A stretch of DNA of 62,919 nucleotides, from NCBI GenBank assembly GCA_027064045.1, contig JAMOQK010000007.1, positions 1 through 62,919 of the forward strand, written 5' to 3'. Under the pieces are notes generated by a model. The model did no database searches. It was not told the DNA's origin and saw only the letters and a program-made list of their open reading frames with translations. The stretch comes from Sulfurimonas sp. (GTDB taxonomy: Bacteria; Campylobacterota; Campylobacteria; Campylobacterales; Sulfurimonadaceae). Positions 1-62,919 of the stretch are shown piece by piece (the first letter of the stretch is position 1; every line of letters begins with the position of its first letter). The translations under genes were made by a program, and so were the position numbers.

Positions 1-254
1 TCATAATTAAATGACCTTCTAACAACTGAGATAAGAGTACCATCACCACCAAGAGTCACAAGAGCATCACACTCTTTACATAATAAATCAAACTCAACCC
101 CAAAGACATCAATCATCGTAGCACTGACACTATCTACATAAACATCAATATTATGATTTTTGAAAATCTTCTCAAGTCTAAAAAAATCATCTTTTAACTC
201 GGGGGTAGATGGTCGTAAGATAACGCCAACTTTCTTAATCTTTTTTTTATCCAA
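1..254 (-). CDS. nadK: NAD kinase, N-terminal part (cut by window edge)
   Basis: Only about 84 N-terminal codons lie inside the window; the frame runs off the left edge without a stop. The enzyme phosphorylates NAD to NADP in the cytoplasm. The visible diagnostic is the substrate-binding motif TLGGDGTLIS near the left edge, preceded by a Rossmann-like start KKVGVILRPSTPEL. The ORF track misses it because it is open-ended. I chose the TTG at 254, which has an AAAGAG ribosome site just upstream; a nearby GTG is not available. It is divergent from the thioredoxin gene. Its position next to aspS resembles the Campylobacter arrangement as I recall it. Confidence 0.88.
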   Translation of the reverse strand, partial: MDKKKIKKVGVILRPSTPELKDDFFRLEKIFKNHNIDVYVDSVSATMIDVFGVEFDLLCKECDALVTLGGDGTLISVVRRSFNY

Positions 255-338
255 AACAACTCTTTATAGAAATATTTTTCTTTATTATACAATTTTTAGA
301 TAATATTCCTTACAAATTTAAACAAGGAATATAAAAAT

Positions 339-659
339 ATGGCAATTTTCGAAGTAGATGAGAGTGATTTTGAAGAAATCAAGTCACAAGAGCTAGAAAA
401 AGAAAAGTTTATAATACTGACATTTGGCTCAGAATTATGTGATGGGTGTCAGGCACTTGAATTTGAATTAGAAGAACTAGAGAACATGCAAAACATATCT
501 ATTTTAAGTGTAGATTGTAACGATTCACAAGAACTTTGTGAATTATACAACATAGATAGAGTCCCAACAATCATCATATATAACCCAAAAGATGAAATTA
601 TACTACACCATGAAGGTGTTATGCTCTATCAAGATATGTTAGAGATAATAAACAAATAA
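339..659 (+). CDS. Thioredoxin-family protein
   Basis: A 106-residue single-domain thioredoxin fold with no signal peptide, so probably cytoplasmic. The redox pair is C34-D-G-C37, which differs from the classical WCGPC and lacks the preceding Trp. The cis-proline loop is present as RVPTIIIY around residue 76. It probably reduces or senses disulfides, but the divergent active site means it should not be called TrxA. The ATG follows an AAGGAAT ribosome site. It sits alone between divergent nadK and aspS, with a hairpin after its stop. Confidence 0.75.
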
Positions 660-663
660 GGCA

Positions 664-686
664 ATTTTCGATATAATCGCGAAAAT
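664..686 (+). promoter_or_regulatory. Hairpin with -10 box in its loop: end of thioredoxin gene, start of aspS
   Basis: ATTTTCG (664-670) pairs with CGAAAAT (680-686). The loop holds TATAAT (672-677), a good -10 for aspS, whose TTG is at 715. The element may therefore act both as a weak stop for the upstream gene and as the aspS promoter. There is no strong T run after it. Confidence 0.4.
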
Positions 687-714
687 TATATTATTAAAAC
701 TCAAGGATTTTTAT

Positions 715-2472
715 TTGAGAACTCATTATTGTACAGAACTAAACGAAAAAAATGTAGGGGAAAAAATCACAGTAGCTGGTTGGACAAACAGCTATCGTGA
801 CCACGGTGGAATTATTTTTATCGATTTACGCGATAAAACAGGTTTAATTCAACTTACTTGTGACCCAGAAGATAGTGCTTCAGCACATAAAATAGCCGAC
901 AGTGTTCGTGATGAGTTCGTTCTTATCGCCAAAGGTACAGTTCGTCTTCGTGGTGAAGGCTTAACAAATCCACGCTTAAAAACAGGTGCTATCGAGATTG
1001 TTGTTGATGAGTTGATTATAGAAAACAAATCTGCTCCAGTACCATTTGTTATAGGTGATAAAAATGTTGGGGAAGAAACTACTCTTAAATATCGCTATTT
1101 AGAACTTAGAGATCCAAGTGTATATGAAACTTTTCGTCTTCGCTCAAAAGCAGCCATAGCAGCTAGAAATGTTTTAGATGCAAACGGTTTTTTAGAAGTT
1201 GAAACTCCAATTTTAACAAAATCAACTCCAGAGGGTGCAAGAGATTATCTTGTTCCATCTCGTGTTCACAATGGTGAATTTTATGCACTTCCACAATCTC
1301 CACAACTTTTTAAACAACTTTTGATGGTTGGTGGTTTTGACAGATATTTTCAAATTGCGAAATGTTTTAGAGATGAAGATTTAAGAGCAGACAGACAACC
1401 AGAATTTACTCAAATAGATGTTGAGATGAGTTTTTGTAACCAAGAGGATGTTATAAAAGTTGCAGAAGATTTGCTTGAAGGTATATTCTCGGCATGTGAC
1501 ATTGATGTAAAACCACCTTTTAATCGCATAACTTACAAAGAGGCTATGGAACTTTATGGAAGTGACAAACCAGACTTAAGATATGATTTAAAAATGGTAG
1601 ATGTTATCGACATCTTTGAGAGATGTGACAATGAAATCTTTACAAATATAGCTGCACAACCTCACAAAAACCGTATTAAGGCTCTTAGAGTTCCAGGTGC
1701 TGATTTAGTATTTTCTAAAAGAGAGATGAAAAGCTTTGAGAGTTTTGTTCGTCAATTTGGCGCGCATGGTCTTGGTTATTTTCAAATGAAAGAAGATGGA
1801 CTCAAAGGTCCTCTAACTAAATTTTTCAGCGAAGAAGATATACAACTTATCATAGAAAGAACTGAACTTGAAGTTGGTGATGTTGTTTTCTTTGGTGCCG
1901 GTGAGAAAAAAACTGTATGGGATTACATGGGAAGATTTAGAATTTTCATCGCTGAACATGAAAAAATGAACCTTATAGATGAAAATAAATTTGAGTTTGT
2001 ATGGGTTGTTGACTTTCCAATGTTTGAAGTGGAAGACGGAAGAGTAAAAGCACTTCATCACCCATTTACAATGCCAAAAGATACAGATAAAAATGATGTT
2101 GAAGAGATTGAATCTATCGCTTATGATATTGTTCTAAATGGTACTGAACTTGGTGGTGGATCTATCCGTATTCACAAAGAAGAGATTCAAGAAGAGGTAT
2201 TTAAACTTCTTGGAATAAGTGAAGAGGAAGCTCAAGCAAAATTTGGTTTCTTGTTAGATGCACTTAAATTTGGAGCGCCTCCACATGGTGGTTTTGCTAT
2301 GGGATTTGACAGAATGATGATGATTATAAGCAAAAAATCTTCTATCCGTGATGTTATTGCATTTCCTAAAACTCAAAAAGCAGCTTGTATTTTAACCAAT
2401 GCACCAAGCGAAGTGGACAATACTCAGTTAAGAGATTTACACATAAGATTAAGAGAACAAACAAAAGCATAA
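715..2472 (+). CDS. aspS: Aspartyl-tRNA synthetase
   Basis: 585 residues, normal for a bacterial class IIb AspRS. It charges tRNA-Asp with aspartate. Visible parts are an N-terminal OB-fold anticodon-binding domain (about residues 1-110, with [20 protein letters not shown]), class II motif 2 with [18 protein letters not shown] near residue 220, the bacterial insertion domain, and motif 3 [10 protein letters not shown] near residue 527. The start is TTG with an AAGGA ribosome site. Some Campylobacterota AspRS are non-discriminating and also charge tRNA-Asn; that cannot be decided here without knowing whether asnS or gatCAB is present. The stop overlaps the adk start (TAATG), so the two are translationally coupled. 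Confidence 0.97.
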
Positions 2473-3035
2473 TGAAAAAGTTATTTTTAATCATAGGTGC
2501 ACCCGGATCTGGCAAAACAACAGATGCAGAGTTAATTGCTAAAGCAAATGATGAGATAACTCACTATTCGACTGGTGATATGCTTCGAGCAGAAGTTGCC
2601 AGTGGTAGTGAGATTGGTAAAAAAATAGAGAATTTTATATCTAAAGGGTTAATAGTTCCCATAGATATAGCCATAAAAACCATTATCAATGCCATAAAAT
2701 CTGCCCCAACTGATACGATTATACTTGATGGCTATCCAAGAAGTATGGAACAACTAAATGCATTAGAAGAGTATCTAAATGATGAACTTAAACTTATAAG
2801 TGTTATAGAAGTTGAAGTAAGTGAAAAAACAGCCCGAGATAGAGTTTTAGGTCGAAATCGTGGTGCTGATGATAACAATGAAGTTTTCAACAACCGTATG
2901 AAAGTTTACTTAGAACCATTAGAAGATATAAAAAACTTTTATAAAAATAAAAATTTGTTAAAAACCATCTCTGGTGAGGGAAGTATAGAGGAGATTGTAT
3001 CACAGATGCAAAAGTTTATATTGTCTTCTCTATAA
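2472..3035 (+). CDS. adk: Adenylate kinase, short type (native copy)
   Basis: Converts AMP plus ATP to two ADP. I start it at the ATG overlapping the aspS stop, giving 187 residues, instead of the longer 216-residue ORF. The P-loop is GAPGSGKTT (residues 9-17), the AMP site contains STGDMLRAE, and LDGYPRS and [16 protein letters not shown] follow. The lid is the short loop of the UMP/CMP-kinase-like class, the form usual in Campylobacter and Helicobacter. The aspS-adk pairing is conserved there too, as I recall. Oddly, a second, long-type adenylate kinase faces it across a shared terminator. Confidence 0.9.
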
Positions 3036-3062
3036 AAGACAAAAAAACACCATGGCACAGTT

Positions 3063-3088
3063 AAAAGGTACGGTTTTAACCGTACTTT

Positions 3089-3090
<2 letters not shown>
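3063..3090. terminator. Bidirectional intrinsic terminator between the two adk genes
   Basis: The inverted repeat GTACGGTT-TT-AACCGTAC (3068-3085) is flanked by AAAA on the left and TTTTT on the right, so it can terminate transcription in both directions. It sits exactly between the convergent adenylate kinase genes and overlaps the stop of the minus-strand one. Confidence 0.85.
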
Positions 3091-3748
<658 letters not shown>

Positions 3749-3794
3749 CTAAAGTTTTAATACTGAAATTATATATAAATGAGTTTAAAATAAG

Positions 3795-4082
3795 CTAGTC
3801 CTCTTCAACAAATCCAAAATCTTCATCATCACCTTTTTGAGCATCTAAAATATCTTCTATCAGCTCTTTACACTCATCTTCATCAATATCACCACTTTGT
3901 ATATCATCCAAAACATCTTGTAAATCTGCTTTAAACTCACGAAGTTCTTCTATCTCCTCTTTAGCATCCTCTGTTGCTTCTTTATTATCAGCAATCTCTT
4001 CAAAAATCTCATCCAATCTTTCCTCAAGATCAGGAATAACACTTTTTGTTAATAACTCTTCTAATTTTTGTGCTTGTGACAT
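3795..4082 (-). CDS. Small acidic coiled-coil protein, unknown function
   Basis: 95 residues, very rich in Glu and Asp (runs such as EEIEELREF and GDIDEDECKELIEDILD). Almost all is predicted helix with heptad-like spacing; there is no signal peptide or membrane segment. I recognise no catalytic domain. It lies 14 nt downstream of the FIST-GGDEF-EAL gene on the same strand and upstream of the long adk. It may be a structural, chaperone-like or binding protein. The reading frame, the ATG and the codon use resembling neighbours support it as real. Confidence 0.6.
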   Translation of the reverse strand: MSQAQKLEELLTKSVIPDLEERLDEIFEEIADNKEATEDAKEEIEELREFKADLQDVLDDIQSGDIDEDECKELIEDILDAQKGDDEDFGFVEED

Positions 4083-4096
4083 AATAATATTACCTT

Positions 4097-7030
4097 TTAT
4101 TTTAATTTAGTTTTCAAAAGATTAGTAAAATCTTCTGCTTTTATTGGTTTAGAAAAATAGTATCCCTGCATATAAGAACAACCTTTTTCTAAAAGATACT
4201 CTTTGTTCTCATTGCTTTCAACACCTTCAGCAATCACTTTTAGATTTAAGGCATTTCCTAATGCTATAATAGCTTTAACAATCTCTTGATTTTCTTTCTC
4301 TTTGTGCATATTCATTACAAAAAATTTATCTATTTTTATTTGTGAAACTGGAAATTTACTTAGATATGTAAAAGAAGACTCACCTGTTCCAAAATCATCT
4401 ATAGCTAAGGTTACACCAAGATCTTTAATCTTATTTAATTTAACTATATTATCTTCAGCTTCTCGCATAACTTCTCTCTCTAGTATCTCCAATTTCAACC
4501 AACTAGCTTTAAATGAATTCCTTTTCATACATTTTTCAAGTTTTGCAATAAAGTTTGGACTCTCTAGCTGTTTCATAGATAAATTTAAAGATAACATACC
4601 AGGGCTCAGTCCATCATCATAAAGTTCTGAAAACTTTTTCATAGCAGTTTCCATCATAAAATCATCTAGCTTTATAATAAGATCACTTGTCTCAGCCACA
4701 GGTATAAATACATCTGGAAAAATCAAACCTTTTTGTGGACAAATCCACCTTATAAGTGCTTCAGCACCAATAATTTTATTCTCTTTTGCATCTATTAAAA
4801 CCTGATAGTATGGTTCAAAATGATTATTTTTTATAGCATCTCTTATATCACTATTGATTTTAATTTTTTCAGAGATTATCTTTGTCATTTCATTTGAATA
4901 AAACCTCTGTTTATTTTTCCCTTCTGACTTAGCTTTATACATCGCTGTATCAGCATATTTTATAAGGTCATGCAAATCTTTTGTATCATCTGGATATATA
5001 CTTATCCCTATACTACAGGATATATTAATTCTATGTCCTTGAATACTATATGGTTTTTCAAGTTCCTCTAATAAATCATTTGCTTTGTTAGAAATGATTT
5101 TAATATCAGATATCTTTTCTATAATAATAGTAAACTCATCACCACCAATTCTAGCAACAGTATCTTCAGCTCTTATATGATTTTGAAGCCTACTTGCCAC
5201 ATCTTTTAAAAGCATATCCCCAATATCATGCCCAAGAGAATCATTTATATCTTTGAACATATCTAAATCTATAAAAAGTAAAGCAAGTTTAGTTTTTTCC
5301 CTTTTTGAAGTATTTATATTTTTTGATAATCTATCATAAAAGAGATTTCTATTTGCAAGTCCAGTTAAAAAATCATAATTTGCTTGTAGATAAAGTGATT
5401 CTTTTTGAGATAAAAGCTCATTTTCCATCTTTTTTTTCTTTTGAATATCTCTTAAAGTTGCATAAGTATAATCTTTATTTTCTATTTTTAATGATGAAAG
5501 TCTTACTTCCATCCAAATGGGGGTATTGTCAAATTTCGTATGAACCCATTCAAACTGATGAGAACCATTTTTCATAGCCAAACTAATCATCTCTTGTGCT
5601 TTATCAAAAGATTTTTGTTTATCTGGTTGATATTTTGGAGATATATCAGACGGATGTTTACCAAGTAATTGGTTTTTAGAAGAATAATCCAACATTTTGT
5701 ATACTCTTTCATTACACTGAACAAAAACACCGTCTTTAATTATTAATATACCATCTGCAGAATTTTCAAAAAGATTTTCAAAAAGATTTTTTTGCTTTGT
5801 TAACTCTTTTTTTTGTTTATTAACCTCAGTACTAACAACATTTATTAAATTTGCTAAAGCATTTATGGAAATAGCTTGATGTGTAAAATTTTTATCAACT
5901 TTTTTAATATTATGCTTTTTTTGTACATCTTCACTTTCACTTAAAACCAAAAGTGTCATAGTCTGATTTAAAAATTCTTTCTTATTATTTGAATAAAATT
6001 CACCATATGTAAAAAAACCAGATGTGGGAGCAATATCTTCTAAAGGGAGTATCTCATTTTCTATATCCTCATTTAGGTATTGTCTTCTTGCCAAACAAGA
6101 ATATATAAAGATAGCTTCAACAGGTTGCTTAGCTACATGATATGAGATTTCTGTTGATTTTTTATGGATACTTTTTATATCACCATAACCAAACTGTACT
6201 TTATCCCCAACTTTAAAATCACCAGCAAACTCTAAACTTCCATCTTCATAAACACGAGTTACAGCTCTAGAGATTAAAAAACCATCTCTGTTTACAATTA
6301 AAGGAAATTCGATACCACTTTTTGGCAAATCCTTTGCAATATCTTCCCCTAAGTAGTAAGCATATATCTCATAAGGTGTCTTATTGTCTATCTTATAAAC
6401 ACGATTATCAACAACTTCATCAACTCTCAACTCAAGTCCTATTTTAGACCAGTTGTAACTATAATCTATAAATACATGTAAATCTTTACTTTGTAAGGCA
6501 ACTGCCACAACACCACTAGAAATAATTCTTTCTTTTGTAAAAACATAACTTTTTATATCTGAAACATTATGTGTAGCTATACCACCTGAGACAATCACCT
6601 TATCATCCACGGAACTTATACCATTTAGATAATCTTCACCAGAAGTATTATAACAAGTGGCAAAACTAATGATAACTTTAGTATCATCTTTTATTAATGT
6701 TTTAGCAACTTCTTGACCACTTTTAAAACCTCTGTTTTCATGTGCTAAATCTATAATATCTATAGAGGTTTTCTCAAAAGATGTAAAACTGATAATAGTC
6801 TCAGTAGCATTCACTCTACCGTTTATAATTCCACCATCAGCAGTAGTACCGATAAGTTTTGAACTTGGTAGATACGATTTTACATTATCAACCAACTCTT
6901 GAATATACTTTATACTACTTTTTGATACAAATACTTGAATAAGTAAAGAACTTGAGTCAACAATATTATTTTCATTTATAAAGCGTTTCAATGAGCTTTT
7001 ATTTTGATAATATAAATTATTATTTTTCAT
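4097..7030 (-). CDS. FIST-PAS-GGDEF-EAL cyclic-di-GMP signalling protein
   Basis: 977 residues and no transmembrane segment seen, so a cytoplasmic sensor-effector. Order: FIST_N (about 30-230) and FIST_C (about 240-390), a family proposed to bind small ligands such as amino acids; a short coiled linker; PAS (about 410-540, FENSADGILIIKDG); diguanylate cyclase with intact GGDEF near residue 625; and phosphodiesterase with intact EAL near 755 plus DDFGTG, KIDKFFV and EGVE. Both output domains keep their signature residues, so it could be bifunctional. The I-site RxxD before GGDEF is not obvious. The ATG start is followed by MKNNNLYYQN. It is transcribed with the small acidic protein. Confidence 0.88.
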   Translation of the reverse strand: MKNNNLYYQNKSSLKRFINENNIVDSSSLLIQVFVSKSSIKYIQELVDNVKSYLPSSKLIGTTADGGIINGRVNATETIISFTSFEKTSIDIIDLAHENRGFKSGQEVAKTLIKDDTKVIISFATCYNTSGEDYLNGISSVDDKVIVSGGIATHNVSDIKSYVFTKERIISSGVVAVALQSKDLHVFIDYSYNWSKIGLELRVDEVVDNRVYKIDNKTPYEIYAYYLGEDIAKDLPKSGIEFPLIVNRDGFLISRAVTRVYEDGSLEFAGDFKVGDKVQFGYGDIKSIHKKSTEISYHVAKQPVEAIFIYSCLARRQYLNEDIENEILPLEDIAPTSGFFTYGEFYSNNKKEFLNQTMTLLVLSESEDVQKKHNIKKVDKNFTHQAISINALANLINVVSTEVNKQKKELTKQKNLFENLFENSADGILIIKDGVFVQCNERVYKMLDYSSKNQLLGKHPSDISPKYQPDKQKSFDKAQEMISLAMKNGSHQFEWVHTKFDNTPIWMEVRLSSLKIENKDYTYATLRDIQKKKKMENELLSQKESLYLQANYDFLTGLANRNLFYDRLSKNINTSKREKTKLALLFIDLDMFKDINDSLGHDIGDMLLKDVASRLQNHIRAEDTVARIGGDEFTIIIEKISDIKIISNKANDLLEELEKPYSIQGHRINISCSIGISIYPDDTKDLHDLIKYADTAMYKAKSEGKNKQRFYSNEMTKIISEKIKINSDIRDAIKNNHFEPYYQVLIDAKENKIIGAEALIRWICPQKGLIFPDVFIPVAETSDLIIKLDDFMMETAMKKFSELYDDGLSPGMLSLNLSMKQLESPNFIAKLEKCMKRNSFKASWLKLEILEREVMREAEDNIVKLNKIKDLGVTLAIDDFGTGESSFTYLSKFPVSQIKIDKFFVMNMHKEKENQEIVKAIIALGNALNLKVIAEGVESNENKEYLLEKGCSYMQGYYFSKPIKAEDFTNLLKTKLK

Positions 7031-7129
7031 AGGAAATCTTACATTTTATTAACTTAATATTCACTTTGATTGTAATCAAATTATAATTACTGTATAGTAT
7101 AAATATATTTTTTAACTAAAGAGAAAATC

Positions 7130-7861
7130 ATGAATTTTTATGCACTTATAATTGGGACAGAAATTTTAAATGGTAGAAGGGTTGATAAGCATTTTGAATT
7201 TATTAAAAATGAGTTAGCAAAATATGGACACGAACTTTTTGCATCATTTATTATAAAAGACGATAAAAAACTGATAGAAAATTGTTTTGAATTGATAAAA
7301 GCAGATAAAAATTCAGTCCTGTTTTCTTTTGGTGGTATAGGTTCAACTCCAGATGATTTAACAAGGGAGATAGCTTCAAAAGTTTTTAGGAAAACACCAA
7401 CTATACCACATCAAAAATTTTTACAAGATATAATTGATAAGTTTCAGGATGAGGCATACCCACATAGAATCCACATGGCAGATCTACCACCAAACTCAGA
7501 CCTAATACATAATCCTGTTAATAACATGTCTGGTTTTTCATTAGATGATAGATTTTTCTTTGTACCAGGTTTTCCAATAATGGCACATCCAATGGTAAGT
7601 TCAATCATAAAAAAACACTTCTACATTAAAAAAGAAAAATTCAGACGAACACTTCTTGCCCAAACAAGTGAAAATACTCTTATAAATATGATGCAAAAAT
7701 TACCACCTCACATAGAATTATCGTCACTTCCTATCTTTAATAACAACAAACCATCAGTAGAATTATCTCTAAGTAGTCAAAATAAATCAGAATTAGATAA
7801 ATATTTTAACCTTTTTATAGAAGAACTTGATTTTGCAAAGATATATTATGATTTAATTTGA
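7130..7861 (+). CDS. CinA-like molybdopterin-binding-domain protein
   Basis: 243 residues with an N-terminal MoCF-type fold: IIGTEILNGRRVDKHF (residues 7-22) and FGGIGSTPDDLTREI are the family's signatures. In CinA and its relatives this domain is linked to NMN/ADP-ribose pyrophosphatase activity, but here the C-terminal deamidase domain of full CinA is absent. The remaining half (FVPGFPIMAHPM) resembles the rest of the CinA N-terminal module. The start ATG follows AAAGAGAAAA. A -10-like TATAAA lies about 30 nt upstream. It is divergent from the FIST gene. Confidence 0.75.
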   Translation: MNFYALIIGTEILNGRRVDKHFEFIKNELAKYGHELFASFIIKDDKKLIENCFELIKADKNSVLFSFGGIGSTPDDLTREIASKVFRKTPTIPHQKFLQDIIDKFQDEAYPHRIHMADLPPNSDLIHNPVNNMSGFSLDDRFFFVPGFPIMAHPMVSSIIKKHFYIKKEKFRRTLLAQTSENTLINMMQKLPPHIELSSLPIFNNNKPSVELSLSSQNKSELDKYFNLFIEELDFAKIYYDLI

Positions 7862-7920
7862 TTTTTGGTACTTTTATTGCTTATAAAAACCATAATTAAA
7901 ATATTATGTGAGAGAATAAA

Positions 7921-8544
7921 ATGGCAATTACTAGAAACAATTATGTATTCAAGGGTCACAAAACCCTTTTAGGAAGTAAATTTGTAACTTATGGAGAGGT
8001 AGAATTACCAACAAGGTATGAACTTTTTGCACAATCTAAAAGTGGATTTGATTGGGGTTATACAGGTTCTGCGGCAAAACAATTAGCATTTTCAATGCTT
8101 TATCAAGTTTGCAATGAAGAGTTTGCTAGAGAAAATGCTATTGATTTTGCATTTGATGTTATTAAAACTCTAAATAATAGAGATTGGATTTTGAATGCGT
8201 CTGAAGTTTTAGACTGGGCAACAAAAAAAGGTTATAGTTCTAGTGTATCTGCTAATGATGAAAAAACAAAACAAAAACAACCATTAAAAATACAAAAAAA
8301 ATCTAAACGAACTAAAAGGACAAAAACCAATGTTGTAAAAGATATATGTAAAAAATTGCAAATTACACAAAAAAATCTAGCTGAAATACTGGAAGTTCCA
8401 GAGGGAACAGTCAGTAGTTGGGCAGTTAAAAACGAGATTCCACGACTGGGTAAAAAAGCTATTGAATTTTATATATCAAATCAAAAAAATCAACAAATTG
8501 TAGATAGCTATCAAAACTTTCTAGCTCTTATGAAAAGTGCCTAA
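7921..8544 (+). CDS. DUF6166-like domain fused to a helix-turn-helix
   Basis: 207 residues. The first ~100 resemble the small DUF6166 family (GFDWGYTGSAAKQLAFSMLY is the recognisable core). A basic linker follows (KIQKKSKRTKRTKT, about 120-137). The end is a Cro/XRE-like HTH: ITQKNLAEILEVPEGTVSSW around residues 150-170. DUF6166 genes are often seen on plasmids and phages, so this may be an accessory-derived regulator. Function is unknown; DNA binding is inferred from the HTH and basic linker. It has an ATG start after GAGAGAATAAA and sits alone on its strand before the convergent ankyrin gene. Confidence 0.65.
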   Translation: MAITRNNYVFKGHKTLLGSKFVTYGEVELPTRYELFAQSKSGFDWGYTGSAAKQLAFSMLYQVCNEEFARENAIDFAFDVIKTLNNRDWILNASEVLDWATKKGYSSSVSANDEKTKQKQPLKIQKKSKRTKRTKTNVVKDICKKLQITQKNLAEILEVPEGTVSSWAVKNEIPRLGKKAIEFYISNQKNQQIVDSYQNFLALMKSA

Positions 8545-8589
8545 GGGGGAAAATTTTAATGAGTCTTAGCGAAAGAAATTTGAATGGTT

Positions 8590-9057
8590 TCATGATTTAA
8601 GGAGTTCTAGCATCCGTTTTTTATTCATTTTTCTAGCAAAATCATAAACAGTAAAACCTTTAGAATCAATAGCATCCAAGTTTGCACCCAACTCTAAAAA
8701 CCTTTTAACAGTTTCAGCCCTACCATAACAAACTGCTGCCATCAATGGAGTAAAACCACTTCGTCTATTTGTAGAATTTATATCTATCCCCTGTTCTATG
8801 ATATACTCTATTAACTCCATATTGTTATGCGCTATAGCCATATCAAATATACTTACACCCTCATTATCAAAATCATATATGTCTGCACCATTTTCAATCA
8901 AAAGCATAATTAAATCAATATCACAACCCACTCTCACCCCATATGCCAATACCGACTCACCATTCTCACTAGACGCACCCAAGTCTGCACCACTTTTAAT
9001 ATACTTTTTAACACCTGTATAATCATTGTTTTTTAAATATTCTAACCATTTATCCAT
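8590..9057 (-). CDS. Ankyrin-repeat protein
   Basis: 155 residues with about four ankyrin units, for example NGESVLAYGVRVGCDIDLIM, EGVSIFDMAIAHNNMELIEY, GFTPLMAAVCYGRAETVKRF and KGFTVYDFARKMNKKRMLEL. There is no signal peptide and no fused catalytic domain, so it is presumably an intracellular protein-protein adaptor. The partner cannot be told from the neighbours (the DUF6166/HTH gene is convergent and dapD divergent). Confidence 0.82.
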   Translation of the reverse strand: MDKWLEYLKNNDYTGVKKYIKSGADLGASSENGESVLAYGVRVGCDIDLIMLLIENGADIYDFDNEGVSIFDMAIAHNNMELIEYIIEQGIDINSTNRRSGFTPLMAAVCYGRAETVKRFLELGANLDAIDSKGFTVYDFARKMNKKRMLELLKS

Positions 9058-9131
9058 ACAAACATTATATATAAAATATCATTAGTATTTTTTAAGTATA
9101 ATTGCACAAATAAATCATTAAGCGAGAATTC

Positions 9132-10331
9132 ATGGAAACAATCCAAACAACAGATGCTTTTAAAGCACTTATAGAAAATATCAAATCAACAACAACAGGA
9201 TATAGAGATCCTTTAGCATTTGGTATTGCAAGAGTAGATTTAGGACAGTTAAATGTTGAAAAATCACTTCAAGCGACTTACCCATTAATCAACTGGAATG
9301 AAAACTTTGGTAGTGCTGCTATCTTTATAAAAGCACTTATGGAACAAGGTATAGAGGTAGATTTCACAAAAAGTGAAGCAGTATTTAACATCAATATTAA
9401 ATTTTTAAAAGCATGTTTAAATGCTTTTACACCTTACAGTGATGAAGCTCACGGTGATGCTCACAAAAATATTCAGGTTATTTCAGCACTTTACAGCCAA
9501 ATTATGAGTAATGGAAATCTTGTTGGAGAGTTTAAAGTATGTTTCATTTTTGATGATGCACCACTACAAAGCGTTGAAGCAACATACCTAAAACTTTATG
9601 CAATATCTCAGGCAAAAGTTGGTCTAAGAGAGATTTGTCTTGATGGTGCTTTTGGAGCATTGCCAAATGTTGCATGGAGCCAAGGTCAACCAATAGAACT
9701 TGATTATCTAAGAGAATTTGAGATAGAGTTGAAACTTGCAAACGAGTACCCACATATCGACTTTATAGATAAATTCCCAAGATTTTTACAACATATCATC
9801 CCTGCTGATAACACTCGCATACTTGATACTTCAAAAGTTCGTTTTGGTGCGCAACTAGCAGCTGGAACAACAGTTATGCCAGGTGCTTCATACATTAACT
9901 TTAATGCTGGAACAACTGGTTCTGTTATGGTTGAGGGTCGTATCAGCTCATCTGCTATTGTTGGTGATGGCAGTGATGTTGGTGGTGGTGCTTCTATCTT
10001 AGGTGTATTAAGTGGAACAGATGGTAACCCTATCAGTATAGGTCAAAACTGCCTTCTTGGTGCAAACTCTGTTTGTGGTATCCCACTTGGTGATGGATGT
10101 ATTATCGATGCAGGAATTGCAATACTTGAAGGTACAAAAATAGGAATCTATCCAGCAGAACTTGCAAAAATCCAAGAGGTAAATAAAGGTGTTAAAATAG
10201 AAGGTGAAATATTTAAAGGTAAACAACTTTCTTTCTTTAGTGGTCTTCACTTTAGACAAAACTCACAAACTGGTGAGATTACAGCTTCTCGCTCAACAAG
10301 AGAGATAAAACTAAACGCTGATTTACACTAA
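9132..10331 (+). CDS. dapD: Tetrahydrodipicolinate N-succinyltransferase, long epsilonproteobacterial type
   Basis: 399 residues, as in Campylobacter-type DapD and longer than the ~275-residue E. coli form. It catalyses succinyl transfer from succinyl-CoA to tetrahydrodipicolinate in lysine/diaminopimelate synthesis. The C-terminal half is a left-handed parallel beta-helix of hexapeptide repeats (INFNAGTTGSVMVEGRISSS, SILGVLSGTDGNPISIGQN, LLGANSVCGIPLGDG). The ATG follows AAGCGAGAATTC. It is monocistronic, ending in a strong hairpin. dapA, the entry step of the same pathway, lies at the far right end of the window. Confidence 0.93.
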   Translation: METIQTTDAFKALIENIKSTTTGYRDPLAFGIARVDLGQLNVEKSLQATYPLINWNENFGSAAIFIKALMEQGIEVDFTKSEAVFNINIKFLKACLNAFTPYSDEAHGDAHKNIQVISALYSQIMSNGNLVGEFKVCFIFDDAPLQSVEATYLKLYAISQAKVGLREICLDGAFGALPNVAWSQGQPIELDYLREFEIELKLANEYPHIDFIDKFPRFLQHIIPADNTRILDTSKVRFGAQLAAGTTVMPGASYINFNAGTTGSVMVEGRISSSAIVGDGSDVGGGASILGVLSGTDGNPISIGQNCLLGANSVCGIPLGDGCIIDAGIAILEGTKIGIYPAELAKIQEVNKGVKIEGEIFKGKQLSFFSGLHFRQNSQTGEITASRSTREIKLNADLH

Positions 10332-10332
10332 T

Positions 10333-10364
10333 ATTTTTTTCTACATAAATTTTTTTCTACATAA
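10333..10364. repeat. Perfect 16-bp tandem duplication
   Basis: ATTTTTTTCTACATAA occurs twice head to tail (10333-10348 and 10349-10364), immediately after the dapD stop and running into its terminator. It looks like a slippage duplication; no role is evident. Confidence 0.8.
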
Positions 10365-10390
10365 GAAGTATGGTTAAAACTGTACTTCTT
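10363..10390 (+). terminator. dapD terminator hairpin
   Basis: AAGAAGTA (10363-10370) pairs with TACTTCTT (10383-10390) around a 12-nt loop. It is AT-rich and followed by AATTC instead of a clean T run, so it may be leaky. Confidence 0.55.
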
Positions 10391-10437
10391 AATTCAATTT
10401 AAAAAAATTTCTAAACTTAATTTTATAAATATAGTAA

Positions 10438-10443
10438 TATAAT
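10438..10443 (+). promoter_or_regulatory. -10 box TATAAT of the small rod-like gene
   Basis: TATAAT at 10438-10443 covers the first ATG of the ORF-track call (10442), so transcription must start after that ATG. This favours the second ATG at 10466, which has an AAGGAG ribosome site. Confidence 0.5.
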
Positions 10444-10465
10444 GTTTCTAATAAAGGAGTTCGTT

Positions 10466-10771
10466 ATGAATATATCAAATAATATTTCATCAATTCAAGC
10501 TAATCAAACTATGATGAATACAAATGCGAACAATGTTGCAAATGTTAATACGGATGGTTTTATACCTAGTAACACAACTATTTCCGATACTGAAAACTCA
10601 GTTACAGCAAACACGAGTATGGCAGATGATAACTTTTCACAAAAAAGCCAAACTGATTTAGCAAAAGAGTTAACAGATCAAATTACTATACAAAATACAA
10701 CTGAAGCAAATGTCGTAACTATTAAAACACAAGATGATGTGCTTGGTTCGTTATTGGATTTAAAAGCTTAA
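10466..10771 (+). CDS. Small orphan flagellar-rod-like protein
   Basis: 101 residues from the ATG preceded by AAAGGAG (the track's earlier ATG lies in the -10 box). The N-terminus MNISNNISSIQANQTMMNTN followed by NNVANVNTDGF matches the conserved rod/hook N-terminal motif of FlgB/C/F/G/E proteins. The rest is short, Thr/Asn-rich and lacks the usual beta domain, although the C-terminal helix (residues ~60-100) could mirror the FlgC-type coiled coil. It is far from other flagellar genes. It may be a minor axial or export-related protein; it is not FlgC itself, which is longer. Confidence 0.6.
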   Translation: MNISNNISSIQANQTMMNTNANNVANVNTDGFIPSNTTISDTENSVTANTSMADDNFSQKSQTDLAKELTDQITIQNTTEANVVTIKTQDDVLGSLLDLKA

Positions 10772-10774
10772 AAT

Positions 10775-12139
10775 TTATTGAGTGAGTATATTAAAACTTT
10801 TTAACTTATTTAAGATGGATGATTCTTCGTCAAAATTGTTTTGATACTTGCCTATCTCAAGTGTACTTAGTATAGTTTTACCTATGATAATCCTTCCGTA
10901 AATACCATCTTTTTTAGTTTTTATACCCCAAGTGTTATGAAGAATTATTACATCACCATTATACACTCCAACATATAAAGCTATATGACCTCTTTTATAA
11001 AGTAAGGTTTGAAATGGTATGGCCTGTTCTTTGATAAGCTTTATTTTTTCATCATTACTTAAATCTTCTAAAGAAATAACCTTGCCAACTTTTGCTTGTT
11101 GTGATGAATTTCTAGGTAACCAAATACCAAACGGTGCAAATATATCACGCATAGTAGAAGAACAATCTCTTTGCCCATAAATACCACCCCATCCATAATT
11201 TGATTTAGACACTTCTGAAATAATACGATTTAAATTTTGTTTTGTTAATTTCAAAACACCTTTATGAGATATATCTTTATCTATTTTTGCTTTAACATAT
11301 AATGGTTGGAAACCTTTATATTTTGAGATTGCCAAAACTATATAATTTTTATCTGTTTCTTTAATCAAAGCCAACATCATACCTATTTTTGAATCAAACA
11401 AAAATTTTCCATCTACACTATATATAGGTATATTGTCTTTGGTTAAAAAAATCTGCTCTGCTTTTTGCCATTGTTTTGCGTATCTATCTTTTAGTGTCAC
11501 TATATCTGCACTTTTTACCCAACCAGATGCAAAACTAGTAAATATATATGCCCACTCTTTATCTTTAGAAAAATGGGAAATAAAAATAGGCTTATTTGCA
11601 GAAACTGTACTGTTTTGAAGATAATCAAACGGAAAACCCTCACCAGCTAGTAATGGATCTCGTAGCAGTGGTCTAGTTGTTGGAAACGCTCTGATATTTA
11701 GATGTTCAAGAGTAACAGCTTTTTTATTAACACTAAGATATTCATCAAAATTTGCATTTAAATAATTTTTTTCAAAAAAACTTTTATCTAAAAGTTGAAG
11801 ATTTTCTCCATAGCTACTTCCCACTCTGTATGATTTAAATGGCCATTTTATACTTTCAACACTTTCCCCAGGTGTTTTAAAATTCCAGACTCTAAAATAA
11901 TTTTTTTCATACTTTTTTTGAATATCATATAATGAAACACTGTCGTTAATCTTTGATGTAAACTCTTTTATATCTTGAGGTGTATGTTCTAAATCATATA
12001 TTTGAGTTTTTTCTATATCGATACAAACTTCTGTTGTTGTTTTAACTTTCAACTCCTTTTTTGAAGAACAAGCTATAAAGTTAAAAACTAAAAACCCCAT
12101 CAATATATATCTAAAAATACTCAAATTAAAACCTTTCAT
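10775..12139 (-). CDS. SH3-containing NlpC/P60 cell-wall peptidase lipoprotein
   Basis: 454 residues from the ATG at 12139 (a TTG one codon upstream is the track's start). An N-terminal hydrophobic segment ends in lipobox FIAC, so it is a lipoprotein. SH3-like regions fill the middle (about 100-270). The C-terminal NlpC/P60 domain has the catalytic Cys in YGQRDCSSTMRD (about residue 325), His in RGHIALYVG (about 384) and LHNTWG. It probably cleaves peptidoglycan stem peptides. Its start overlaps the stop of the S24 regulator gene (TGATG), so the two are one operon. A regulator controlling a wall peptidase in one operon is unusual. Confidence 0.85.
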   Translation of the reverse strand: MKGFNLSIFRYILMGFLVFNFIACSSKKELKVKTTTEVCIDIEKTQIYDLEHTPQDIKEFTSKINDSVSLYDIQKKYEKNYFRVWNFKTPGESVESIKWPFKSYRVGSSYGENLQLLDKSFFEKNYLNANFDEYLSVNKKAVTLEHLNIRAFPTTRPLLRDPLLAGEGFPFDYLQNSTVSANKPIFISHFSKDKEWAYIFTSFASGWVKSADIVTLKDRYAKQWQKAEQIFLTKDNIPIYSVDGKFLFDSKIGMMLALIKETDKNYIVLAISKYKGFQPLYVKAKIDKDISHKGVLKLTKQNLNRIISEVSKSNYGWGGIYGQRDCSSTMRDIFAPFGIWLPRNSSQQAKVGKVISLEDLSNDEKIKLIKEQAIPFQTLLYKRGHIALYVGVYNGDVIILHNTWGIKTKKDGIYGRIIIGKTILSTLEIGKYQNNFDEESSILNKLKSFNILTQ

Positions 12140-12798
12140 CAATCCACATCACCAAATCTACTAACAACTCTACCAATAACCTCGACATCATCTACATCAA
12201 GAGTTTGAGTTGAGTAAACTTGATTATCTGATATTATATCTATTTTTCCATCTAAGCGTTTTTGAATTCTCTTAATAAAAAGACCAGATTCTGTTCTAAT
12301 GGTAAATATACCACCCCTTTGAAGATCAGTTTTAGCTCTGTTAATAAACACTATGTCATTATAACTAAAAGTTGGTTCCATAGAATCACCAGATACATTT
12401 ATAGCTTCTATATTTTTTAATTCTCTCTCTCCACCAAGCATAAAAACAAACTGTTCAGGTATCTCAATCTCCTGCATATCTTCACACTCCACATCACCTC
12501 CCCCACCAGCGCTTGCACTAACATCATTAAAATACTTTATCATATAAAATTTATTTGTAGCTTCTATTAAACTTTCTGGCGATTGTCCATAAAGCATCCA
12601 GTTTATAGATATAGATTTTGTTGCACAAAAATCCAAAAGCTCAACATAAGGAATTTTATTTCTTTTTTTCATTGTTGCAAAATTCATTTGAGTAATATTT
12701 AATATATCTGCAACATCTTTATCAAATATCTTTTTAGAACTAAATTCAGAAGATATTATACTTTTTATCTCTTCTACTATCTCGGCAAAAGTATTCAC
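12139..12798 (-). CDS. CI/LexA-like S24 self-cleaving repressor
   Basis: 219 residues. An N-terminal HTH of phage CI type (about 25-75, DKDVADILNITQMNFATMKK) is followed by a linker and a C-terminal S24 peptidase domain. The catalytic Ser is S139 in SGDSMEPT and the Lys K176 in LFIKRIQ. The candidate autocleavage bond is A97-G98 in SASAGGGG. So it could be inactivated by RecA-stimulated self-cleavage, like CI or LexA, although it is not a standard LexA. The start is GTG with a G-rich ribosome site AAAAAAGGGG. A promoter and a palindrome lie upstream; it likely represses itself and the divergent 27-codon ORF. Confidence 0.85.
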   Translation of the reverse strand: MNTFAEIVEEIKSIISSEFSSKKIFDKDVADILNITQMNFATMKKRNKIPYVELLDFCATKSISINWMLYGQSPESLIEATNKFYMIKYFNDVSASAGGGGDVECEDMQEIEIPEQFVFMLGGERELKNIEAINVSGDSMEPTFSYNDIVFINRAKTDLQRGGIFTIRTESGLFIKRIQKRLDGKIDIISDNQVYSTQTLDVDDVEVIGRVVSRFGDVD

Positions 12799-12828
12799 AA
12801 TAGCCCCTTTTTTGCTAAATATAGTAAA

Positions 12829-12857
12829 AGTATAATGTAAAAACGCAATAAAGTCAA
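12829..12857 (-). promoter_or_regulatory. Promoter of the S24 repressor-lipoprotein operon
   Basis: Reading the minus strand, TTGACT (12857-12852), a 17-nt spacer and TATACT (12834-12829) form a near-consensus sigma-70 promoter, predicted to start transcription near 12822, about 24 nt before the GTG at 12798. Confidence 0.6.
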
Positions 12858-12862
12858 AATAA

Positions 12863-12881
12863 ATATGTCAATTTGTCATAT
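12863..12881. promoter_or_regulatory. 19-bp palindromic operator in the divergent repressor region
   Basis: ATATGTCAATTTGTCATAT is an inverted repeat around a central T (ATATG-T-CAA / TTG-T-CATAT, with a single T:T mismatch per arm). It overlaps the -35 of the rightward promoter and lies 5 nt from the -35 of the leftward promoter, the geometry expected for autoregulation and repression of the divergent gene. Confidence 0.6.
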
Positions 12882-12900
12882 TTTTTACTTTTTTTATAAA
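12873..12900 (+). promoter_or_regulatory. Rightward promoter facing the 27-codon ORF
   Basis: TTGTCA (12873-12878), 16 nt, then TATAAA (12895-12900). The -35 lies inside the palindrome at 12863-12881, so the promoter should be blocked when the repressor binds. Confidence 0.5.
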
Positions 12901-12939
12901 AAACATGTAATATCAAATAATTTATCTAAAGGATTTAAA

Positions 12940-13023
12940 ATGTTAATATTTATTGAAAATGCACAAAGTTTATTTCAAAAGTTTGAAAACAACATAGAGA
13001 TTTTAGCAAATAGATTTTTTTAA
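12940..13023 (+). CDS. 27-residue small ORF divergent from the S24 repressor
   Basis: Too short for the ORF track. ATG at 12940 has a good ribosome site (AAAGGA, 7 nt upstream), its own promoter and an operator. The peptide is MLIFIENAQSLFQKFENNIE plus ILANRFF, which would form an amphipathic helix. I do not recognise it. Its position opposite a CI-like repressor suggests a damage-induced or antirepressor-like or membrane-active small peptide, but this is inference. Its last 4 nt overlap the end of the convergent 48-residue membrane protein gene. Confidence 0.4.
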   Translation: MLIFIENAQSLFQKFENNIEILANRFF

Positions 13024-13166
13024 TCTTCTTTTTTTGCTTTATCTAGTTCATCTCTTTTAAATTGTTCTTCTCTTGCAGCAGATTTATTTTTGTGATAACC
13101 ACCAAAAATAAAGACCATAAACAATAAAAAAAGAACAAGTACAATAGCATCTACGATAGGATTCAT
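13020..13166 (-). CDS. 48-residue single-pass membrane protein
   Basis: Missed by the ORF track. ATG at 13166 follows a perfect AAGGAG ribosome site. Sequence: a short N-terminus, one hydrophobic segment (about residues 5-25, IVLVLFLLFMVFIFGGY), and a charged tail (AAREEQFKRDELDKAKKED). The layout resembles small oxidase-associated CcoQ/FixQ-type or other tiny inner-membrane proteins, but I cannot assign it. The start overlaps the trmL stop by 4 nt (ATGA), implying coupled translation. A small hydrophobic protein near purU is also present in Campylobacter jejuni as I recall, so it may be conserved. Confidence 0.7.
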   Translation of the reverse strand: MNPIVDAIVLVLFLLFMVFIFGGYHKNKSAAREEQFKRDELDKAKKED

Positions 13167-13636
13167 ACTTGCTCCTTAAAATTATCGTAAGTCTGTCTAA
13201 TCGCATCATATAAAACTATCCCTGTACTTATAGCTAGATTTAGGCTTCTTCCATCGTTTGTCATTGGTATAGTTATGTTTTTATCTTTATATTTGTTTAA
13301 AATATTTTCAGGTATCCCTGCCGTTTCACTGCCAAAAAAGATAAAGTCGCCATCTTTAAACTCAGCTTCAAAATATGGTCTATCTGTCTTAGTAGTTGCG
13401 AAATAAGCATTATCTGTTATCTCGTTTTTTTCAAAAAACTCATCTATACTTTCCCATACATGCAAATCAAGCCTATGCCAATAATCAAGCCCTGCCCGTC
13501 TTACAGCTTTTTCATCTATATCAAACCCTATAGGTTTTATGATATGTAAAGTTGCTCCGGCATTAACACACAAACGACCTATCGCACCTGTATTATTTGG
13601 GATTTGAGGGTTTACTAAAACAAGATTAAAAGACAT
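13163..13636 (-). CDS. trmL: tRNA (cytidine/uridine-34 2'-O)-methyltransferase
   Basis: 157 residues, typical for TrmL (YibK), a SPOUT-class methyltransferase that modifies the wobble ribose of tRNA-Leu. Signatures: N-terminal LVNPQIPNNTGAIGRLCVNAG; middle FGSETAGIP; C-terminal trefoil-knot MTNDGRSLNLAISTGIVLYDAI. It abuts purU (1 nt) and overlaps the small membrane protein by 4 nt. Cytoplasmic. Confidence 0.92.
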   Translation of the reverse strand: MSFNLVLVNPQIPNNTGAIGRLCVNAGATLHIIKPIGFDIDEKAVRRAGLDYWHRLDLHVWESIDEFFEKNEITDNAYFATTKTDRPYFEAEFKDGDFIFFGSETAGIPENILNKYKDKNITIPMTNDGRSLNLAISTGIVLYDAIRQTYDNFKEQV

Positions 13637-14473
13637 CTAAAAAATCACCGTTTTGTTAGCATATACAAATATTCTATCTTCAAGAGCTAATTTTAAAGCA
13701 CGAGACAAAACAACTTTTTCCACATCTTTACCTGAACGCTGCATATCTCTCCAACCATAAGCATGATTTACATGGATAACCTCTTGAGCGATAATTGGAC
13801 CTTCATCTAAGTTATTGTTTACAAAATGTGCTGTTGCACCTATGATTTTAACTCCTCTGTCATATGCTTGTTTATAAGGATTAGCACCTATAAAAGCTGG
13901 TAAAAAAGAGTGATGAATATTTATAATTTTATCTTTATAAGTTTCAACAAACCTAGGTGTTAAAATACGCATATATTTTGCTAAAACTATATAATCAACA
14001 CTTTCAAAACCATTAATACACTCTATAACCTTACTCTCATGTTCCATTCTATCTAAATTTTCATGGGAAATTGTTATATATGGAATATCAAATTTTTTTA
14101 CAACATTCTCGAGTTTGTCATAGTTGGATATAACAGCTAAAATATTTGCTTCTAATTCTCCAGCTTCATGACGAATTAAAATATCTCCAAGTGCATGCAT
14201 CTCTTTTGTAGCCATTATTACTATATTTTTCTTTTTAGGTTCTATAACTTCTAAAGTAGAGTTTTTTGGTAAAACGCCATAGATAGAGTTTTTAAAATTT
14301 TCCACATCTATTTGACCATCAACAACACTTCTCATGAAAAATTTATTGTTTTCTTTATCAACAAATTCACTATTTGATAGGATATTTAAATCATTATTAT
14401 AAAAAATAGTAGATACTTTATAAACTAACCCTTTCTCATCATCTGCATCTATCAAAACTCTATATTGGCTCAC
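13637..14473 (-). CDS. purU: Formyltetrahydrofolate deformylase
   Basis: 278 residues. It hydrolyses 10-formyl-THF to formate and THF, balancing one-carbon pools. The N-terminal ACT domain (about 1-85, RVLIDADDEKGLVYKVSTIF) is followed by the formyltransferase-like hydrolase domain with HHSFLPAFIGANPYKQAYDR and GATAHFVNNNLDEGPIIAQEV, with catalytic His and Asp. The ATG overlaps the upstream 114-codon ORF stop by 4 nt. HypX at 51 kb consumes the same formyl-THF pool. Confidence 0.94.
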   Translation of the reverse strand: MSQYRVLIDADDEKGLVYKVSTIFYNNDLNILSNSEFVDKENNKFFMRSVVDGQIDVENFKNSIYGVLPKNSTLEVIEPKKKNIVIMATKEMHALGDILIRHEAGELEANILAVISNYDKLENVVKKFDIPYITISHENLDRMEHESKVIECINGFESVDYIVLAKYMRILTPRFVETYKDKIINIHHSFLPAFIGANPYKQAYDRGVKIIGATAHFVNNNLDEGPIIAQEVIHVNHAYGWRDMQRSGKDVEKVVLSRALKLALEDRIFVYANKTVIF

Positions 14474-14799
14474 TTTTTATTTCCTTTTTCTAAACTCTCA
14501 ACTCTGGAGTCTATAGTTGCTAACACATATTCTAAAAAATTAAGTGTTAAATCAACTTTAGCTTCTATATTTACATTATTTGGTGCTTGAAAACCTTCAA
14601 AAAGAACTAAGAGTCTCTCCCTGATTGAATTTAAATAACTAAGTTCACTATCTGAATTTTCAACTATAACTTCTTCTGGTTGTAAATCTTTTTTTATTTT
14701 AAGAGGTTTATTTTGTTCTACCTGAGGCTGTTGTTTGGGTTGGGGCTGAGTTTCCTCCATCTCTGCTAAAGTAGAAAGTATTACATCTTTTAGTTCCAT
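14470..14799 (-). CDS. Conserved small protein with Gln/Pro-rich linker, unknown function
   Basis: 109 residues from ATG 14799 ([10 protein letters not shown]); the track's GTG at 14814 adds five residues. Two helical ends flank a low-complexity QPQPKQQPQVEQNK segment (about 18-32). There is no signal or membrane segment. Position upstream of purU corresponds to the Cj0788 region of Campylobacter as I recall, where a similarly sized protein has been called CiaD; homology cannot be shown here. The start lies inside the 3' end of the TPR gene, so translation is coupled. Confidence 0.6.
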   Translation of the reverse strand: MELKDVILSTLAEMEETQPQPKQQPQVEQNKPLKIKKDLQPEEVIVENSDSELSYLNSIRERLLVLFEGFQAPNNVNIEAKVDLTLNFLEYVLATIDSRVESLEKGNKK

Positions 14800-15038
14800 G
14801 ATTTCATTAACCACCTTTCAAACTCATTAAATTCTATCTCTGTGTCCATCTTGATAAAAAACTCTTTCATCTCATTATCGACATTTAAAAATTTTTTTCT
14901 CATACCAGATAATCTTCGTATAGCAATTTTTGCATCACTATTAGACGGTTCTTTTTTTAAAATCTCTTTGTAAATATCCAAAGCCTCCTCTTTGAGACCT
15001 TGAAGTTCATATATATTTGCTAGTGTTAGCGTTTGCAT
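14790..15038 (-). CDS. Short TPR-like protein
   Basis: 82 residues. The first ~35 form one tetratricopeptide unit ([20 protein letters not shown]), followed by [20 protein letters not shown] and an acidic C-terminus. There is no signal peptide. A small scaffold or binding protein, partner unknown, probably functionally linked to the 109-residue protein with which it overlaps. Its start lies 13 nt inside the leuB 3' end. Confidence 0.65.
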
Positions 15039-16105
15039 TTTGCAACATAATTAGCGATGATGGAACCCATCTCACTTGTTGAACAAACTTCTTTAGCATC
15101 AAACTGAGCTAAATCTTGAGTTCTATAACCCTCGCTAAGCACCTTTTTAACAGCTTCATCTATTCTATCTGCAGCTTCAACCTCTTCAAAGGCATATCTA
15201 AGCATCATAGAAGCAGATGATATAGTTGCTATTGGATTAGCTATTCCCTGACCTGCAATATCTGGTGCAGAGCCATGAATAGGTTCATAAACACCGATTT
15301 TTGAGCCAACAGATGCTGATGGTAAAAGACCGATTGAACCTGAAAGCATTGAAGCTTCATCGCTTAAAATATCTCCAAAAATATTTCCTGTCAACATAAC
15401 ATCAAACTGTTTAGGATCTCGTATGAGTTGCATAGCAGCATTATCAACATACATATGTGACAACTCAACTTCAGGGTACTCTTTTGCTACCTCTTCAACA
15501 GTTTCTCTCCAAAGCTGAGAAACATCCAAAACATTTGCTTTATCGATTGAGCATACTCTTTTACTTCTTTTCATAGCTATCTCAAAAGCGTTGTGAGCGA
15601 TACGAACTATCTCGTTACGAGAATAAACCATAGTATTCCAACCCTTAGTTTCATCTCTACCTTTTGGTTCACCAAAATAGATACCACCAATAAGCTCACG
15701 AACAACCATAAGATCAACACCTTTCACGATAGAAGGTTTCAAAGATGAAGCATTCACAAGTTCATCATACACAACAGCAGGACGAAGATTTGCATAAACT
15801 CCAAGCTCTTTACGAAATCTTAAAAGTCCACTTTCTGGTCTCTTCTCACGAGGCAAAGTATCCCATTTCTCACCACCAATAGCACCAAAAAGAACTGCAT
15901 CTGAATTTAATGATTTATTGATGGTTTCTTGAGGAAGTGGATCACCTGTAATATCATAAGCACAACCACCCATCAAAGCTTCATCATATCTAAAATCAAA
16001 ATCATAGCAAGAAGCAACAGCATCTAAAACTTTTACAGCCTCTTCTACTATTTCAGGTCCAATTCCATCACCTTTTATAAGTGTAATTTTATATATTTTC
16101 ATCAT
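15026..16105 (-). CDS. leuB: 3-Isopropylmalate dehydrogenase
   Basis: 359 residues, normal length. It oxidatively decarboxylates 3-isopropylmalate with NAD in leucine synthesis. Signatures: [40 protein letters not shown] and the metal/NAD region [23 protein letters not shown] with [15 protein letters not shown]. Its ATG overlaps the leuD stop (4 nt). Confidence 0.96.
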
Positions 16106-16605
16106 TTACCTTTTATCTCATTTTGTGCAAAATTCATTAACCCACCTGCATCTATCAGCTCTTGCATAAATTCTGGAATAGGTGTGAAGTTATATGATTT
16201 ATTTGTAGTTTTGTTGGTGATTGTTCCATTGTTCATGTCTATACTGATTTCATCACCCTCTTTTATCTCACTACTCTCTCTTAGTTCAAATATAGGAAGC
16301 CCCATATTAAAAGCATTACGATAAAATATTCTTGCAAAAGTTGGTGCAATAATAGCAGCAACACCTGCAGCTTTTAAAGCTATTGGAGCGTGTTCACGAG
16401 AACTTCCACAACCAAAATTTTCATCAGCAACTATAATGTCACCAGCACTCATTTTGTTTACAAATTCTGGATCAGCATCTTCCATAACATGTTTTGCCAA
16501 CTCTTCTGGTACTGATGTATTTAGATACCTAGCAGCGATTATCAAATCTGTATCAATATCTTTTCCAAAAGTCCAAACTTTTCCGTCAATATTTGTTTTT
16601 TGCAT
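16102..16605 (-). CDS. leuD: 3-Isopropylmalate dehydratase small subunit
   Basis: 167 residues, the compact form. Together with LeuC (not in this window) it isomerises isopropylmalate. Signatures: [32 protein letters not shown] and [12 protein letters not shown]. It leads the leuD-leuB-TPR-109aa-purU-trmL-48aa run, an apparent single transcription unit with overlaps throughout. ATG start. Confidence 0.95.
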
Positions 16606-16678
16606 TGTTAAAAATCCTATGTTTTTACTAAATAAGTTTGCGATTGTATCTAAAATGTAATTTATATTATATTAAAAA

Positions 16679-16724
16679 CCACATTGGCATGTGGGAATAA
16701 GCTTGATTTTGAAGATTATCAAGC
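16679..16724. other. Two hairpins between flgG and leuD, the first containing a CCACATGCCA-type word
   Basis: The gap 16606-16740 holds no gene. CCACAT-TGGC-ATGTGG (16679-16694) is a 6-bp hairpin whose right arm is part of the exact word TGGCATGTGG. GCTTGAT (16701-16707) pairs with ATCAAGC (16718-16724) around a 10-nt loop and could end flgG transcription on the minus strand, although no strong T run follows. Confidence 0.45.
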
Positions 16725-16740
16725 CTATTTCAAAAAGTAA

Positions 16741-17529
16741 TTATCGTTTTAAATTATTAGTAGTTTGTAGCATTTCATCACTTGTTGTGATTATTTTTGA
16801 GTTAGAATCATAAGCTCTTTGACCAGTAATCAGGTCTGTAAGTTCAACAACAAGTTCAACATTACTAAGTTCAACAAAACCTTGTCTTAAAGTACCAAGA
16901 CCATCAATTCCTGGTGTACCCTCAACTGGCTGACCTGAGCTGTCTGTTTCTATATAAAGGTTATCCCCAAGAGAGTGAAGACCAGCTGGGTTTACATAAT
17001 TTGTTAAATTGATTTGTCCAACTTGAGTTGCTTGTGTTTGCCCAGGTTGAATAACAGTCACAATACCATCTGTACCTATACTAATATTTGTAGCATCTTC
17101 TGGAATTACAATTTCAGGTACAAGTTTATACCCATCGCTATTTACAATTGTTCCATTGTCATCGATTTTAAAAGCACCATTTTTAGAATAAACTTCTGTA
17201 CCGTCTGGAAGTTCAAGTTTAAAAAAACCTCTACCAGTAATAGCCATGTCTAGTTGATTGTCAGTTTGTTTAAGACTTCCTTCTGAAAATATTTTATTTA
17301 TAGCTGTTGGTCTAACACCAAGTCCAACTTCAACACCAGTAGGACTTTTTGTCACATCACTAGTAGAAGTTCCAGCATATTCCATAACATGGTACATCAA
17401 ATCTGCAAACTCTGCACGAGATTTTTTAAATCCTATTGTATTCACATTGGCAATATTATTGGCTGTTGTATCTATCTGTGTTTGCATACCTAACATTCCT
17501 GTTGAGGCTGTATAAAGTGATTGCATCAT
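16741..17529 (-). CDS. flgG: Flagellar distal rod protein FlgG
   Basis: 262 residues, standard for FlgG. The N-terminus MMQSLYTASTGMLGMQTQID with ANNIANVNTIGFKKSRAEF is the rod signature; the C-terminal helix VELVVELTDLITGQRAYDSN and KIITTSDEMLQTTNNLKR complete the coiled-coil D0 domain. Exported by the flagellar type III system, without a cleaved signal. It lies 19 nt downstream of flgF and is presumably co-transcribed from the sigma-54 promoter. Confidence 0.95.
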   Translation of the reverse strand: MMQSLYTASTGMLGMQTQIDTTANNIANVNTIGFKKSRAEFADLMYHVMEYAGTSTSDVTKSPTGVEVGLGVRPTAINKIFSEGSLKQTDNQLDMAITGRGFFKLELPDGTEVYSKNGAFKIDDNGTIVNSDGYKLVPEIVIPEDATNISIGTDGIVTVIQPGQTQATQVGQINLTNYVNPAGLHSLGDNLYIETDSSGQPVEGTPGIDGLGTLRQGFVELSNVELVVELTDLITGQRAYDSNSKIITTSDEMLQTTNNLKR

Positions 17530-17548
17530 AATTTTATCCTTATTTTAT

Positions 17549-18370
17549 CTAGTTTTTACTTGCGATTTTTTCAATTGCATCACGGTTCATATCATTCATC
17601 TGAGCATCCATAACTTTTTGATACATTCCAACCAAACGATTTGTTTCTATAAGTTGTGTCATCATTTTTACTGCATTTACATTACTTTTTTCTGTAAAAC
17701 CCTGTAAAACTGCATCACTCTCTTCAACACTTTGTAATTTATTTATCTCATCACAAACAAAAAGATTATCACCCTCTTTTTTTAAATGTGCTGTATTTGA
17801 TGGTTGAGCTATAAAAAGTTTTGATCCCATTGTCATTTTTGATGTATTTGGCAAATTTGTATAAAACTGTCCATTCTTATCTACTTTTATAACACTGTTT
17901 TGTATATCGAATTCAACAGTATTTTGAGTCTTAAAATAATCATCAGATAAAACTTCATAACCCTGTTTTGTGACAAGTTTGCCCTCATCGTTGGTTGTAA
18001 AAGAACCATCCCTTGTAAGTCTAATACCCTGTGGAGTTTTAACTGCGAAAAACAATCCCTCTTTTGAAAGTGCAAAATCCAATGTATTTGATGATTTTTG
18101 CATACTTCCAACAGAATAATCTGTATATCCATCAACAATTTGTGGAACTCTAGCCATTGTTCTGTTTATAAATTTAGCTGCATCTTTAGTTTGATTCTCA
18201 TGTGGAAGTTCATCTCTTGCATCTTTATAAAGACGCATAAAGTCACCAACTATAAGGTCATTCTCTTTAAATCCAGTTGTATTAACATTTGCAAGATTAT
18301 TGGCGATAGTATCAAGTCGATTAAACTGTGTAACCATACCAGCTGCTGAACTATAATAACCAGTTTGCAT
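17549..18370 (-). CDS. flgF: Flagellar proximal rod protein FlgF (FlgG2-like)
   Basis: 273 residues. N-terminal rod motif MQTGYYSSAAGMVTQFNRLD, NNLANVNTTGFKENDL; C-terminal NVNAVKMMTQLIETNRLVGM. In Campylobacter the equivalent neighbour of flgG is annotated flgG2 or flgF. It forms part of the rod through the periplasm. ATG start; a clear RpoN promoter lies 36-52 nt upstream. Confidence 0.88.
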   Translation of the reverse strand: MQTGYYSSAAGMVTQFNRLDTIANNLANVNTTGFKENDLIVGDFMRLYKDARDELPHENQTKDAAKFINRTMARVPQIVDGYTDYSVGSMQKSSNTLDFALSKEGLFFAVKTPQGIRLTRDGSFTTNDEGKLVTKQGYEVLSDDYFKTQNTVEFDIQNSVIKVDKNGQFYTNLPNTSKMTMGSKLFIAQPSNTAHLKKEGDNLFVCDEINKLQSVEESDAVLQGFTEKSNVNAVKMMTQLIETNRLVGMYQKVMDAQMNDMNRDAIEKIASKN

Positions 18371-18405
18371 ATATTTTCCTATTTTGATTTAATTATTCAA
18401 AAGAT

Positions 18406-18422
18406 AGCAAAGAGTGTTCCAA
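18406..18422 (-). promoter_or_regulatory. Sigma-54 (RpoN) promoter of flgF-flgG
   Basis: On the minus strand TTGGAACACTCTTTGCT carries GG and GC separated by exactly 10 nt, the -24/-12 geometry. It closely matches the TTGGAACA-N-TTTGCT form known from Campylobacter and Helicobacter flagellar class 2 genes. Predicted start is near 18395, leaving a ~25 nt leader before the flgF ATG. Confidence 0.85.
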
Positions 18423-18513
18423 AAAAAATTATGTCTAAAAAAGTAAACTTTAAGAAGATTTGGGTATAATCCACTCTTTAAAAAATCTTAAATACCACTG
18501 GGGTAAACTGCAA

Positions 18514-20361
18514 ATGACAGCAAAAGAACTCAACAAAGCTATAGATGATTTCTTTGTAAATCACAAATCGAAAGATTGTGCTACTTACGAAGCCATAATA
18601 GAACTTTTTGAAAAACAGCCTACAGCCGCACAATCTAAAAATATCTTTAAACTTGCCAAAAAACATAAAGTCTGCCTTTATACATCTAGTGAACATGCAA
18701 AAAAACTAAATGATAAAGAAGCTGAAGCAAGAAGAGATGCTCAAAGAAAAATGCTACAAAATAATGAGTCTGATAAATTTGATATACTCAAAGAGCATGA
18801 ACTACTTGAATGGTCCCGTTCAGATTCCCCTGTTCGTATGTATCTTCGAGAGATGGGACAAATCCCCCTATTAACAAAAGAAGAAGAGATAGAAATATCT
18901 AAAAAAATAGAGGGTGGAGAAAGCATAATCATAGATGCAATCTGTTCTGTTCCATACCTTATAAATTTTATCTTAGACTACAAAGAGCCTTTAATTAACC
19001 GTGAAAGAAGAGTTAAAGAACTTTTTAGAAGTTTTGAAGATGAAAAAGATGATAGTGATGATGGTGATGATAAAGATGTAGATTCAAAAGAAAAAACTTC
19101 ATCCGTAAAAGATAAAAGTAGAGTTGAAAAAGTAAGCCTATCTTTTAAAGCACTTGAAAAAGCAAAAAAAGAGTGGATGAAAGCTGCTGATAAAATGCCA
19201 GAGAATATTGATGGTGAACTTACAGAAGAGATTGTTGCTTACTTTTTAGCTGTAACTTTCAAAAAAAGTGTTCTTAAAGAGAAACTTTTAGATTTAGGTC
19301 CAACTTCAAAACTTATCAACGAACTTGTAAAAGCAATGGAAACTGCTCTTAAAAGTGATGATGGCTACGACAAAGAATTAAAAAGACTTGAATATAAATT
19401 ACCACTTTTCAATGCTACTCTTAAAGCAAATCATAAAATCCTGGTAGAAAAAATACAAGAACTAAACAAAGAAGATATAGCCGGTATGGTACCTGAAGCT
19501 ACCATGGTTTCTACATATATGGAGATTAAAAAACTTGTTCAAACAAAAGAAGCAAGTAAAAACTCTTTTGATATGGAACCTGAAAAATTAGCCGATATTT
19601 TAGAGCAAATTAAACGGGGTAAAAACATCTCTGAAATCTCTAAAACAAAAATGGCAAAATCAAATCTTAGACTTGTTGTATCTATTGCTAAAAGATATAC
19701 AAACCGTGGTCTTCCATTTCTTGACCTTATACAAGAGGGTAACATCGGTCTTATGAAGGCTGTTGATAAATTTGAATATCAAAAAGGTTACAAGTTTTCA
19801 ACTTATGCTACTTGGTGGATTCGTCAGGCAATTAGCCGTGCTATTGCTGATCAGGCTAGAACTATCCGTATTCCTATACATATGATTGAAACCATAAACC
19901 GTATCAACAAAATTATGCGTAAACACCTTCAAGAACATGGTAAAGAGCCAGATGTTGATACAATCTCACAAGAAGTTGGATTAAGTGTTGAAAAAGTTAA
20001 AAATGTAATTAAAATCACAAAAGAACCAATAAGTCTTGAAGCCCCTATCGGTAGTGAAGAAGATGGTCGTTTTGGTGACTTTATCGAGGATAAAACATCT
20101 GTCTCACCATCAGATGCAATACTAAAAGATGATTTAAGAGTTCAGATAGAGAGTGTTCTTGAGCAATTAAATGAAAGAGAAAAAGCCGTTATAAAACTCC
20201 GTTTTGGAATTATGGATGATGAGAGTGATAGAACGCTAGAAGAGATTGGCAAAGAGTTAAGTGTAACTCGTGAGAGAGTTCGTCAAATCGAATCAAGTGC
20301 TATCAAAAAACTTAAACACCCTAAAGTTGGTAGAAAACTTAAAAACTATATAGAAGAATAA
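18514..20361 (+). CDS. rpoD: Primary sigma factor RpoD (sigma-70)
   Basis: 615 residues from the ATG at 18514 ([14 protein letters not shown]); the track's longer start adds 18 unlikely residues. Region 1.1 is N-terminal; region 1.2 has [20 protein letters not shown]; an acidic insertion [15 protein letters not shown] follows. Region 2 contains [20 protein letters not shown] and [20 protein letters not shown]; region 4 ends with [20 protein letters not shown]. Transcribed divergently from the flagellar operon, with TATAAT at 18469-18474 as its probable -10. Confidence 0.95.
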
Positions 20362-20378
20362 ACTAAAACATTACAAAG

Positions 20379-20405
20379 AAGGAACTTTTAAGAAAAAAGT
20401 TCCTT
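20379..20405. terminator. Hairpin shared by convergent rpoD and the 174-codon gene
   Basis: AAGGAACTTTT (20379-20389) pairs with AAAAGTTCCTT (20395-20405) across a 5-nt loop, an 11-bp stem. It covers the stop codon of the minus-strand gene. The A/T-rich inner stem supplies U/A runs for both directions. Confidence 0.7.
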
Positions 20406-20912
20406 ACCACTAATAGACCCAACAACAATTCCAACCAATAATGATGGTAAATATATAGCAATATCAAGCAGTTGATTGTTTTTTAAAGCTATAAAACCCA
20501 AAATCAAAAATACATACGGAACAAGTCTAAAAGCAGACACACTCCCCTTTACCCCTTGCTTCATACTTTTTACACTAAAAGTTTTTATCTTTGATTTTTC
20601 CTCTTTAACTATCGCCTTTAAATCCAACTCTTCAAATGGTGCTTCATTTATCTCTTCATCATATAAACCATGGGGATCTTCTATCTCATCTAAAAGATCT
20701 CTTTTTTCTTCAAAAATACCTGAATCAACCTGAGACTTAACCATTTTCTTATAACCATAAGAAGCACCTAAAATTATAAAAAAAGAGCTTAAAAATGCTA
20801 CTTGTAAATTTATATAAAAACTAAAAGATATTAGATAAGTTCCTAAGATTAGAAGTTGAGATATTAAAATCAGTTTAATAGCTTTTCTCACCATAGTCCT
20901 CATCATCTTCAT
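20388..20912 (-). CDS. Membrane protein of unknown function
   Basis: 174 residues. Two hydrophobic segments near the N-terminus (about 12-33 and 33-52), a ~75-residue charged cytoplasmic stretch (EEKRDLLDEIEDPHGLYDEE), then a C-terminal hydrophobic pair (about 128-170, VPYVFLILGFIALKNNQLLD). No family recognised. Its ATG lies within the end of the AtpZ-like gene (overlap ~38 nt, or 20 nt if the internal MVRKAIK start is used), so it is co-translated with it. Campylobacterota genomes often have a membrane protein here beside hemL. Confidence 0.65.
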   Translation of the reverse strand: MKMMRTMVRKAIKLILISQLLILGTYLISFSFYINLQVAFLSSFFIILGASYGYKKMVKSQVDSGIFEEKRDLLDEIEDPHGLYDEEINEAPFEELDLKAIVKEEKSKIKTFSVKSMKQGVKGSVSAFRLVPYVFLILGFIALKNNQLLDIAIYLPSLLVGIVVGSISGKELFS

Positions 20913-21198
20913 TTTCTTCTAATTGTTTTTTTATCGCATAACGAGGTTCTTTTGCTAATTCTTCATACTCATTATATTGTTTAGAATATGCTTTATAAAC
21001 ATTTAAAATTGCAGCTGCAATACCTATAAAAACACCTATAAAAAAAGTCCAATAAACACCACTTAAACTACGGAGTAGATAACCTATCCCTATACCCATA
21101 GCAACAGCCACAACTATAGAAATACCAAGAGAAAGGCTATCAGCTGCCTCCACAAGTGGTTTTATCCTTGGTTTCCTCTCCTTTTTTTCATTAGGCAT
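20875..21198 (-). CDS. AtpZ/AtpI-family membrane protein
   Basis: 107 residues. A basic N-terminus, then two transmembrane helices (about 22-42 [20 protein letters not shown]; 48-68 [20 protein letters not shown]) and an acidic tail. The helix pair with G-rich first helix resembles the AtpZ/AtpI family that accompanies F-type ATP synthase, where it aids assembly or Mg/Ca transport. No atp genes are near here. The start overlaps hemL by 8 nt. Confidence 0.7.
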
Positions 21199-22483
21199 TA
21201 GCTATCTCTTTAAATACTTTTGCACTTGCCTTAATCGTGTCTTCTATCATCTCATCAGTTATAGCAGTTGATATAAATCCTGTCTCATACAGTGAACATG
21301 CAAAATAAAAACCTTCATTAAGCATACCTGAATGAAATTTTGCAAACAATTCGGCATCAGATTTTGTAGCATCATTGAAGTTTTTAACCAGATTATCATT
21401 AAAAAAGAAGCCAAACATACTTCCCCTTACATCTGTTTGCATAGTAATCCCACATGCCAAAGCTTCAGCCTTCATCCCCTCAACAAGTCTTTTTGCTCTT
21501 GTTTCTAACACCGATATAACTTGTGCATTTGCTTTTAGTTTAGAAAGTGCTGCATAACCTGCTGCCATAGCAACTGGATTTCCACTAAGTGTTCCAGCTT
21601 GATAAACTGGGCCTTCTGGTGAAAGTTTTGCCATAATCTCAGCCCTTGCACCAAAAGCACCAACAGGCATACCTCCACCTATAACTTTACCAAGAGTTAC
21701 AATGTCAGGTTTAACACCAGTAATAGACTCAGCACCATTCACACTACCTCTAAAACCACTCATAACTTCATCAAATATAAGCAATGCTCCGTTTTTATCA
21801 CAAAGTTCTCTAAGCTCATGCAAGAACTCTTTATCAGCTGGTACAAGCCCCATATTTCCTGCTATTGGCTCGATAATCACACATGCTATATCATTAGAAT
21901 CTGCAAAACATTTTTTTACACTCTCGATGTTATTATATTCTGCTAAAAGTGTATGTTTTGTAAAATCAGCTGGTACACCAGGGCTTGATGGATTTCCAAA
22001 AGTAGCAGCACCACTTCCAGCCTCAACTAAAAGTGCATCACTGTGACCGTGGTAACATCCAGTAAATTTCACAATATCATCACGGGAAGTAAATCCACGA
22101 GCCAAACGGATAGCACTCATAACCGCTTCTGTTCCACTGCTTACAAATCTAACTTTGTCAATAGAATCAAAAAATGACACAACAAGTTTTGCCAACTCTG
22201 TTTCAGCCAAAGTTGGCGCACCAAAACTAAGACCATGTTTTACAGCATCAATTACAGCTGCTTCTATCTTTTCATCTCTATGACCAAAGATAAGTGGTCC
22301 CCAACTTTGAACAAAATCTACATATTTGTTCCCATCAACATCACTTATATAAGCACCCTTGCCCTCTGTTATAAAGATAGGAGTTCCCCCAACACTTTTA
22401 AATGCTCTAACTGGAGAATTTACTCCACCCGGGATTAATTTTTGTGCTTGACTAAATGCTTCTTTAGATGCTTGTGTATTCAT
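21191..22483 (-). CDS. hemL: Glutamate-1-semialdehyde 2,1-aminomutase
   Basis: 430 residues, the usual size. PLP enzyme making 5-aminolevulinate in the C5 tetrapyrrole pathway. Signatures: [66 protein letters not shown] and the PLP lysine in [19 protein letters not shown]. It heads the hemL-atpZ-like-174aa run and is divergent from the TonB-like gene. One exact CCACATGCCA word lies in its 3' half (21450-21459), read as LACG. Confidence 0.96.
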
Positions 22484-22575
22484 AATTATATTGACCTTAT
22501 TAAGTTTTTTTGTATTATAGCAAAGTAGTATTAATCTTCATTTGATATAATCTTCAAAAATTAGAATGGAAAAAT

Positions 22576-23475
22576 TTGAATAGATCTTCTTTTGCTTTTT
22601 TTGTAGCATTGCTAGTGCATATACTACTTATACTTCTGTTTTTATTGTTAGGTAGTATGTTGCCTATTGACACCCATAAAAACACAGCACCAAAAGAAAA
22701 AAAAATAAAAATATCTTTAAAAGATTATAAACCAAAAAAACATAAAAACTCTGGAAATATTAAGAAAAAACCAACACCAATAGCTCCACCAATGCCAAAA
22801 GGTTCACAACTAAAACAACTTGCTAAGAAACCACCTATAAAATACAAACCAAAAAAACATAGAAAAAAAGTAAAACTAAATCCAAAACCAAAGCTAAAAC
22901 CAAAAATTGTAAAACCAAAACCAAAAATAAAACCCCTACCACCTAAAAAACCATACATAGCACTGAAAAAAACTATAAAAGATATAAACATAACAAAAGA
23001 TACAACAAAAACAACTATAAAAAAACAACCAAAAGATCCTTTATATGCACTACTTTCTCAAGATAGATCAAATGAAGAAAACAAACAACAAAAAAAGAAA
23101 AACAATGCTGGAAGTAATATTGGTCAAAATATAAAAGAACTATATGGTGATAAATTTGGAAAACTCACACCTGGACAACAAAAATATATATTAAACAATC
23201 AAGAGATTATGAGACGCATCACGCAACAGGTTCTAACTCGTGTTGCGAGAGTAAATCTACCAAACAATTTAAGAGTAAATGCAACTAATATCATAGAGTT
23301 TTATCTATATCCAAATGGAGACATGTCAGATTTTAGATTTATAAAAAAAAGTGGATATTATGTACTAGATGACACAACAAAAGAAACTATAGAATATGCT
23401 TATAGTAGATACCCAAGACCAACAGAGAAAACACTCATTAGGTATAATGTTTTTTATAATTTAGCAAGTTATTAG
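22576..23475 (+). CDS. TonB-like energy-transducing protein
   Basis: 299 residues. One N-terminal membrane anchor (about 5-28, FAFFVALLVHILLILLFLLL), then a very basic Lys/Pro-rich spacer (about 40-150, with repeats like KPKPKIKPLPPKKP) that can span the periplasm, and a C-terminal TonB-like beta domain with NIIEFYLYPNGDMSDFRFIK and YSRYPRPTEKTLIRYNVFY. No ExbB/ExbD neighbours. The start is TTG; ribosome site is weak. It could serve outer-membrane transport or TolA-like envelope functions. Confidence 0.72.
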   Translation: MNRSSFAFFVALLVHILLILLFLLLGSMLPIDTHKNTAPKEKKIKISLKDYKPKKHKNSGNIKKKPTPIAPPMPKGSQLKQLAKKPPIKYKPKKHRKKVKLNPKPKLKPKIVKPKPKIKPLPPKKPYIALKKTIKDINITKDTTKTTIKKQPKDPLYALLSQDRSNEENKQQKKKNNAGSNIGQNIKELYGDKFGKLTPGQQKYILNNQEIMRRITQQVLTRVARVNLPNNLRVNATNIIEFYLYPNGDMSDFRFIKKSGYYVLDDTTKETIEYAYSRYPRPTEKTLIRYNVFYNLASY

Positions 23476-23508
23476 CTAGTTTACTTTTTAAGTAATCTAG
23501 CTATTTTT
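23473..23508. terminator. Strong terminator between tonB-like gene and lpxD
   Basis: TAGCTAG-T-TTACTT-TTT-AAGTAA-T-CTAGCTA followed by TTTTT. A 13-bp stem with one T:T mismatch starts at the TonB-like stop codon itself and serves the plus strand; with the convergent lpxD it may work both ways. Confidence 0.85.
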
Positions 23509-24434
23509 GCTTGAAGTTTTAGCCATGTTCTTTGTTCCATAAGTGGAAAACCACCATATGTTTTTCCACTCTCTTTTATATTATGAGTAATTCCACTTCT
23601 TGCTGCAAAATTTGAAAATGGTGCTATCTCTAAATGACCAGCAAAAGCAGCCTGACCACCAACAACTACATTTCTACCGAGTTTAGTTGAACCAGCACTA
23701 CCAGATTGAGCAACAAACACACTATATTCACCTATCTCACAGTTATGTGCTATCTGAACAAGGTTATCTATGCGAACACCTTTTTTAAGTATGGTTGAAC
23801 CAAATACTGCTCTATCTACACTTACATTACTACCAATCTCAACATCATCTTCTATAACAACATTTCCGTTTTGATAGATTTTTTTATGCTCACCCAAATT
23901 ATTTGTAGCAAAACCAAAACCATCAGCACCTATCACTGTATTTGCATGGATTATACAATCAGCACCTATTTTACAATCTCTATAAACTGTTACACTTGGA
24001 TAAAGTATAGTGTTGTCTCCAACAACTGCATTTGCTCCAATATAAACATGAGCTAAAATAGTACAGTTTTTACCTATAACAGCACCATTTGCTATCTCTG
24101 CTTTATCAGATACACTACTACCCTCGCCTATCTTGGCATGTGGGAGTGTGTTGTCCTCAATAGCAGGTGCAAAATATTTTGATAAAACAGCCATCGACCA
24201 ATAAGAATTTTCCACAACCAAAGCTACACAACCACTTGGTACATACTCTACTAAACTTTCTGGTACAATAACACCAGCAGCTTTTGTGTCTTGTATATCT
24301 TTAACATACTTTGCATTTGCGACAAAAGAGAGTTCACTAGAAGTTGCATCTTTAAGAGCATTCATCCCCTCTATATCTATATCATCCCCACTAAATTCAC
24401 ATTCTAAAATAGATGCTATTTTACTTAATTTCAT
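23481..24434 (-). CDS. lpxD: UDP-3-O-acylglucosamine N-acyltransferase
   Basis: 317 residues. Adds the second acyl chain in lipid A synthesis. An N-terminal uridine-binding domain (about 1-95) precedes a left-handed beta-helix of hexapeptides (IGKNCTILAHVYIGANAVVG, GADGFGF, LVQIAHNCEIGEYSVFVAQS) with the catalytic His region. Follows ilvN by 3 nt; the ilvB-ilvN-lpxD order is the same in Campylobacter as I recall. Confidence 0.94.
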   Translation of the reverse strand: MKLSKIASILECEFSGDDIDIEGMNALKDATSSELSFVANAKYVKDIQDTKAAGVIVPESLVEYVPSGCVALVVENSYWSMAVLSKYFAPAIEDNTLPHAKIGEGSSVSDKAEIANGAVIGKNCTILAHVYIGANAVVGDNTILYPSVTVYRDCKIGADCIIHANTVIGADGFGFATNNLGEHKKIYQNGNVVIEDDVEIGSNVSVDRAVFGSTILKKGVRIDNLVQIAHNCEIGEYSVFVAQSGSAGSTKLGRNVVVGGQAAFAGHLEIAPFSNFAARSGITHNIKESGKTYGGFPLMEQRTWLKLQAKIARLLKK

Positions 24435-24437
24435 ATT

Positions 24438-24914
24438 TTATCTCTCAAGTGCCACAGCACCACTTCTAACAATCTCTTTTGGATTGTATCTTTTTATGGC
24501 TTGTAAAAAATTTTCTACCCTTTGTGGCTCATCTGCAACCATTGCTATGATTACATTCTCACCAATATTTACAATTTTACCATTATATGCTTCGCATAAA
24601 GTATTTATATCACTAATATTTTCAGCAATAGGAAATTTAATCAAAGCCATCTCTTTTTCAACTATATCATTATGCTCATACACCCTTAAAACAGGTATAA
24701 GTTTATGTAGTTGCTTGGTTATCTGTTCTATAACTCTGATAGAACCAGAAGTAACAATAGTAAGTCTTGAATACTTAGAATCAGGTATAGGAGCAACTGT
24801 TAAAGAAGTAATATTATAACCACGACCAGAAAAAAGGTCTGTAATACGAGATAAAACACTCGCTTCATTTATAACAATAACTGAAACTACTCTTCTTTCA
24901 CTATTCTCAATCAT
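24438..24914 (-). CDS. ilvN: Acetolactate synthase small (regulatory) subunit
   Basis: 158 residues: an N-terminal ACT domain (RRVVSVIVINEASVLSRITD, LFSGRGYNITSLTVAPI) and the second ACT-like half. It binds valine and activates and feedback-regulates IlvB in branched-chain amino acid synthesis. Sometimes named ilvH. Its start overlaps the ilvB stop by 8 nt. Confidence 0.94.
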   Translation of the reverse strand: MIENSERRVVSVIVINEASVLSRITDLFSGRGYNITSLTVAPIPDSKYSRLTIVTSGSIRVIEQITKQLHKLIPVLRVYEHNDIVEKEMALIKFPIAENISDINTLCEAYNGKIVNIGENVIIAMVADEPQRVENFLQAIKRYNPKEIVRSGAVALER

Positions 24915-26610
24915 TATCTTCCCCCTTTTTCTCTAGTAACATCATATTAAATAAACTTCCACCAGCTGGAACCATTGGCATAACATTTTCCAGCCTATAG
25001 ACTATAACTTCTATAAAAGCTACCACATTTTTCTCAACGGCATCTTTAAGTGCAGCATCAAACTCCTCTTTTGTATGAACTCTATAACCAAGACCACCAA
25101 AAGCTTCAGCAAGTTTTACAAAATCTGGCTGTACCTGAAGATCAGTTTCTGCATATCTTTTGTCATAAAAAAGTGTTTGCCACTGCCTAACCATACCTAA
25201 GAAATTGTTATTTAAAATAATATTTACTACTGGTAACTTCTTCTCAACTGCAGTCATAAGTTCTTGACAATTCATAAGGATTGAGCCATCACCTGTAAAG
25301 TTTATACTTACTTTATCTGGTGAAGCAGCTTTTACACCCATAGCTGCTGGAAAACCAAATCCCATCGTTCCAAGTCCACCAGAACTTGCAAACTGACGAG
25401 GTCTTGTAAATGGATAAAACTGACTTGTCCACATCTGATGCTGTCCAACATCTGTTGTTATGTTTGCTCCATCACCGAGAAGTTCACCAACTCTTTTTAT
25501 AACCCATTGAGGTTTTAATCTCTCACTATCTTCATAAAAAGTCAAAGGATGAAGTTCATTAAAATTATTTACACTCTCTCTCCATGATGAATAATCTTCA
25601 TTTTTTACAACATCACAAAGAGATAACATATCTAAAACAACATTCTTAACATCACCAACTATCGGATAATCAGCATTTACAAGTTTAGAGATACTAGCAG
25701 GGTCAATATCTACATGAACAACATCAGCATTTTTAGCAAACTCACTAAGTTTTCCAGTTACCCTATCATCAAATCTAGCACCCAAAGCTATAACTAAATC
25801 TGTCTCACTCATAGCCATATTTGAAGCATAACTTCCATGCATACCTAACATACCAACAAGAAGTTCATCATCATAAGACAATACACCACGAGCCATAAAT
25901 GTCTCAACAGCAGGGATACCAGTTTTATGAACTAACTCCCTTACTTCATAAGCTGCATTTGCATTTATAACACCACCACCAAGATAAAAAAGTGGTCTTT
26001 TGGCATGTGCGATAGCCTCCATAACTTTTTTGATCTGACGAGTATTACCTTTTACATGTGGTTTATAAGTTTCTAAATTTAGTTTTATATCGTAATCAAA
26101 CTTTTCTATCTGTGCAGTTACATCTTTTGGAATATCTACATGCACAGGGCCGGGACGACCACTTGCTGCTATGTAAAATGCTTCTTTAAGTATGCGAGGT
26201 AAATCAGCTGCATCTGTTACAAGATAGTTATGTTTTGTACAAGAACGACTTATCCCAACAGCATCAATCTCTTGAAAAGCATCAGTACCTATAAGGCTCA
26301 TCGGAACTTGTCCTGATATAACAACCAAAGGGATAGAATCCATATAAGCGTCTGCTAAACCAGTTACTGCATTTGTAAACCCTGGTCCACTTGTTATCAT
26401 TGCAACGCCAACTTTTCCACTAGCCTTAGAATAACCCTCAGCAGCATGTACAGCAGCTTGCTCATGGCGAGTTAAAATATGCTTAAAATAATCCTGTTTA
26501 TATATCTCATCATAGACATTCATTATAGCTCCACCCGGGTAGCCAAATACTGTATCTACTCCCTCACATTTTAAGGCTTCAATCACCATCTGTGCGCCAC
26601 TAATCTGCAT
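24907..26610 (-). CDS. ilvB: Acetolactate synthase large subunit
   Basis: 567 residues, ThDP-dependent. Signatures: N-terminal GYPGGAIMNVYDEIYK with the catalytic Glu in TRHEQAAVHAAEGY; FAD region GARFDDRVTGKL; C-terminal ThDP/Mg site GDGSILMNCQELMTAVEK...NNNFLGMVRQWQ. First step to valine, leucine and isoleucine; leuB, leuD and ilvA also lie in this window. May be named ilvI. No leader-peptide attenuator was seen in the 93-nt gap upstream. Confidence 0.96.
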   Translation of the reverse strand: MQISGAQMVIEALKCEGVDTVFGYPGGAIMNVYDEIYKQDYFKHILTRHEQAAVHAAEGYSKASGKVGVAMITSGPGFTNAVTGLADAYMDSIPLVVISGQVPMSLIGTDAFQEIDAVGISRSCTKHNYLVTDAADLPRILKEAFYIAASGRPGPVHVDIPKDVTAQIEKFDYDIKLNLETYKPHVKGNTRQIKKVMEAIAHAKRPLFYLGGGVINANAAYEVRELVHKTGIPAVETFMARGVLSYDDELLVGMLGMHGSYASNMAMSETDLVIALGARFDDRVTGKLSEFAKNADVVHVDIDPASISKLVNADYPIVGDVKNVVLDMLSLCDVVKNEDYSSWRESVNNFNELHPLTFYEDSERLKPQWVIKRVGELLGDGANITTDVGQHQMWTSQFYPFTRPRQFASSGGLGTMGFGFPAAMGVKAASPDKVSINFTGDGSILMNCQELMTAVEKKLPVVNIILNNNFLGMVRQWQTLFYDKRYAETDLQVQPDFVKLAEAFGGLGYRVHTKEEFDAALKDAVEKNVVAFIEVIVYRLENVMPMVPAGGSLFNMMLLEKKGEDND

Positions 26611-26703
26611 AAGAAGTCTCCTTCATAAAAAATTATAATTTTAAAAATTTGACGATTATACTCAAATGGAACTATATTTGAGGTTAAAAGAGGTGTTAAT
26701 TTT

Positions 26704-28830
26704 TCAATCTAAGATAGAGTTTACAATCATAGATGGTCGCCACATCTCCAAAGAACCCTTTGTTAAGACTTCAAGATTTAGTTTTGATTTCGGATAATAT
26801 TTTTTAAATATTCTATAAAATACCTCTATTTGCTCTTGAATTCCAAAGCATGAAACATAGTTTTTTATGCCATTTTCTATAACTAACTGCTCTTTTCTCT
26901 GTCTTATAGCTTGTTCTAATTGAACTGTATATGCCAAGGCAAACATAGTAGCTAAATGCTTATATCTTGAATGGATTTTCATATATTGAGATAAGATATT
27001 TTTCATACTTATCACATCTCCATCAACAGCATATCCATTCGCCTTTTGCAAATCATCATTCCATTGTTGCTGTAAAACTCTCCCCTCCTTTGTTTCTTGC
27101 AATTCTTCAAAAGAAGCCATAATATTATATGCAGAAATAAAATCCTCTTTTTTAATAGCTTCATAAAATTTATGTTCTAACTCTATAGACCCTAAAATAT
27201 TTTTAGCTTCCTCTTTAAAATCATCAAAATCCAACAACATTCTTAATATTTTTATAGCCATATGAATTTCATTATCTTGTAGATATTTTTGTGATTTTAT
27301 GTAAAGAGTATCTGCATAATTCATCAACATATCATACTCTTTAAATTCTCTTAAAAATGGATTATGTCTTATCAATTCAAAAGCAAGTTTAAAATCTTTT
27401 TGTCCAAGAGAAATTTTAAAACGCCTATAAACATCACCTTGCATAGAAAGACTCTGTATTAACTTTGTTTTTTCACTAACACCACGATATGGATTTAAAA
27501 TCTCACGAGCTTTATCTTTTGCTTTTGGATCTAAAGAGTACTGCTGAGCTAAAGAAAACGCTTTTTTCCAATTAGCTTCCATAGATTTAAATATAGAAGA
27601 ATTTTTATACATGGGATGTTTATTTGCTAATGAATATGCCAATGCCAACTTACCCTGCTTGGCAAATGCACTAAATTTCTCAAAATCAACATATTCTTCC
27701 ATGGTTTTTTTGATGATTGTCTTTTTTAATGGAATATTTTTAAAATTAACAAATGATTCAATAGCACTTTTTTTATCATTTTTCTCAAGAGCTAAGATTG
27801 CTTTTTTAAGCATTCTCTCCCAAGTAAATTCCATTTTTTCATATATTTTAGTATATTTAAGAAGTGGATTTATCTCAATATACTGATAAGCTTTTGCATA
27901 TAATTTTCTTTTGCTTAACTCTTGCATATTTTCTCTACCACTATATATATAATAATTATAAAGTTCATTGGAAGCCGTAGCAACTAAAAGATTTTGATTT
28001 ATCCCATCAAAACATAACGAAGTTATACAACTAGAAAATTTAATATATTTTGAACTAAGTAACTCATAGTTTTCTAACTCATAAACTAAAATATAACCGA
28101 GTTCAGTTGCTAAAAACAAGAACTTGTTATCACTACTTTTTGTAACTTGAACGACTATATCATGAATACCGTCAAGCCGTTTAATAACCTTTCCACTCTT
28201 CATATCCCAAACAATACCATTACTTTTTTTATCAACACTAAAAAGTCTATGCAAATTTAAAAACTGCAATTTCATAACGGCCGCAGAATGTCCTATGAGT
28301 TTATGTTTAAAAGATCTACCGTCTATGTTAAATAAAAACACTTTTTTATCATAACTAGCAGTTGCAAGCCAAACTCCATTATCACTAAAAGCTATATCGT
28401 TTATAGCATCTGAATGTATAGGCAAAGTAAAAGCCAGTTTTGTGCTTTTTATATCTGTTACAAATGTTTTACCATCTTCACCACATGAAAACATATATCT
28501 ACTTAGTGGATCTATCCCTACACAGCTAACACGACCTTGATGTCTTGTTGTTTTTGCTACTACTTTTTTAGTTTTTACATTAAAAAGTTTTGACTCCTTA
28601 ACACTAGAGTCTATAACTGCAAAAAAAACTCCATCACTCGTAAAATCTACGGACTGAAAAGCATAATCTTGAAGTGAAATTTTACTTTTAAAACCACTTT
28701 TTAATTTAAAAGTTTGTTTATCTAAAAATATCACTGTTGTTTTAGAATCTACAGTGACTAAATCACCACTATCTAAATTTTTCACAAGAACAAGTGGATA
28801 CTCAAATAGTTTTTTATTTAATGGTTTCAT
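26704..28830 (-). CDS. Large WD40-repeat protein, unknown function
   Basis: 708 residues, no signal peptide. The first ~310 form a WD40 beta-propeller (GRVSCVGIDPLSRYMFSCGE, DAINDIAFSDNGVWLATASY, KVFLFNIDGRSFKHKLIGHS). The remaining ~400 residues are helical, TPR/HAT-like solenoid (YAKAYQYIEINPLLKYTKIY, LAYSLANKHPMYKNSSIF, FKLAFELIRHNPFLREF). It looks like a scaffold or sensor. Flanked by ilvB and ilvA on the same strand but separated by gaps, so a link to amino acid synthesis is not implied. Confidence 0.75.
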   Translation of the reverse strand: MKPLNKKLFEYPLVLVKNLDSGDLVTVDSKTTVIFLDKQTFKLKSGFKSKISLQDYAFQSVDFTSDGVFFAVIDSSVKESKLFNVKTKKVVAKTTRHQGRVSCVGIDPLSRYMFSCGEDGKTFVTDIKSTKLAFTLPIHSDAINDIAFSDNGVWLATASYDKKVFLFNIDGRSFKHKLIGHSAAVMKLQFLNLHRLFSVDKKSNGIVWDMKSGKVIKRLDGIHDIVVQVTKSSDNKFLFLATELGYILVYELENYELLSSKYIKFSSCITSLCFDGINQNLLVATASNELYNYYIYSGRENMQELSKRKLYAKAYQYIEINPLLKYTKIYEKMEFTWERMLKKAILALEKNDKKSAIESFVNFKNIPLKKTIIKKTMEEYVDFEKFSAFAKQGKLALAYSLANKHPMYKNSSIFKSMEANWKKAFSLAQQYSLDPKAKDKAREILNPYRGVSEKTKLIQSLSMQGDVYRRFKISLGQKDFKLAFELIRHNPFLREFKEYDMLMNYADTLYIKSQKYLQDNEIHMAIKILRMLLDFDDFKEEAKNILGSIELEHKFYEAIKKEDFISAYNIMASFEELQETKEGRVLQQQWNDDLQKANGYAVDGDVISMKNILSQYMKIHSRYKHLATMFALAYTVQLEQAIRQRKEQLVIENGIKNYVSCFGIQEQIEVFYRIFKKYYPKSKLNLEVLTKGSLEMWRPSMIVNSILD

Positions 28831-28850
28831 TTATTATATTTTACGAAAAG

Positions 28851-30053
28851 CTATCCTCTTAAATAGCCCTCTACCTTTAAAGCACTCCTGATTTCATCTT
28901 GATGTTCTTTTCCTTTTGTTTCCATATGAACTGTTACATTCGCATCACCATAATCAAGTGATATAGAAGTTCTATCATAAGCTATATGAACTATATTTGC
29001 ATTTAAATCTCTTAATATCTCTGTAAATCTCATTAATGAACCTGGTTTGTCAATAAGAGTAACAGTAACTTTCATTTTTCTACCAGATTTTAAAAGACCT
29101 TTTTCTATAATGACAGAAAGCAGGGTTACATCCATGTTTCCACCACTTAAAACAACAGCTACTTTTTTACCTTTTAAATGTTCAAGTTCATGATGAAGCA
29201 ATGCAGCCACACCAACAGCCCCAGCTCCTTCAACAACAAGTTTTTGTTTTTCTAATAAATATAAAATGGCACTTGCTATCTCTTCATCATCAACACTTAT
29301 AATTTTATCTACATTTTTAATTGCATATTTTAATGTTACTTCAGAAGTATCTCTTACTGCTATACCATCTGCAATAGTTCTAACTTTTGTTGAATCTATC
29401 GCTTTTTTAGCATTAAAAGAATTTTTAAATGCAGGAGCGCCCAATGCACTAACACCTATTACTTCTATATTTGGATTTATAGATTTTACAGCAGTTGATA
29501 TACCTGCTATAAGCCCTCCACCACCGACAGGTACTACAACAGCATCAAGTTCTTGACATTTATCTAAAATCTCAAGCCCAACAGTCCCCTGTCCAGCGAT
29601 AACATCTTCATCTTCAAAAGGATGAACAAAAGTTAAAGAATGTTCTTTAGCATAGTTTATGGCATGTGCGTAAGCTTCATCATAATTAGCACCAGCCAAG
29701 ATGACCTCTGCACCAAAATATTTTACCCCATTCACTTTTGTAAGAGGTGTTGAATCTGGCATAACTATCACAGCTTTGATACCAAACTTACTAGCTGACA
29801 AAGCAACACCTTGAGCATGATTTCCAGCACTTGCAGCAACAACTCCACATGCTCTTTGTTCATCATTCAAAGAAGCTATCTTATTGTAAGCACCTCTAAT
29901 CTTAAATGCACCAGTAATCTGTAAATTTTCTTTTTTTAAATAAACATCACAACCAGAAATTTCACTTAGATATGGTGCTACAGAAAAAGGTGTATCTACC
30001 ACAACACCTTTAATTCGTTCTTGTGCTTCATAAATTTTATCTATATTTAACAA
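28851..30053 (-). CDS. ilvA: Threonine ammonia-lyase (threonine dehydratase)
   Basis: 400 residues. PLP enzyme turning threonine into 2-oxobutanoate for isoleucine synthesis. PLP lysine motif KKENLQITGAFKIRGAYNKI; glycine loop VVPVGGGGLIAGISTAV; Ser/Thr site VLSGGNMDVTLL. A C-terminal ACT-like domain (about 325-400, KVTVTLIDKPGSLMRFTEIL) suggests the short form common outside enterics, with altered feedback control compared with the longer E. coli IlvA. The start ATG is next to the CoA-binding protein's stop. Confidence 0.93.
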   Translation of the reverse strand: MLNIDKIYEAQERIKGVVVDTPFSVAPYLSEISGCDVYLKKENLQITGAFKIRGAYNKIASLNDEQRACGVVAASAGNHAQGVALSASKFGIKAVIVMPDSTPLTKVNGVKYFGAEVILAGANYDEAYAHAINYAKEHSLTFVHPFEDEDVIAGQGTVGLEILDKCQELDAVVVPVGGGGLIAGISTAVKSINPNIEVIGVSALGAPAFKNSFNAKKAIDSTKVRTIADGIAVRDTSEVTLKYAIKNVDKIISVDDEEIASAILYLLEKQKLVVEGAGAVGVAALLHHELEHLKGKKVAVVLSGGNMDVTLLSVIIEKGLLKSGRKMKVTVTLIDKPGSLMRFTEILRDLNANIVHIAYDRTSISLDYGDANVTVHMETKGKEHQDEIRSALKVEGYLRG

Positions 30054-30494
30054 TTATAACCCTTGCAAACTTCTATGCTCAACCATACTACACATATTTT
30101 GAACAACTTTCATACCTGCATCTTTAGCTTTTTGTGCAGCAGCATTATTTACTATACCTTTTTGTGACCAAAATACTTTTACATTACCTTTTTCAATACA
30201 AGCATCAGCAACAACATCAAGCACAGCAGGTTTTCTAAAAATATCAACCATATCTACATCAAAAGGTATCTCTAAAAGAGAACGATAAACTTTTTCCCCT
30301 AAAATAGTATCCTCTTTAGGATATATAGGAACGATTTTAAAACCATGTTCTTTTAAATACCTAGCAACCTTGTGACTATCTTTACTCTCATTAGGTGAAA
30401 GCCCAACAACAGCGATGGTTTTAACACTATCAAATATCTCTTTTATCTCTTGTTTATTTGCATTAACTGAAGGAAATTCACACTCCATATTCAT
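30054..30494 (-). CDS. CoA-binding domain protein (YccU family)
   Basis: 146 residues, a single CoA-binding Rossmann fold: KTIAVVGLSPNESKDSHKVA near the N-terminus, ILGEKVYRSLLEIP, FWSQKGIVNNAAAQKAKDAG and the terminal VQNMCSMVEHRSL. The family binds CoA but has no settled function. Immediately upstream of ilvA on the same strand, so co-transcribed. Confidence 0.85.
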   Translation of the reverse strand: MNMECEFPSVNANKQEIKEIFDSVKTIAVVGLSPNESKDSHKVARYLKEHGFKIVPIYPKEDTILGEKVYRSLLEIPFDVDMVDIFRKPAVLDVVADACIEKGNVKVFWSQKGIVNNAAAQKAKDAGMKVVQNMCSMVEHRSLQGL

Positions 30495-30567
30495 CCTTTT
30501 TCATATTTTATCATCTCTCATCAAATCGCTTAAGTTTCCCTAATATAGGTAGTTTCAAGGATTTTCT

Positions 30568-30816
30568 ATGTTATCATACCTTTAAAAACATATTCCTACC
30601 AACAAAGCAGGCGTCTTTTATAAAAAGATTATATCGAAAAATAATAAAGTTGTTGATAAAGATACACCGATGCAAACAATAAACGCGATTAAAGACTATA
30701 GGAGAAAAATCAGACGGGATTACAGAAGCTTACTGCAAAGTAAAAAAGCAAAACTAAGCAAAATAACCATCCGTATTGAACTTGGTGAAGAACTACCCCA
30801 TATTGGACTTAATTAA
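30568..30816 (+). pseudogene. Decayed N-terminal fragment of a tyrosine recombinase (integrase)
   Basis: Occupies most of the 353-nt gap 30495-30847. A ribosome site (CAAGGA) and ATG at 30568 are followed by an in-frame TAA at codon 6. The same frame then reads KHIPTNKAGVFYKKIISKNN and later ITIRIELGEELPHIG. The middle is in another frame from 30686: RLKTIGEKSDGITEAYCKVK. Joined, these match the arm-binding N-terminus of phage-type integrases in Campylobacterota. So one nonsense codon and two frameshifts; the catalytic domain is missing. A scar of a lost mobile element. A 48-codon ORF (30670-30816) remains open but is probably not a gene. Confidence 0.7.
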
Positions 30817-30847
30817 AAAGTTTAGTAAAGTTTTTTAATGGATATGT

Positions 30848-32044
30848 TTAATATAAGAACCCAAATAACCAAAGAGGCACTTTATTTTTATGAGTACCAC
30901 TATCAATATCTAAAGCTAGATAACTCTTGTTTATATCTTTAATTTGTTCAAAAGATTTATTTTTACCACCAACCTCAAATATAATATCACCAACTTTAAA
31001 ATCACCAATATCACTATAATAAATATCTTTAAAACAACTCACAAAATATGTCTCTCTTGTAGTTCCTACATCTGTAGCTATTTGTAAGTCTGTACTTATT
31101 GATTGAAGTATATTTGTATTTTTAAAAAATAATTTTTCAGGTTTTTTTGTTTGTTTTGCACTAAACTTATGGATACTTCTAAATATTCCTGTTTTATTTA
31201 AAATCTCAAGATAAGTATAAAGTGTAGGTTCACTTATACCTAAATCTTTTGCCAGGGTATCTATCTTTACTTGATAAGGCACTTTAGAAGCTACAACTTT
31301 ATACATAAGCTTTTTAAATACACTCAAATTTTCAAATTTTATTTTGTTTGTAGCGGGGATATCCTCATATATTATTTTTTCTATAGAGTTGAAAAGTTTA
31401 CTATTAAAACTTTCTATAGTTTTAGAACTATTAAAATACGGATAGCAACCCATTGTTAAATATGATTTAAATTCTTTATAAAGCATAGGGTATTTTTGTG
31501 TCAAATCAAAAGAGATATTAGTATGATTTGACAAAATATTTTCTAGTGAAAAAGATAATAGTTTTACATTGTGTTTTATCTCAAAATACTCTTTAAATGT
31601 AAGTTTATCTAATTCTTTTACCACTATTCTTCTACTTAAATCATAACTTTGTATAAGAATATTTAACATAGATGAACCACTAATTCGTATAGTCAAATCA
31701 GGGAAAAAATCATATATATTTTTAATATGCCCCGCCCAATCTTTAAACATATGAACTTCATCAATAACTACTTTTCGTCCACCAAGCTTATAAAACTCTT
31801 CAACTATCTCTATGATACCAAAATTAGCAATACTTATATCGTCTGCACTAAAGTATAATGCTTCATCTAGGGAATATTGAGCTAAGTACTGAAGTAAAAG
31901 AGTGGTTTTTCCTACACCTCTAGCTCCTATGAGTCCTATTAGTCGTTCATCACTATTTATAAAACTATATTGGGTTCTGATATATTTTACATTTTTTATT
32001 GAGGCAATTAGTTTTCGTTGTTTATCTTGAAGTTGCTCTATCAT
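30848..32044 (-). CDS. AAA_14/DUF4143-type ATP-binding protein
   Basis: 398 residues. Walker A GARGVGKTTLL (about 40-50), Walker B KVVIDEVHMF (about 91), sensor region RISGSSMLNIL, then a DUF4143-like C-terminal part with a winged-helix-like piece (IDTLAKDLGISEPTLYTYLE) and a nuclease-like DIIFEVGGKNKSFEQIKD. The family is widely exchanged and often sits in islands; substrates are unknown. It lies beside the integrase remnant and is monocistronic. Confidence 0.85.
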   Translation of the reverse strand: MIEQLQDKQRKLIASIKNVKYIRTQYSFINSDERLIGLIGARGVGKTTLLLQYLAQYSLDEALYFSADDISIANFGIIEIVEEFYKLGGRKVVIDEVHMFKDWAGHIKNIYDFFPDLTIRISGSSMLNILIQSYDLSRRIVVKELDKLTFKEYFEIKHNVKLLSFSLENILSNHTNISFDLTQKYPMLYKEFKSYLTMGCYPYFNSSKTIESFNSKLFNSIEKIIYEDIPATNKIKFENLSVFKKLMYKVVASKVPYQVKIDTLAKDLGISEPTLYTYLEILNKTGIFRSIHKFSAKQTKKPEKLFFKNTNILQSISTDLQIATDVGTTRETYFVSCFKDIYYSDIGDFKVGDIIFEVGGKNKSFEQIKDINKSYLALDIDSGTHKNKVPLWLFGFLY

Positions 32045-32151
32045 AATATATACCTTTTTTATAAAGTATAGTATAACATAATATATTTAAAAGTTAAAGT
32101 GTACTTTAGTTTATCATCTATGGAAATTTCACAAACATTCTTCCACTCTTT

Positions 32152-32907
32152 TCACTTTTTTGAGCTTCTGATTGTAGCCCACAAAATGCCAATATACTCA
32201 TGCATTGCTATTTGTGACTTTGCGAAAGAAAATACACTTGGTACTTTTAAATAACCATCAAACTCTTTTTTATAAAAATCAGTCGGTGCTGGGATGGGAT
32301 TCATCCCTAAAGATTTAAAAAGTTTCATCGCTCTTGGCATGTGGGTTGCCGAAGTTACAAGTACAAATGGCTCATTTCCTACAATGGACTTACAAAATAT
32401 AGCTTCCTCTTTTGTATCTTTTGGTTTTGGATTTATAAGCAGGTCTTTTTCATCAACTCCAAGTGCTTTAGCTAATCTAGCATTCATAATAGCTGTTGGC
32501 GTATCTGTAAATCCCTCATAACCTGTAAAAATAATCTTAGAATCTTTTAATTTTCTATGTATCAGTATCCCCTCTAAATCCCTTTTTAAACCTCCACTAC
32601 TTATATGAGAAGAGAGTGGCTGAGTTTTATCAGTATTGTGTCCATTTCCTAAAACATGTATATATTTTACTGTTGTTTTATAGCTGTATTTTGGATATTC
32701 ATTTTCTAGGTTTTGCACTAAAAAATTAGCAAAAGGTGGATATGAGAACAAAAACATCACAAAAAATGCCAAACTTAAAAAAGCACTTGCATAGACATCT
32801 TTTTTTCTATACATATAGTAAAGACCAATTACAAACAAACTAAAAAACATCCCAAAAGGTTCAACAAAAAAAGTTATAAACTGTTTTAAAAAAAATCCAA
32901 TATCCAT
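32152..32907 (-). CDS. YdcF/ElyC/SanA-family (DUF218) membrane protein
   Basis: 251 residues. Two N-terminal transmembrane helices (about 13-32 and 38-58), then the periplasmic DUF218 domain: KYIHVLGNGHNTDKTQPLSS, IIFTGYEGF, DTKEEAIFCK and VTSATHMPRAMKLFKSLGM. ElyC-type proteins affect envelope or undecaprenyl-carrier metabolism. The ATG overlaps the hydrolase stop by 1 nt. An exact CCACATGCCA word (32335-32344) falls in THMPRA. Confidence 0.82.
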   Translation of the reverse strand: MDIGFFLKQFITFFVEPFGMFFSLFVIGLYYMYRKKDVYASAFLSLAFFVMFLFSYPPFANFLVQNLENEYPKYSYKTTVKYIHVLGNGHNTDKTQPLSSHISSGGLKRDLEGILIHRKLKDSKIIFTGYEGFTDTPTAIMNARLAKALGVDEKDLLINPKPKDTKEEAIFCKSIVGNEPFVLVTSATHMPRAMKLFKSLGMNPIPAPTDFYKKEFDGYLKVPSVFSFAKSQIAMHEYIGILWATIRSSKK

Positions 32908-33668
32908 TACCCCAACACCTCATTAATTTTATCTACTATCTCCACATGCCAAAGCAATTCTTTATGTGTTAAATTTTCAAACTCTTTATAAAACTCAAGA
33001 TTTTTAATACTATTTTTTAACTTTCTTGCATTATCTATATAAACTACTTCATCATCTTTACTTACAAAAAGATATGTTTTAGCATCAATTTTCTGAACAT
33101 ATTTTACAGTATCAAATTTATATCTTAGAAACCTAGACATATTTATTTTATATTTTGTTTGTGCCAAAGAGGCTATACTATCAAAAGCACCAACTAAGAA
33201 AACACCTTTCGAGTCCATTTTACTACCAACAAAAGAAGCAATATTTGAACCCAAAGAGTAGCCAAAAAGATAAAAATCACCATAATTTTTTTGAATTATT
33301 TGAGCTATAAATAAACTATCTTCTAAAATGTTTTTTTCACTAACATGACCCTCACTTCGACCATAAGAACGATAATTAAATGAGATTATCCTCCTTTTTG
33401 GATATAACAAAGCCAGTTTTTGCACAACATCTACACTATCTTGACCTTTACCTGAAAAAAACAATAAAGTTTCACTTGATTTTTGTGGTTGATAAACAAC
33501 ACCTTCTAGCTCAATTGCATCTTTAGTTTTTATACTTAGTATCTCAAAATCATCTCCTAATTCTTCACAACGATAGTAAGTTGGAGAAAAAATCATAAAA
33601 AATTGCCACTGATAAAAAGCAAACCATAAAATCATAAATGTAAAAATTAAAAATATAATATAAATCAT
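32907..33668 (-). CDS. Alpha/beta hydrolase with N-terminal membrane anchor
   Basis: 253 residues. One transmembrane segment at the start (IYIIFLIFTFMILWFAFYQW), then a hydrolase fold with nucleophile elbow GYSLGSNIAS (Ser about residue 149), acid candidate in FVSKDDEVV and His in LTHKELLWHVE. Resembles BEM46/YqiA-like membrane hydrolases; substrate unknown, probably an ester or lipid. Co-translated with the YdcF-like gene. Confidence 0.8.
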   Translation of the reverse strand: MIYIIFLIFTFMILWFAFYQWQFFMIFSPTYYRCEELGDDFEILSIKTKDAIELEGVVYQPQKSSETLLFFSGKGQDSVDVVQKLALLYPKRRIISFNYRSYGRSEGHVSEKNILEDSLFIAQIIQKNYGDFYLFGYSLGSNIASFVGSKMDSKGVFLVGAFDSIASLAQTKYKINMSRFLRYKFDTVKYVQKIDAKTYLFVSKDDEVVYIDNARKLKNSIKNLEFYKEFENLTHKELLWHVEIVDKINEVLG

Positions 33669-33713
33669 AGATGAAATTGTAGTATAATTTCATCAATTAT
33701 AATAGGATTTAAA

Positions 33714-34451
33714 ATGCAAGTATTCGGAAAATTTTCAACAAACTTTGATATGGACTATCTAGTAGAACATTATATTTACATAAATGAGAGTGAAAATGAA
33801 AAAATAACAGTAACTGATTTAGAAAATATGCTCAAAAAAAAAAGAAAAACAGTAGCAGGAACTATATTTTTATATAACCCTGAAGTGAGTCCTGTTGGCT
33901 ATAAACTTAGCCGTTTTTTACAAAATGATGGTTTTGACAAATATGATGAATTTGTACAACTAAATGAAAGTCCAAAAGACTACATTTTAAATGCAGGACT
34001 TAAACAACACCATAAAGGTAAGCTAGTTGAGATAAAACATCTATTTAACTACAACAGAGAAAATATTGAGCCAACACCTATTTTAGAAGAATTTGATGCA
34101 GATTTAGACAAGTTTACATCTTCTCAATTTACAAGATACGACAAAACACTCAACTATCTTGACATTCCAAATATCCGTTTAAGTGGAAAATTTGTATTTT
34201 TTGGAATTGGACATAAATATGATAGACATCACAAAGCTATCATTGCCTATGCAAAAGCTTTATCTCAACATATAAACAAACTAGATAAAACAGTAGTTTT
34301 TATGCATGACAATAACTATGATGCAGATGAATGTAGAGAGATAGCATACTTTTTGTCACCTTTTGCAACAGGTAAAGCTAGAGAAAAAAGGGCAAATGGA
34401 TTTAAAGAAGTTTTTAACACAAATCCACCACACATTGTAAAGATAAAATAA
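33714..34451 (+). CDS. Unrecognised 245-residue protein upstream of the hydrogenase island
   Basis: Starts with ATG after AGGATTT. I recognise no family. No signal peptide or membrane segment. It is mixed alpha/beta, with KTVAGTIFLYNPEVSPVGYK, a dense aromatic RLSGKFVFFGIGHKYDRHHK and VVFMHDNNYDADECREIAYF. The C-terminal His/Asp-rich stretch (HKYDRHHK, HDNNYDADE) could bind metal, but this is only composition. It lies 35 nt before TetR1 on the same strand and has a TATAAT after its stop, so the two are probably separate units. Confidence 0.6.
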   Translation: MQVFGKFSTNFDMDYLVEHYIYINESENEKITVTDLENMLKKKRKTVAGTIFLYNPEVSPVGYKLSRFLQNDGFDKYDEFVQLNESPKDYILNAGLKQHHKGKLVEIKHLFNYNRENIEPTPILEEFDADLDKFTSSQFTRYDKTLNYLDIPNIRLSGKFVFFGIGHKYDRHHKAIIAYAKALSQHINKLDKTVVFMHDNNYDADECREIAYFLSPFATGKAREKRANGFKEVFNTNPPHIVKIK

Positions 34452-34453
34452 GT

Positions 34454-34459
34454 TATAAT
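34454..34459 (+). promoter_or_regulatory. -10 box TATAAT before TetR1
   Basis: TATAAT right after the stop of the 245-residue gene; 28 nt before the TetR1 TTG. No TGAATGAATATTCA operator is present here, unlike at the two other hydrogenase promoters. Confidence 0.45.
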
Positions 34460-34486
34460 GGCTTAAATAGTTTAGGAGATTTTATA

Positions 34487-35074
34487 TTGTTAACTAAAAA
34501 AGAGCAAAAAAAAGAAAAGATAATTCGAAATGCTTTGTTACTTTTTGCAAAAAATGGTTTTTATGCTACAACTATACCAGATATAGCTTCAACACTTAAA
34601 ATGAGTGTTGGAAATATGTACAACTATTTTAAATCAAAAGATATTTTAGCAAAAGAGATTATAAAATATATATCTGCATATCTGGGTTCTAAGATAAAAA
34701 AGATAAATGAAGAGGACATTTCTACAAAAGAAAAAACAAAAAAAATCATAGAGATGTATTTTAAAACTGCTATGTCAAAACCTGAAATGATAGATTATTT
34801 TCTAAGAATATATCTCTCAAATCGTGAGGTATTTTTAGATGGCTGCGAAGGGATGATTTGTGTTAATGAGTTTGTCATAGAGGTTATGATATATTTTGAA
34901 GAAGGTGTAAAATCTGGAGATTTAAGAGATCAAGATTTTTTTAGTGCTTTTGGACTTTTTATGGGTTATCTTGGTGGTATGGTTTTTCTAAAAGGGGAAA
35001 ATATACTTCCAAAAGAGCTGAATGACTACATAGATGACATAACCTACAATATCTACAAGGCATTAAGTGTATGA
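34487..35074 (+). CDS. TetR-family regulator 1 of the hydrogenase island
   Basis: 195 residues. N-terminal TetR HTH: ALLLFAKNGFYATTIPDIAS then LKMSVGNMYNYFKSKDILAK (about residues 15-55). The C-terminal ligand domain (about 70-195) is all-helical and includes EMIDYFLRIYLSNREVFLDG. Clear paralogue of TetR2 at 43235 with almost the same recognition helix (MSVGNxYNYFxSK). Start is TTG with AGGAG. It overlaps the group-2-like hydrogenase small subunit by 8 nt. I infer that it binds the TGAATGAATATTCA operators in this island; the effector is unknown. Confidence 0.88.
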   Translation: MLTKKEQKKEKIIRNALLLFAKNGFYATTIPDIASTLKMSVGNMYNYFKSKDILAKEIIKYISAYLGSKIKKINEEDISTKEKTKKIIEMYFKTAMSKPEMIDYFLRIYLSNREVFLDGCEGMICVNEFVIEVMIYFEEGVKSGDLRDQDFFSAFGLFMGYLGGMVFLKGENILPKELNDYIDDITYNIYKALSV

Positions 35075-35945
35075 TAAAAAACTAAAAATCATCTGGTTAA
35101 CTGCCATATCTTGCAATGGTAATTCACACTCTTTTTTAAATTATCCACATTTAGAACAATTTATAGACGATTTTGAATTTATCTACCACCCCCTTATCTA
35201 CTCAAAATACTCACTACAAGACTTAATCAATAAAGATATAGAATGTGATATATTACTTTTAGAAGGGGCTATATCACCAGAGTTTAAAAAGATGGATGAA
35301 CCTATTATAAATCTAGTTGATAAATATGCACACAAGGCAAAAAAGATTATCACGGTTGGTACATGTGCAACTTTTGGTGGTATATTTTCACAAAGTGATT
35401 ATGCTTATACAACCGGTCTTCATTTTGATAAAGAGAACCCAACTTTTTTGTTTAAAAGTTTAAAACATAAAACCATCTCTATATCTGGTTGCCCAATACA
35501 ACCAGAGGTTTTGGCAAATACAATCTATGCAATACAAAAAAATATGGATTTAAAATTAGATAATTATCTAAGACCTAAAGAATTTTTTGCATACACTATA
35601 CATAACGGATGTACAAGAAACGAGTATTTCGAGTACAAAGTGGATAATCATACTTTTGGTAAAAAAGAGGGGTGTATGTTTTATGAACATGGCTGTCAAG
35701 CTCCATACACTAACGGAAGTTGTAATAAGATACTATGGAATGGTGTAAACTCAAAAACAAGGGCAGGTTTACCATGTATGGGTTGTACTTCACCAGATTT
35801 TCCAAAACAAAACTTATTTAAAACTAAAAAAAACATGGGAATACCTCAAAACCTACCACTTGGAGTTGGAAAAAGAACATATCTAACATTGGCTGGTATC
35901 ACAAAAGCATTTAGTATAAAAAGGCTTGAGGAGGACTTGTTTTGA
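35067..35945 (+). CDS. [NiFe] hydrogenase small subunit, cytoplasmic group-2-like
   Basis: 292 residues with no Tat signal, so cytoplasmic. FeS ligands: C16 in ISCNGNSHSF, GTCATFGG, SGCPIQPE, HNGC, GCMFYEHGCQAPYTNGSCN and AGLPCMGCTSPDFP. The first motif is CxGN: Asn replaces the second proximal-cluster Cys of the usual CTGC, as in cyanobacterial HupS (group 2a, CTGN). Group 2 enzymes include uptake enzymes and H2 sensors (HupU/HoxB). No histidine kinase is nearby; instead it is co-translated with TetR1. Function is therefore either cytosolic H2 uptake or sensing. Confidence 0.85.
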   Translation: MYDKKLKIIWLTAISCNGNSHSFLNYPHLEQFIDDFEFIYHPLIYSKYSLQDLINKDIECDILLLEGAISPEFKKMDEPIINLVDKYAHKAKKIITVGTCATFGGIFSQSDYAYTTGLHFDKENPTFLFKSLKHKTISISGCPIQPEVLANTIYAIQKNMDLKLDNYLRPKEFFAYTIHNGCTRNEYFEYKVDNHTFGKKEGCMFYEHGCQAPYTNGSCNKILWNGVNSKTRAGLPCMGCTSPDFPKQNLFKTKKNMGIPQNLPLGVGKRTYLTLAGITKAFSIKRLEEDLF

Positions 35946-37204
35946 TAAAATTCATAGAAAAGATAGAGGGTGAAGCTAAACTAAATTTCTCATTTGATGA
36001 ACATAAAAAGATAGATTTTGTAGATATAGAGTTTTTCTCAACAAGAAATATAGAAAAGATACTTGAGAACAAACCAGCACTTGATGCACTTGTTATAAAC
36101 CCTAGAGTTTGTGGTATTTGTGGTCATGCTCATCTCATAGCCACTACAAAGGCATTAGAAGATTGCTATAAAAATATAGAAGTACCAAACAATGCTAAAA
36201 TATTAAGAGAATTAACACTTAACTTTGAGATTATGCAAAACCATTTTAAGTGGTTTTATCTGAGCATTTTACCTCTTTTAGGAGAGAGACAGCACCTCTT
36301 AAAAGCTACTTTTCCATCTCAAATTTTAGCAAAAGCCATAGCAGTAGTTGGGGGACAATATCCACATACTTCATACAGTCTTGTTGGTGGTGTGGTTTGT
36401 GATATAACGGTAATGGATATTTTAAAAATTACACATCTCATAGATGAAGTTATGAAATATTTTGAAAAAAATTTGCTTGTTGATGAGAGTGAAGAGTTTT
36501 TAAACTACAAAAATATAGAAAATATTTTAAATAAAGATGGAGATTTAATAAAAACTTTATTAAAATTTAAACAAAATTCATGGCAGCATCTTGGTAGAAG
36601 CTATGGTAGATTTGTTGTATTTGGTCAAAATTCATACTTCAACAGTGGTAAATCCATCAAAACAACAGTAAGTAAGAATCTAAATTTCGCAAATATCAAA
36701 GAGCAAACAAATCAAAATTCATATGCTAAAAATGTTACATATAAAAATAAATACTATGAAGTTGGTCCACTTAGCAGAGCTATGTTAAATAAAATTCCAC
36801 TCATAAAAGACAGTCATAGAAAATATGGTGATAGTATATTTAGCAGAATTTTAGCCAGAATGTATGAGATACCACAACTTCTCAATCATTCAAAAAAACT
36901 ACTTGACGAGTTAGACTTAGACAAGCCTTTTTACATAGAACCAAAGATAGATATTTCAAAAATCTCAGGTTCGGGTTATGGTTGTGTTGAAGCTGCCAGA
37001 GGTACTCTTTTACATAAAGTAAAACTTCACAATGGAATTATTGAAAAATACGACATAATCACACCAACACAATGGAACCTTTCAAATGGAACTAAAGAAA
37101 AACTAGGTGTATCTCAAAAAGCAATGATTGGTCTTAGCGATATAAATTTAGCAGAAATAGTTTTTAAATCTTTTGATGTTTGTTCCGTTTGTACAACACA
37201 TTAA
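35942..37204 (+). CDS. [NiFe] hydrogenase large subunit, group-2-like, without C-terminal extension
   Basis: 420 residues. NiFe ligands are complete: L1 RVCGICGHAH (C57, C60) and L2 FDVCSVCTTH (C414, C417) as the last ten residues. The protein ends exactly at the His where processed hydrogenases are cut, so no maturation protease is needed; this is a property of sensory HupV/HoxC types. The usual Pro of DPCxxC is Val here. TTG start after AGGAGG overlaps the small-subunit stop (TTGA). Partner of the preceding gene. The L1/L2 ligands imply an intact active site. Confidence 0.87.
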   Translation: MIKFIEKIEGEAKLNFSFDEHKKIDFVDIEFFSTRNIEKILENKPALDALVINPRVCGICGHAHLIATTKALEDCYKNIEVPNNAKILRELTLNFEIMQNHFKWFYLSILPLLGERQHLLKATFPSQILAKAIAVVGGQYPHTSYSLVGGVVCDITVMDILKITHLIDEVMKYFEKNLLVDESEEFLNYKNIENILNKDGDLIKTLLKFKQNSWQHLGRSYGRFVVFGQNSYFNSGKSIKTTVSKNLNFANIKEQTNQNSYAKNVTYKNKYYEVGPLSRAMLNKIPLIKDSHRKYGDSIFSRILARMYEIPQLLNHSKKLLDELDLDKPFYIEPKIDISKISGSGYGCVEAARGTLLHKVKLHNGIIEKYDIITPTQWNLSNGTKEKLGVSQKAMIGLSDINLAEIVFKSFDVCSVCTTH

Positions 37205-37301
37205 ATAAAACCCCAGTCTAATTTTGAGCTAGAGTTTCACAAAAAACTTAAAAATTTATAAACAAGATTCCATATTAAGTTTAAACAAAGAATATCAAAG
37301 G

Positions 37302-37307
37302 TATTAT
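37302..37307 (+). promoter_or_regulatory. -10 box of the uptake hydrogenase operon
   Basis: TATTAT ends 2 nt before the 18-bp palindrome at 37310. The -35 region is weak (TTTAAA around 37280), usual in Campylobacterota. Same spacing as at the hyp operon promoter. Confidence 0.5.
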
Positions 37308-37309
37308 TT

Positions 37310-37327
37310 TGAATGAATATTCACTCA
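37310..37327. promoter_or_regulatory. TetR-type operator before the uptake hydrogenase small subunit
   Basis: TGAATGAATATTCACTCA is an 18-bp palindrome with one mismatched pair; the core TGAATATTCA is perfect. It begins 2 nt after the -10 box, over the expected transcription start, so a bound regulator would block RNA polymerase. The second copy is at 46044-46061. Confidence 0.75.
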
Positions 37328-37347
37328 AACAAACAAAGGAGAGAGGG

Positions 37348-38505
37348 ATGAAACATAACGACTTATTAAAAAAGTTTAATTTACGACTTGAAGAACTAGA
37401 AAAAATGCCTAGAATGGATCAGTCTAAAACAATAACAGAAGTTATTGAGGAGAAAGGTTTTTCAAGAAGAGAATTTATGAAATGGGCAACAGCTACCTGT
37501 GCTTTGTTAGCATTACCAGCTGAATTTACACCTTTAGTAGCAAAAGCTGCTGAACTAGCAGATAGACTTCCTATCATCTGGTTACACATGGCTGAATGTA
37601 CAGGGTGTAGTGAAAGTTTACTTAGAAGTGATGCACCAAGTATAGATAGTCTTATATTTGATCACATCTCATTGGAATATCATGAAACTCTTATGGCTGC
37701 CGCTGGTTGGCAAGCAGAAGAAAATCTTGAAAATGCTATGAAAAAATATAAAGGTAGATATGTATTGATGGTTGAAGGTGGTGTACCTATAGCAAATGAA
37801 GGTTCATTTTTAACTATAGGTGGTCATGCTAAAAGAGGTAAAGATATTGCCATAGAAGCTTCAAATGATGCAGCTGCTATTTTTGCTATTGGAACTTGTT
37901 CATCTTTTGGTGGTGTTCAAGCTGCCATTCCTAATCCAACTGGAGCAGTAGGTTTAAGTGAAGTAACTAACAAACCTGTTATAAATGTACCAGGATGTCC
38001 ACCTAGTGAAAAAAATATTGTTGGAACATTATTACACTTTTTACTTTATGGAACACTTCCAGCACTTGATGCATTTAACAGACCAAAATGGGCTTACAAA
38101 CACAGAATTCACGATTTATGTGAAAGAAGAGGTCATTTTGATGCAGGTGAATTTGTTGAACAATTTGGTGATGAAGGTGCTAAAAATGGATACTGTTTAT
38201 ATAAAGTAGGATGTAAAGGACCATATACATTTAACAACTGTTCAAAAAATAAATTTAATCAAGGTACTTCATGGCCAGTACAAGCTGGTTTTGGTTGTAT
38301 GGGTTGTAGTGAGCCAGATTTTTGGGATACAATGGGAACAGTTGGTGAACCACTTAAAGATAAACTTTATAACACAGTATTTGATGGTATGGGTGCAGAT
38401 GCAACAGCAGATAATATAGGTGTTAATTTACTAATAGCAACTGGTGTTGGTATAGCAGCACATGCCGCAATTTCAGCGATTAAACACCCTAAAGGAGATG
38501 AATAA
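37348..38505 (+). CDS. hupS: [NiFe] uptake hydrogenase small subunit, group 1, Tat-exported
   Basis: 385 residues from ATG 37348, which has AAAGGAG upstream (the track's TTG at 37309 lies in the operator). Long N-terminus with twin-arginine motif SRREFMKWA (RR about residue 40), then mature FeS protein: ECTGCSES (C84, C87), GTCSSFGG, PGCPPSEKN, and KVGCKGPYTFNNC, FGCMGCSEPDF. A C-terminal hydrophobic helix (NIGVNLLIATGVGIAAHAAI) anchors it in the membrane facing the periplasm. Comparable to HydA of Wolinella/Helicobacter. Stop overlaps the large subunit start. Confidence 0.95.
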   Translation: MKHNDLLKKFNLRLEELEKMPRMDQSKTITEVIEEKGFSRREFMKWATATCALLALPAEFTPLVAKAAELADRLPIIWLHMAECTGCSESLLRSDAPSIDSLIFDHISLEYHETLMAAAGWQAEENLENAMKKYKGRYVLMVEGGVPIANEGSFLTIGGHAKRGKDIAIEASNDAAAIFAIGTCSSFGGVQAAIPNPTGAVGLSEVTNKPVINVPGCPPSEKNIVGTLLHFLLYGTLPALDAFNRPKWAYKHRIHDLCERRGHFDAGEFVEQFGDEGAKNGYCLYKVGCKGPYTFNNCSKNKFNQGTSWPVQAGFGCMGCSEPDFWDTMGTVGEPLKDKLYNTVFDGMGADATADNIGVNLLIATGVGIAAHAAISAIKHPKGDE

Positions 38506-40238
38506 TGTCAAAAAGAGTAGTAGTAGATCCAATCACAAGGATAGAAGGACACCTTAGAGCAGAGGTTATTGTAAATGATGATGGAGTTGTAGAAGATGCT
38601 TTTGTTTCTTCAACTTTATGGAGAGGTTTAGAAGTTATTGCTAAAAATAGAGATCCAAGAAATGTTCCTCTTATAATGCAACGAATCTGTGGTGTTTGTA
38701 CATATTCTCACTACCTTAAAAGTACAATAGCAGTTGAAGATGCATTAGGAATTAAAATTCCTTTAAATGCTGAACTTGTTAGAACACTTATGAATGCTGC
38801 ATTATTTATGCACGATCATGTTGTTCACTTTTATCATCTCCATGGTGTTGATTGGGTTGATATTGTCTCAGCTCTTGATGCAGATGAAGCAAAAGCTAGT
38901 AAATTAGCTTTTAAATATACAGACAATCCAATAGCAACAGGGGAAAATGACCTTAAAAAAGTTAAGGAAACTGTAGCTAAGTTTGCTAAAAATCCTCAAG
39001 GTCTTGGACCATTTGCAAATGCTTATTGGGGACATGGAACTTATAAGTTTACACCTGAACAAAACCTAATTGCACTCTCACATTATTTAAAAGCACTAGA
39101 GATGCAAAGAATGGCAGCTCAACTTTTAGCTATCTTTGGTGGTAAACAGCCACATCCACAATCTCTTGTTGTTGGTGGAGTTAGTTGTGTTATGGACATC
39201 TTAGATCCATCAAGAATGGGTGAATACCTTACAAAATACAAAAAAATGGCTAATTTTGTAAAAAATGCTTATGTAGCAGATATTAAAATGGCTGCAGAGA
39301 TGTATAAAACAGAAGGTTCAGTTGTTAAGCCAATGGGTGTAAAAAACTTTATGGCGTATAGAGATTTTATGGTTGGCAGAGATGAATATCTGTTCGATAG
39401 TGGATATATTGAAAATGCTGATTTATCAAAAGCATTTGATATTAATGAAGATTTAATTACTGAAGAAGCAACACACTCTTGGTATGCAGATGATGAAGCA
39501 CTTCATCCATATGATGGTAAAACAAATCCTAAATATACTGGTTTTGTAGATGGTGAAAGTGTTGGACCTGATGGAAAAATGATTCATTCTCAAAATATTG
39601 ATCCTAAAGGTAAATACAGTTGGATCAAGTCTCCTAGATATGATGGTAAACCTATGGAAGTTGGTCCACTTGCGTGTTTACTTGTAAGTTATGCAAGAGG
39701 AAATAAAATTGTTCAAGCATCTGTTAATGGATTCCTAAAAGAAACAGGTCTTCCTGTTGGTGCATTGTTTACTACTCTTGGTAGAACAGCAGCAAGAGCA
39801 TTACAATGTGAAATCATTGCAGACAATGCGATTAAAGCATTTAATAACTTAATTGAAAACCTAAAAGTTGATCAAGAAACATGTGCTCCATATATCATTG
39901 ATAAAAATAAAGAGTATAAAGGTAGAGGTATTGGTGATGTTCCAAGGGGAATGCTTAGCCACTGGATCAGAATTAAAAATGGTGTTTGTGAAAATTATCA
40001 AGCTGTTGTTCCATCAACTTGGAATGCTTCTCCAGTAGATGCAAATGGTATCAAAGGTCCATATGAAGCTGATTTAGTTGGATTGAAAATTGAAAATCTT
40101 TCTCAACCGTTAGAGATTATTAGAATAATTCACTCATACGATCCTTGTATAGCATGTGCAGTACATGTTATGGATACTAAAGGGAATAAACTTAGTGAAT
40201 ACAAAGTTGATCCTCTTTATGGCAATTGTAGTGTTTAA
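38505..40238 (+). CDS. hupL: [NiFe] uptake hydrogenase large subunit, group 1
   Basis: 577 residues. L1 motif RICGVCTYSH (C62, C65) and L2 DPCIACAVH (C548, C551) bind Ni and Fe. A 23-residue tail after His554 (VMDTKGNKLSEYKVDPLYGN) is the usual peptide removed by the HyaD-type protease once Ni is inserted. Other conserved parts: HGVDWVDIV, GGKQPHPQSLVVGGVSC and PRGMLSHWI. Oxidises H2 in the periplasm; exported with the small subunit by Tat. Equivalent to HydB of Wolinella/Helicobacter. Confidence 0.96.
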   Translation: MSKRVVVDPITRIEGHLRAEVIVNDDGVVEDAFVSSTLWRGLEVIAKNRDPRNVPLIMQRICGVCTYSHYLKSTIAVEDALGIKIPLNAELVRTLMNAALFMHDHVVHFYHLHGVDWVDIVSALDADEAKASKLAFKYTDNPIATGENDLKKVKETVAKFAKNPQGLGPFANAYWGHGTYKFTPEQNLIALSHYLKALEMQRMAAQLLAIFGGKQPHPQSLVVGGVSCVMDILDPSRMGEYLTKYKKMANFVKNAYVADIKMAAEMYKTEGSVVKPMGVKNFMAYRDFMVGRDEYLFDSGYIENADLSKAFDINEDLITEEATHSWYADDEALHPYDGKTNPKYTGFVDGESVGPDGKMIHSQNIDPKGKYSWIKSPRYDGKPMEVGPLACLLVSYARGNKIVQASVNGFLKETGLPVGALFTTLGRTAARALQCEIIADNAIKAFNNLIENLKVDQETCAPYIIDKNKEYKGRGIGDVPRGMLSHWIRIKNGVCENYQAVVPSTWNASPVDANGIKGPYEADLVGLKIENLSQPLEIIRIIHSYDPCIACAVHVMDTKGNKLSEYKVDPLYGNCSV

Positions 40239-40250
40239 AGGAGAATAATT

Positions 40251-40931
40251 ATGGAAACACATAATTCTTGTATAGAAAGGGAAGAAGAGTTTACTTCCCT
40301 TTATAGATGGCAACACTGGATTAGGGTAATAGCGATTGTTGTTTTAACTGTGACAGGTTTTTATATAGCAAAACCTTTTATATCGCCTATACCAAACAGT
40401 GAACCAACAAATTTCATGTATGCTCTTTTTAGAAGTTGGCATGAAATATTTGGTTTTGTTTTGACTGCTGTTGTATTATTTAAAAGCTACCTTTTTGTTT
40501 TTTCAAAAAGATATAAAGATGAAGCAGGTTCAATTAAGGATTTTTTAAGTCCAAAAATATGGATACAGCAAATTGGATACTATTTATTGGTTTCAAAACA
40601 TCCTCATTTAAGAGGAACATATAATCCATTGCAATTTATTGCATATATTGGATTTTATGTTTTAATGGCTATTTTAATACTTACAGGTCTTATCTTGTAT
40701 GTTCATGTGTATCATCAAGGTCTTGGTGGTATGCTTTATGATAGTATGAGAAACTTTGAAGTTATGCTCGGAGGTCTTGCCTTGGTTAGAGAACTTCATC
40801 ACATAGCAATGTGGGGAGTTATACTTTTTGTAGGTGTGCATGTATATATGGCGATTTACAATGCAGTTTTTGGAAAAGATGGTTCTATGGATGCGATTTT
40901 TTCTGGAAATAAATGGCATAAAAAACACTAA
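40251..40931 (+). CDS. hydC: Hydrogenase cytochrome b subunit
   Basis: 226 residues, four transmembrane helices (about 24-44, 62-86, 126-150, 180-204). Heme-binding His candidates occur in RWQHWIRVI, WHEIFGFV, HVYHQGLGG and HHIAMWGVILFVGVHVYMAI. It passes electrons from the small subunit to menaquinone. Family HyaC/HupC/HydC. ATG after AAGGAG. A stable hairpin follows before the protease gene. Confidence 0.93.
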   Translation: METHNSCIEREEEFTSLYRWQHWIRVIAIVVLTVTGFYIAKPFISPIPNSEPTNFMYALFRSWHEIFGFVLTAVVLFKSYLFVFSKRYKDEAGSIKDFLSPKIWIQQIGYYLLVSKHPHLRGTYNPLQFIAYIGFYVLMAILILTGLILYVHVYHQGLGGMLYDSMRNFEVMLGGLALVRELHHIAMWGVILFVGVHVYMAIYNAVFGKDGSMDAIFSGNKWHKKH

Positions 40932-40942
40932 ATATTAGTTTC

Positions 40943-40965
40943 AAGAGAGGTTTTTCACCTCTCTT
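40943..40965 (+). terminator. Intra-operon hairpin between hydC and the protease gene
   Basis: AAGAGAGGT (40943-40951), loop TTTTC, ACCTCTCTT (40957-40965): a 9-bp stem followed by a mixed CTAAGTGATATTTTTT. It could be a leaky terminator or mRNA-stability element that keeps structural subunit levels above those of the maturation genes. Confidence 0.6.
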
Positions 40966-41005
40966 CTAAGTGATATTTTTTAAATGATATTTTAAGGAGT
41001 CTATT

Positions 41006-41557
41006 ATAAAAATTTTAATTTTAGGTATTGGTAATGTTTTATTTGGTGATGAGGGCGTTGGAGCGCACTTAGCACATTTGATAGAAAAAAAATATGAGTT
41101 TATTTCAGATAAGCATGTTGTTGATGTAGTTGATGGTGGAACTTTAGCTCAGATTCTCATACCGATGATTACTGAGTATGACAGAGTGTTTTTAATTGAT
41201 TGTGTAGATGTAGATGATGCTGAGATTGGAGATGTTTATTGTTTTGATTTTTCAGATATGCCAAACTATATAAAATGGGAAGGTAGCGCACATGAGGTTG
41301 AGATGTTACAAACTCTTCAGATGATAGAGATGGTAGGTGATTTACCACCTGTTAAAATCATAGGGGTAATCCCTTATGTTATAGGTGAAAACAGCACTTT
41401 TGAGATGACAAAAGAGGTTTTAAAAGCTTCTGAAGTTATGGAAAAACTGATTATTAATAACATTAAAGAGTTTGGAGATATTGAAATAAGAACAAAAGAA
41501 GAATTAAAAATAGCAGATGTTTGTGCTACAACATACCTAAAAGGTTTTACTATATGA
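41006..41557 (+). CDS. hyaD: Hydrogenase maturation protease, apparently starting at ATA
   Basis: 183 residues. Clips the C-terminal tail of HupL after Ni insertion. The ORF track truncates it at TTG 41078, removing the essential start (ILILGIGNVLFGDEGVGAHL). The frame is open from 40988. With ATA 41006 as Met the protein reads MKILILGIGN, puts the nickel-sensing Glu at position 16 as in HybD/HyaD, and sits 6 nt after a perfect AAGGAG. ATT at 41003 is too close. No ATG, GTG or TTG exists upstream in frame. Either a rare AUA start or a base error for ATG. Named HydD in Wolinella/Helicobacter. Confidence 0.85.
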   Translation: MKILILGIGNVLFGDEGVGAHLAHLIEKKYEFISDKHVVDVVDGGTLAQILIPMITEYDRVFLIDCVDVDDAEIGDVYCFDFSDMPNYIKWEGSAHEVEMLQTLQMIEMVGDLPPVKIIGVIPYVIGENSTFEMTKEVLKASEVMEKLIINNIKEFGDIEIRTKEELKIADVCATTYLKGFTI

Positions 41558-43221
41558 TATTAGAATATGTAATAGACTATCGTTCATCTTCACAAATTTA
41601 TGAAAAGATTTTTTTAAAAAGCATAAAGGAACATTCACTCTCTGGTAAGTTGGTAAAAGATGGTTTTTATCTAAAATGTTATATTGAGGCAGATGATACT
41701 GAAAATTTTTCAAATTTTGCAACAGATTTTGCAAAAAAACTGCCCCACTCTATCTTTTTATATGATACAAAAGTTAATGTTATAGAAGACATGCCAGATG
41801 ATGAATTTATCTTAGAAGATAAGCAAAAACTAGATATACCTTTTTGTTTAGAGTGTTCAAAATCTGTTTTAGATGAAAACAGCAGTAGTTATTATGATAT
41901 TTTTAAATCATGTGATATATGTGGGCATAACATTGATGGAGAACACAAAAGCTATAAAAAAGAGTTTGAAATGATTGCTGATCTTATCAAAGATGGCAAA
42001 ACTATTAAAATCAACACTTCTTATGCAACATACAATATTGGTAAAGTTTCAAAACTATGTGATGAGATAGATTTTGATATAGTTGCTTATGATTATGCTA
42101 CTATAAAAAAATTCACACATGCCAAAGATTATGAGCTAAAAGCTTTAGCTTCTATTGAAAAACCCTTTATAAAGTTAAAAACCAATATCAAATTTAAAAC
42201 AGATATAGAAGATTTACAAGAAGAACTGATAAGATTTAAACTAGCTGATGATTTTATGTTGTATCTTTTACTTCAAGAATTAAATAAAAATGATATAAAT
42301 ATGATATTTATATCAAAAGATAAAATTAAAGCAGATGAAGAATTTATCTTATTTGAGCAAGTAACACAAAAAGAACCCATAGAAATAGTTGTTTCAAAAA
42401 ATCAACATGCCATTGTAAAGGGGGATAAAGGCTTAGAGGTTTTTCCAACATTAACAACTGAAATAGCACCAATAGTGGGAGCTACTTACTCTGTTATAAA
42501 AGAGCATAACCTAAAAGATGATAATATAGCAGGAATATATCTAAGTAAAAAATATCAAAACGGTATCGTAATATATGGGAAAAAATATGGGATGATAAAT
42601 TATCTGTCTTTAGAAGCTCATTATAACTCTATCTCAGATATTTTTCAAAAAATAAAATCTACAGATGAGAGTGGGAAAAAGCTGATTGAAAATTATATTT
42701 CTAAATTTCCAAAGCATTGTGAAAATATTTTAAATCTATCGTTTGATAAAAATTATTTTAATATCCATGAATTATGGGGAATTATGTCTATAATTTTAAA
42801 TTTTTCATCATCATCTAATTTAGATATAGCTTCAAATGTGTTACAAAACAATTCTATCTCTTTTTTAGGAAATAGAGGTCCTAGGATAGATTACAAGGTA
42901 ATTAAAAACAAAAATACAACTTCACTTAATTACCTAATGATTATAAGAAGTGCTATGAGTTTTAAACTTGCGGGGATAGATGATTTAACTTTATCTTATG
43001 GTGTTATTGAGAGTTTTGCAGAATTTCTGGTAAATGAAATAGGTGATATTAAAGATAATTTCAATGTTAGTTCAACCGTTCTTGCTGGATCATTGTTTCA
43101 AAACAGTAAACTTTTTACTAAGCTAAATGATGAAGCTTATATAAATGACGATATATATTTCAACAATCAACTTTTGATTGATGGAAAAAATATAACTTAT
43201 GGGGACTTTTTGATTAATTAA
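41554..43221 (+). CDS. hydE: HydE-like hydrogenase protein (divergent HypF relative)
   Basis: 555 residues from ATG 41554, overlapping the protease stop (ATGA); the track's start is 33 nt too early. It parallels HypF: an acylphosphatase-like start (about 1-85) lacking the GRVQGVGFRPF loop, a CxxC...CxxC zinc finger (CLECSK, CDICGH), a YrdC-like middle, and a C-terminal Kae1-like remnant (GNRGPRIDYK, STVLAGSLFQNSKL). The catalytic HypF motifs are eroded. It occupies the position of HydE in Wolinella and Helicobacter hydABCDE operons, where it is needed for hydrogenase activity. Confidence 0.75.
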   Translation: MILEYVIDYRSSSQIYEKIFLKSIKEHSLSGKLVKDGFYLKCYIEADDTENFSNFATDFAKKLPHSIFLYDTKVNVIEDMPDDEFILEDKQKLDIPFCLECSKSVLDENSSSYYDIFKSCDICGHNIDGEHKSYKKEFEMIADLIKDGKTIKINTSYATYNIGKVSKLCDEIDFDIVAYDYATIKKFTHAKDYELKALASIEKPFIKLKTNIKFKTDIEDLQEELIRFKLADDFMLYLLLQELNKNDINMIFISKDKIKADEEFILFEQVTQKEPIEIVVSKNQHAIVKGDKGLEVFPTLTTEIAPIVGATYSVIKEHNLKDDNIAGIYLSKKYQNGIVIYGKKYGMINYLSLEAHYNSISDIFQKIKSTDESGKKLIENYISKFPKHCENILNLSFDKNYFNIHELWGIMSIILNFSSSSNLDIASNVLQNNSISFLGNRGPRIDYKVIKNKNTTSLNYLMIIRSAMSFKLAGIDDLTLSYGVIESFAEFLVNEIGDIKDNFNVSSTVLAGSLFQNSKLFTKLNDEAYINDDIYFNNQLLIDGKNITYGDFLIN

Positions 43222-43234
43222 GATTATAAATTAT

Positions 43235-43831
43235 ATGTTAAATAAAAATAAAAAAGAAAATTTGATTATATCTTCAGCATTGAAAATGTTTTCAAAAAAT
43301 GGATTTTATAATACCAAAGTAGCCGATGTCGCAAAAAGTATAGGTATGAGTGTGGGAAATTTTTATAACTATTTTCCATCAAAAAACTCTTTAGCCAAAT
43401 CTTCTATTGTTTTTGTATCAAAAAAACTAGCTATGAAACTAAAGTATATAAACGAACAAGAGATTTCATCAAAACAAAAGATAAACCTATTTGTAAAAAG
43501 TTATCTAGTGTTTTTAACAAAACATCCAGAGATGATAAACTATTTTTTTAAAGTATATCTTGGAAATCGTGAACTGTTTTGTGAAAATGAGGATTGTGGA
43601 TTTGAATTTGCAAAAGAGTTTGTAGATGAATTAAAAAAAATGATTGATAATGGAATCGAAAAAAAGGAGTTTGTCAATCAAGATTTTTTTATATGTTTTT
43701 CTTGTATAGCTGGAATACTAGGAGGTATAACATTTTTAAATTCAGAAAATGTTTTGGATAAAGATTTAGAATTTTATGTTGACAGTTTGTCAATTTCAAT
43801 TTACAAATCTATATCATATCCTTGCGAATAG
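43235..43831 (+). CDS. TetR-family regulator 2 of the hydrogenase island
   Basis: 198 residues. HTH ALKMFSKNGFYNTKVADVAK, IGMSVGNFYNYFPSKNSLAK; all-helical ligand domain with EMINYFFKVYLGNRELFCEN. Full-length paralogue of TetR1: same domain boundaries, MSVGNFYNYF recognition helix, NREx(F/L) region, and shared C-terminus (GxLGGxxFLxxENxLxxxL). Sits between hydE and hypF, 13 nt after hydE, so co-transcribed with the operon it may repress. No ribosome site is strong. Cysteines in CENEDCGF are unlike TetR1 (DGCEGMIC), possibly sensory. Confidence 0.88.
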   Translation: MLNKNKKENLIISSALKMFSKNGFYNTKVADVAKSIGMSVGNFYNYFPSKNSLAKSSIVFVSKKLAMKLKYINEQEISSKQKINLFVKSYLVFLTKHPEMINYFFKVYLGNRELFCENEDCGFEFAKEFVDELKKMIDNGIEKKEFVNQDFFICFSCIAGILGGITFLNSENVLDKDLEFYVDSLSISIYKSISYPCE

Positions 43832-46017
43832 GTATTCATAAAGTGGAAGCTATATTAAAAGCAAAAACGATTACAATCACGGGTAGAGTTCAAGGTGTTG
43901 GATTTCGCCCATTTATATATAAATTGGCAATAAAATTTAACTTAAAAGGATATGTAAAAAACAATGAACAAGGTGTCTTTATTTTCATCGAAGGGAAAGA
44001 TAATTATATAAAATCTTTTTTAAATGAGATATACCTAGACAACCCACCTTTAGCTGACATTGTTGATGTTAGAGTAAAAAATGTAGTTCCTCTTTATAAG
44101 GGACAGTTTGAAATAATACAGGATATAGTTGAAATTTCTACTTCCAAAACAGCGACGATTTCTCCTGATTTCGCAATATGTAACAAATGTAAAATAGAGA
44201 TACTAACAAAACCCCATAAGTACGGCAACTATTTTGCTACAAATTGTACAGATTGTGGACCAAGATATAGTATTATTCAAACTGTGCCTTATGATAGAGA
44301 AAACACCTCAATGGCAAAATTTAAAATGTGTTCTAGTTGTCAACAAGAGTATGATGACCCACAAAACAGACGCTATCATGCACAACCTATCTCTTGTCAT
44401 AAATGTGGACCTAGTTTAAATATGAGTATTGAAGATATGGCAAAATATATCAAAAATGGAGATATAGTTGCCATAAAAGGGATAGGTGGTTTTCATATTG
44501 TTTGTGATGCAACAAATGACAATACACTCAAACAGCTAAGAGAGTATAAGCATAGACCAACAAAACCTTTTGCTATCATGTGTAAAGATTTAAAACAGTT
44601 ATCAACATTAGCAGAATTTTCTAAAAAAGAAGAGATGATTTTAACTTCAAAAGAAGCCCCCATTGTAATTTTAAAAAAACTAAATAAATCTATAATATCT
44701 AAAGAGATTGCTCCAAATATAGATAGAATTGGTTGTTTTTTACCATATACACCACTTCAATACCTACTTTTTCAACATCTAAAAACCCCCATAGTAGCAA
44801 CAAGTGCAAATCTAAAAGGGGAGCCAATCATAACAAATATCGAAGATATTAAAACAAAACTCCCATTTATAAAGCATATTTTAGATTTTGACAGAGATAT
44901 AGTAAATGCAATAGATGATAGTTTAACTCAAGTGGTAGATAACAAGATACAAATACTAAGAAATGCCAGAGGTTATACACCAAAAACCATAAAACTTAAA
45001 AATAAAATAGATAAAAAAATTTTAGCAGTTGGAGCAAATCAAAAAAGCACAATAGCACTTGCATTCGATGATAAAGTTATTTTAAGTCCATATATTGGGG
45101 ATTTAAATTCTATAAAAAGCTTTGATTTTTTTATAAGAACAATAGAGAGTTTTAAACGATTTTACGATTTTGAACCAGATGTCATCATAATAGACAAACA
45201 TCCAAACTATGAAACAACAAAATGGGCAAAACAACAAAATATAAAACTTTTCGAGGTGCAACACCATTTAGCACATATCTATGCTACTAAAGCTGAATTT
45301 AATTTAGATAAAGATTGTCTTGGCTTTAGTTTTGATGGTACTGGATATGGAGATGATGGCACTCTTTGGGGTGGAGAAGTTTTTGTCGGGGATGAAAGAA
45401 AATATCACTTTAAACCTATTAAACTGCTTGGTGGAGATAAAGCTATAAAAGAGCCAAGAAGAGTAGCTTTAAGTATGCTTTTTGATAACTATAACCTTAC
45501 TGAAATTTTAAATTTTAAATTACCATTTGAAAAAAATGAGATAAAACTTTTATATAAAAGTTACATAAACAATCTAAACGCACCACTAAGCACATCTGTT
45601 GGAAGGATGTTTGATGGAGTAGCAAGTTTATCAGGATTTTGTGATTTTCAAACCTATGAAGGGGAAGCTGGTCTTTTATGTGAAAAAGCATATAATCCCA
45701 CATGCCAAGAGAATTTTAATTTTAAAATTGATAATGGAACAATAGATATAAATTTTGATTTTTTTGATAAAAATCTGGTAAGTAAATTTATAAATACTCT
45801 TGTTGAAATTATCATATATATATCTAAAAAAGAAAAGATTGATGTGATTTTAAGTGGTGGTGTTTTTCAAAATAAAACACTCTTAGAACTAACTTTAAAA
45901 AGGTTAAAAGAGCAACATATCAACTACTATCATCAACAAAACACACCTATAAATGACAGTGGTATATCTTTAGGACAAATTTGGAAATATATAAGTACCT
46001 TAAATAATTTTAGCTAG
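43822..46017 (+). CDS. hypF: Carbamoyltransferase HypF
   Basis: 731 residues from TTG 43822; GTG 43843 would give 724 and is an alternative. Makes the carbamoyl group that becomes active-site cyanide, with HypE. Domains: acylphosphatase (ITGRVQGVGFRPFIYKLAIK), two zinc fingers (CNKCK, CTDCGPRYS, CSSCQ, CHKCGPSL), YrdC-like (about 185-370) and Kae1/TobZ-like C-terminus with HHLAHIYATKAE, SFDGTGYGDDG and LSGGVFQNKTL. Starts inside the TetR2 3' end. Confidence 0.95.
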   Translation: MRIGIHKVEAILKAKTITITGRVQGVGFRPFIYKLAIKFNLKGYVKNNEQGVFIFIEGKDNYIKSFLNEIYLDNPPLADIVDVRVKNVVPLYKGQFEIIQDIVEISTSKTATISPDFAICNKCKIEILTKPHKYGNYFATNCTDCGPRYSIIQTVPYDRENTSMAKFKMCSSCQQEYDDPQNRRYHAQPISCHKCGPSLNMSIEDMAKYIKNGDIVAIKGIGGFHIVCDATNDNTLKQLREYKHRPTKPFAIMCKDLKQLSTLAEFSKKEEMILTSKEAPIVILKKLNKSIISKEIAPNIDRIGCFLPYTPLQYLLFQHLKTPIVATSANLKGEPIITNIEDIKTKLPFIKHILDFDRDIVNAIDDSLTQVVDNKIQILRNARGYTPKTIKLKNKIDKKILAVGANQKSTIALAFDDKVILSPYIGDLNSIKSFDFFIRTIESFKRFYDFEPDVIIIDKHPNYETTKWAKQQNIKLFEVQHHLAHIYATKAEFNLDKDCLGFSFDGTGYGDDGTLWGGEVFVGDERKYHFKPIKLLGGDKAIKEPRRVALSMLFDNYNLTEILNFKLPFEKNEIKLLYKSYINNLNAPLSTSVGRMFDGVASLSGFCDFQTYEGEAGLLCEKAYNPTCQENFNFKIDNGTIDINFDFFDKNLVSKFINTLVEIIIYISKKEKIDVILSGGVFQNKTLLELTLKRLKEQHINYYHQQNTPINDSGISLGQIWKYISTLNNFS

Positions 46018-46035
46018 ATTTTATAAAAAAGACTA

Positions 46036-46041
46036 TAGAAT
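46036..46041 (+). promoter_or_regulatory. -10 box of the nickel-transporter/hyp operon
   Basis: TAGAAT ends 2 nt before the palindrome at 46044, the same spacing as at 37302-37310. An internal promoter after hypF. Confidence 0.45.
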
Positions 46042-46043
46042 AC

Positions 46044-46061
46044 TGAATGAATATTCATTAA
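46044..46061. promoter_or_regulatory. TetR-type operator before the nickel-transporter/hyp operon
   Basis: TGAATGAATATTCATTAA, with a perfect 14-bp inner palindrome AATGAATATTCATT. Fourteen bases (TGAATGAATATTCA) are identical to the operator before hupS, so the two promoters should share a regulator. Confidence 0.75.
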
Positions 46062-46071
46062 AAGGTTAAAT

Positions 46072-46719
46072 ATGAATGAATTTGGACTCTTACTTATATT
46101 TTGGTATGGTATCCTCCACGCTTTTGGTCCCGACCATCTCACAGCTATCGCAGATTTTTCCATCGGTAAAGACAAGAAAAAAACTTTACTTATAACAACG
46201 CTTTTTGCCATGGGTCATGGTCTTAGTCTTTTTGTATTTGCTAAAATTTTACAAAGTATAGACATAAGTGAGAATATTTTAAGATATGGTGATATGATCT
46301 CAGCATCTGTTATTTTAAGTATGGGGGTATATCTACTATATATGGTTTTTACAGACAAAATCCATCTAGGTTATCATACTCATACAGATGGTAGTCAACA
46401 TACTCATATATACTTTGGCAAAGAGCATCAGCATGATAATAATGTTGCTACAACTTCAGCCTTCACAATGGGTCTTTTGATGGGTGCAGGTGGTGTTCGT
46501 GGTATGCTTGTTACACTTGGAGTATTACAAGGGCAAAATGTTGATTTTACACTCGTTTTAGCTTTTACTTTAGGAGTTATGCTTATCTTTGTAGGTTTTG
46601 GTGTTTTTATTTTGTATATTAATCAAAATTTATTAAACTCAAAACAAAATATAAGAAGAGTTTTTGCAACAGCAGGAGTTATCTCATTAGTTGTTGGCAG
46701 TAGTTTTATAGTTGGATAA
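46072..46719 (+). CDS. NicO/RcnA-type nickel transporter
   Basis: 215 residues, six hydrophobic segments. Metal signature HAFGPDHLTAIADF (residues 16-29, H-x4-DH) in the first helix pair; central His-rich cytoplasmic loop HTHTDGSQHTHIYFGKEHQH. RcnA relatives export and others import Ni/Co; in front of hypB and under the hydrogenase operator, an import role is the better inference. ATG after AAAGG; the operator lies 11 nt upstream. Confidence 0.83.
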   Translation: MNEFGLLLIFWYGILHAFGPDHLTAIADFSIGKDKKKTLLITTLFAMGHGLSLFVFAKILQSIDISENILRYGDMISASVILSMGVYLLYMVFTDKIHLGYHTHTDGSQHTHIYFGKEHQHDNNVATTSAFTMGLLMGAGGVRGMLVTLGVLQGQNVDFTLVLAFTLGVMLIFVGFGVFILYINQNLLNSKQNIRRVFATAGVISLVVGSSFIVG

Positions 46720-46744
46720 TAAAGAAAATTTTAAAGGATAAAAT

Positions 46745-47521
46745 ATGTGTGCAGATTGCGGATGTTCTATAACAGGACACACTCACGAACATAGTCATGA
46801 ACATCATCACGGAAGTAGCGAAGAACATCAAAAAGCTCATGGACACCTACATGACAATCCACAACTAAATGATGCTAAAACCATCTCGGTAATACAAAAG
46901 ATACTTGATAAAAATGACCATGAAGCAAAACACAATAGAGAGCATCTTGAAAAAAATGGTGTACTTGGTGTAAATCTTATGAGTTCCCCCGGAAGTGGAA
47001 AAACAACTATTTTAGAGTATTTAGCAGATGTAGCTGACTTTAAATATGGTGTTGTTGAGGGTGATTTAGAGACAAGCAGAGATGCAGACAGACTCAAAGC
47101 CAAAGGGATAGAGGCTCATCAGATTCAAACAGGAAGTGCTTGTCATCTTGATGCTTTTATGGTTCATAAAGCACTTCATCATATAGATTTAAACAAAATA
47201 GATGTCTGTTTTGTGGAAAATGTTGGCAACCTTGTTTGCCCTGCAAGTTATGATGTTGGAACTCACTTAAATATAGTACTTGTTTCCATACCTGAGGGTG
47301 AAGATAAAATTGCAAAATATCCTGTGATGTTTCGTCAAGCAGACTTAATTTTGTTTACAAAAACAGACCTTTTACCATACTTTAATTATGATATAGAAAA
47401 AGAGAAAGAAACTGCAAGAAAGCTAAAACCAAATGTTGATATGCTTGAAGTAAATATAAATGATATTGAGAGTATCAAAAATATCGCTTCATGGATAGAA
47501 TTTAAAAGGAAGATGAGATAA
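46745..47521 (+). CDS. hypB: Hydrogenase nickel-insertion GTPase HypB
   Basis: 258 residues. Starts with MCADCGCS (CxxCGC high-affinity Ni site) and a His-rich stretch HTHEHSHEHHHG for Ni storage. P-loop SSPGSGKTTILEYL (about 80-93), switch GDLETSRDADRL, metal pair in TGSACHLDAFM, G4 FTKTDLLPY. Delivers Ni with HypA. Overlaps hypC by 1 nt (TAATG). Confidence 0.96.
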   Translation: MCADCGCSITGHTHEHSHEHHHGSSEEHQKAHGHLHDNPQLNDAKTISVIQKILDKNDHEAKHNREHLEKNGVLGVNLMSSPGSGKTTILEYLADVADFKYGVVEGDLETSRDADRLKAKGIEAHQIQTGSACHLDAFMVHKALHHIDLNKIDVCFVENVGNLVCPASYDVGTHLNIVLVSIPEGEDKIAKYPVMFRQADLILFTKTDLLPYFNYDIEKEKETARKLKPNVDMLEVNINDIESIKNIASWIEFKRKMR

Positions 47522-47823
47522 TGTGCCTATCTATACCAAGTAAAGTTGTAAAAATAAACAAAGAAACAAATGTAGCAACTGTTGATACGATGGGTATCAA
47601 AAGAGATGCTTCTCTTGATTTAATGGCAGAAGATGATGTAAAAGTTGGGGATTTTGTACTTCTTCATATAGGTTTTGTTATGAATAAAATAGATGAGGGA
47701 GATGCTCTTGCCTCGATTGAAACATACAAAGAGATACTTGCCATCATGGATGAAGAGGATCGGCAACAGGCAATTTTGGAAGAAGATGAAATGAGTGTCC
47801 AAACAGAGGTAGCACCTAAGTGA
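47521..47823 (+). CDS. hypC: Hydrogenase maturation chaperone HypC
   Basis: 100 residues. Begins MCLSIPSKVVKI; Cys2 carries the Fe(CN)2CO unit between HypD and the large subunit. OB-like body with GDFVLLHIGFVMNKIDEGDA. The C-terminal acidic tail is slightly long. Overlaps hypD by 4 nt. Confidence 0.95.
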   Translation: MCLSIPSKVVKINKETNVATVDTMGIKRDASLDLMAEDDVKVGDFVLLHIGFVMNKIDEGDALASIETYKEILAIMDEEDRQQAILEEDEMSVQTEVAPK

Positions 47824-48962
47824 AATTAGAACTAAAAAATCTTTATGATGATTTTAGAGATGGTAAAACTATCAAAGCCTATGCCAAACTCATAGAAGAT
47901 GAAGCAAAAAAGATAGATAAAGATATAAATATTATGGAGGTTTGTGGAGGTCATACACACACCATTATGAAATTTGGTCTGCCACAACTCATGCCAAAAA
48001 ACATCCATTTTATCCATGGTCCAGGGTGTCCTGTATGTATTATGCCAAAAGAGAGGATAGACCATGCTTATGTTTTAGCAATGCAAAAAGATGTAATTCT
48101 TGTAACTTTGGGCGATATGATAAAAGTTCCAGGAAGTCACGGAAGTTTACAAAATGCAAGAGCAAAAGGTGCTGATGTCAGGTTTGTTTACTCCCCAATG
48201 GAGTGTATAAAAATAGCAGATGAAAATCCAAACAAAAAAATAATCTTTTTTGCTATTGGATTTGAGACAACTACCCCCATGACTGCTGCACTTGTGGATT
48301 TTACACTAAAAAAAGATATAAAAAATATATATTTTCACATAAACCATGTAACAGTTCCAGAAGTTATGAAAGAGCTAATTGACAGTAGAGATGAGCATGT
48401 GGACAGTTATAACAATCGTATTGATGCTTTTTTAGGACCTAGTCATGTAAGTGTAATAGCTGGAGCAAAAATATATGATCAGTTTCCAAGAGATTATGGC
48501 AGACCTGTTGTTGTGACAGGATTTGAACCTGTTGATATGATGGAAGGTGTTTATAAAATTCTAAAACAATTCACAGAACAAAGATGTGAAAACGAGATAC
48601 AATACAATAGAGTTGTAACTTATGAAGGCAATACAAATGCCCAAAAACTCATAGATAAATATTTTGACAAAGTAAATCTTTTTAAATGGAGAGGTCTTGG
48701 AAATGTACCAGATAGTGGACTTAAACTAAAAGATAAGTTTGCTAAATATGATGCAGAAGTTATATATGATGAGATATTACCAAAACATGAGATAGAAGAT
48801 CATAAACTTTGTATTTGTGGAGATATTTTACGGGGTATGGCTCATCCGACAGAGTGTAGTATTTTTGGTACAGCATGTAAACCAAGTAGCCCAGTGGGGA
48901 GTTGCATGGTTAGTAGCGAGGGAGCATGTGCAGCTTACTTTAAATATGGAAATATGGTATAA
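47820..48962 (+). CDS. hypD: Fe-S maturation protein HypD
   Basis: 380 residues. Scaffold for Fe(CN)2CO. Conserved MEVCGGHTHTIMKFGLPQL, IHGPGCPVCIMPKE and the C-terminal 4Fe-4S-binding stretch CICGDILRGMAHPTEC, FGTACKPSSPVGSCM. GTG start: the track begins at 47820 overlapping hypC. ATGA-type coupling in a hypBCD run. Confidence 0.95.
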   Translation: MKLELKNLYDDFRDGKTIKAYAKLIEDEAKKIDKDINIMEVCGGHTHTIMKFGLPQLMPKNIHFIHGPGCPVCIMPKERIDHAYVLAMQKDVILVTLGDMIKVPGSHGSLQNARAKGADVRFVYSPMECIKIADENPNKKIIFFAIGFETTTPMTAALVDFTLKKDIKNIYFHINHVTVPEVMKELIDSRDEHVDSYNNRIDAFLGPSHVSVIAGAKIYDQFPRDYGRPVVVTGFEPVDMMEGVYKILKQFTEQRCENEIQYNRVVTYEGNTNAQKLIDKYFDKVNLFKWRGLGNVPDSGLKLKDKFAKYDAEVIYDEILPKHEIEDHKLCICGDILRGMAHPTECSIFGTACKPSSPVGSCMVSSEGACAAYFKYGNMV

Positions 48963-48972
48963 TACTTTTAAA

Positions 48973-48990
48973 AGTACTCTTTAGAGTATT
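48973..48990. promoter_or_regulatory. Palindrome before the toxin-antitoxin pair
   Basis: AGTACTCT-TT-AGAGTATT: perfect TACTCT/AGAGTA arms plus flanking A:T and G:T pairs. It lies between the hypD stop and the antitoxin ATG and could be the autoregulatory site bound by the antitoxin, or an mRNA hairpin between hypD and the inserted genes. Confidence 0.45.
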
Positions 48991-49005
48991 GTTAAGGATG
49001 TGACA

Positions 49006-49254
49006 ATGATAGTAACTGCAAATGAAGTAAAAAAAAGAGGTGTATCTCTTTTTGATGAACTTTTTGAGAAGTTTGATGATTTGATTATAAGTGTCAGAGG
49101 TAAAAAAAAGTATATCGTTATGGATTATGAGCGATATGAAAAGATAAGAGAATATGAGTTAGATAGAGCATATAAAGAGGTTATGGAGGATATTGAGAAT
49201 GGGGATTATCATACAGATATAGATAAACACCTCAAAGAGATAGCAGATGTATGA
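49006..49254 (+). CDS. Phd/YefM-type antitoxin
   Basis: 82 residues from ATG 49006 with AAGGA 7 nt upstream (track start GTG 49000). N-terminal DNA-binding fold MIVTANEVKKRGVSLFDELF, DDLIISVRGKKKYIVMDYER; C-terminal helix and acidic tail (ENGDYHTDIDKHLKEIADV) to bind the toxin. Overlaps the toxin start by 8 nt, the usual order antitoxin-toxin. Confidence 0.83.
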   Translation: MIVTANEVKKRGVSLFDELFEKFDDLIISVRGKKKYIVMDYERYEKIREYELDRAYKEVMEDIENGDYHTDIDKHLKEIADV

Positions 49255-49519
49255 GATAAAAATCACAAAAAGATATGATAGAGTTTCAAAAAAGTTTTTT
49301 AAAAAACACCAAAATTTAAAAGACAGATATATCAAAACTATCAATATCTTAAAAACAAACCCTTTTCATCCATCTCTTAGACTTCACAAACTTCAAGGGG
49401 AGACAAAAGAGTATCACTCTGTTTCAATAGATATGCAATACAGAATAATTATAGATTTTATCATAATAGATGAGCAGATAATTCTCATAGATATTGGCTC
49501 ACATGATGATGTTTACTAA
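49247..49519 (+). CDS. RelE/ParE-superfamily toxin
   Basis: 90 residues. MYEIKITKRYDRVSKKFFKK, LRLHKLQGETKEYHSVSIDM and QYRIIIDFIIIDEQIILIDI with terminal GSHDDVY match the YafQ/RelE-like RNase fold (basic helix, K-L-x-G, YR core). Predicted mRNA interferase. Inserted between hypD and hypE, in the same direction, leaving the operon readable through. Confidence 0.83.
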   Translation: MYEIKITKRYDRVSKKFFKKHQNLKDRYIKTINILKTNPFHPSLRLHKLQGETKEYHSVSIDMQYRIIIDFIIIDEQIILIDIGSHDDVY

Positions 49520-49528
49520 AGGATAATA

Positions 49529-50527
49529 ATGCAGAAAAATATAACCTTAGCCATGGGAAATGGTGGCGAAGAGAACAATAAACTTATAACAGATATATTT
49601 TATAAAGCTTTTAAAAATGAGATTTTAGAGAGATCTGAAGATGCCGCAGTGCTTGGTTTTGGAAACGAAAAAATAGCTATGAGTACCGACAGCTTTACGG
49701 TAAGCCCCATATTTTTTAGTGGCAGTGACATAGGAAAACTAAGTATTTGTGGAACTTGTAATGACCTTGCTATGATGGGGGCAAAACCAAAATATCTAAC
49801 AGTTGGGATAATTCTTGAAGAGGGATTTTCAATAAAAGATCTACAAAAGATAGTAAGAAGCATGAAAAAAGAACTTGAGATAAACGGTGCTATTGTAGTT
49901 AGTGGAGATACAAAAGTTATGCCAAAAGGTACACTAGATAAAATCATCATAAACACAACAGGTGTTGGTGAAATTTTATATGATGGGATTAGCTCAAACT
50001 CTATTACAGAAGAAGACACTATTATAGTTAGTCGTGATATAGGTTGTCATGGTGCGACTATATTTGCTTCAAGAGAGGGAATAGAACTTGAGAGTGAATT
50101 AAAGAGTGATTGTACTTCATTGTTTCCAATAGTAAAAAAACTCATAGATGGTGGAGTGAAAATCACAGCCCTAAGAGATGCAACAAGAGGTGGAGTAGCA
50201 GCGGTGCTAAATGAGTGGGCAAAACAAAGTGACATTTGTATAGAAGTGGATGAAGATAGCATACCTGTATCACAAGAGGTTTACGGCATGTGTGAAATGC
50301 TTGGATTTGAAGCAACTGCATTGGCAAACGAAGGAACTTTTTGTCTTTCAATAAAAAAAGATGATGAGAAAAAAGCACTTGAAATTTTAAAAGAGTTTAA
50401 TCCACATGCCACAACCATAGCAAAAGTGACATCATCACATAAACAAAAAGTTATACTTAACAGCTCTTACGGTACTCAAAGGTTTTTAGACACTCCAAGT
50501 GGAGAATTGCTTCCTAGGATTTGTTAA
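49529..50527 (+). CDS. hypE: Carbamoyl dehydratase HypE
   Basis: 332 residues. PurM-like ATPase turning the C-terminal thiocarbamate into thiocyanate for Fe-CN. N-terminal TLAMGNGGEENNKLITDIFY, MSTDSFTVSP; ATP site GDTKVMP; DATRGGVAAVLNEWA; ends in PRIC with the required terminal Cys. Contains two copies of the CACATGCC core word near its 3' end. Confidence 0.95.
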   Translation: MQKNITLAMGNGGEENNKLITDIFYKAFKNEILERSEDAAVLGFGNEKIAMSTDSFTVSPIFFSGSDIGKLSICGTCNDLAMMGAKPKYLTVGIILEEGFSIKDLQKIVRSMKKELEINGAIVVSGDTKVMPKGTLDKIIINTTGVGEILYDGISSNSITEEDTIIVSRDIGCHGATIFASREGIELESELKSDCTSLFPIVKKLIDGGVKITALRDATRGGVAAVLNEWAKQSDICIEVDEDSIPVSQEVYGMCEMLGFEATALANEGTFCLSIKKDDEKKALEILKEFNPHATTIAKVTSSHKQKVILNSSYGTQRFLDTPSGELLPRIC

Positions 50528-50531
50528 ATAT

Positions 50532-50903
50532 ATGAAAATTAATCCAAATATATCATGTCCATGTGGAAGTGGTAAAAAGTATAAAAAATGTTGTGCTGTT
50601 TTTCACAAAGGAGGTTATCCTAAAAATGTGCTAAGCCTTATGAAAAGTAGGTATAGTGCTTTTACCCTTGGTAAAATAGACTACATCATAAAAACTTCAA
50701 CTTTTCAAAATGATTATGATGACTTAAAATCATTTAGTGAAAATTGTGAGTTTAAAAAACTTATAATCTTAGACCATACTGAAGATAGTGTAACCTTTAA
50801 TGCAACTGTATTTTGTAATAACATGGATAACAGTTTTACTGAAAAAAGTAAATTTATTATGGTTGATGGCATGTGGAAGTATGAAAGTGGAGAGATACTT
50901 TAG
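50532..50903 (+). CDS. YchJ-family SEC-C zinc protein
   Basis: 123 residues from ATG 50532 (MKINPNISCPCGSGKKYKKC), 4 nt after the hypE stop; the track start 33 nt earlier overlaps hypE. The N-terminal SEC-C motif CPCGSGKKYKKCC binds zinc, followed by a cystatin-like YchJ body (LMKSRYSAFTLGKIDYIIKT, KFIMVDGMWKYES). Function of the family is poorly known. Co-transcribed with hyp genes. Confidence 0.82.
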   Translation: MKINPNISCPCGSGKKYKKCCAVFHKGGYPKNVLSLMKSRYSAFTLGKIDYIIKTSTFQNDYDDLKSFSENCEFKKLIILDHTEDSVTFNATVFCNNMDNSFTEKSKFIMVDGMWKYESGEIL

Positions 50904-52532
50904 ATGAAAATAACACTTCTCATAACCAGTTTTAATTCTATTTCTCAACTTGTTTATACATATTTAAAAGACAAAAATCACAAAACAGATATTGTCTTTG
51001 CCACTTCACTCACAAGAGATAAAGAGATACAAGATTTTAACCCAGACTTGATATTGTGTCCTTTTTTGAAGCATTATATCCCACATGCCATATATGAGAA
51101 CTATCCAACTTTTGTTTTTCATCCAGGTATTAGAGGTGACCGTGGAGCTTATTCGCTTGAGTATGCTTTAAATGAAAAAAGTTGGGGTGGTGTGATTTTA
51201 AAAGTGGATAAAAACTATGATGGTGGAGACATTTTTGCCTCATTTAAATTTGAGATGAGAGATACTTACAAGGCTTCACTTTATAGAAATGAGATAAAAA
51301 AAGGATTTTTTGACATACTTGATCAATTTTTTAAAAACTACAAAGAGGACACAAAGACCCCACAAATCCTAAACCCACTCCACAAAAAGCCACATGCCAA
51401 GATAGATTGGCAAAGAGATACAACCAAAGAGATAGTTAGAAAAATAAATATGCTCGATAGTTACCCTGGCATAGAAGATGAGATTTTAGGTCTAACATAC
51501 CACCTTTTTGGTGCATGGGAAGAGGAACAACTAAAAAGTGATAAACCAAAAGAGATTTTAGCAAAAAGAGAGGGTGCTATCTGCATATCAACCATTGATG
51601 GTGCAGTATGGATAACACATCTAAAAACAACAGATGGTTTTAAATTACCAGCAACCTATGTTTTAAAAGAAAAACTAAAAGGGGTAAAAGAGGTTAGACT
51701 CCCCTTGCTTTTTGATATGAGTTATAAAACTTTTTATGAGATAAGCCATACTATGGATGGGGATGTAGCATACCTGTGTTTTAATTTTCACAATGGTGCT
51801 TTTATGGCAGAGCAATGTATAAGATTAAAATATGCTTTTGAATTTTTGAGAGAGAGTGCCAAAGTTATTGTGCTGATAGGTGGAAGAGATTTTTTTAGTA
51901 ATGGTATCCACCTAAATATCCTAGAAGACAGCAAAAAAAATGGTGAAGATGGCTGGAGCAATATAAATGCGATGAATGATTTGATTAAAAGCATAATATT
52001 TGCAGATGATGTTATAACGGTTGCTTCACTTCATCAAAATTCTGGTGCTGGTGGTGTATTTTTAGCTTTGGCATGTGACTTTGTTGTGGGTGCCAAAAGT
52101 GCAACGATAAATCCACACTATAAAACTCTTGGACTCAGTGGAAGTGAATATCATACATATACTCTGCCAAAAAGAGTTGGTAGAGATATGGCTACGAAAT
52201 TACTTGATGAGTGCCTACCCATCTCAACCCCACATGCCAAAAAGATAGGGATGATAGATGAAGTTTTTGATGATGATGGATACTTTAAAACTTTACGAGA
52301 ATATACTCAAAATATTATAAAAGATGAAGATGAATTTGAAGATTTTTTATATGAGAAACAAGATTATTTAGAAGAAAATGAGCAAATGATAGAGATAGCA
52401 AAAGAGGATGAAATAAAAACAATGTATCCAGAATTTTGGGATAAAAAAAGTCCATTTCATAAACTTAGATACGATTTTGTATATAAAGTTTGCCCAACAA
52501 AAACTCCAAAAAGGTTAAAATACAATGCATGA
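50904..52532 (+). CDS. hypX: HypX, CO-forming hydrogenase maturation factor
   Basis: 542 residues. N-terminal formyl-transferase-like domain (about 1-260: [40 protein letters not shown]) transfers the formyl of 10-formyl-THF to CoA; the C-terminal crotonase-like domain (about 270-520: [31 protein letters not shown]) decarbonylates formyl-CoA to release CO for the Fe site. Known from aerobic or O2-exposed hydrogenase makers. ATG immediately after the ychJ stop; overlaps hypA by 8 nt. Four exact or core copies of the CCACATGCCA word. Confidence 0.92.
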
Positions 52533-52866
52533 ATATAGTATAGTCCAATCACTGCTTGATAGTTGTGAAGAAAATGCCAAAGAAAATAACAGTGAAAAAA
52601 TCGCAAAAGTTGTAGTTAAAATAGGTGTTATGAGTGGTGTAGAACCAGATTTACTCAAAACTGCTTTTGATACTTTTAAAGAGGGTACTATGTGTGAAGA
52701 TTGTGAGTTTGTCATAAATATACAACCCATACTGGTACTCTGCCGTAGTTGTAATACAAAATCCACACTGAGTAAAAATGAATACGAATGTCCAAAGTGT
52801 AAAAGTGTTGAGTTAGATGTATTAGATGGTGAAGATATGTATCTTATGCAACTAGAATTAGTCTAA
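52525..52866 (+). CDS. hypA: Nickel metallochaperone HypA
   Basis: 113 residues. Ni site MHEYS (His2, Glu3), Zn ribbon CRSC...CPKC (about 75-92). Hands Ni to hydrogenase (and possibly urease) with HypB. Last gene of the operon; its stop overlaps the convergent FAD oxidoreductase stop by 4 nt, so no terminator space exists between them. Confidence 0.95.
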
Positions 52867-53981
52867 AGTTTCTTAGCCCATCTAGCAAAAAATCTAGCTG
52901 GACTTAACCTTTTGCTTATCTTTTTATCGTTTAAAATTTTATCTTTTAATATTTTTGCTAAATATGGTGCTAAAACAAAACCATAACCACCATTTCCATT
53001 TATCATATAAAGATTTGGATAGTATATATACTCATCAAAAGATGGTTTTTTCGTTTTAAAGTTAATACCACCACATGCCAAAGTTTCACCAGAAAGGACT
53101 AAAGAACCAACCATTGGGATATAATCAAAACTTCCACTTCTAAGACCTGTATAATCTTTTATCACTTCTACATCTTCTAACTTTAAAGTTTGTCCAGCTT
53201 TTTGTAGTAACTCAGCCCTACCCTTTTGTATATTATAAGGTTCTTGTGAGGTTTGTGGATGATAATGAACATTATGTGTCGCACCAATAGCTAAAACACC
53301 ATCTTTACTTGGTGAGATTGAAACAAACTGATGGATAGAATATGGATTTTGTGTAGCAGTCTTTACATCTATACGATGTCCCCACACTCCACGAAGTTTT
53401 AAGTATGGCTCTTTTATTATCTGCTCATAAGCACCAGTTGCCAAAACAACATCTTTTGCACAATAACACTCATTTATAACCCACATCCCATCATCATATT
53501 GTAAACTATCAACCTTTTCTTGTTTAAATATTGCACCTTTTATCATCTCTTGGCATGTGGATACAGCATCTACAACCCCAGCATCCAAAGATATATTTTG
53601 CATCTCTTTGGCATGTGGATTTAAAGTAGCTAAAATCTCTTCTGATGGAGATTTCAATTTTAAGGTGGCATGTTCTTTATAGTATTTTAAAATTTCACCA
53701 CTGATTTCATCTTGAGCAATATGAAGAAGTTGTGCTTTTGTAAAAGAAGTATGAAAATTTTTCTCATAAAATTCCATAGAGTAGATAAAAGCATCATGAA
53801 GCAACTCTTTTAGCTCTCCAGCTTTTGAAAATTTTGGAGATACAAAAGCACCAGCAGCACCACTACCACCACTAGCAACCCCATCCATATCTAAAATAAG
53901 TACATTTTTTTTAGCTTTTACCATCTCATAAGCAACACTACATCCGTTTATACCCGCACCAATTACAACAACATCATACAT
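52863..53981 (-). CDS. FAD-dependent amino-acid oxidase-like protein (ThiO/DadA/MnmC family)
   Basis: 372 residues. FAD fold [20 protein letters not shown] at the N-terminus, [21 protein letters not shown]-terminal [15 protein letters not shown] and [19 protein letters not shown]. The 'GAFVSP...' pattern resembles the FAD domain of MnmC or ThiO (glycine oxidase). Without the methyltransferase domain of MnmC I cannot decide; ThiO is thiamine-related. Cytoplasmic. Contains three exact CCACATGCCA-type words (53071, 53551, 53609). Confidence 0.75.
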
Positions 53982-54054
53982 CGTATAATTCCACCGTCAC
54001 TTATAAAGAATTTTTCCGTTTACACACCACATCTTACACAACTAAAATTAAGTC

Positions 54055-56073
54055 TTAAATACTAACTTCTTTTATATCTGCAATATTTAAGATACTTTTA
54101 TATATGGAAGCCACCAAAGATTTACGATTGTTTTTAACCTTTTCATCTTCAGCATTTACCATAACACTATCAAAAAACTTATCTAATTCAGGTTTAAGTC
54201 CAAGAAGTGAGTCAAGTTCATCTTCATAGCAATCATACTCTTTTTGTGCAATCTGCATATATTTTTCATAAAGTTCACGCTCTGCATCATCTTCAAAAAG
54301 TTTACTATCTACAACCAAATCAACTGACAAATCTATATCTCTTGTAATGTTTGCAACCCTTTTAAAAGTTGAAAAAGCATCACTAAAACCTTCAGAATTT
54401 GCTATGTTGTCTAACGCTTGAATCTTTTTAGAGATAGCTAAAAGCTCCCTCTCTCCAGTTGATAAAACAGCTTCAACAACAGAAGGATTTACCTTATGAT
54501 ACTGTTTAACTCTTTCAAGGAAAAAAGCCTCTAACTTTTTCATATCTATCTTATCGTATCCACATGCCAAAGTATTTAAATCTTTGACAATATCAAACTC
54601 AAAATCATATTCATTTGTTATCCTGAGTAAACCATTAACAGCACGACGAAGTGCAAATGGATCTCTTGAGCCTGTTGGGATTTGATTTACGCTAAAAAGT
54701 GCTAAAAGTGTATCTAATTTTATACTCATTGCAACTATGGCACTCATAGGAGTTGATGGTAAAGCACTCTCCTCACCATCTGGTAAATACTGCTCAGCTA
54801 TAGCAGTAGCAACCTCCCTGCTCTCCCCTTGTTCTAACGCATAGTAACCACCCATAAGACCTTGAAGTTCTGTAAATTCATAAACCATCTCACTCATCAA
54901 GTCAGCTTTTGCTAAGTTTATAGCTTTATCCAACTCCTCTTTTGGAGTGTCTATTTTATATTTTTCATACAATGCTGAAGCTATTTTAGCCTCTCTTGTT
55001 ATCTTATCTTTAACACTTCCAAGACCTTTAAAAAATGCAACTTTTTCAAGTCCGTCCGTAGTTAAACCGTTCTTCAAGTCATTATCCCAAAAGAAAAGTC
55101 CATCAGCAAGTCTTGGTCTTAAAACTCTCTCATTTCCCTCTATAACTTTGGAAAAATCATCTGTCAGTGCATTTGAAACCACTACAAACTTATTGATAAG
55201 CTTACCATCTTTAAAAACAGGAAAATATCTTTGATGCTCTTTCATAGAAGTGATAATAACCTCAGGTGGAAGTCTTAAAAATGCTTCATCAAACGAACCT
55301 AAAAGTGCAGTTGGATTTTCAGTGATAGCCACAACCTCATCAAGCAAATCTTCATCTATCTCGATATTTAGTTTATTTGAATTTTCAATCTCTTTAAACT
55401 CTTTGAGTATCTTCTGTCGTCTTTCATCTTGAAAAAGGATAACTCCACCCTCTCTGATGGTATAAAAATAATCCTGCATACCTATAAGCTTTTTAGGTTT
55501 AAAGTCACTAACACGATGTACAAAAGTGACCAGCTTAGATTTTACACCAAAAAGTTCTACATCTATAAGGTCACCACCCATAACAACATTTAACCATCTA
55601 ACAGGTCTGATAAAACTTTTTTGTAACTCACCCCACCTCATAGACTTACCAAAATCAAGTGAAGTTATCCACTCATTTATAATGCTTTCTAAAAGAAGAC
55701 TTGAGTCTTTACCCTTAACATCTCTTTTATAGTAAAGCACCTCTTTGCCACCTTTAGTAGCTGTACTTAGCTCATCAAGTGAAACACCACATTTCTTCGC
55801 AAAACCATTCGCTGCAGGAGTTGGCTCACCATCTTTATATGCAACACTAAGTGGCGCTCCAAAAAACTCCTCAACACTATCTGGCTGAGAAGCTAAAAAA
55901 TCCCTATGCCAAAGAACTAAACGACGAGGTGTATAATAAAATTCAAATTCACCTAAAAGTGAATATTTTTGCAATATATCTGCATATTTTTTCTCAATAT
56001 TTTTTAACTCTTTTAAAAGTGGAACTGCTGGAAGCTCTTCAACACCTATCTCTATTAGTAATGGTTTAAACAT
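54055..56073 (-). CDS. glyS: Glycyl-tRNA synthetase beta subunit
   Basis: 672 residues, the normal beta subunit length. Works with GlyQ (not in window) as alpha2-beta2. Starts FKPLLIEIGVEELPAVPLLK; has YTPRRLVLW, HRVSDFKP, EHQRYFPVFKDGKL, RDPFALRRAVNGLLR and a C-terminal DALR-like helical end. ATG start; an exact CCACATGCCA word encodes LACG (54560). Confidence 0.95.
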   Translation of the reverse strand: MFKPLLIEIGVEELPAVPLLKELKNIEKKYADILQKYSLLGEFEFYYTPRRLVLWHRDFLASQPDSVEEFFGAPLSVAYKDGEPTPAANGFAKKCGVSLDELSTATKGGKEVLYYKRDVKGKDSSLLLESIINEWITSLDFGKSMRWGELQKSFIRPVRWLNVVMGGDLIDVELFGVKSKLVTFVHRVSDFKPKKLIGMQDYFYTIREGGVILFQDERRQKILKEFKEIENSNKLNIEIDEDLLDEVVAITENPTALLGSFDEAFLRLPPEVIITSMKEHQRYFPVFKDGKLINKFVVVSNALTDDFSKVIEGNERVLRPRLADGLFFWDNDLKNGLTTDGLEKVAFFKGLGSVKDKITREAKIASALYEKYKIDTPKEELDKAINLAKADLMSEMVYEFTELQGLMGGYYALEQGESREVATAIAEQYLPDGEESALPSTPMSAIVAMSIKLDTLLALFSVNQIPTGSRDPFALRRAVNGLLRITNEYDFEFDIVKDLNTLACGYDKIDMKKLEAFFLERVKQYHKVNPSVVEAVLSTGERELLAISKKIQALDNIANSEGFSDAFSTFKRVANITRDIDLSVDLVVDSKLFEDDAERELYEKYMQIAQKEYDCYEDELDSLLGLKPELDKFFDSVMVNAEDEKVKNNRKSLVASIYKSILNIADIKEVSI

Positions 56074-56233
56074 ATTTATACTCTTTTATTAAATTATTGC
56101 GATTTTATCTATTTTTTGGTTAAATACTTATAAATTAAAAAAATCTTAAATAAGATGGATAAACTCCTATTTATATTTTCTCAAATAAAGATAAGGCTAC
56201 AATACTACAAATAAAACAAAAAAAGGATTTCAC

Positions 56234-56620
56234 ATGCCAAAGATTAACAAGTATGTTGACATAGACACAGTAGAAAGAGAAGCTAAAAAAGATTTAATTG
56301 ACCGTCACTCTCCATTTATCACAGTTGAGGGTGTAGCTAAAAAAGGTGAAATGGTTGCAGTAAATGTAAAAATGGGTAACGAATATACTCATCCAGATGA
56401 TTTTGACCACTATATCGAAAGTATCACACTTTTTAACGGTGAAACTAAACTAGCAATGGCATCATTTGTTCCAGGAACTTTAGGAAATGAAAAGTCACAT
56501 GCCGAAGTAACTTTTAACATCCGTCCAATGGGTAAAAAACTAAACCTAGTAGCTCAAGCATACTGTACAAAACACGGTATCTGGGAATCAACTCCAGTGG
56601 TTGTTGAAGTAACTGAATAA
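56234..56620 (+). CDS. Superoxide reductase (class II, neelaredoxin-like)
   Basis: 128 residues. Desulfoferrodoxin Fe-centre domain without the N-terminal desulforedoxin part. Ligands visible: His in DRHSPFITVEG (about residue 25), His in YTHPDDFDHYIESI, and Cys/His in AYCTKHGIWES. Reduces superoxide to peroxide without producing O2. No signal peptide. A TACAAT -10 lies near 56198. The ATG is embedded in the CACATGCCAAAG word. Confidence 0.88.
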   Translation: MPKINKYVDIDTVEREAKKDLIDRHSPFITVEGVAKKGEMVAVNVKMGNEYTHPDDFDHYIESITLFNGETKLAMASFVPGTLGNEKSHAEVTFNIRPMGKKLNLVAQAYCTKHGIWESTPVVVEVTE

Positions 56621-56643
56621 TTTTACAAAAAAAGTAATCCCAC

Positions 56644-57552
56644 ATGACAATAGGTGAACTAGAGCAACTACTACAAAATAATGCTAAAAAAACAACACAT
56701 GAATTTAAAAGACTTTTTCACGGTCGTGGTGGGTTATATGAAGGTTGGAGGCATCTAACCATAGATAGCATCGACAATATTTTAAGTGTAGCACTTTATT
56801 TTGAAGAAAGCACAGAAGACAAACTTATAAAAATGTTAAAAGAATTTACCTCCACATGCCAAAAGTATGATACTTTAGTTGTGCAAAGAAGATATATAAA
56901 AGGTGCGCCTAGCGAAGTTCTACTTGGTAGCGTAGCAGATGATTTATATATAGTTGAAAACGAAATGAAACTCAAACTAAACCTCCTAAACAACAAAAAC
57001 AACTATTATTTTGCAGATATGAAAAATGGTCGAGAGTTTGTAAGACAAAATGCAAAAGATAAAAATGTATTAAATCTTTTTTCATACACCTGTGCTTTTA
57101 GCGTTGCTGCCAAATTTGGTGGAGCAAAAAGTGTAATAAATGTAGATATGAGCAAAGGAGCTTTAAAAATAGGGATGGCTAACCACTCCCTAAATAAACT
57201 AGACCCAAGAGGTGTGAGCTTTTTACCATACAACATCTTAAAGTCATTTTCATCTCTAAAGAAAAAAGGTTTATATGATTTAATCATCATAGACCCACCA
57301 ACCTTTCAAAGAGGTAGTTTTGAAGCAACTAAAGATTATGAAAAAATCATAAAAAAACTACCTCAACTAGCAAGTAAAAACTGCACTCTTTTAGCATCTC
57401 TAAACTCACCTGAGTTAGAAAGTGAATTTATAATCAATCTCATAAAACAATTTGCACCTAGTTTCAAGTTTAAAAAAAGACTTAAAAACTTAGATGAATT
57501 TGCAAGTGCTGATGAAAATAAAAGTTTAAAAAATTTAGTTTTCACCAATTAA
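56644..57552 (+). CDS. Class I SAM methyltransferase (RlmI/RlmKL-like)
   Basis: 302 residues. The second half has the methyltransferase fold: KNVLNLFSYTCAFSVAAKFG, VINVDMSKGALKIGMANHSL, YDLIIIDPPTFQRGSFE (the DPPTF motif of rRNA methyltransferases). The first ~130 residues lack a clear PUA domain. Likely an rRNA base methyltransferase. ATG with word CCCACATGACAA overlapping, a near match to CCACATGCCA. Confidence 0.82.
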   Translation: MTIGELEQLLQNNAKKTTHEFKRLFHGRGGLYEGWRHLTIDSIDNILSVALYFEESTEDKLIKMLKEFTSTCQKYDTLVVQRRYIKGAPSEVLLGSVADDLYIVENEMKLKLNLLNNKNNYYFADMKNGREFVRQNAKDKNVLNLFSYTCAFSVAAKFGGAKSVINVDMSKGALKIGMANHSLNKLDPRGVSFLPYNILKSFSSLKKKGLYDLIIIDPPTFQRGSFEATKDYEKIIKKLPQLASKNCTLLASLNSPELESEFIINLIKQFAPSFKFKKRLKNLDEFASADENKSLKNLVFTN

Positions 57553-57557
57553 AAAAT

Positions 57558-58118
57558 TTAACTACAATATGTAGCTAAAAGTCCACCTTTTAACATCTCA
57601 TACATATCTTCACCTTTTAGTTTTCTAACAATCTCAAGTGCAAAACACATTGCAGTAGCTGGTCCCCTTGATGTCATCACATTTGCATCTTCAACAACCA
57701 TTTTTTTATCACCCTGATACCCATCTTTTTTTATATCATCTTCAACCGATGGATAACATGTATAGTTTTTCTTTAAAACTCCAGCTTTGTTTAGTGCAAA
57801 TGGAGCTGCACAAATCGCACCTATATTTTTACCTTTTGTATCCATCTCTTTTAAAATTCTCTGAACATTCTCATCATCTGCTAAAGCATGAGTACCATCC
57901 CAGCCACCAGGGAGAACTATCATATCTATCTCATCACTGTCTATATCTTTCATCTCAAAATCAGCTTTGAGTGTTATACCGTTTGCACCTTTTACTAAAG
58001 AATTTTCATCTAAGGATGTCACCAACACCTCTATCTCTGCCCTTCTTAAAACATCTATAATGCTAACTGCCTCTATCTCTTCAAACCCACATGCCAAAGG
58101 TACTAAAACTCTACTCAT
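57558..58118 (-). CDS. DJ-1/PfpI-family protein
   Basis: 186 residues. Rossmann-like DJ-1 fold; the nucleophile is Cys103 in GAICAAPFAL with Glu13/14 in GFEEIEAV. Resembles YajL/ThiJ/Hsp31-like deglycase or chaperone proteins; specific reaction unsettled. Convergent with the methyltransferase gene (5 nt gap) and divergent from pyrD. An exact CCACATGCCA word covers the LACGF codons (58087). Confidence 0.88.
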   Translation of the reverse strand: MSRVLVPLACGFEEIEAVSIIDVLRRAEIEVLVTSLDENSLVKGANGITLKADFEMKDIDSDEIDMIVLPGGWDGTHALADDENVQRILKEMDTKGKNIGAICAAPFALNKAGVLKKNYTCYPSVEDDIKKDGYQGDKKMVVEDANVMTSRGPATAMCFALEIVRKLKGEDMYEMLKGGLLATYCS

Positions 58119-58190
58119 AATCTATCCTTTACTAAATATTTATTCTATTTTAAGTATAATATCTAAATTTTTTTAACTGGATTTTAATAT

Positions 58191-59249
58191 ATGATAAATT
58201 ACCAAACTATAAAACCTCTGCTTTTCAAACTTCAACCTGAAAATGCTCACCATGTAGCTGAATGTGTACTGAGACTTCCAAATATTTGCCAAATACCATT
58301 TAACCCTTTTTTAAAGTCACACTTCATAGCAGATGAGATTTTAACGCAAGAGCTTTTTGGTCGTAAATTTCGCAACCCTGTTGGACTTGGTGCAGGATTT
58401 GACAAAAATGCAACTATGATTAGGGGTATCCAGATTTTAGGTTTTGGATATACTGAGATAGGTACAGTCACACCAAGACCACAAGCAGGAAACCCAAAAC
58501 CAAGAATGTTTAGGCATGTGGAAGAAGAAAGTATCCAAAATGCTATGGGCTTTAACAATGATGGTGCTTATAAAGTTATAAAAAGATTAAAACAAAGATA
58601 CCCTTTTACAACTCCTATCGGTATAAATATAGGTAAAAACAAAATCACCCCTGAAAATGAAGCCATAGATGATTATACACATCTTATCAAAGCTTTTAAC
58701 GGCTTAGGTGATTACTTTGTTATAAACATCTCATCTCCAAACACACCAGGACTTCGTGATTTACAAAATGAGGAGTTTATAAGCAAGCTTTTTAGTGAGG
58801 CAAAAAAACTAACAAAGATGCCTATTTTACTAAAAATAGCTCCAGATATGGAGATAGAAGATGCTGTTACACTTACAAAAATGGCTGTAGAAAAAGGTGC
58901 TGATGGTATCATAGCAACAAATACAACCATAGACTACTCACTTGTAAAACATCCAAAAAATATAGGTGGACTCAGTGGAGCTGTATTGAAAGAGAAAAGT
59001 TTTAAAATATTTGAAGCTATAGCAAAAGAGCTTTATGGCAAAACCATTCTCATCTCCGTTGGTGGGATAGATTCTGCTGAGGAGGCTTACAAGCGTATCA
59101 AAGCTGGTGCATCTTTAGTACAAATACTAAGTGGAATTGTCTTTCATGGTCCAGATATGATTATGAACATCAATAAAAAACTGATACAACTTTTAAAAGA
59201 TGATGGATACAAAAATATCACAGAAGCTATAGGAGTAGATAGAAAATGA
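58191..59249 (+). CDS. pyrD: Dihydroorotate dehydrogenase, quinone-dependent (class 2)
   Basis: 352 residues. Membrane-associated N-terminal helices (about 1-40, LLFKLQPENAHHVAECVLRL). FMN and orotate sites: GLGAGFDKNATMIRGIQILG, TVTPRPQAGNPKPRMFR, NISSPNTPGLRDLQ (catalytic Ser), GADGIIATNTT. Pyrimidine synthesis step linked to quinone. Overlaps the peptidase gene by 4 nt. Confidence 0.95.
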   Translation: MINYQTIKPLLFKLQPENAHHVAECVLRLPNICQIPFNPFLKSHFIADEILTQELFGRKFRNPVGLGAGFDKNATMIRGIQILGFGYTEIGTVTPRPQAGNPKPRMFRHVEEESIQNAMGFNNDGAYKVIKRLKQRYPFTTPIGINIGKNKITPENEAIDDYTHLIKAFNGLGDYFVINISSPNTPGLRDLQNEEFISKLFSEAKKLTKMPILLKIAPDMEIEDAVTLTKMAVEKGADGIIATNTTIDYSLVKHPKNIGGLSGAVLKEKSFKIFEAIAKELYGKTILISVGGIDSAEEAYKRIKAGASLVQILSGIVFHGPDMIMNINKKLIQLLKDDGYKNITEAIGVDRK

Positions 59250-60616
59250 TAACAAAAGTTATAACATTAGCTCTAGTTTGCTCAACTCTCCTTTTTGGAG
59301 GAGATTTTGTAAACTACGAACAACAAAAAACAAAAATAAAACAAGAAAGTGAAATACAAATCATGCCATCACCATTGCCAAAATATGAAACAAAAACCTT
59401 AAAAAATGGACTACAAATAGTAGTTATCCCTCTTCACAATGAAACCAATGTTATAAGTACAGACATCTTTTACAAAGTTGGAAGTAGAAATGAAGTTATG
59501 GGCAAAAGTGGTATAGCCCACATGCTAGAACACATGAACTTTAAATCTAGTAAAAACCTAAAAGCTGGAGAGTTTGACAAAGAGGTCAAAAGTATAGGTG
59601 GGATAAATAATGCTTCTACAAGTTTTGATTATACTCACTACTTCATCAAGTCAAGCACTCAAAATCTAGCTAAATCACTATCTTTATATGCTGAACTTAT
59701 GCAAAATCTAAGCCTAAAAGATAAGGAGTTTCAACCTGAGAGAAATGTAGTCGCTGAGGAAAGACGCTGGAGAACAGATAACAACCCTATGGGCTATCTT
59801 TATTTTAAAATGTTTAACAATGCTTATGTTTATCACCCATACCACTGGACACCCATAGGTTTTATGAATGATATAAAAACATGGACAATCAAAGATATAA
59901 GAAAATTTCACAAAACATACTATCAACCATCAAATGCAGTTGTTGTTGTAACTGGTGATGTTAATCCAAAAGAGGTATTTAAACAAGCTAAAAAAGAGTT
60001 TGGTGATATAAAAAATACTGCTAAGATACCTAAATTTAAATTTGTAGAACCAGAACAAGATGGTGCAAAAAGAGTAATCATCCATAAAGACAGTGAAGTA
60101 CAAATGATAGCTATTGCTTTTCATATACCTGATTTTAAAAGTAAAGACCAAATAACACTAAGTATGATTTCTGAAATACTTTACTCTGGAAAAAGTTCAC
60201 GACTTTACAAAGAGTTAGTTAATAAAAAAAGGCTTGTAAATACAGTATATGCTTACAATATGGAAAACACAGACCCAGGTCTATTTATCTTCCTAGCAGT
60301 TTGTAATCCAAATGTAAAAGCATCAACTGTAGAAGCTGAATTGGTAAAACAAATCGAGATTATGAAAAATACAAAAGTTACAAAAGCAGAACTTGATAAA
60401 ATCAAAATCAACACAAAATCAGATTTTATATACTCACTTGAAAGCTCAACAAGTGTTGCAAATCTTTATGGAAGCTACTTGGTAAGAGGTGACATCACAC
60501 CACTTATGAACTATGAAAAAAATCTAAATAAAGTAACAGCCAAAGAGGTACAAAGAGTTGCACAAAAATATTTTGATTTTGACAAATCTACAACTATCAT
60601 ACTAAAAAAACAATAA
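59246..60616 (+). CDS. M16-family zinc peptidase, secreted or periplasmic
   Basis: 456 residues. N-terminal signal-like MITKVITLALVCSTLLFGGD. Inverted zinc motif HMLEH in SGIAHMLEHMNFKSS, with the downstream acidic ligand in NVVAEERRWR, and the second M16 lobe (about 230-440). Pitrilysin-like insulinase family (M16B); in Campylobacterota implicated in envelope or virulence proteolysis. Same operon as pyrD by overlap. Confidence 0.88.
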   Translation: MITKVITLALVCSTLLFGGDFVNYEQQKTKIKQESEIQIMPSPLPKYETKTLKNGLQIVVIPLHNETNVISTDIFYKVGSRNEVMGKSGIAHMLEHMNFKSSKNLKAGEFDKEVKSIGGINNASTSFDYTHYFIKSSTQNLAKSLSLYAELMQNLSLKDKEFQPERNVVAEERRWRTDNNPMGYLYFKMFNNAYVYHPYHWTPIGFMNDIKTWTIKDIRKFHKTYYQPSNAVVVVTGDVNPKEVFKQAKKEFGDIKNTAKIPKFKFVEPEQDGAKRVIIHKDSEVQMIAIAFHIPDFKSKDQITLSMISEILYSGKSSRLYKELVNKKRLVNTVYAYNMENTDPGLFIFLAVCNPNVKASTVEAELVKQIEIMKNTKVTKAELDKIKINTKSDFIYSLESSTSVANLYGSYLVRGDITPLMNYEKNLNKVTAKEVQRVAQKYFDFDKSTTIILKKQ

Positions 60617-60630
60617 CTTCATAACATTTT

Positions 60631-60673
60631 TGCCACTTAGGTGGCAGAACTCTTTTTCAAATTTTTCTATACT
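60631..60673 (+). promoter_or_regulatory. Hairpin after the M16 gene and -10 box of the hsp20 pair
   Basis: TGCCAC-TTAG-GTGGCA (60631-60646) followed by GAACTCTTTTTC, a short terminator for pyrD-M16. TATACT at 60668-60673 is the probable -10 for the hsp20 genes. No CIRCE-type inverted repeat is seen. Confidence 0.55.
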
Positions 60674-60708
60674 TTCACCATAAATAAAAAATATTTAAGG
60701 AGTTCAAA

Positions 60709-61158
60709 ATGTTAGTAACAAGATATAATCCAAATTTAAAAATAAAAGAAGTTAGAAGAGGTTTTGACCTTTTAAACTCAATGCTCGATGAATTTAATGT
60801 TGAAAAAACAGATGGCTTTAAAAGTAATTTCTCACCTACTATCAACACCAGAGAGGGTGAGTATGCTTATCATATTGAAGTTGATTTACCAGGTGTAAAA
60901 AAAGAAGATATTAACATACAAGTTGAGGACAACACACTGGTTATTTCTGGTGAAAGAAAGATAAAAGAGGAGATGAAAGAGGAAAACTACTATAAAATTG
61001 AAAGTAATTTTGGTTCATTTTCCCGCTCTTTTTCACTCCCTGAAGAGGCTGACATAGAAAATATACATGCAGAGTCAACAGATGGTGTCTTAGAAGTTGT
61101 TGTACCTAAACTTGAGAGTGCAAAAGTTGAAAAAGTGAAAAAAATATCTATCAAATAA
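60709..61158 (+). CDS. Hsp20 small heat-shock protein, copy 1
   Basis: 149 residues. Alpha-crystallin domain (about 45-140): EVDLPGVKKEDINIQVEDNT, LVISGERKIKEEMKEENYYK and SFSRSFSLPEEADIENIHAE. ATP-independent holdase. ATG after AAGGAG. First of two tandem hsp20 genes. Confidence 0.93.
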   Translation: MLVTRYNPNLKIKEVRRGFDLLNSMLDEFNVEKTDGFKSNFSPTINTREGEYAYHIEVDLPGVKKEDINIQVEDNTLVISGERKIKEEMKEENYYKIESNFGSFSRSFSLPEEADIENIHAESTDGVLEVVVPKLESAKVEKVKKISIK

Positions 61159-61168
61159 GGGGGATATT

Positions 61169-61594
61169 ATGGACATCGTAAAAAATACAAAAAATATAGC
61201 AAATGAGATAGAAAAAGGTGTGGAAGTTGTAACAAAAAAAGCAACAGAAGCTTTTGACAACTTAGCAAGTCATCTACCATTTTCAAATATAGCAAAAAAA
61301 GAGGATTCAACATTTCATTTAGAGGTTGATTTACCTGGCGTAAAAAAAGAAGATATAGAGATAAAGATAGAGGATAATATCTTAGTCGTAAGTGCAGTTA
61401 GAAAACATCAAAATGAACTTACGAAAGATGATTATTATATTTGTGAGAGTTCTTTTGGAAAATTTGAAAGACGATATTCTCTACCTGAGAGCATAGACAC
61501 AAATAAAATTAATGCAAAATTTGAAAATGGAAGACTTGAGATTGAATTAGAAAAAACAAAAAAAGCTAAACCAAAATCAATCTCTATAAAATAG
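61169..61594 (+). CDS. Hsp20 small heat-shock protein, copy 2
   Basis: 141 residues. Similar domain: LEVDLPGVKKEDIEIKIEDN, ILVVSAVRKHQNELTKDDYY, FGKFERRYSLPESIDTNKIN. The N-terminal arm differs from copy 1 (ANEIEKGVEVVTKKATEAFD), which may change substrate or oligomer. 10 nt after copy 1. Ancient tandem duplicate. Confidence 0.93.
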   Translation: MDIVKNTKNIANEIEKGVEVVTKKATEAFDNLASHLPFSNIAKKEDSTFHLEVDLPGVKKEDIEIKIEDNILVVSAVRKHQNELTKDDYYICESSFGKFERRYSLPESIDTNKINAKFENGRLEIELEKTKKAKPKSISIK

Positions 61595-61634
61595 ATAAGG
61601 TTAGTTAAAATCATTTTTTTGTATCATTTGCTCT

Positions 61635-62315
61635 ATGGATACAAAAACAGATAAAATCAGTTCTCAACAACTTATACTAAGAGGAGTTTCTAACTCCTCC
61701 TTAGCCGTACAAAACCAAAAAACTCTACATTTTACAAAAGGGCAAGACCCACTCAATTCTGCCGATACAAAAAACTATTTTTACTTTATCATGAGTGGCA
61801 AAATAAAAATATATCAAATAGATTTTCAAACATCAAAAGAGCAAACTCTTTACATGCTTACTCGCGGTGATATGTTTGATGTTGTATCACTCTTAGATGG
61901 ACAACCAAACGAATATATTTCTGAAGTTTTAGAAGATACACAAATCATTCAATTACCTTTAGAAAATGTTAAAAATATGATTTTAGAAGATGAGCAATTT
62001 AGACAATATTTTTACTCTTACATAGCAGGACAATTAAAATCCATGGAAAATCTGGCAGTCAGTTTATCTTTTTATGATGTTTATCAAAGAGTATTACAGC
62101 TTTTTGCAAGATTTACAGAGGTAAAAGAGGGAAAAACAAATCTAAAAGTTATAAACAACCTAAAACATGAGGATATAGCTTCAATGGTTGGAAGTGTTAG
62201 AAAAGTTGTAAACAGAAGTCTGCAAAAACTTAAAAATGATGGGATTATAGATATATCAAGAAAAAATATACATATAAAAAACTTCCAAAAACTTTTAGAT
62301 AAGCTCACTATATAA
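61635..62315 (+). CDS. Crp/Fnr-family regulator
   Basis: 226 residues. Cyclic-nucleotide-binding-like sensor (about 20-145; YFYFIMSGKIKIYQIDFQTS, LLDGQPNEYISEV) and a winged HTH (about 150-220; LKHEDIASMVGSVRKVVNRS). No N-terminal Fnr cysteine cluster, so not an O2-sensing Fnr; a heme, redox or nucleotide input is possible. Downstream of the hsp20 pair on the same strand; a leader hairpin is weak. Confidence 0.9.
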   Translation: MDTKTDKISSQQLILRGVSNSSLAVQNQKTLHFTKGQDPLNSADTKNYFYFIMSGKIKIYQIDFQTSKEQTLYMLTRGDMFDVVSLLDGQPNEYISEVLEDTQIIQLPLENVKNMILEDEQFRQYFYSYIAGQLKSMENLAVSLSFYDVYQRVLQLFARFTEVKEGKTNLKVINNLKHEDIASMVGSVRKVVNRSLQKLKNDGIIDISRKNIHIKNFQKLLDKLTI

Positions 62316-62335
62316 GAAGTTTAAAACTTTTTAGA

Positions 62336-62341
62336 TATAAT
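62336..62341 (+). promoter_or_regulatory. -10 box TATAAT of dapA
   Basis: TATAAT 28 nt before the dapA ATG, 21 nt after the Crp/Fnr stop. Confidence 0.5.
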
Positions 62342-62369
62342 CACACATTATTAAAAAAAGGTCAAACAG

Positions 62370-62919
62370 ATGAATATTGTAACAGGTTCTTCAACAGCAC
62401 TTATAACTCCATTTAAAAATGGAAAACTTGATGAGCAAACTTATGCAGCACTTATAAAAAGACAGATAAACAACGGTATGGATATAGTTTGTCCAGTTGG
62501 AACTACTGGGGAGAGTGCTACGCTAACTAGTGATGAAGATATTAGATGTATGGAGATAGCAGTTGAAGTTTGTAAAGGAACTAACACTAAAGTTCTAGCA
62601 GGAGCAGGAAGTAACTCTACTACAGAGGCTATCAACACTGCAAAACGCGCACAAAAGTGTGGAGTTGATGCCATATTTTCAGTTTCACCATACTATAATA
62701 AACCATCACAAGAGGGACTTTATCAACACTATAAAGCTATCGCAGAGTCAGTTCCTGAACTTGGTTTTATGCTTTATAATGTTCCAGGAAGAACTGGTGT
62801 AGATATATCTGCAGATACAACCATAAGACTTTTTAATGATGTTGAAAATATATATGGTATAAAAGAGGCTACTGGAAGTTTAGAACGAACGGTTGAGCTT
62901 CTGTCTCGTTGCCCTGAAC
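62370..62919 (+). CDS. dapA: 4-Hydroxy-tetrahydrodipicolinate synthase, N-terminal part (cut by window edge)
   Basis: About 183 codons to the right edge, without a stop. Missed by the ORF track as open-ended. Condenses pyruvate and aspartate semialdehyde. Signatures: [62 protein letters not shown]; the Schiff-base Lys is in IKEATG near the edge. dapD of the same pathway is at 9.1 kb. ATG after AAAAAAAGG. Confidence 0.95.

Follow-up and report, generated by a model that had tools for sequence, protein, structure and literature searches.

The window, by which we mean the whole stretch of 62,919 nucleotides that was analyzed, is contig C7 of a Sulfurimonas-like MAG of 1.53 Mb that is 75% complete. 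The locus considered here is flanked by housekeeping genes, for example leuB and flgG (read from their translations), and is not embedded in phage genes. It comprises the following features, with the evidence for each in brackets:

10775–12142, minus strand: NlpC/P60 lipoprotein, overlapping the repressor stop codon; its ATG is probably at 12139 (Pfam)
12139–12798, minus strand: CI-type S24 repressor (P0001), 219 aa, GTG start (Pfam, invariant residues, Foldseek)
12857 to 12829, minus strand: leftward promoter of the repressor operon, TTGACT-17-TATACT (promoter score 10/12)
12863–12881: palindromic operator ATATGTCAATTTGTCATAT, predicted equivalent of an SOS box, 8 of 9 base pairs symmetric (PWM score 23.5)
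12873–12900, plus strand: rightward promoter, TTGTCA (12873–12878)-16-TATAAA (12895–12900) (read from the sequence)
12928–12933, plus strand: microprotein ribosome-binding site AAAGGA, 6 nt upstream of the ORF (sequence)
12940–13023, plus strand: conserved 27-aa microprotein MLIFIENAQSLFQKFENNIEILANRFF (family-wide conservation, frame-specific substitutions)

The divergent S24 gene and 27-codon ORF are separated by a gap of 141 bp, inside which lies ATATGTCAATTTGTCATAT, the sole strong PWM site within the window. The rightward −35 element falls inside this operator, and the operator ends ~5 bp upstream of the leftward −35 element, such that, judging from the anatomy of the region, one operator could block both promoters. 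An earlier sequence-only reading of this DNA had described divergent promoters with a palindrome overlapping the rightward −35 element, a repressor that keeps its autocleavage residues, and a 27-residue peptide with its own ribosome site. Our analysis bears out each of these points, and the residues concerned, the A97-G98 cleavage site and the S139/K176 dyad, are invariant across 25 orthologues.

In Pfam, P0001 matches Peptidase_S24 (1.1e-17) and, slightly under the gathering score, Phage_CI_repr (7e-4), with no match to PF01726, the winged HTH of canonical LexA; against the NCBIfam lexA model it reaches only 23 bits, the cutoff being 111. The AlphaFold model is of moderate quality (pLDDT 79, pTM 0.54), and a Foldseek search with this model ranks a phage 186 CI/lambda hybrid first, followed by LexA. 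The nearest non-orthologous phage relatives are repressors of Campylobacter and Helicobacter phages, at 31–36% identity. In a tree of S24 proteins, the Campylobacterota families form clades of their own and the phage repressors sit on a separate long branch, with plasmid paralogues grouping near family f5 at modest support. We note that on plasmids of Sulfurospirillum, Aliarcobacter and Sulfurimonas aquatica (L438, L439 and L441), an S24 paralogue lies back to back with a gene annotated as DNA polymerase IV.

The repressor gene is present in 113 of 116 good Sulfurimonadaceae genomes, at 55–85% identity, and, judged from these genome sequences, is a core chromosomal gene of the family and not a mobile element. 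Orthologues occur in most other Campylobacterota families examined, save nearly all Campylobacter- and Helicobacter-like genomes; a close orthologue is missing from most genomes of f2 and f3, which we infer to be Helicobacteraceae and Campylobacteraceae (and f7 to be Arcobacteraceae). Canonical LexA is essentially absent elsewhere in the phylum, PF01726 exceeding its cutoff in 1 of 298 genomes. The neighboring lipoprotein (Pfam domains SH3_6, N_NLPC_P60, SH3_7 and NLPC_P60) accompanies the repressor at 103 of 110 Sulfurimonas-type loci, a set that includes some genomes occurring in two collections, and at 0 of 20 loci of other families. It may be SOS-induced, as it shares an operon with the repressor. 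The suggestion in the sequence-only reading that the locus forms a lysis module thus finds no specific support, the lipoprotein being an operon partner within the family only.

A search for the palindrome elsewhere in the genome, which the same reading had proposed, returned five further intergenic near-copies at promoters or beside genes: upstream of recA, upstream of a two-gene unit ending in dprA, upstream of each of two integron integrase genes, and next to a structured locus adjoining a recD2-like operon. The operator copies in this genome have PWM scores of 20.1–26.1, and the pattern gives 6 and 6 matches, compared to 1 and 0 for the reversed-pattern control; these sites come from a MAG that is 75% complete, and two of them lie on contigs of ~3 kb that are possibly misbinned. 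The integron integrase sites lie on short contigs, C11 and C22 (L006 and L007), and one of the integrases is apparently full length (TIGR02249, 410 bits). A match in C31 (L004), inside a terminase-like ORF, scores 15.2 and was treated as chance; the terminase-like ORF itself seems to carry an intein. At the structured locus (L003, C45:39399), the SOS-type operator (1501–1519) is followed by a structured leader (z −2.9), a strong SD and then a small ORF (1319–1378, minus strand) for a very hydrophobic peptide of 19 aa, MRLTLVIVIVLVLLELRLY; a GC-rich hairpin comes after the ORF, with antisense promoter-like sequence opposite. This ORF is a candidate TisB/Ibs-like type I toxin, and a search of it against Rfam gave no match.

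The operator consensus, ATATTGCAAATTGCAATAT, is conserved upstream of repressor orthologues. We trained a PWM exclusively on the repressor's own upstream sites from 18 genomes of the family, keeping recA upstream regions out of the training, and found that the region upstream of recA reaches a score of at least 15.5 in 18 of 20 family representatives, where the 99.9th percentile of a null of Markov-resampled sequence is 14.9 and control stretches taken from these loci do not exceed 3.7. Of the two remaining representatives, G050 has no recA site by PWM and G003 only a weak one (9.0); many recA regions of the family carry two sites, 28–30 bp apart. Across the 20 family genomes, the motif gives 123 forward matches (table sum) vs 15 for the control, and sites scoring at least 16 are intergenic in ~30 of 33 cases, while 7 of 8 weaker sites are inside ORFs (author's count). 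The motif is also found at both the repressor and recA promoters in families outside the training set, namely in 9 of 9 f7 genomes, most of f4, part of f10, f9, the single representative of f3g74, and f2g56, where it is weak at recA. It was not found in f8 or f11, nor at recA in two f10 genomes and one f4 genome, and the recA regions of eight genomes taken as lacking the orthologue yielded no sites (0/8, PWM maximum 3.9). Residues 41–43 of the recognition helix are ATM (once ACM) in the families with the motif, and SVL, SMM, SML, AVL or SIL in f8 and f11, which were searched for the motif without success, and in f5, where it was not scored; this covariation links the S24 protein to the motif. 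No convincing shared site emerged when palindromes were sought de novo in f8, f11 and the other motif-less genomes.

Taking operator presence as the measure of regulon membership, with the main gene names checked against NCBIfam, the predicted regulon includes DNA repair and recombination genes. In G011, sites lie at recA, ruvB, radC, the repressor, an integron integrase remnant and DNA methylases. Other genomes of the family have sites at radA (6 genomes), recG (4) and comM (4), as well as at recN or a nadK-like gene, a Y-family polymerase, a ComEA-like protein, a zinc-finger protein adjoining a nitroreductase-like gene, and a 70-aa HTH-only repressor paralogue (nadK and nitroreductase being named by reading alone). 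In f7, they lie at uvrB, radA, a Y-family polymerase, radC and the putative DNA-repair radical-SAM protein TIGR03916 (rSAM_link_UDG). A Y-family polymerase with the operator is present in G073, G491 and G481, and none was seen in the window's own incomplete genome. Two recurring small proteins deserve separate mention. HTH-only paralogues of 70 aa, with no S24 domain, lie under the same operator in two Sulfurimonas genomes (L350, 1575–1787; L360, 1235–1447) and could be non-cleavable competitors of the repressor. A small CPYC zinc-finger protein, with no NCBIfam match, recurs under the motif in two families (L348, L364, L376, L400, L405 and L410), and its gene faces the nitroreductase-like gene in two Sulfurimonas genomes.

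Conservation of the 27-codon ORF in relatives had been set beforehand as the test on which the sequence-only reading could fail, and the ORF proved to be conserved throughout Sulfurimonadaceae: matching divergent ORFs lie beside the repressor at ~98 of the same 110 Sulfurimonas-type loci (doubly collected genomes included) and in most other genera of the family. Among the extracted copies, 85 of 90 have exactly 27 codons, comprising 68 distinct 27-codon sequences, and the pooled nonsynonymous/synonymous ratio is 0.77 by a deliberately conservative count, compared to 2.6 and 3.7 in the shifted frames. Of the 19 family genomes shown, 18 have a single match, adjoining the repressor, to an HMM built from 26 family sequences, a result that mainly shows single copy and position. 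By sequence comparison, then, this is a real conserved microprotein that is always divergent from the repressor. It is predicted to form an amphipathic helix (moment 0.50–0.63, shuffle p ≤0.007), and its mean Eisenberg hydrophobicity of ≤0.2, together with the amphipathic pattern, predicts no membrane span. No Pfam family was matched, and outside Sulfurimonadaceae the HMM gave only marginal matches, inside long ORFs. The same slot holds ORFs of 23–34 aa in f7, f9, f10, f3g74 and f2g56, alike in position and a C-terminal hydrophobic dipeptide only, an unrelated but internally similar ORF of 35–48 aa in f4 (L193–L197 and L234), and a Y-family polymerase, identified by reading its N-terminus, in f8 and f11.

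As to what the peptide does, a division or envelope checkpoint is, tentatively and by analogy, the likeliest role, because its position matches that of yneA and sosA beside lexA. TisB is of similar size to the 27-aa peptide. An SOS-induced membrane toxin or persister peptide of the TisB type, in place of a division checkpoint, would fit this size, the amphipathic helix and the SOS operator over the peptide promoter, and yet the hydrophobicity is too low for a membrane span and the gene is single copy and always adjoins the repressor, which makes this role somewhat unlikely in our assessment. The peptide could instead act in feedback, binding the repressor or RecA to tune SOS recovery, and the strict pairing of its gene with that of the repressor across the family would suit such a modulator; we consider this unlikely, given that no Pfam family is matched and that other genes occupy the slot at the f4, f8 and f11 loci.

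Considered together, these observations argue that, in this Sulfurimonas and in most of the Campylobacterota other than Campylobacter and Helicobacter, the S24 protein very probably serves as the SOS master repressor, or functional LexA. This assignment is based on orthology, catalytic residues, motif distribution, recognition-helix covariation and microprotein conservation, all read at the level of sequence, and it is from these that we infer binding, cleavage, induction and peptide function. In the corresponding mechanism, a repressor dimer with a CI-type helix-turn-helix would bind palindromes of the type ATATTnCAAwwTGnAATAT at its own promoter, at the divergent micropeptide promoter, at recA, and at other repair, translesion, recombination and DNA-uptake genes. 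Upon DNA damage, RecA filaments would prompt the S139/K176 dyad to cut the repressor between A97 and G98, thus releasing the regulon, of which the divergent 27-aa amphipathic peptide would be a dedicated SOS output.

The locus could also be viewed as a prophage remnant, a degenerate immunity switch of repressor, lipoprotein and peptide that acts only locally, and the CI-type HTH, the 31–36% identity to Campylobacter and Helicobacter phage repressors, and the phage 186 CI structural match all point in that direction. However, a gene that is near-universal in its family at 55–85% identity, resolves into family-wise clades apart from the long phage branch, and has housekeeping neighbors is difficult to reconcile with such a remnant, and the operator at recA and repair genes refutes it as the main role; we consider it extremely improbable, although a phage origin of the ancestral repressor is likely. 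The "phage-style damage switch" of the sequence-only reading therefore stands insofar as there is an autocleaving S24 repressor with an operator able to block both its own gene and the micro-ORF, but the picture of a phage switch pared down to three genes is mistaken, or too narrow: the repressor is a vertically inherited core regulator with operators at recA and many repair genes. It is also conceivable that some other regulator, perhaps one governing recombination or competence generally, binds the palindrome, with the S24 gene as just one target among several: binding by the S24 protein is deduced from autoregulation, and dprA, comM and a comEA-like gene are among the targets. This is very unlikely in view of the absence of the motif from the recA promoters of all eight genomes without an S24 orthologue, the way in which its presence tracks the recognition-helix residues of the S24 protein, and the persistence of the operator at the repressor's own promoter even as its position shifts between families.

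We found no earlier description of a LexA-type regulator in Sulfurimonas, Arcobacter, Campylobacterota or Nautilia in the open-access literature. In its broadest form, the proposal is that a phage-type repressor was captured by ancestral Campylobacterota and governed a complete SOS response, that this response was largely lost from the Campylobacter and Helicobacter lineages behind the phylum's "no SOS" reputation, and that the system has a new family of SOS effector peptides of ~27–34 residues encoded back to back with the repressor; we regard the chances of this full proposal as evenly balanced. Phage-type repressor recruitment for SOS has an earlier case in the HdiR of Streptococcaceae. If the proposal is true, the absence of SOS would hold only for the host-associated branches, and vent and sediment relatives would run SOS through a phage-type repressor that they had recruited independently, adding to the cases of Streptococcaceae and Bacteroidetes. 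It would also supply a conserved micropeptide and a defined operator, whose predicted regulon takes in integron integrases as well as DNA uptake (dprA, comM, comEA-like), and whether SOS loss went along with the move to hosts would become directly testable.

Like the LexA of E. coli and T. maritima, the Sulfurimonas repressor has an S24 C-terminal domain, an Ala-Gly cleavage site, a Ser-Lys dyad, and recA and its own gene as (here predicted) targets, and unlike these it lacks the PF01726 winged HTH and falls far below the NCBIfam lexA cutoff. With the CI proteins of phages 186 and lambda and the Campylobacter-Helicobacter prophage repressors it shares domain architecture, the phage 186 CI/lambda hybrid being the best structural match, but in contrast to phage CI its gene belongs to the core chromosome and has a repair regulon, and its identity to phage relatives is ~35%. 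Epsilonproteobacteria have been described as lacking a LexA orthologue, and C. jejuni, itself without LexA, does not answer ciprofloxacin with an SOS response (PMC2390758); this agrees with the lack of a close orthologue in most f2 and f3 genomes. As regards the peptide, the small division inhibitor SosA of Staphylococcus is controlled by LexA and encoded divergently from lexA (PMC6851548); the likeness to SosA and YneA is one of position, in that a gene for a small protein faces away from that of the SOS repressor and is placed under the latter's operator, whereas the Sulfurimonas peptide is a 27-aa amphipathic molecule with no transmembrane segment by mean hydrophobicity.

The closest precedent, compared by its published description, comes from Bacteroidetes: there, a canonical SOS network is governed by a non-canonical LexA that is itself an S24 repressor of CI type, and the authors propose naming such proteins LexA by function (Sanchez-Osuna et al. 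2021, PMC8565304). That family recognizes CTAA-N5-TTAG or GGA-N5-TCC and is restricted to Bacteroidetes, with no mention of Campylobacter or Epsilonproteobacteria (PMC8565304). Both are chromosomal S24 proteins with a CI-type N-terminal domain and a fixed palindrome, both are autoregulated, by operator evidence on the Sulfurimonas side, and both have a divergent error-prone polymerase in some species; they differ in phylum and motif, and in the divergent microprotein and the competence and integron genes of the regulon on the Sulfurimonas side. Under the functional definition of LexA (PMC8565304), the Sulfurimonas repressor is chromosomal and, by operator evidence, would control repair and translesion synthesis; the Ala-Gly site, the Ser-Lys dyad, and the operator at its own promoter and at recA are likewise present, and for cell-cycle arrest the micropeptide is the candidate.
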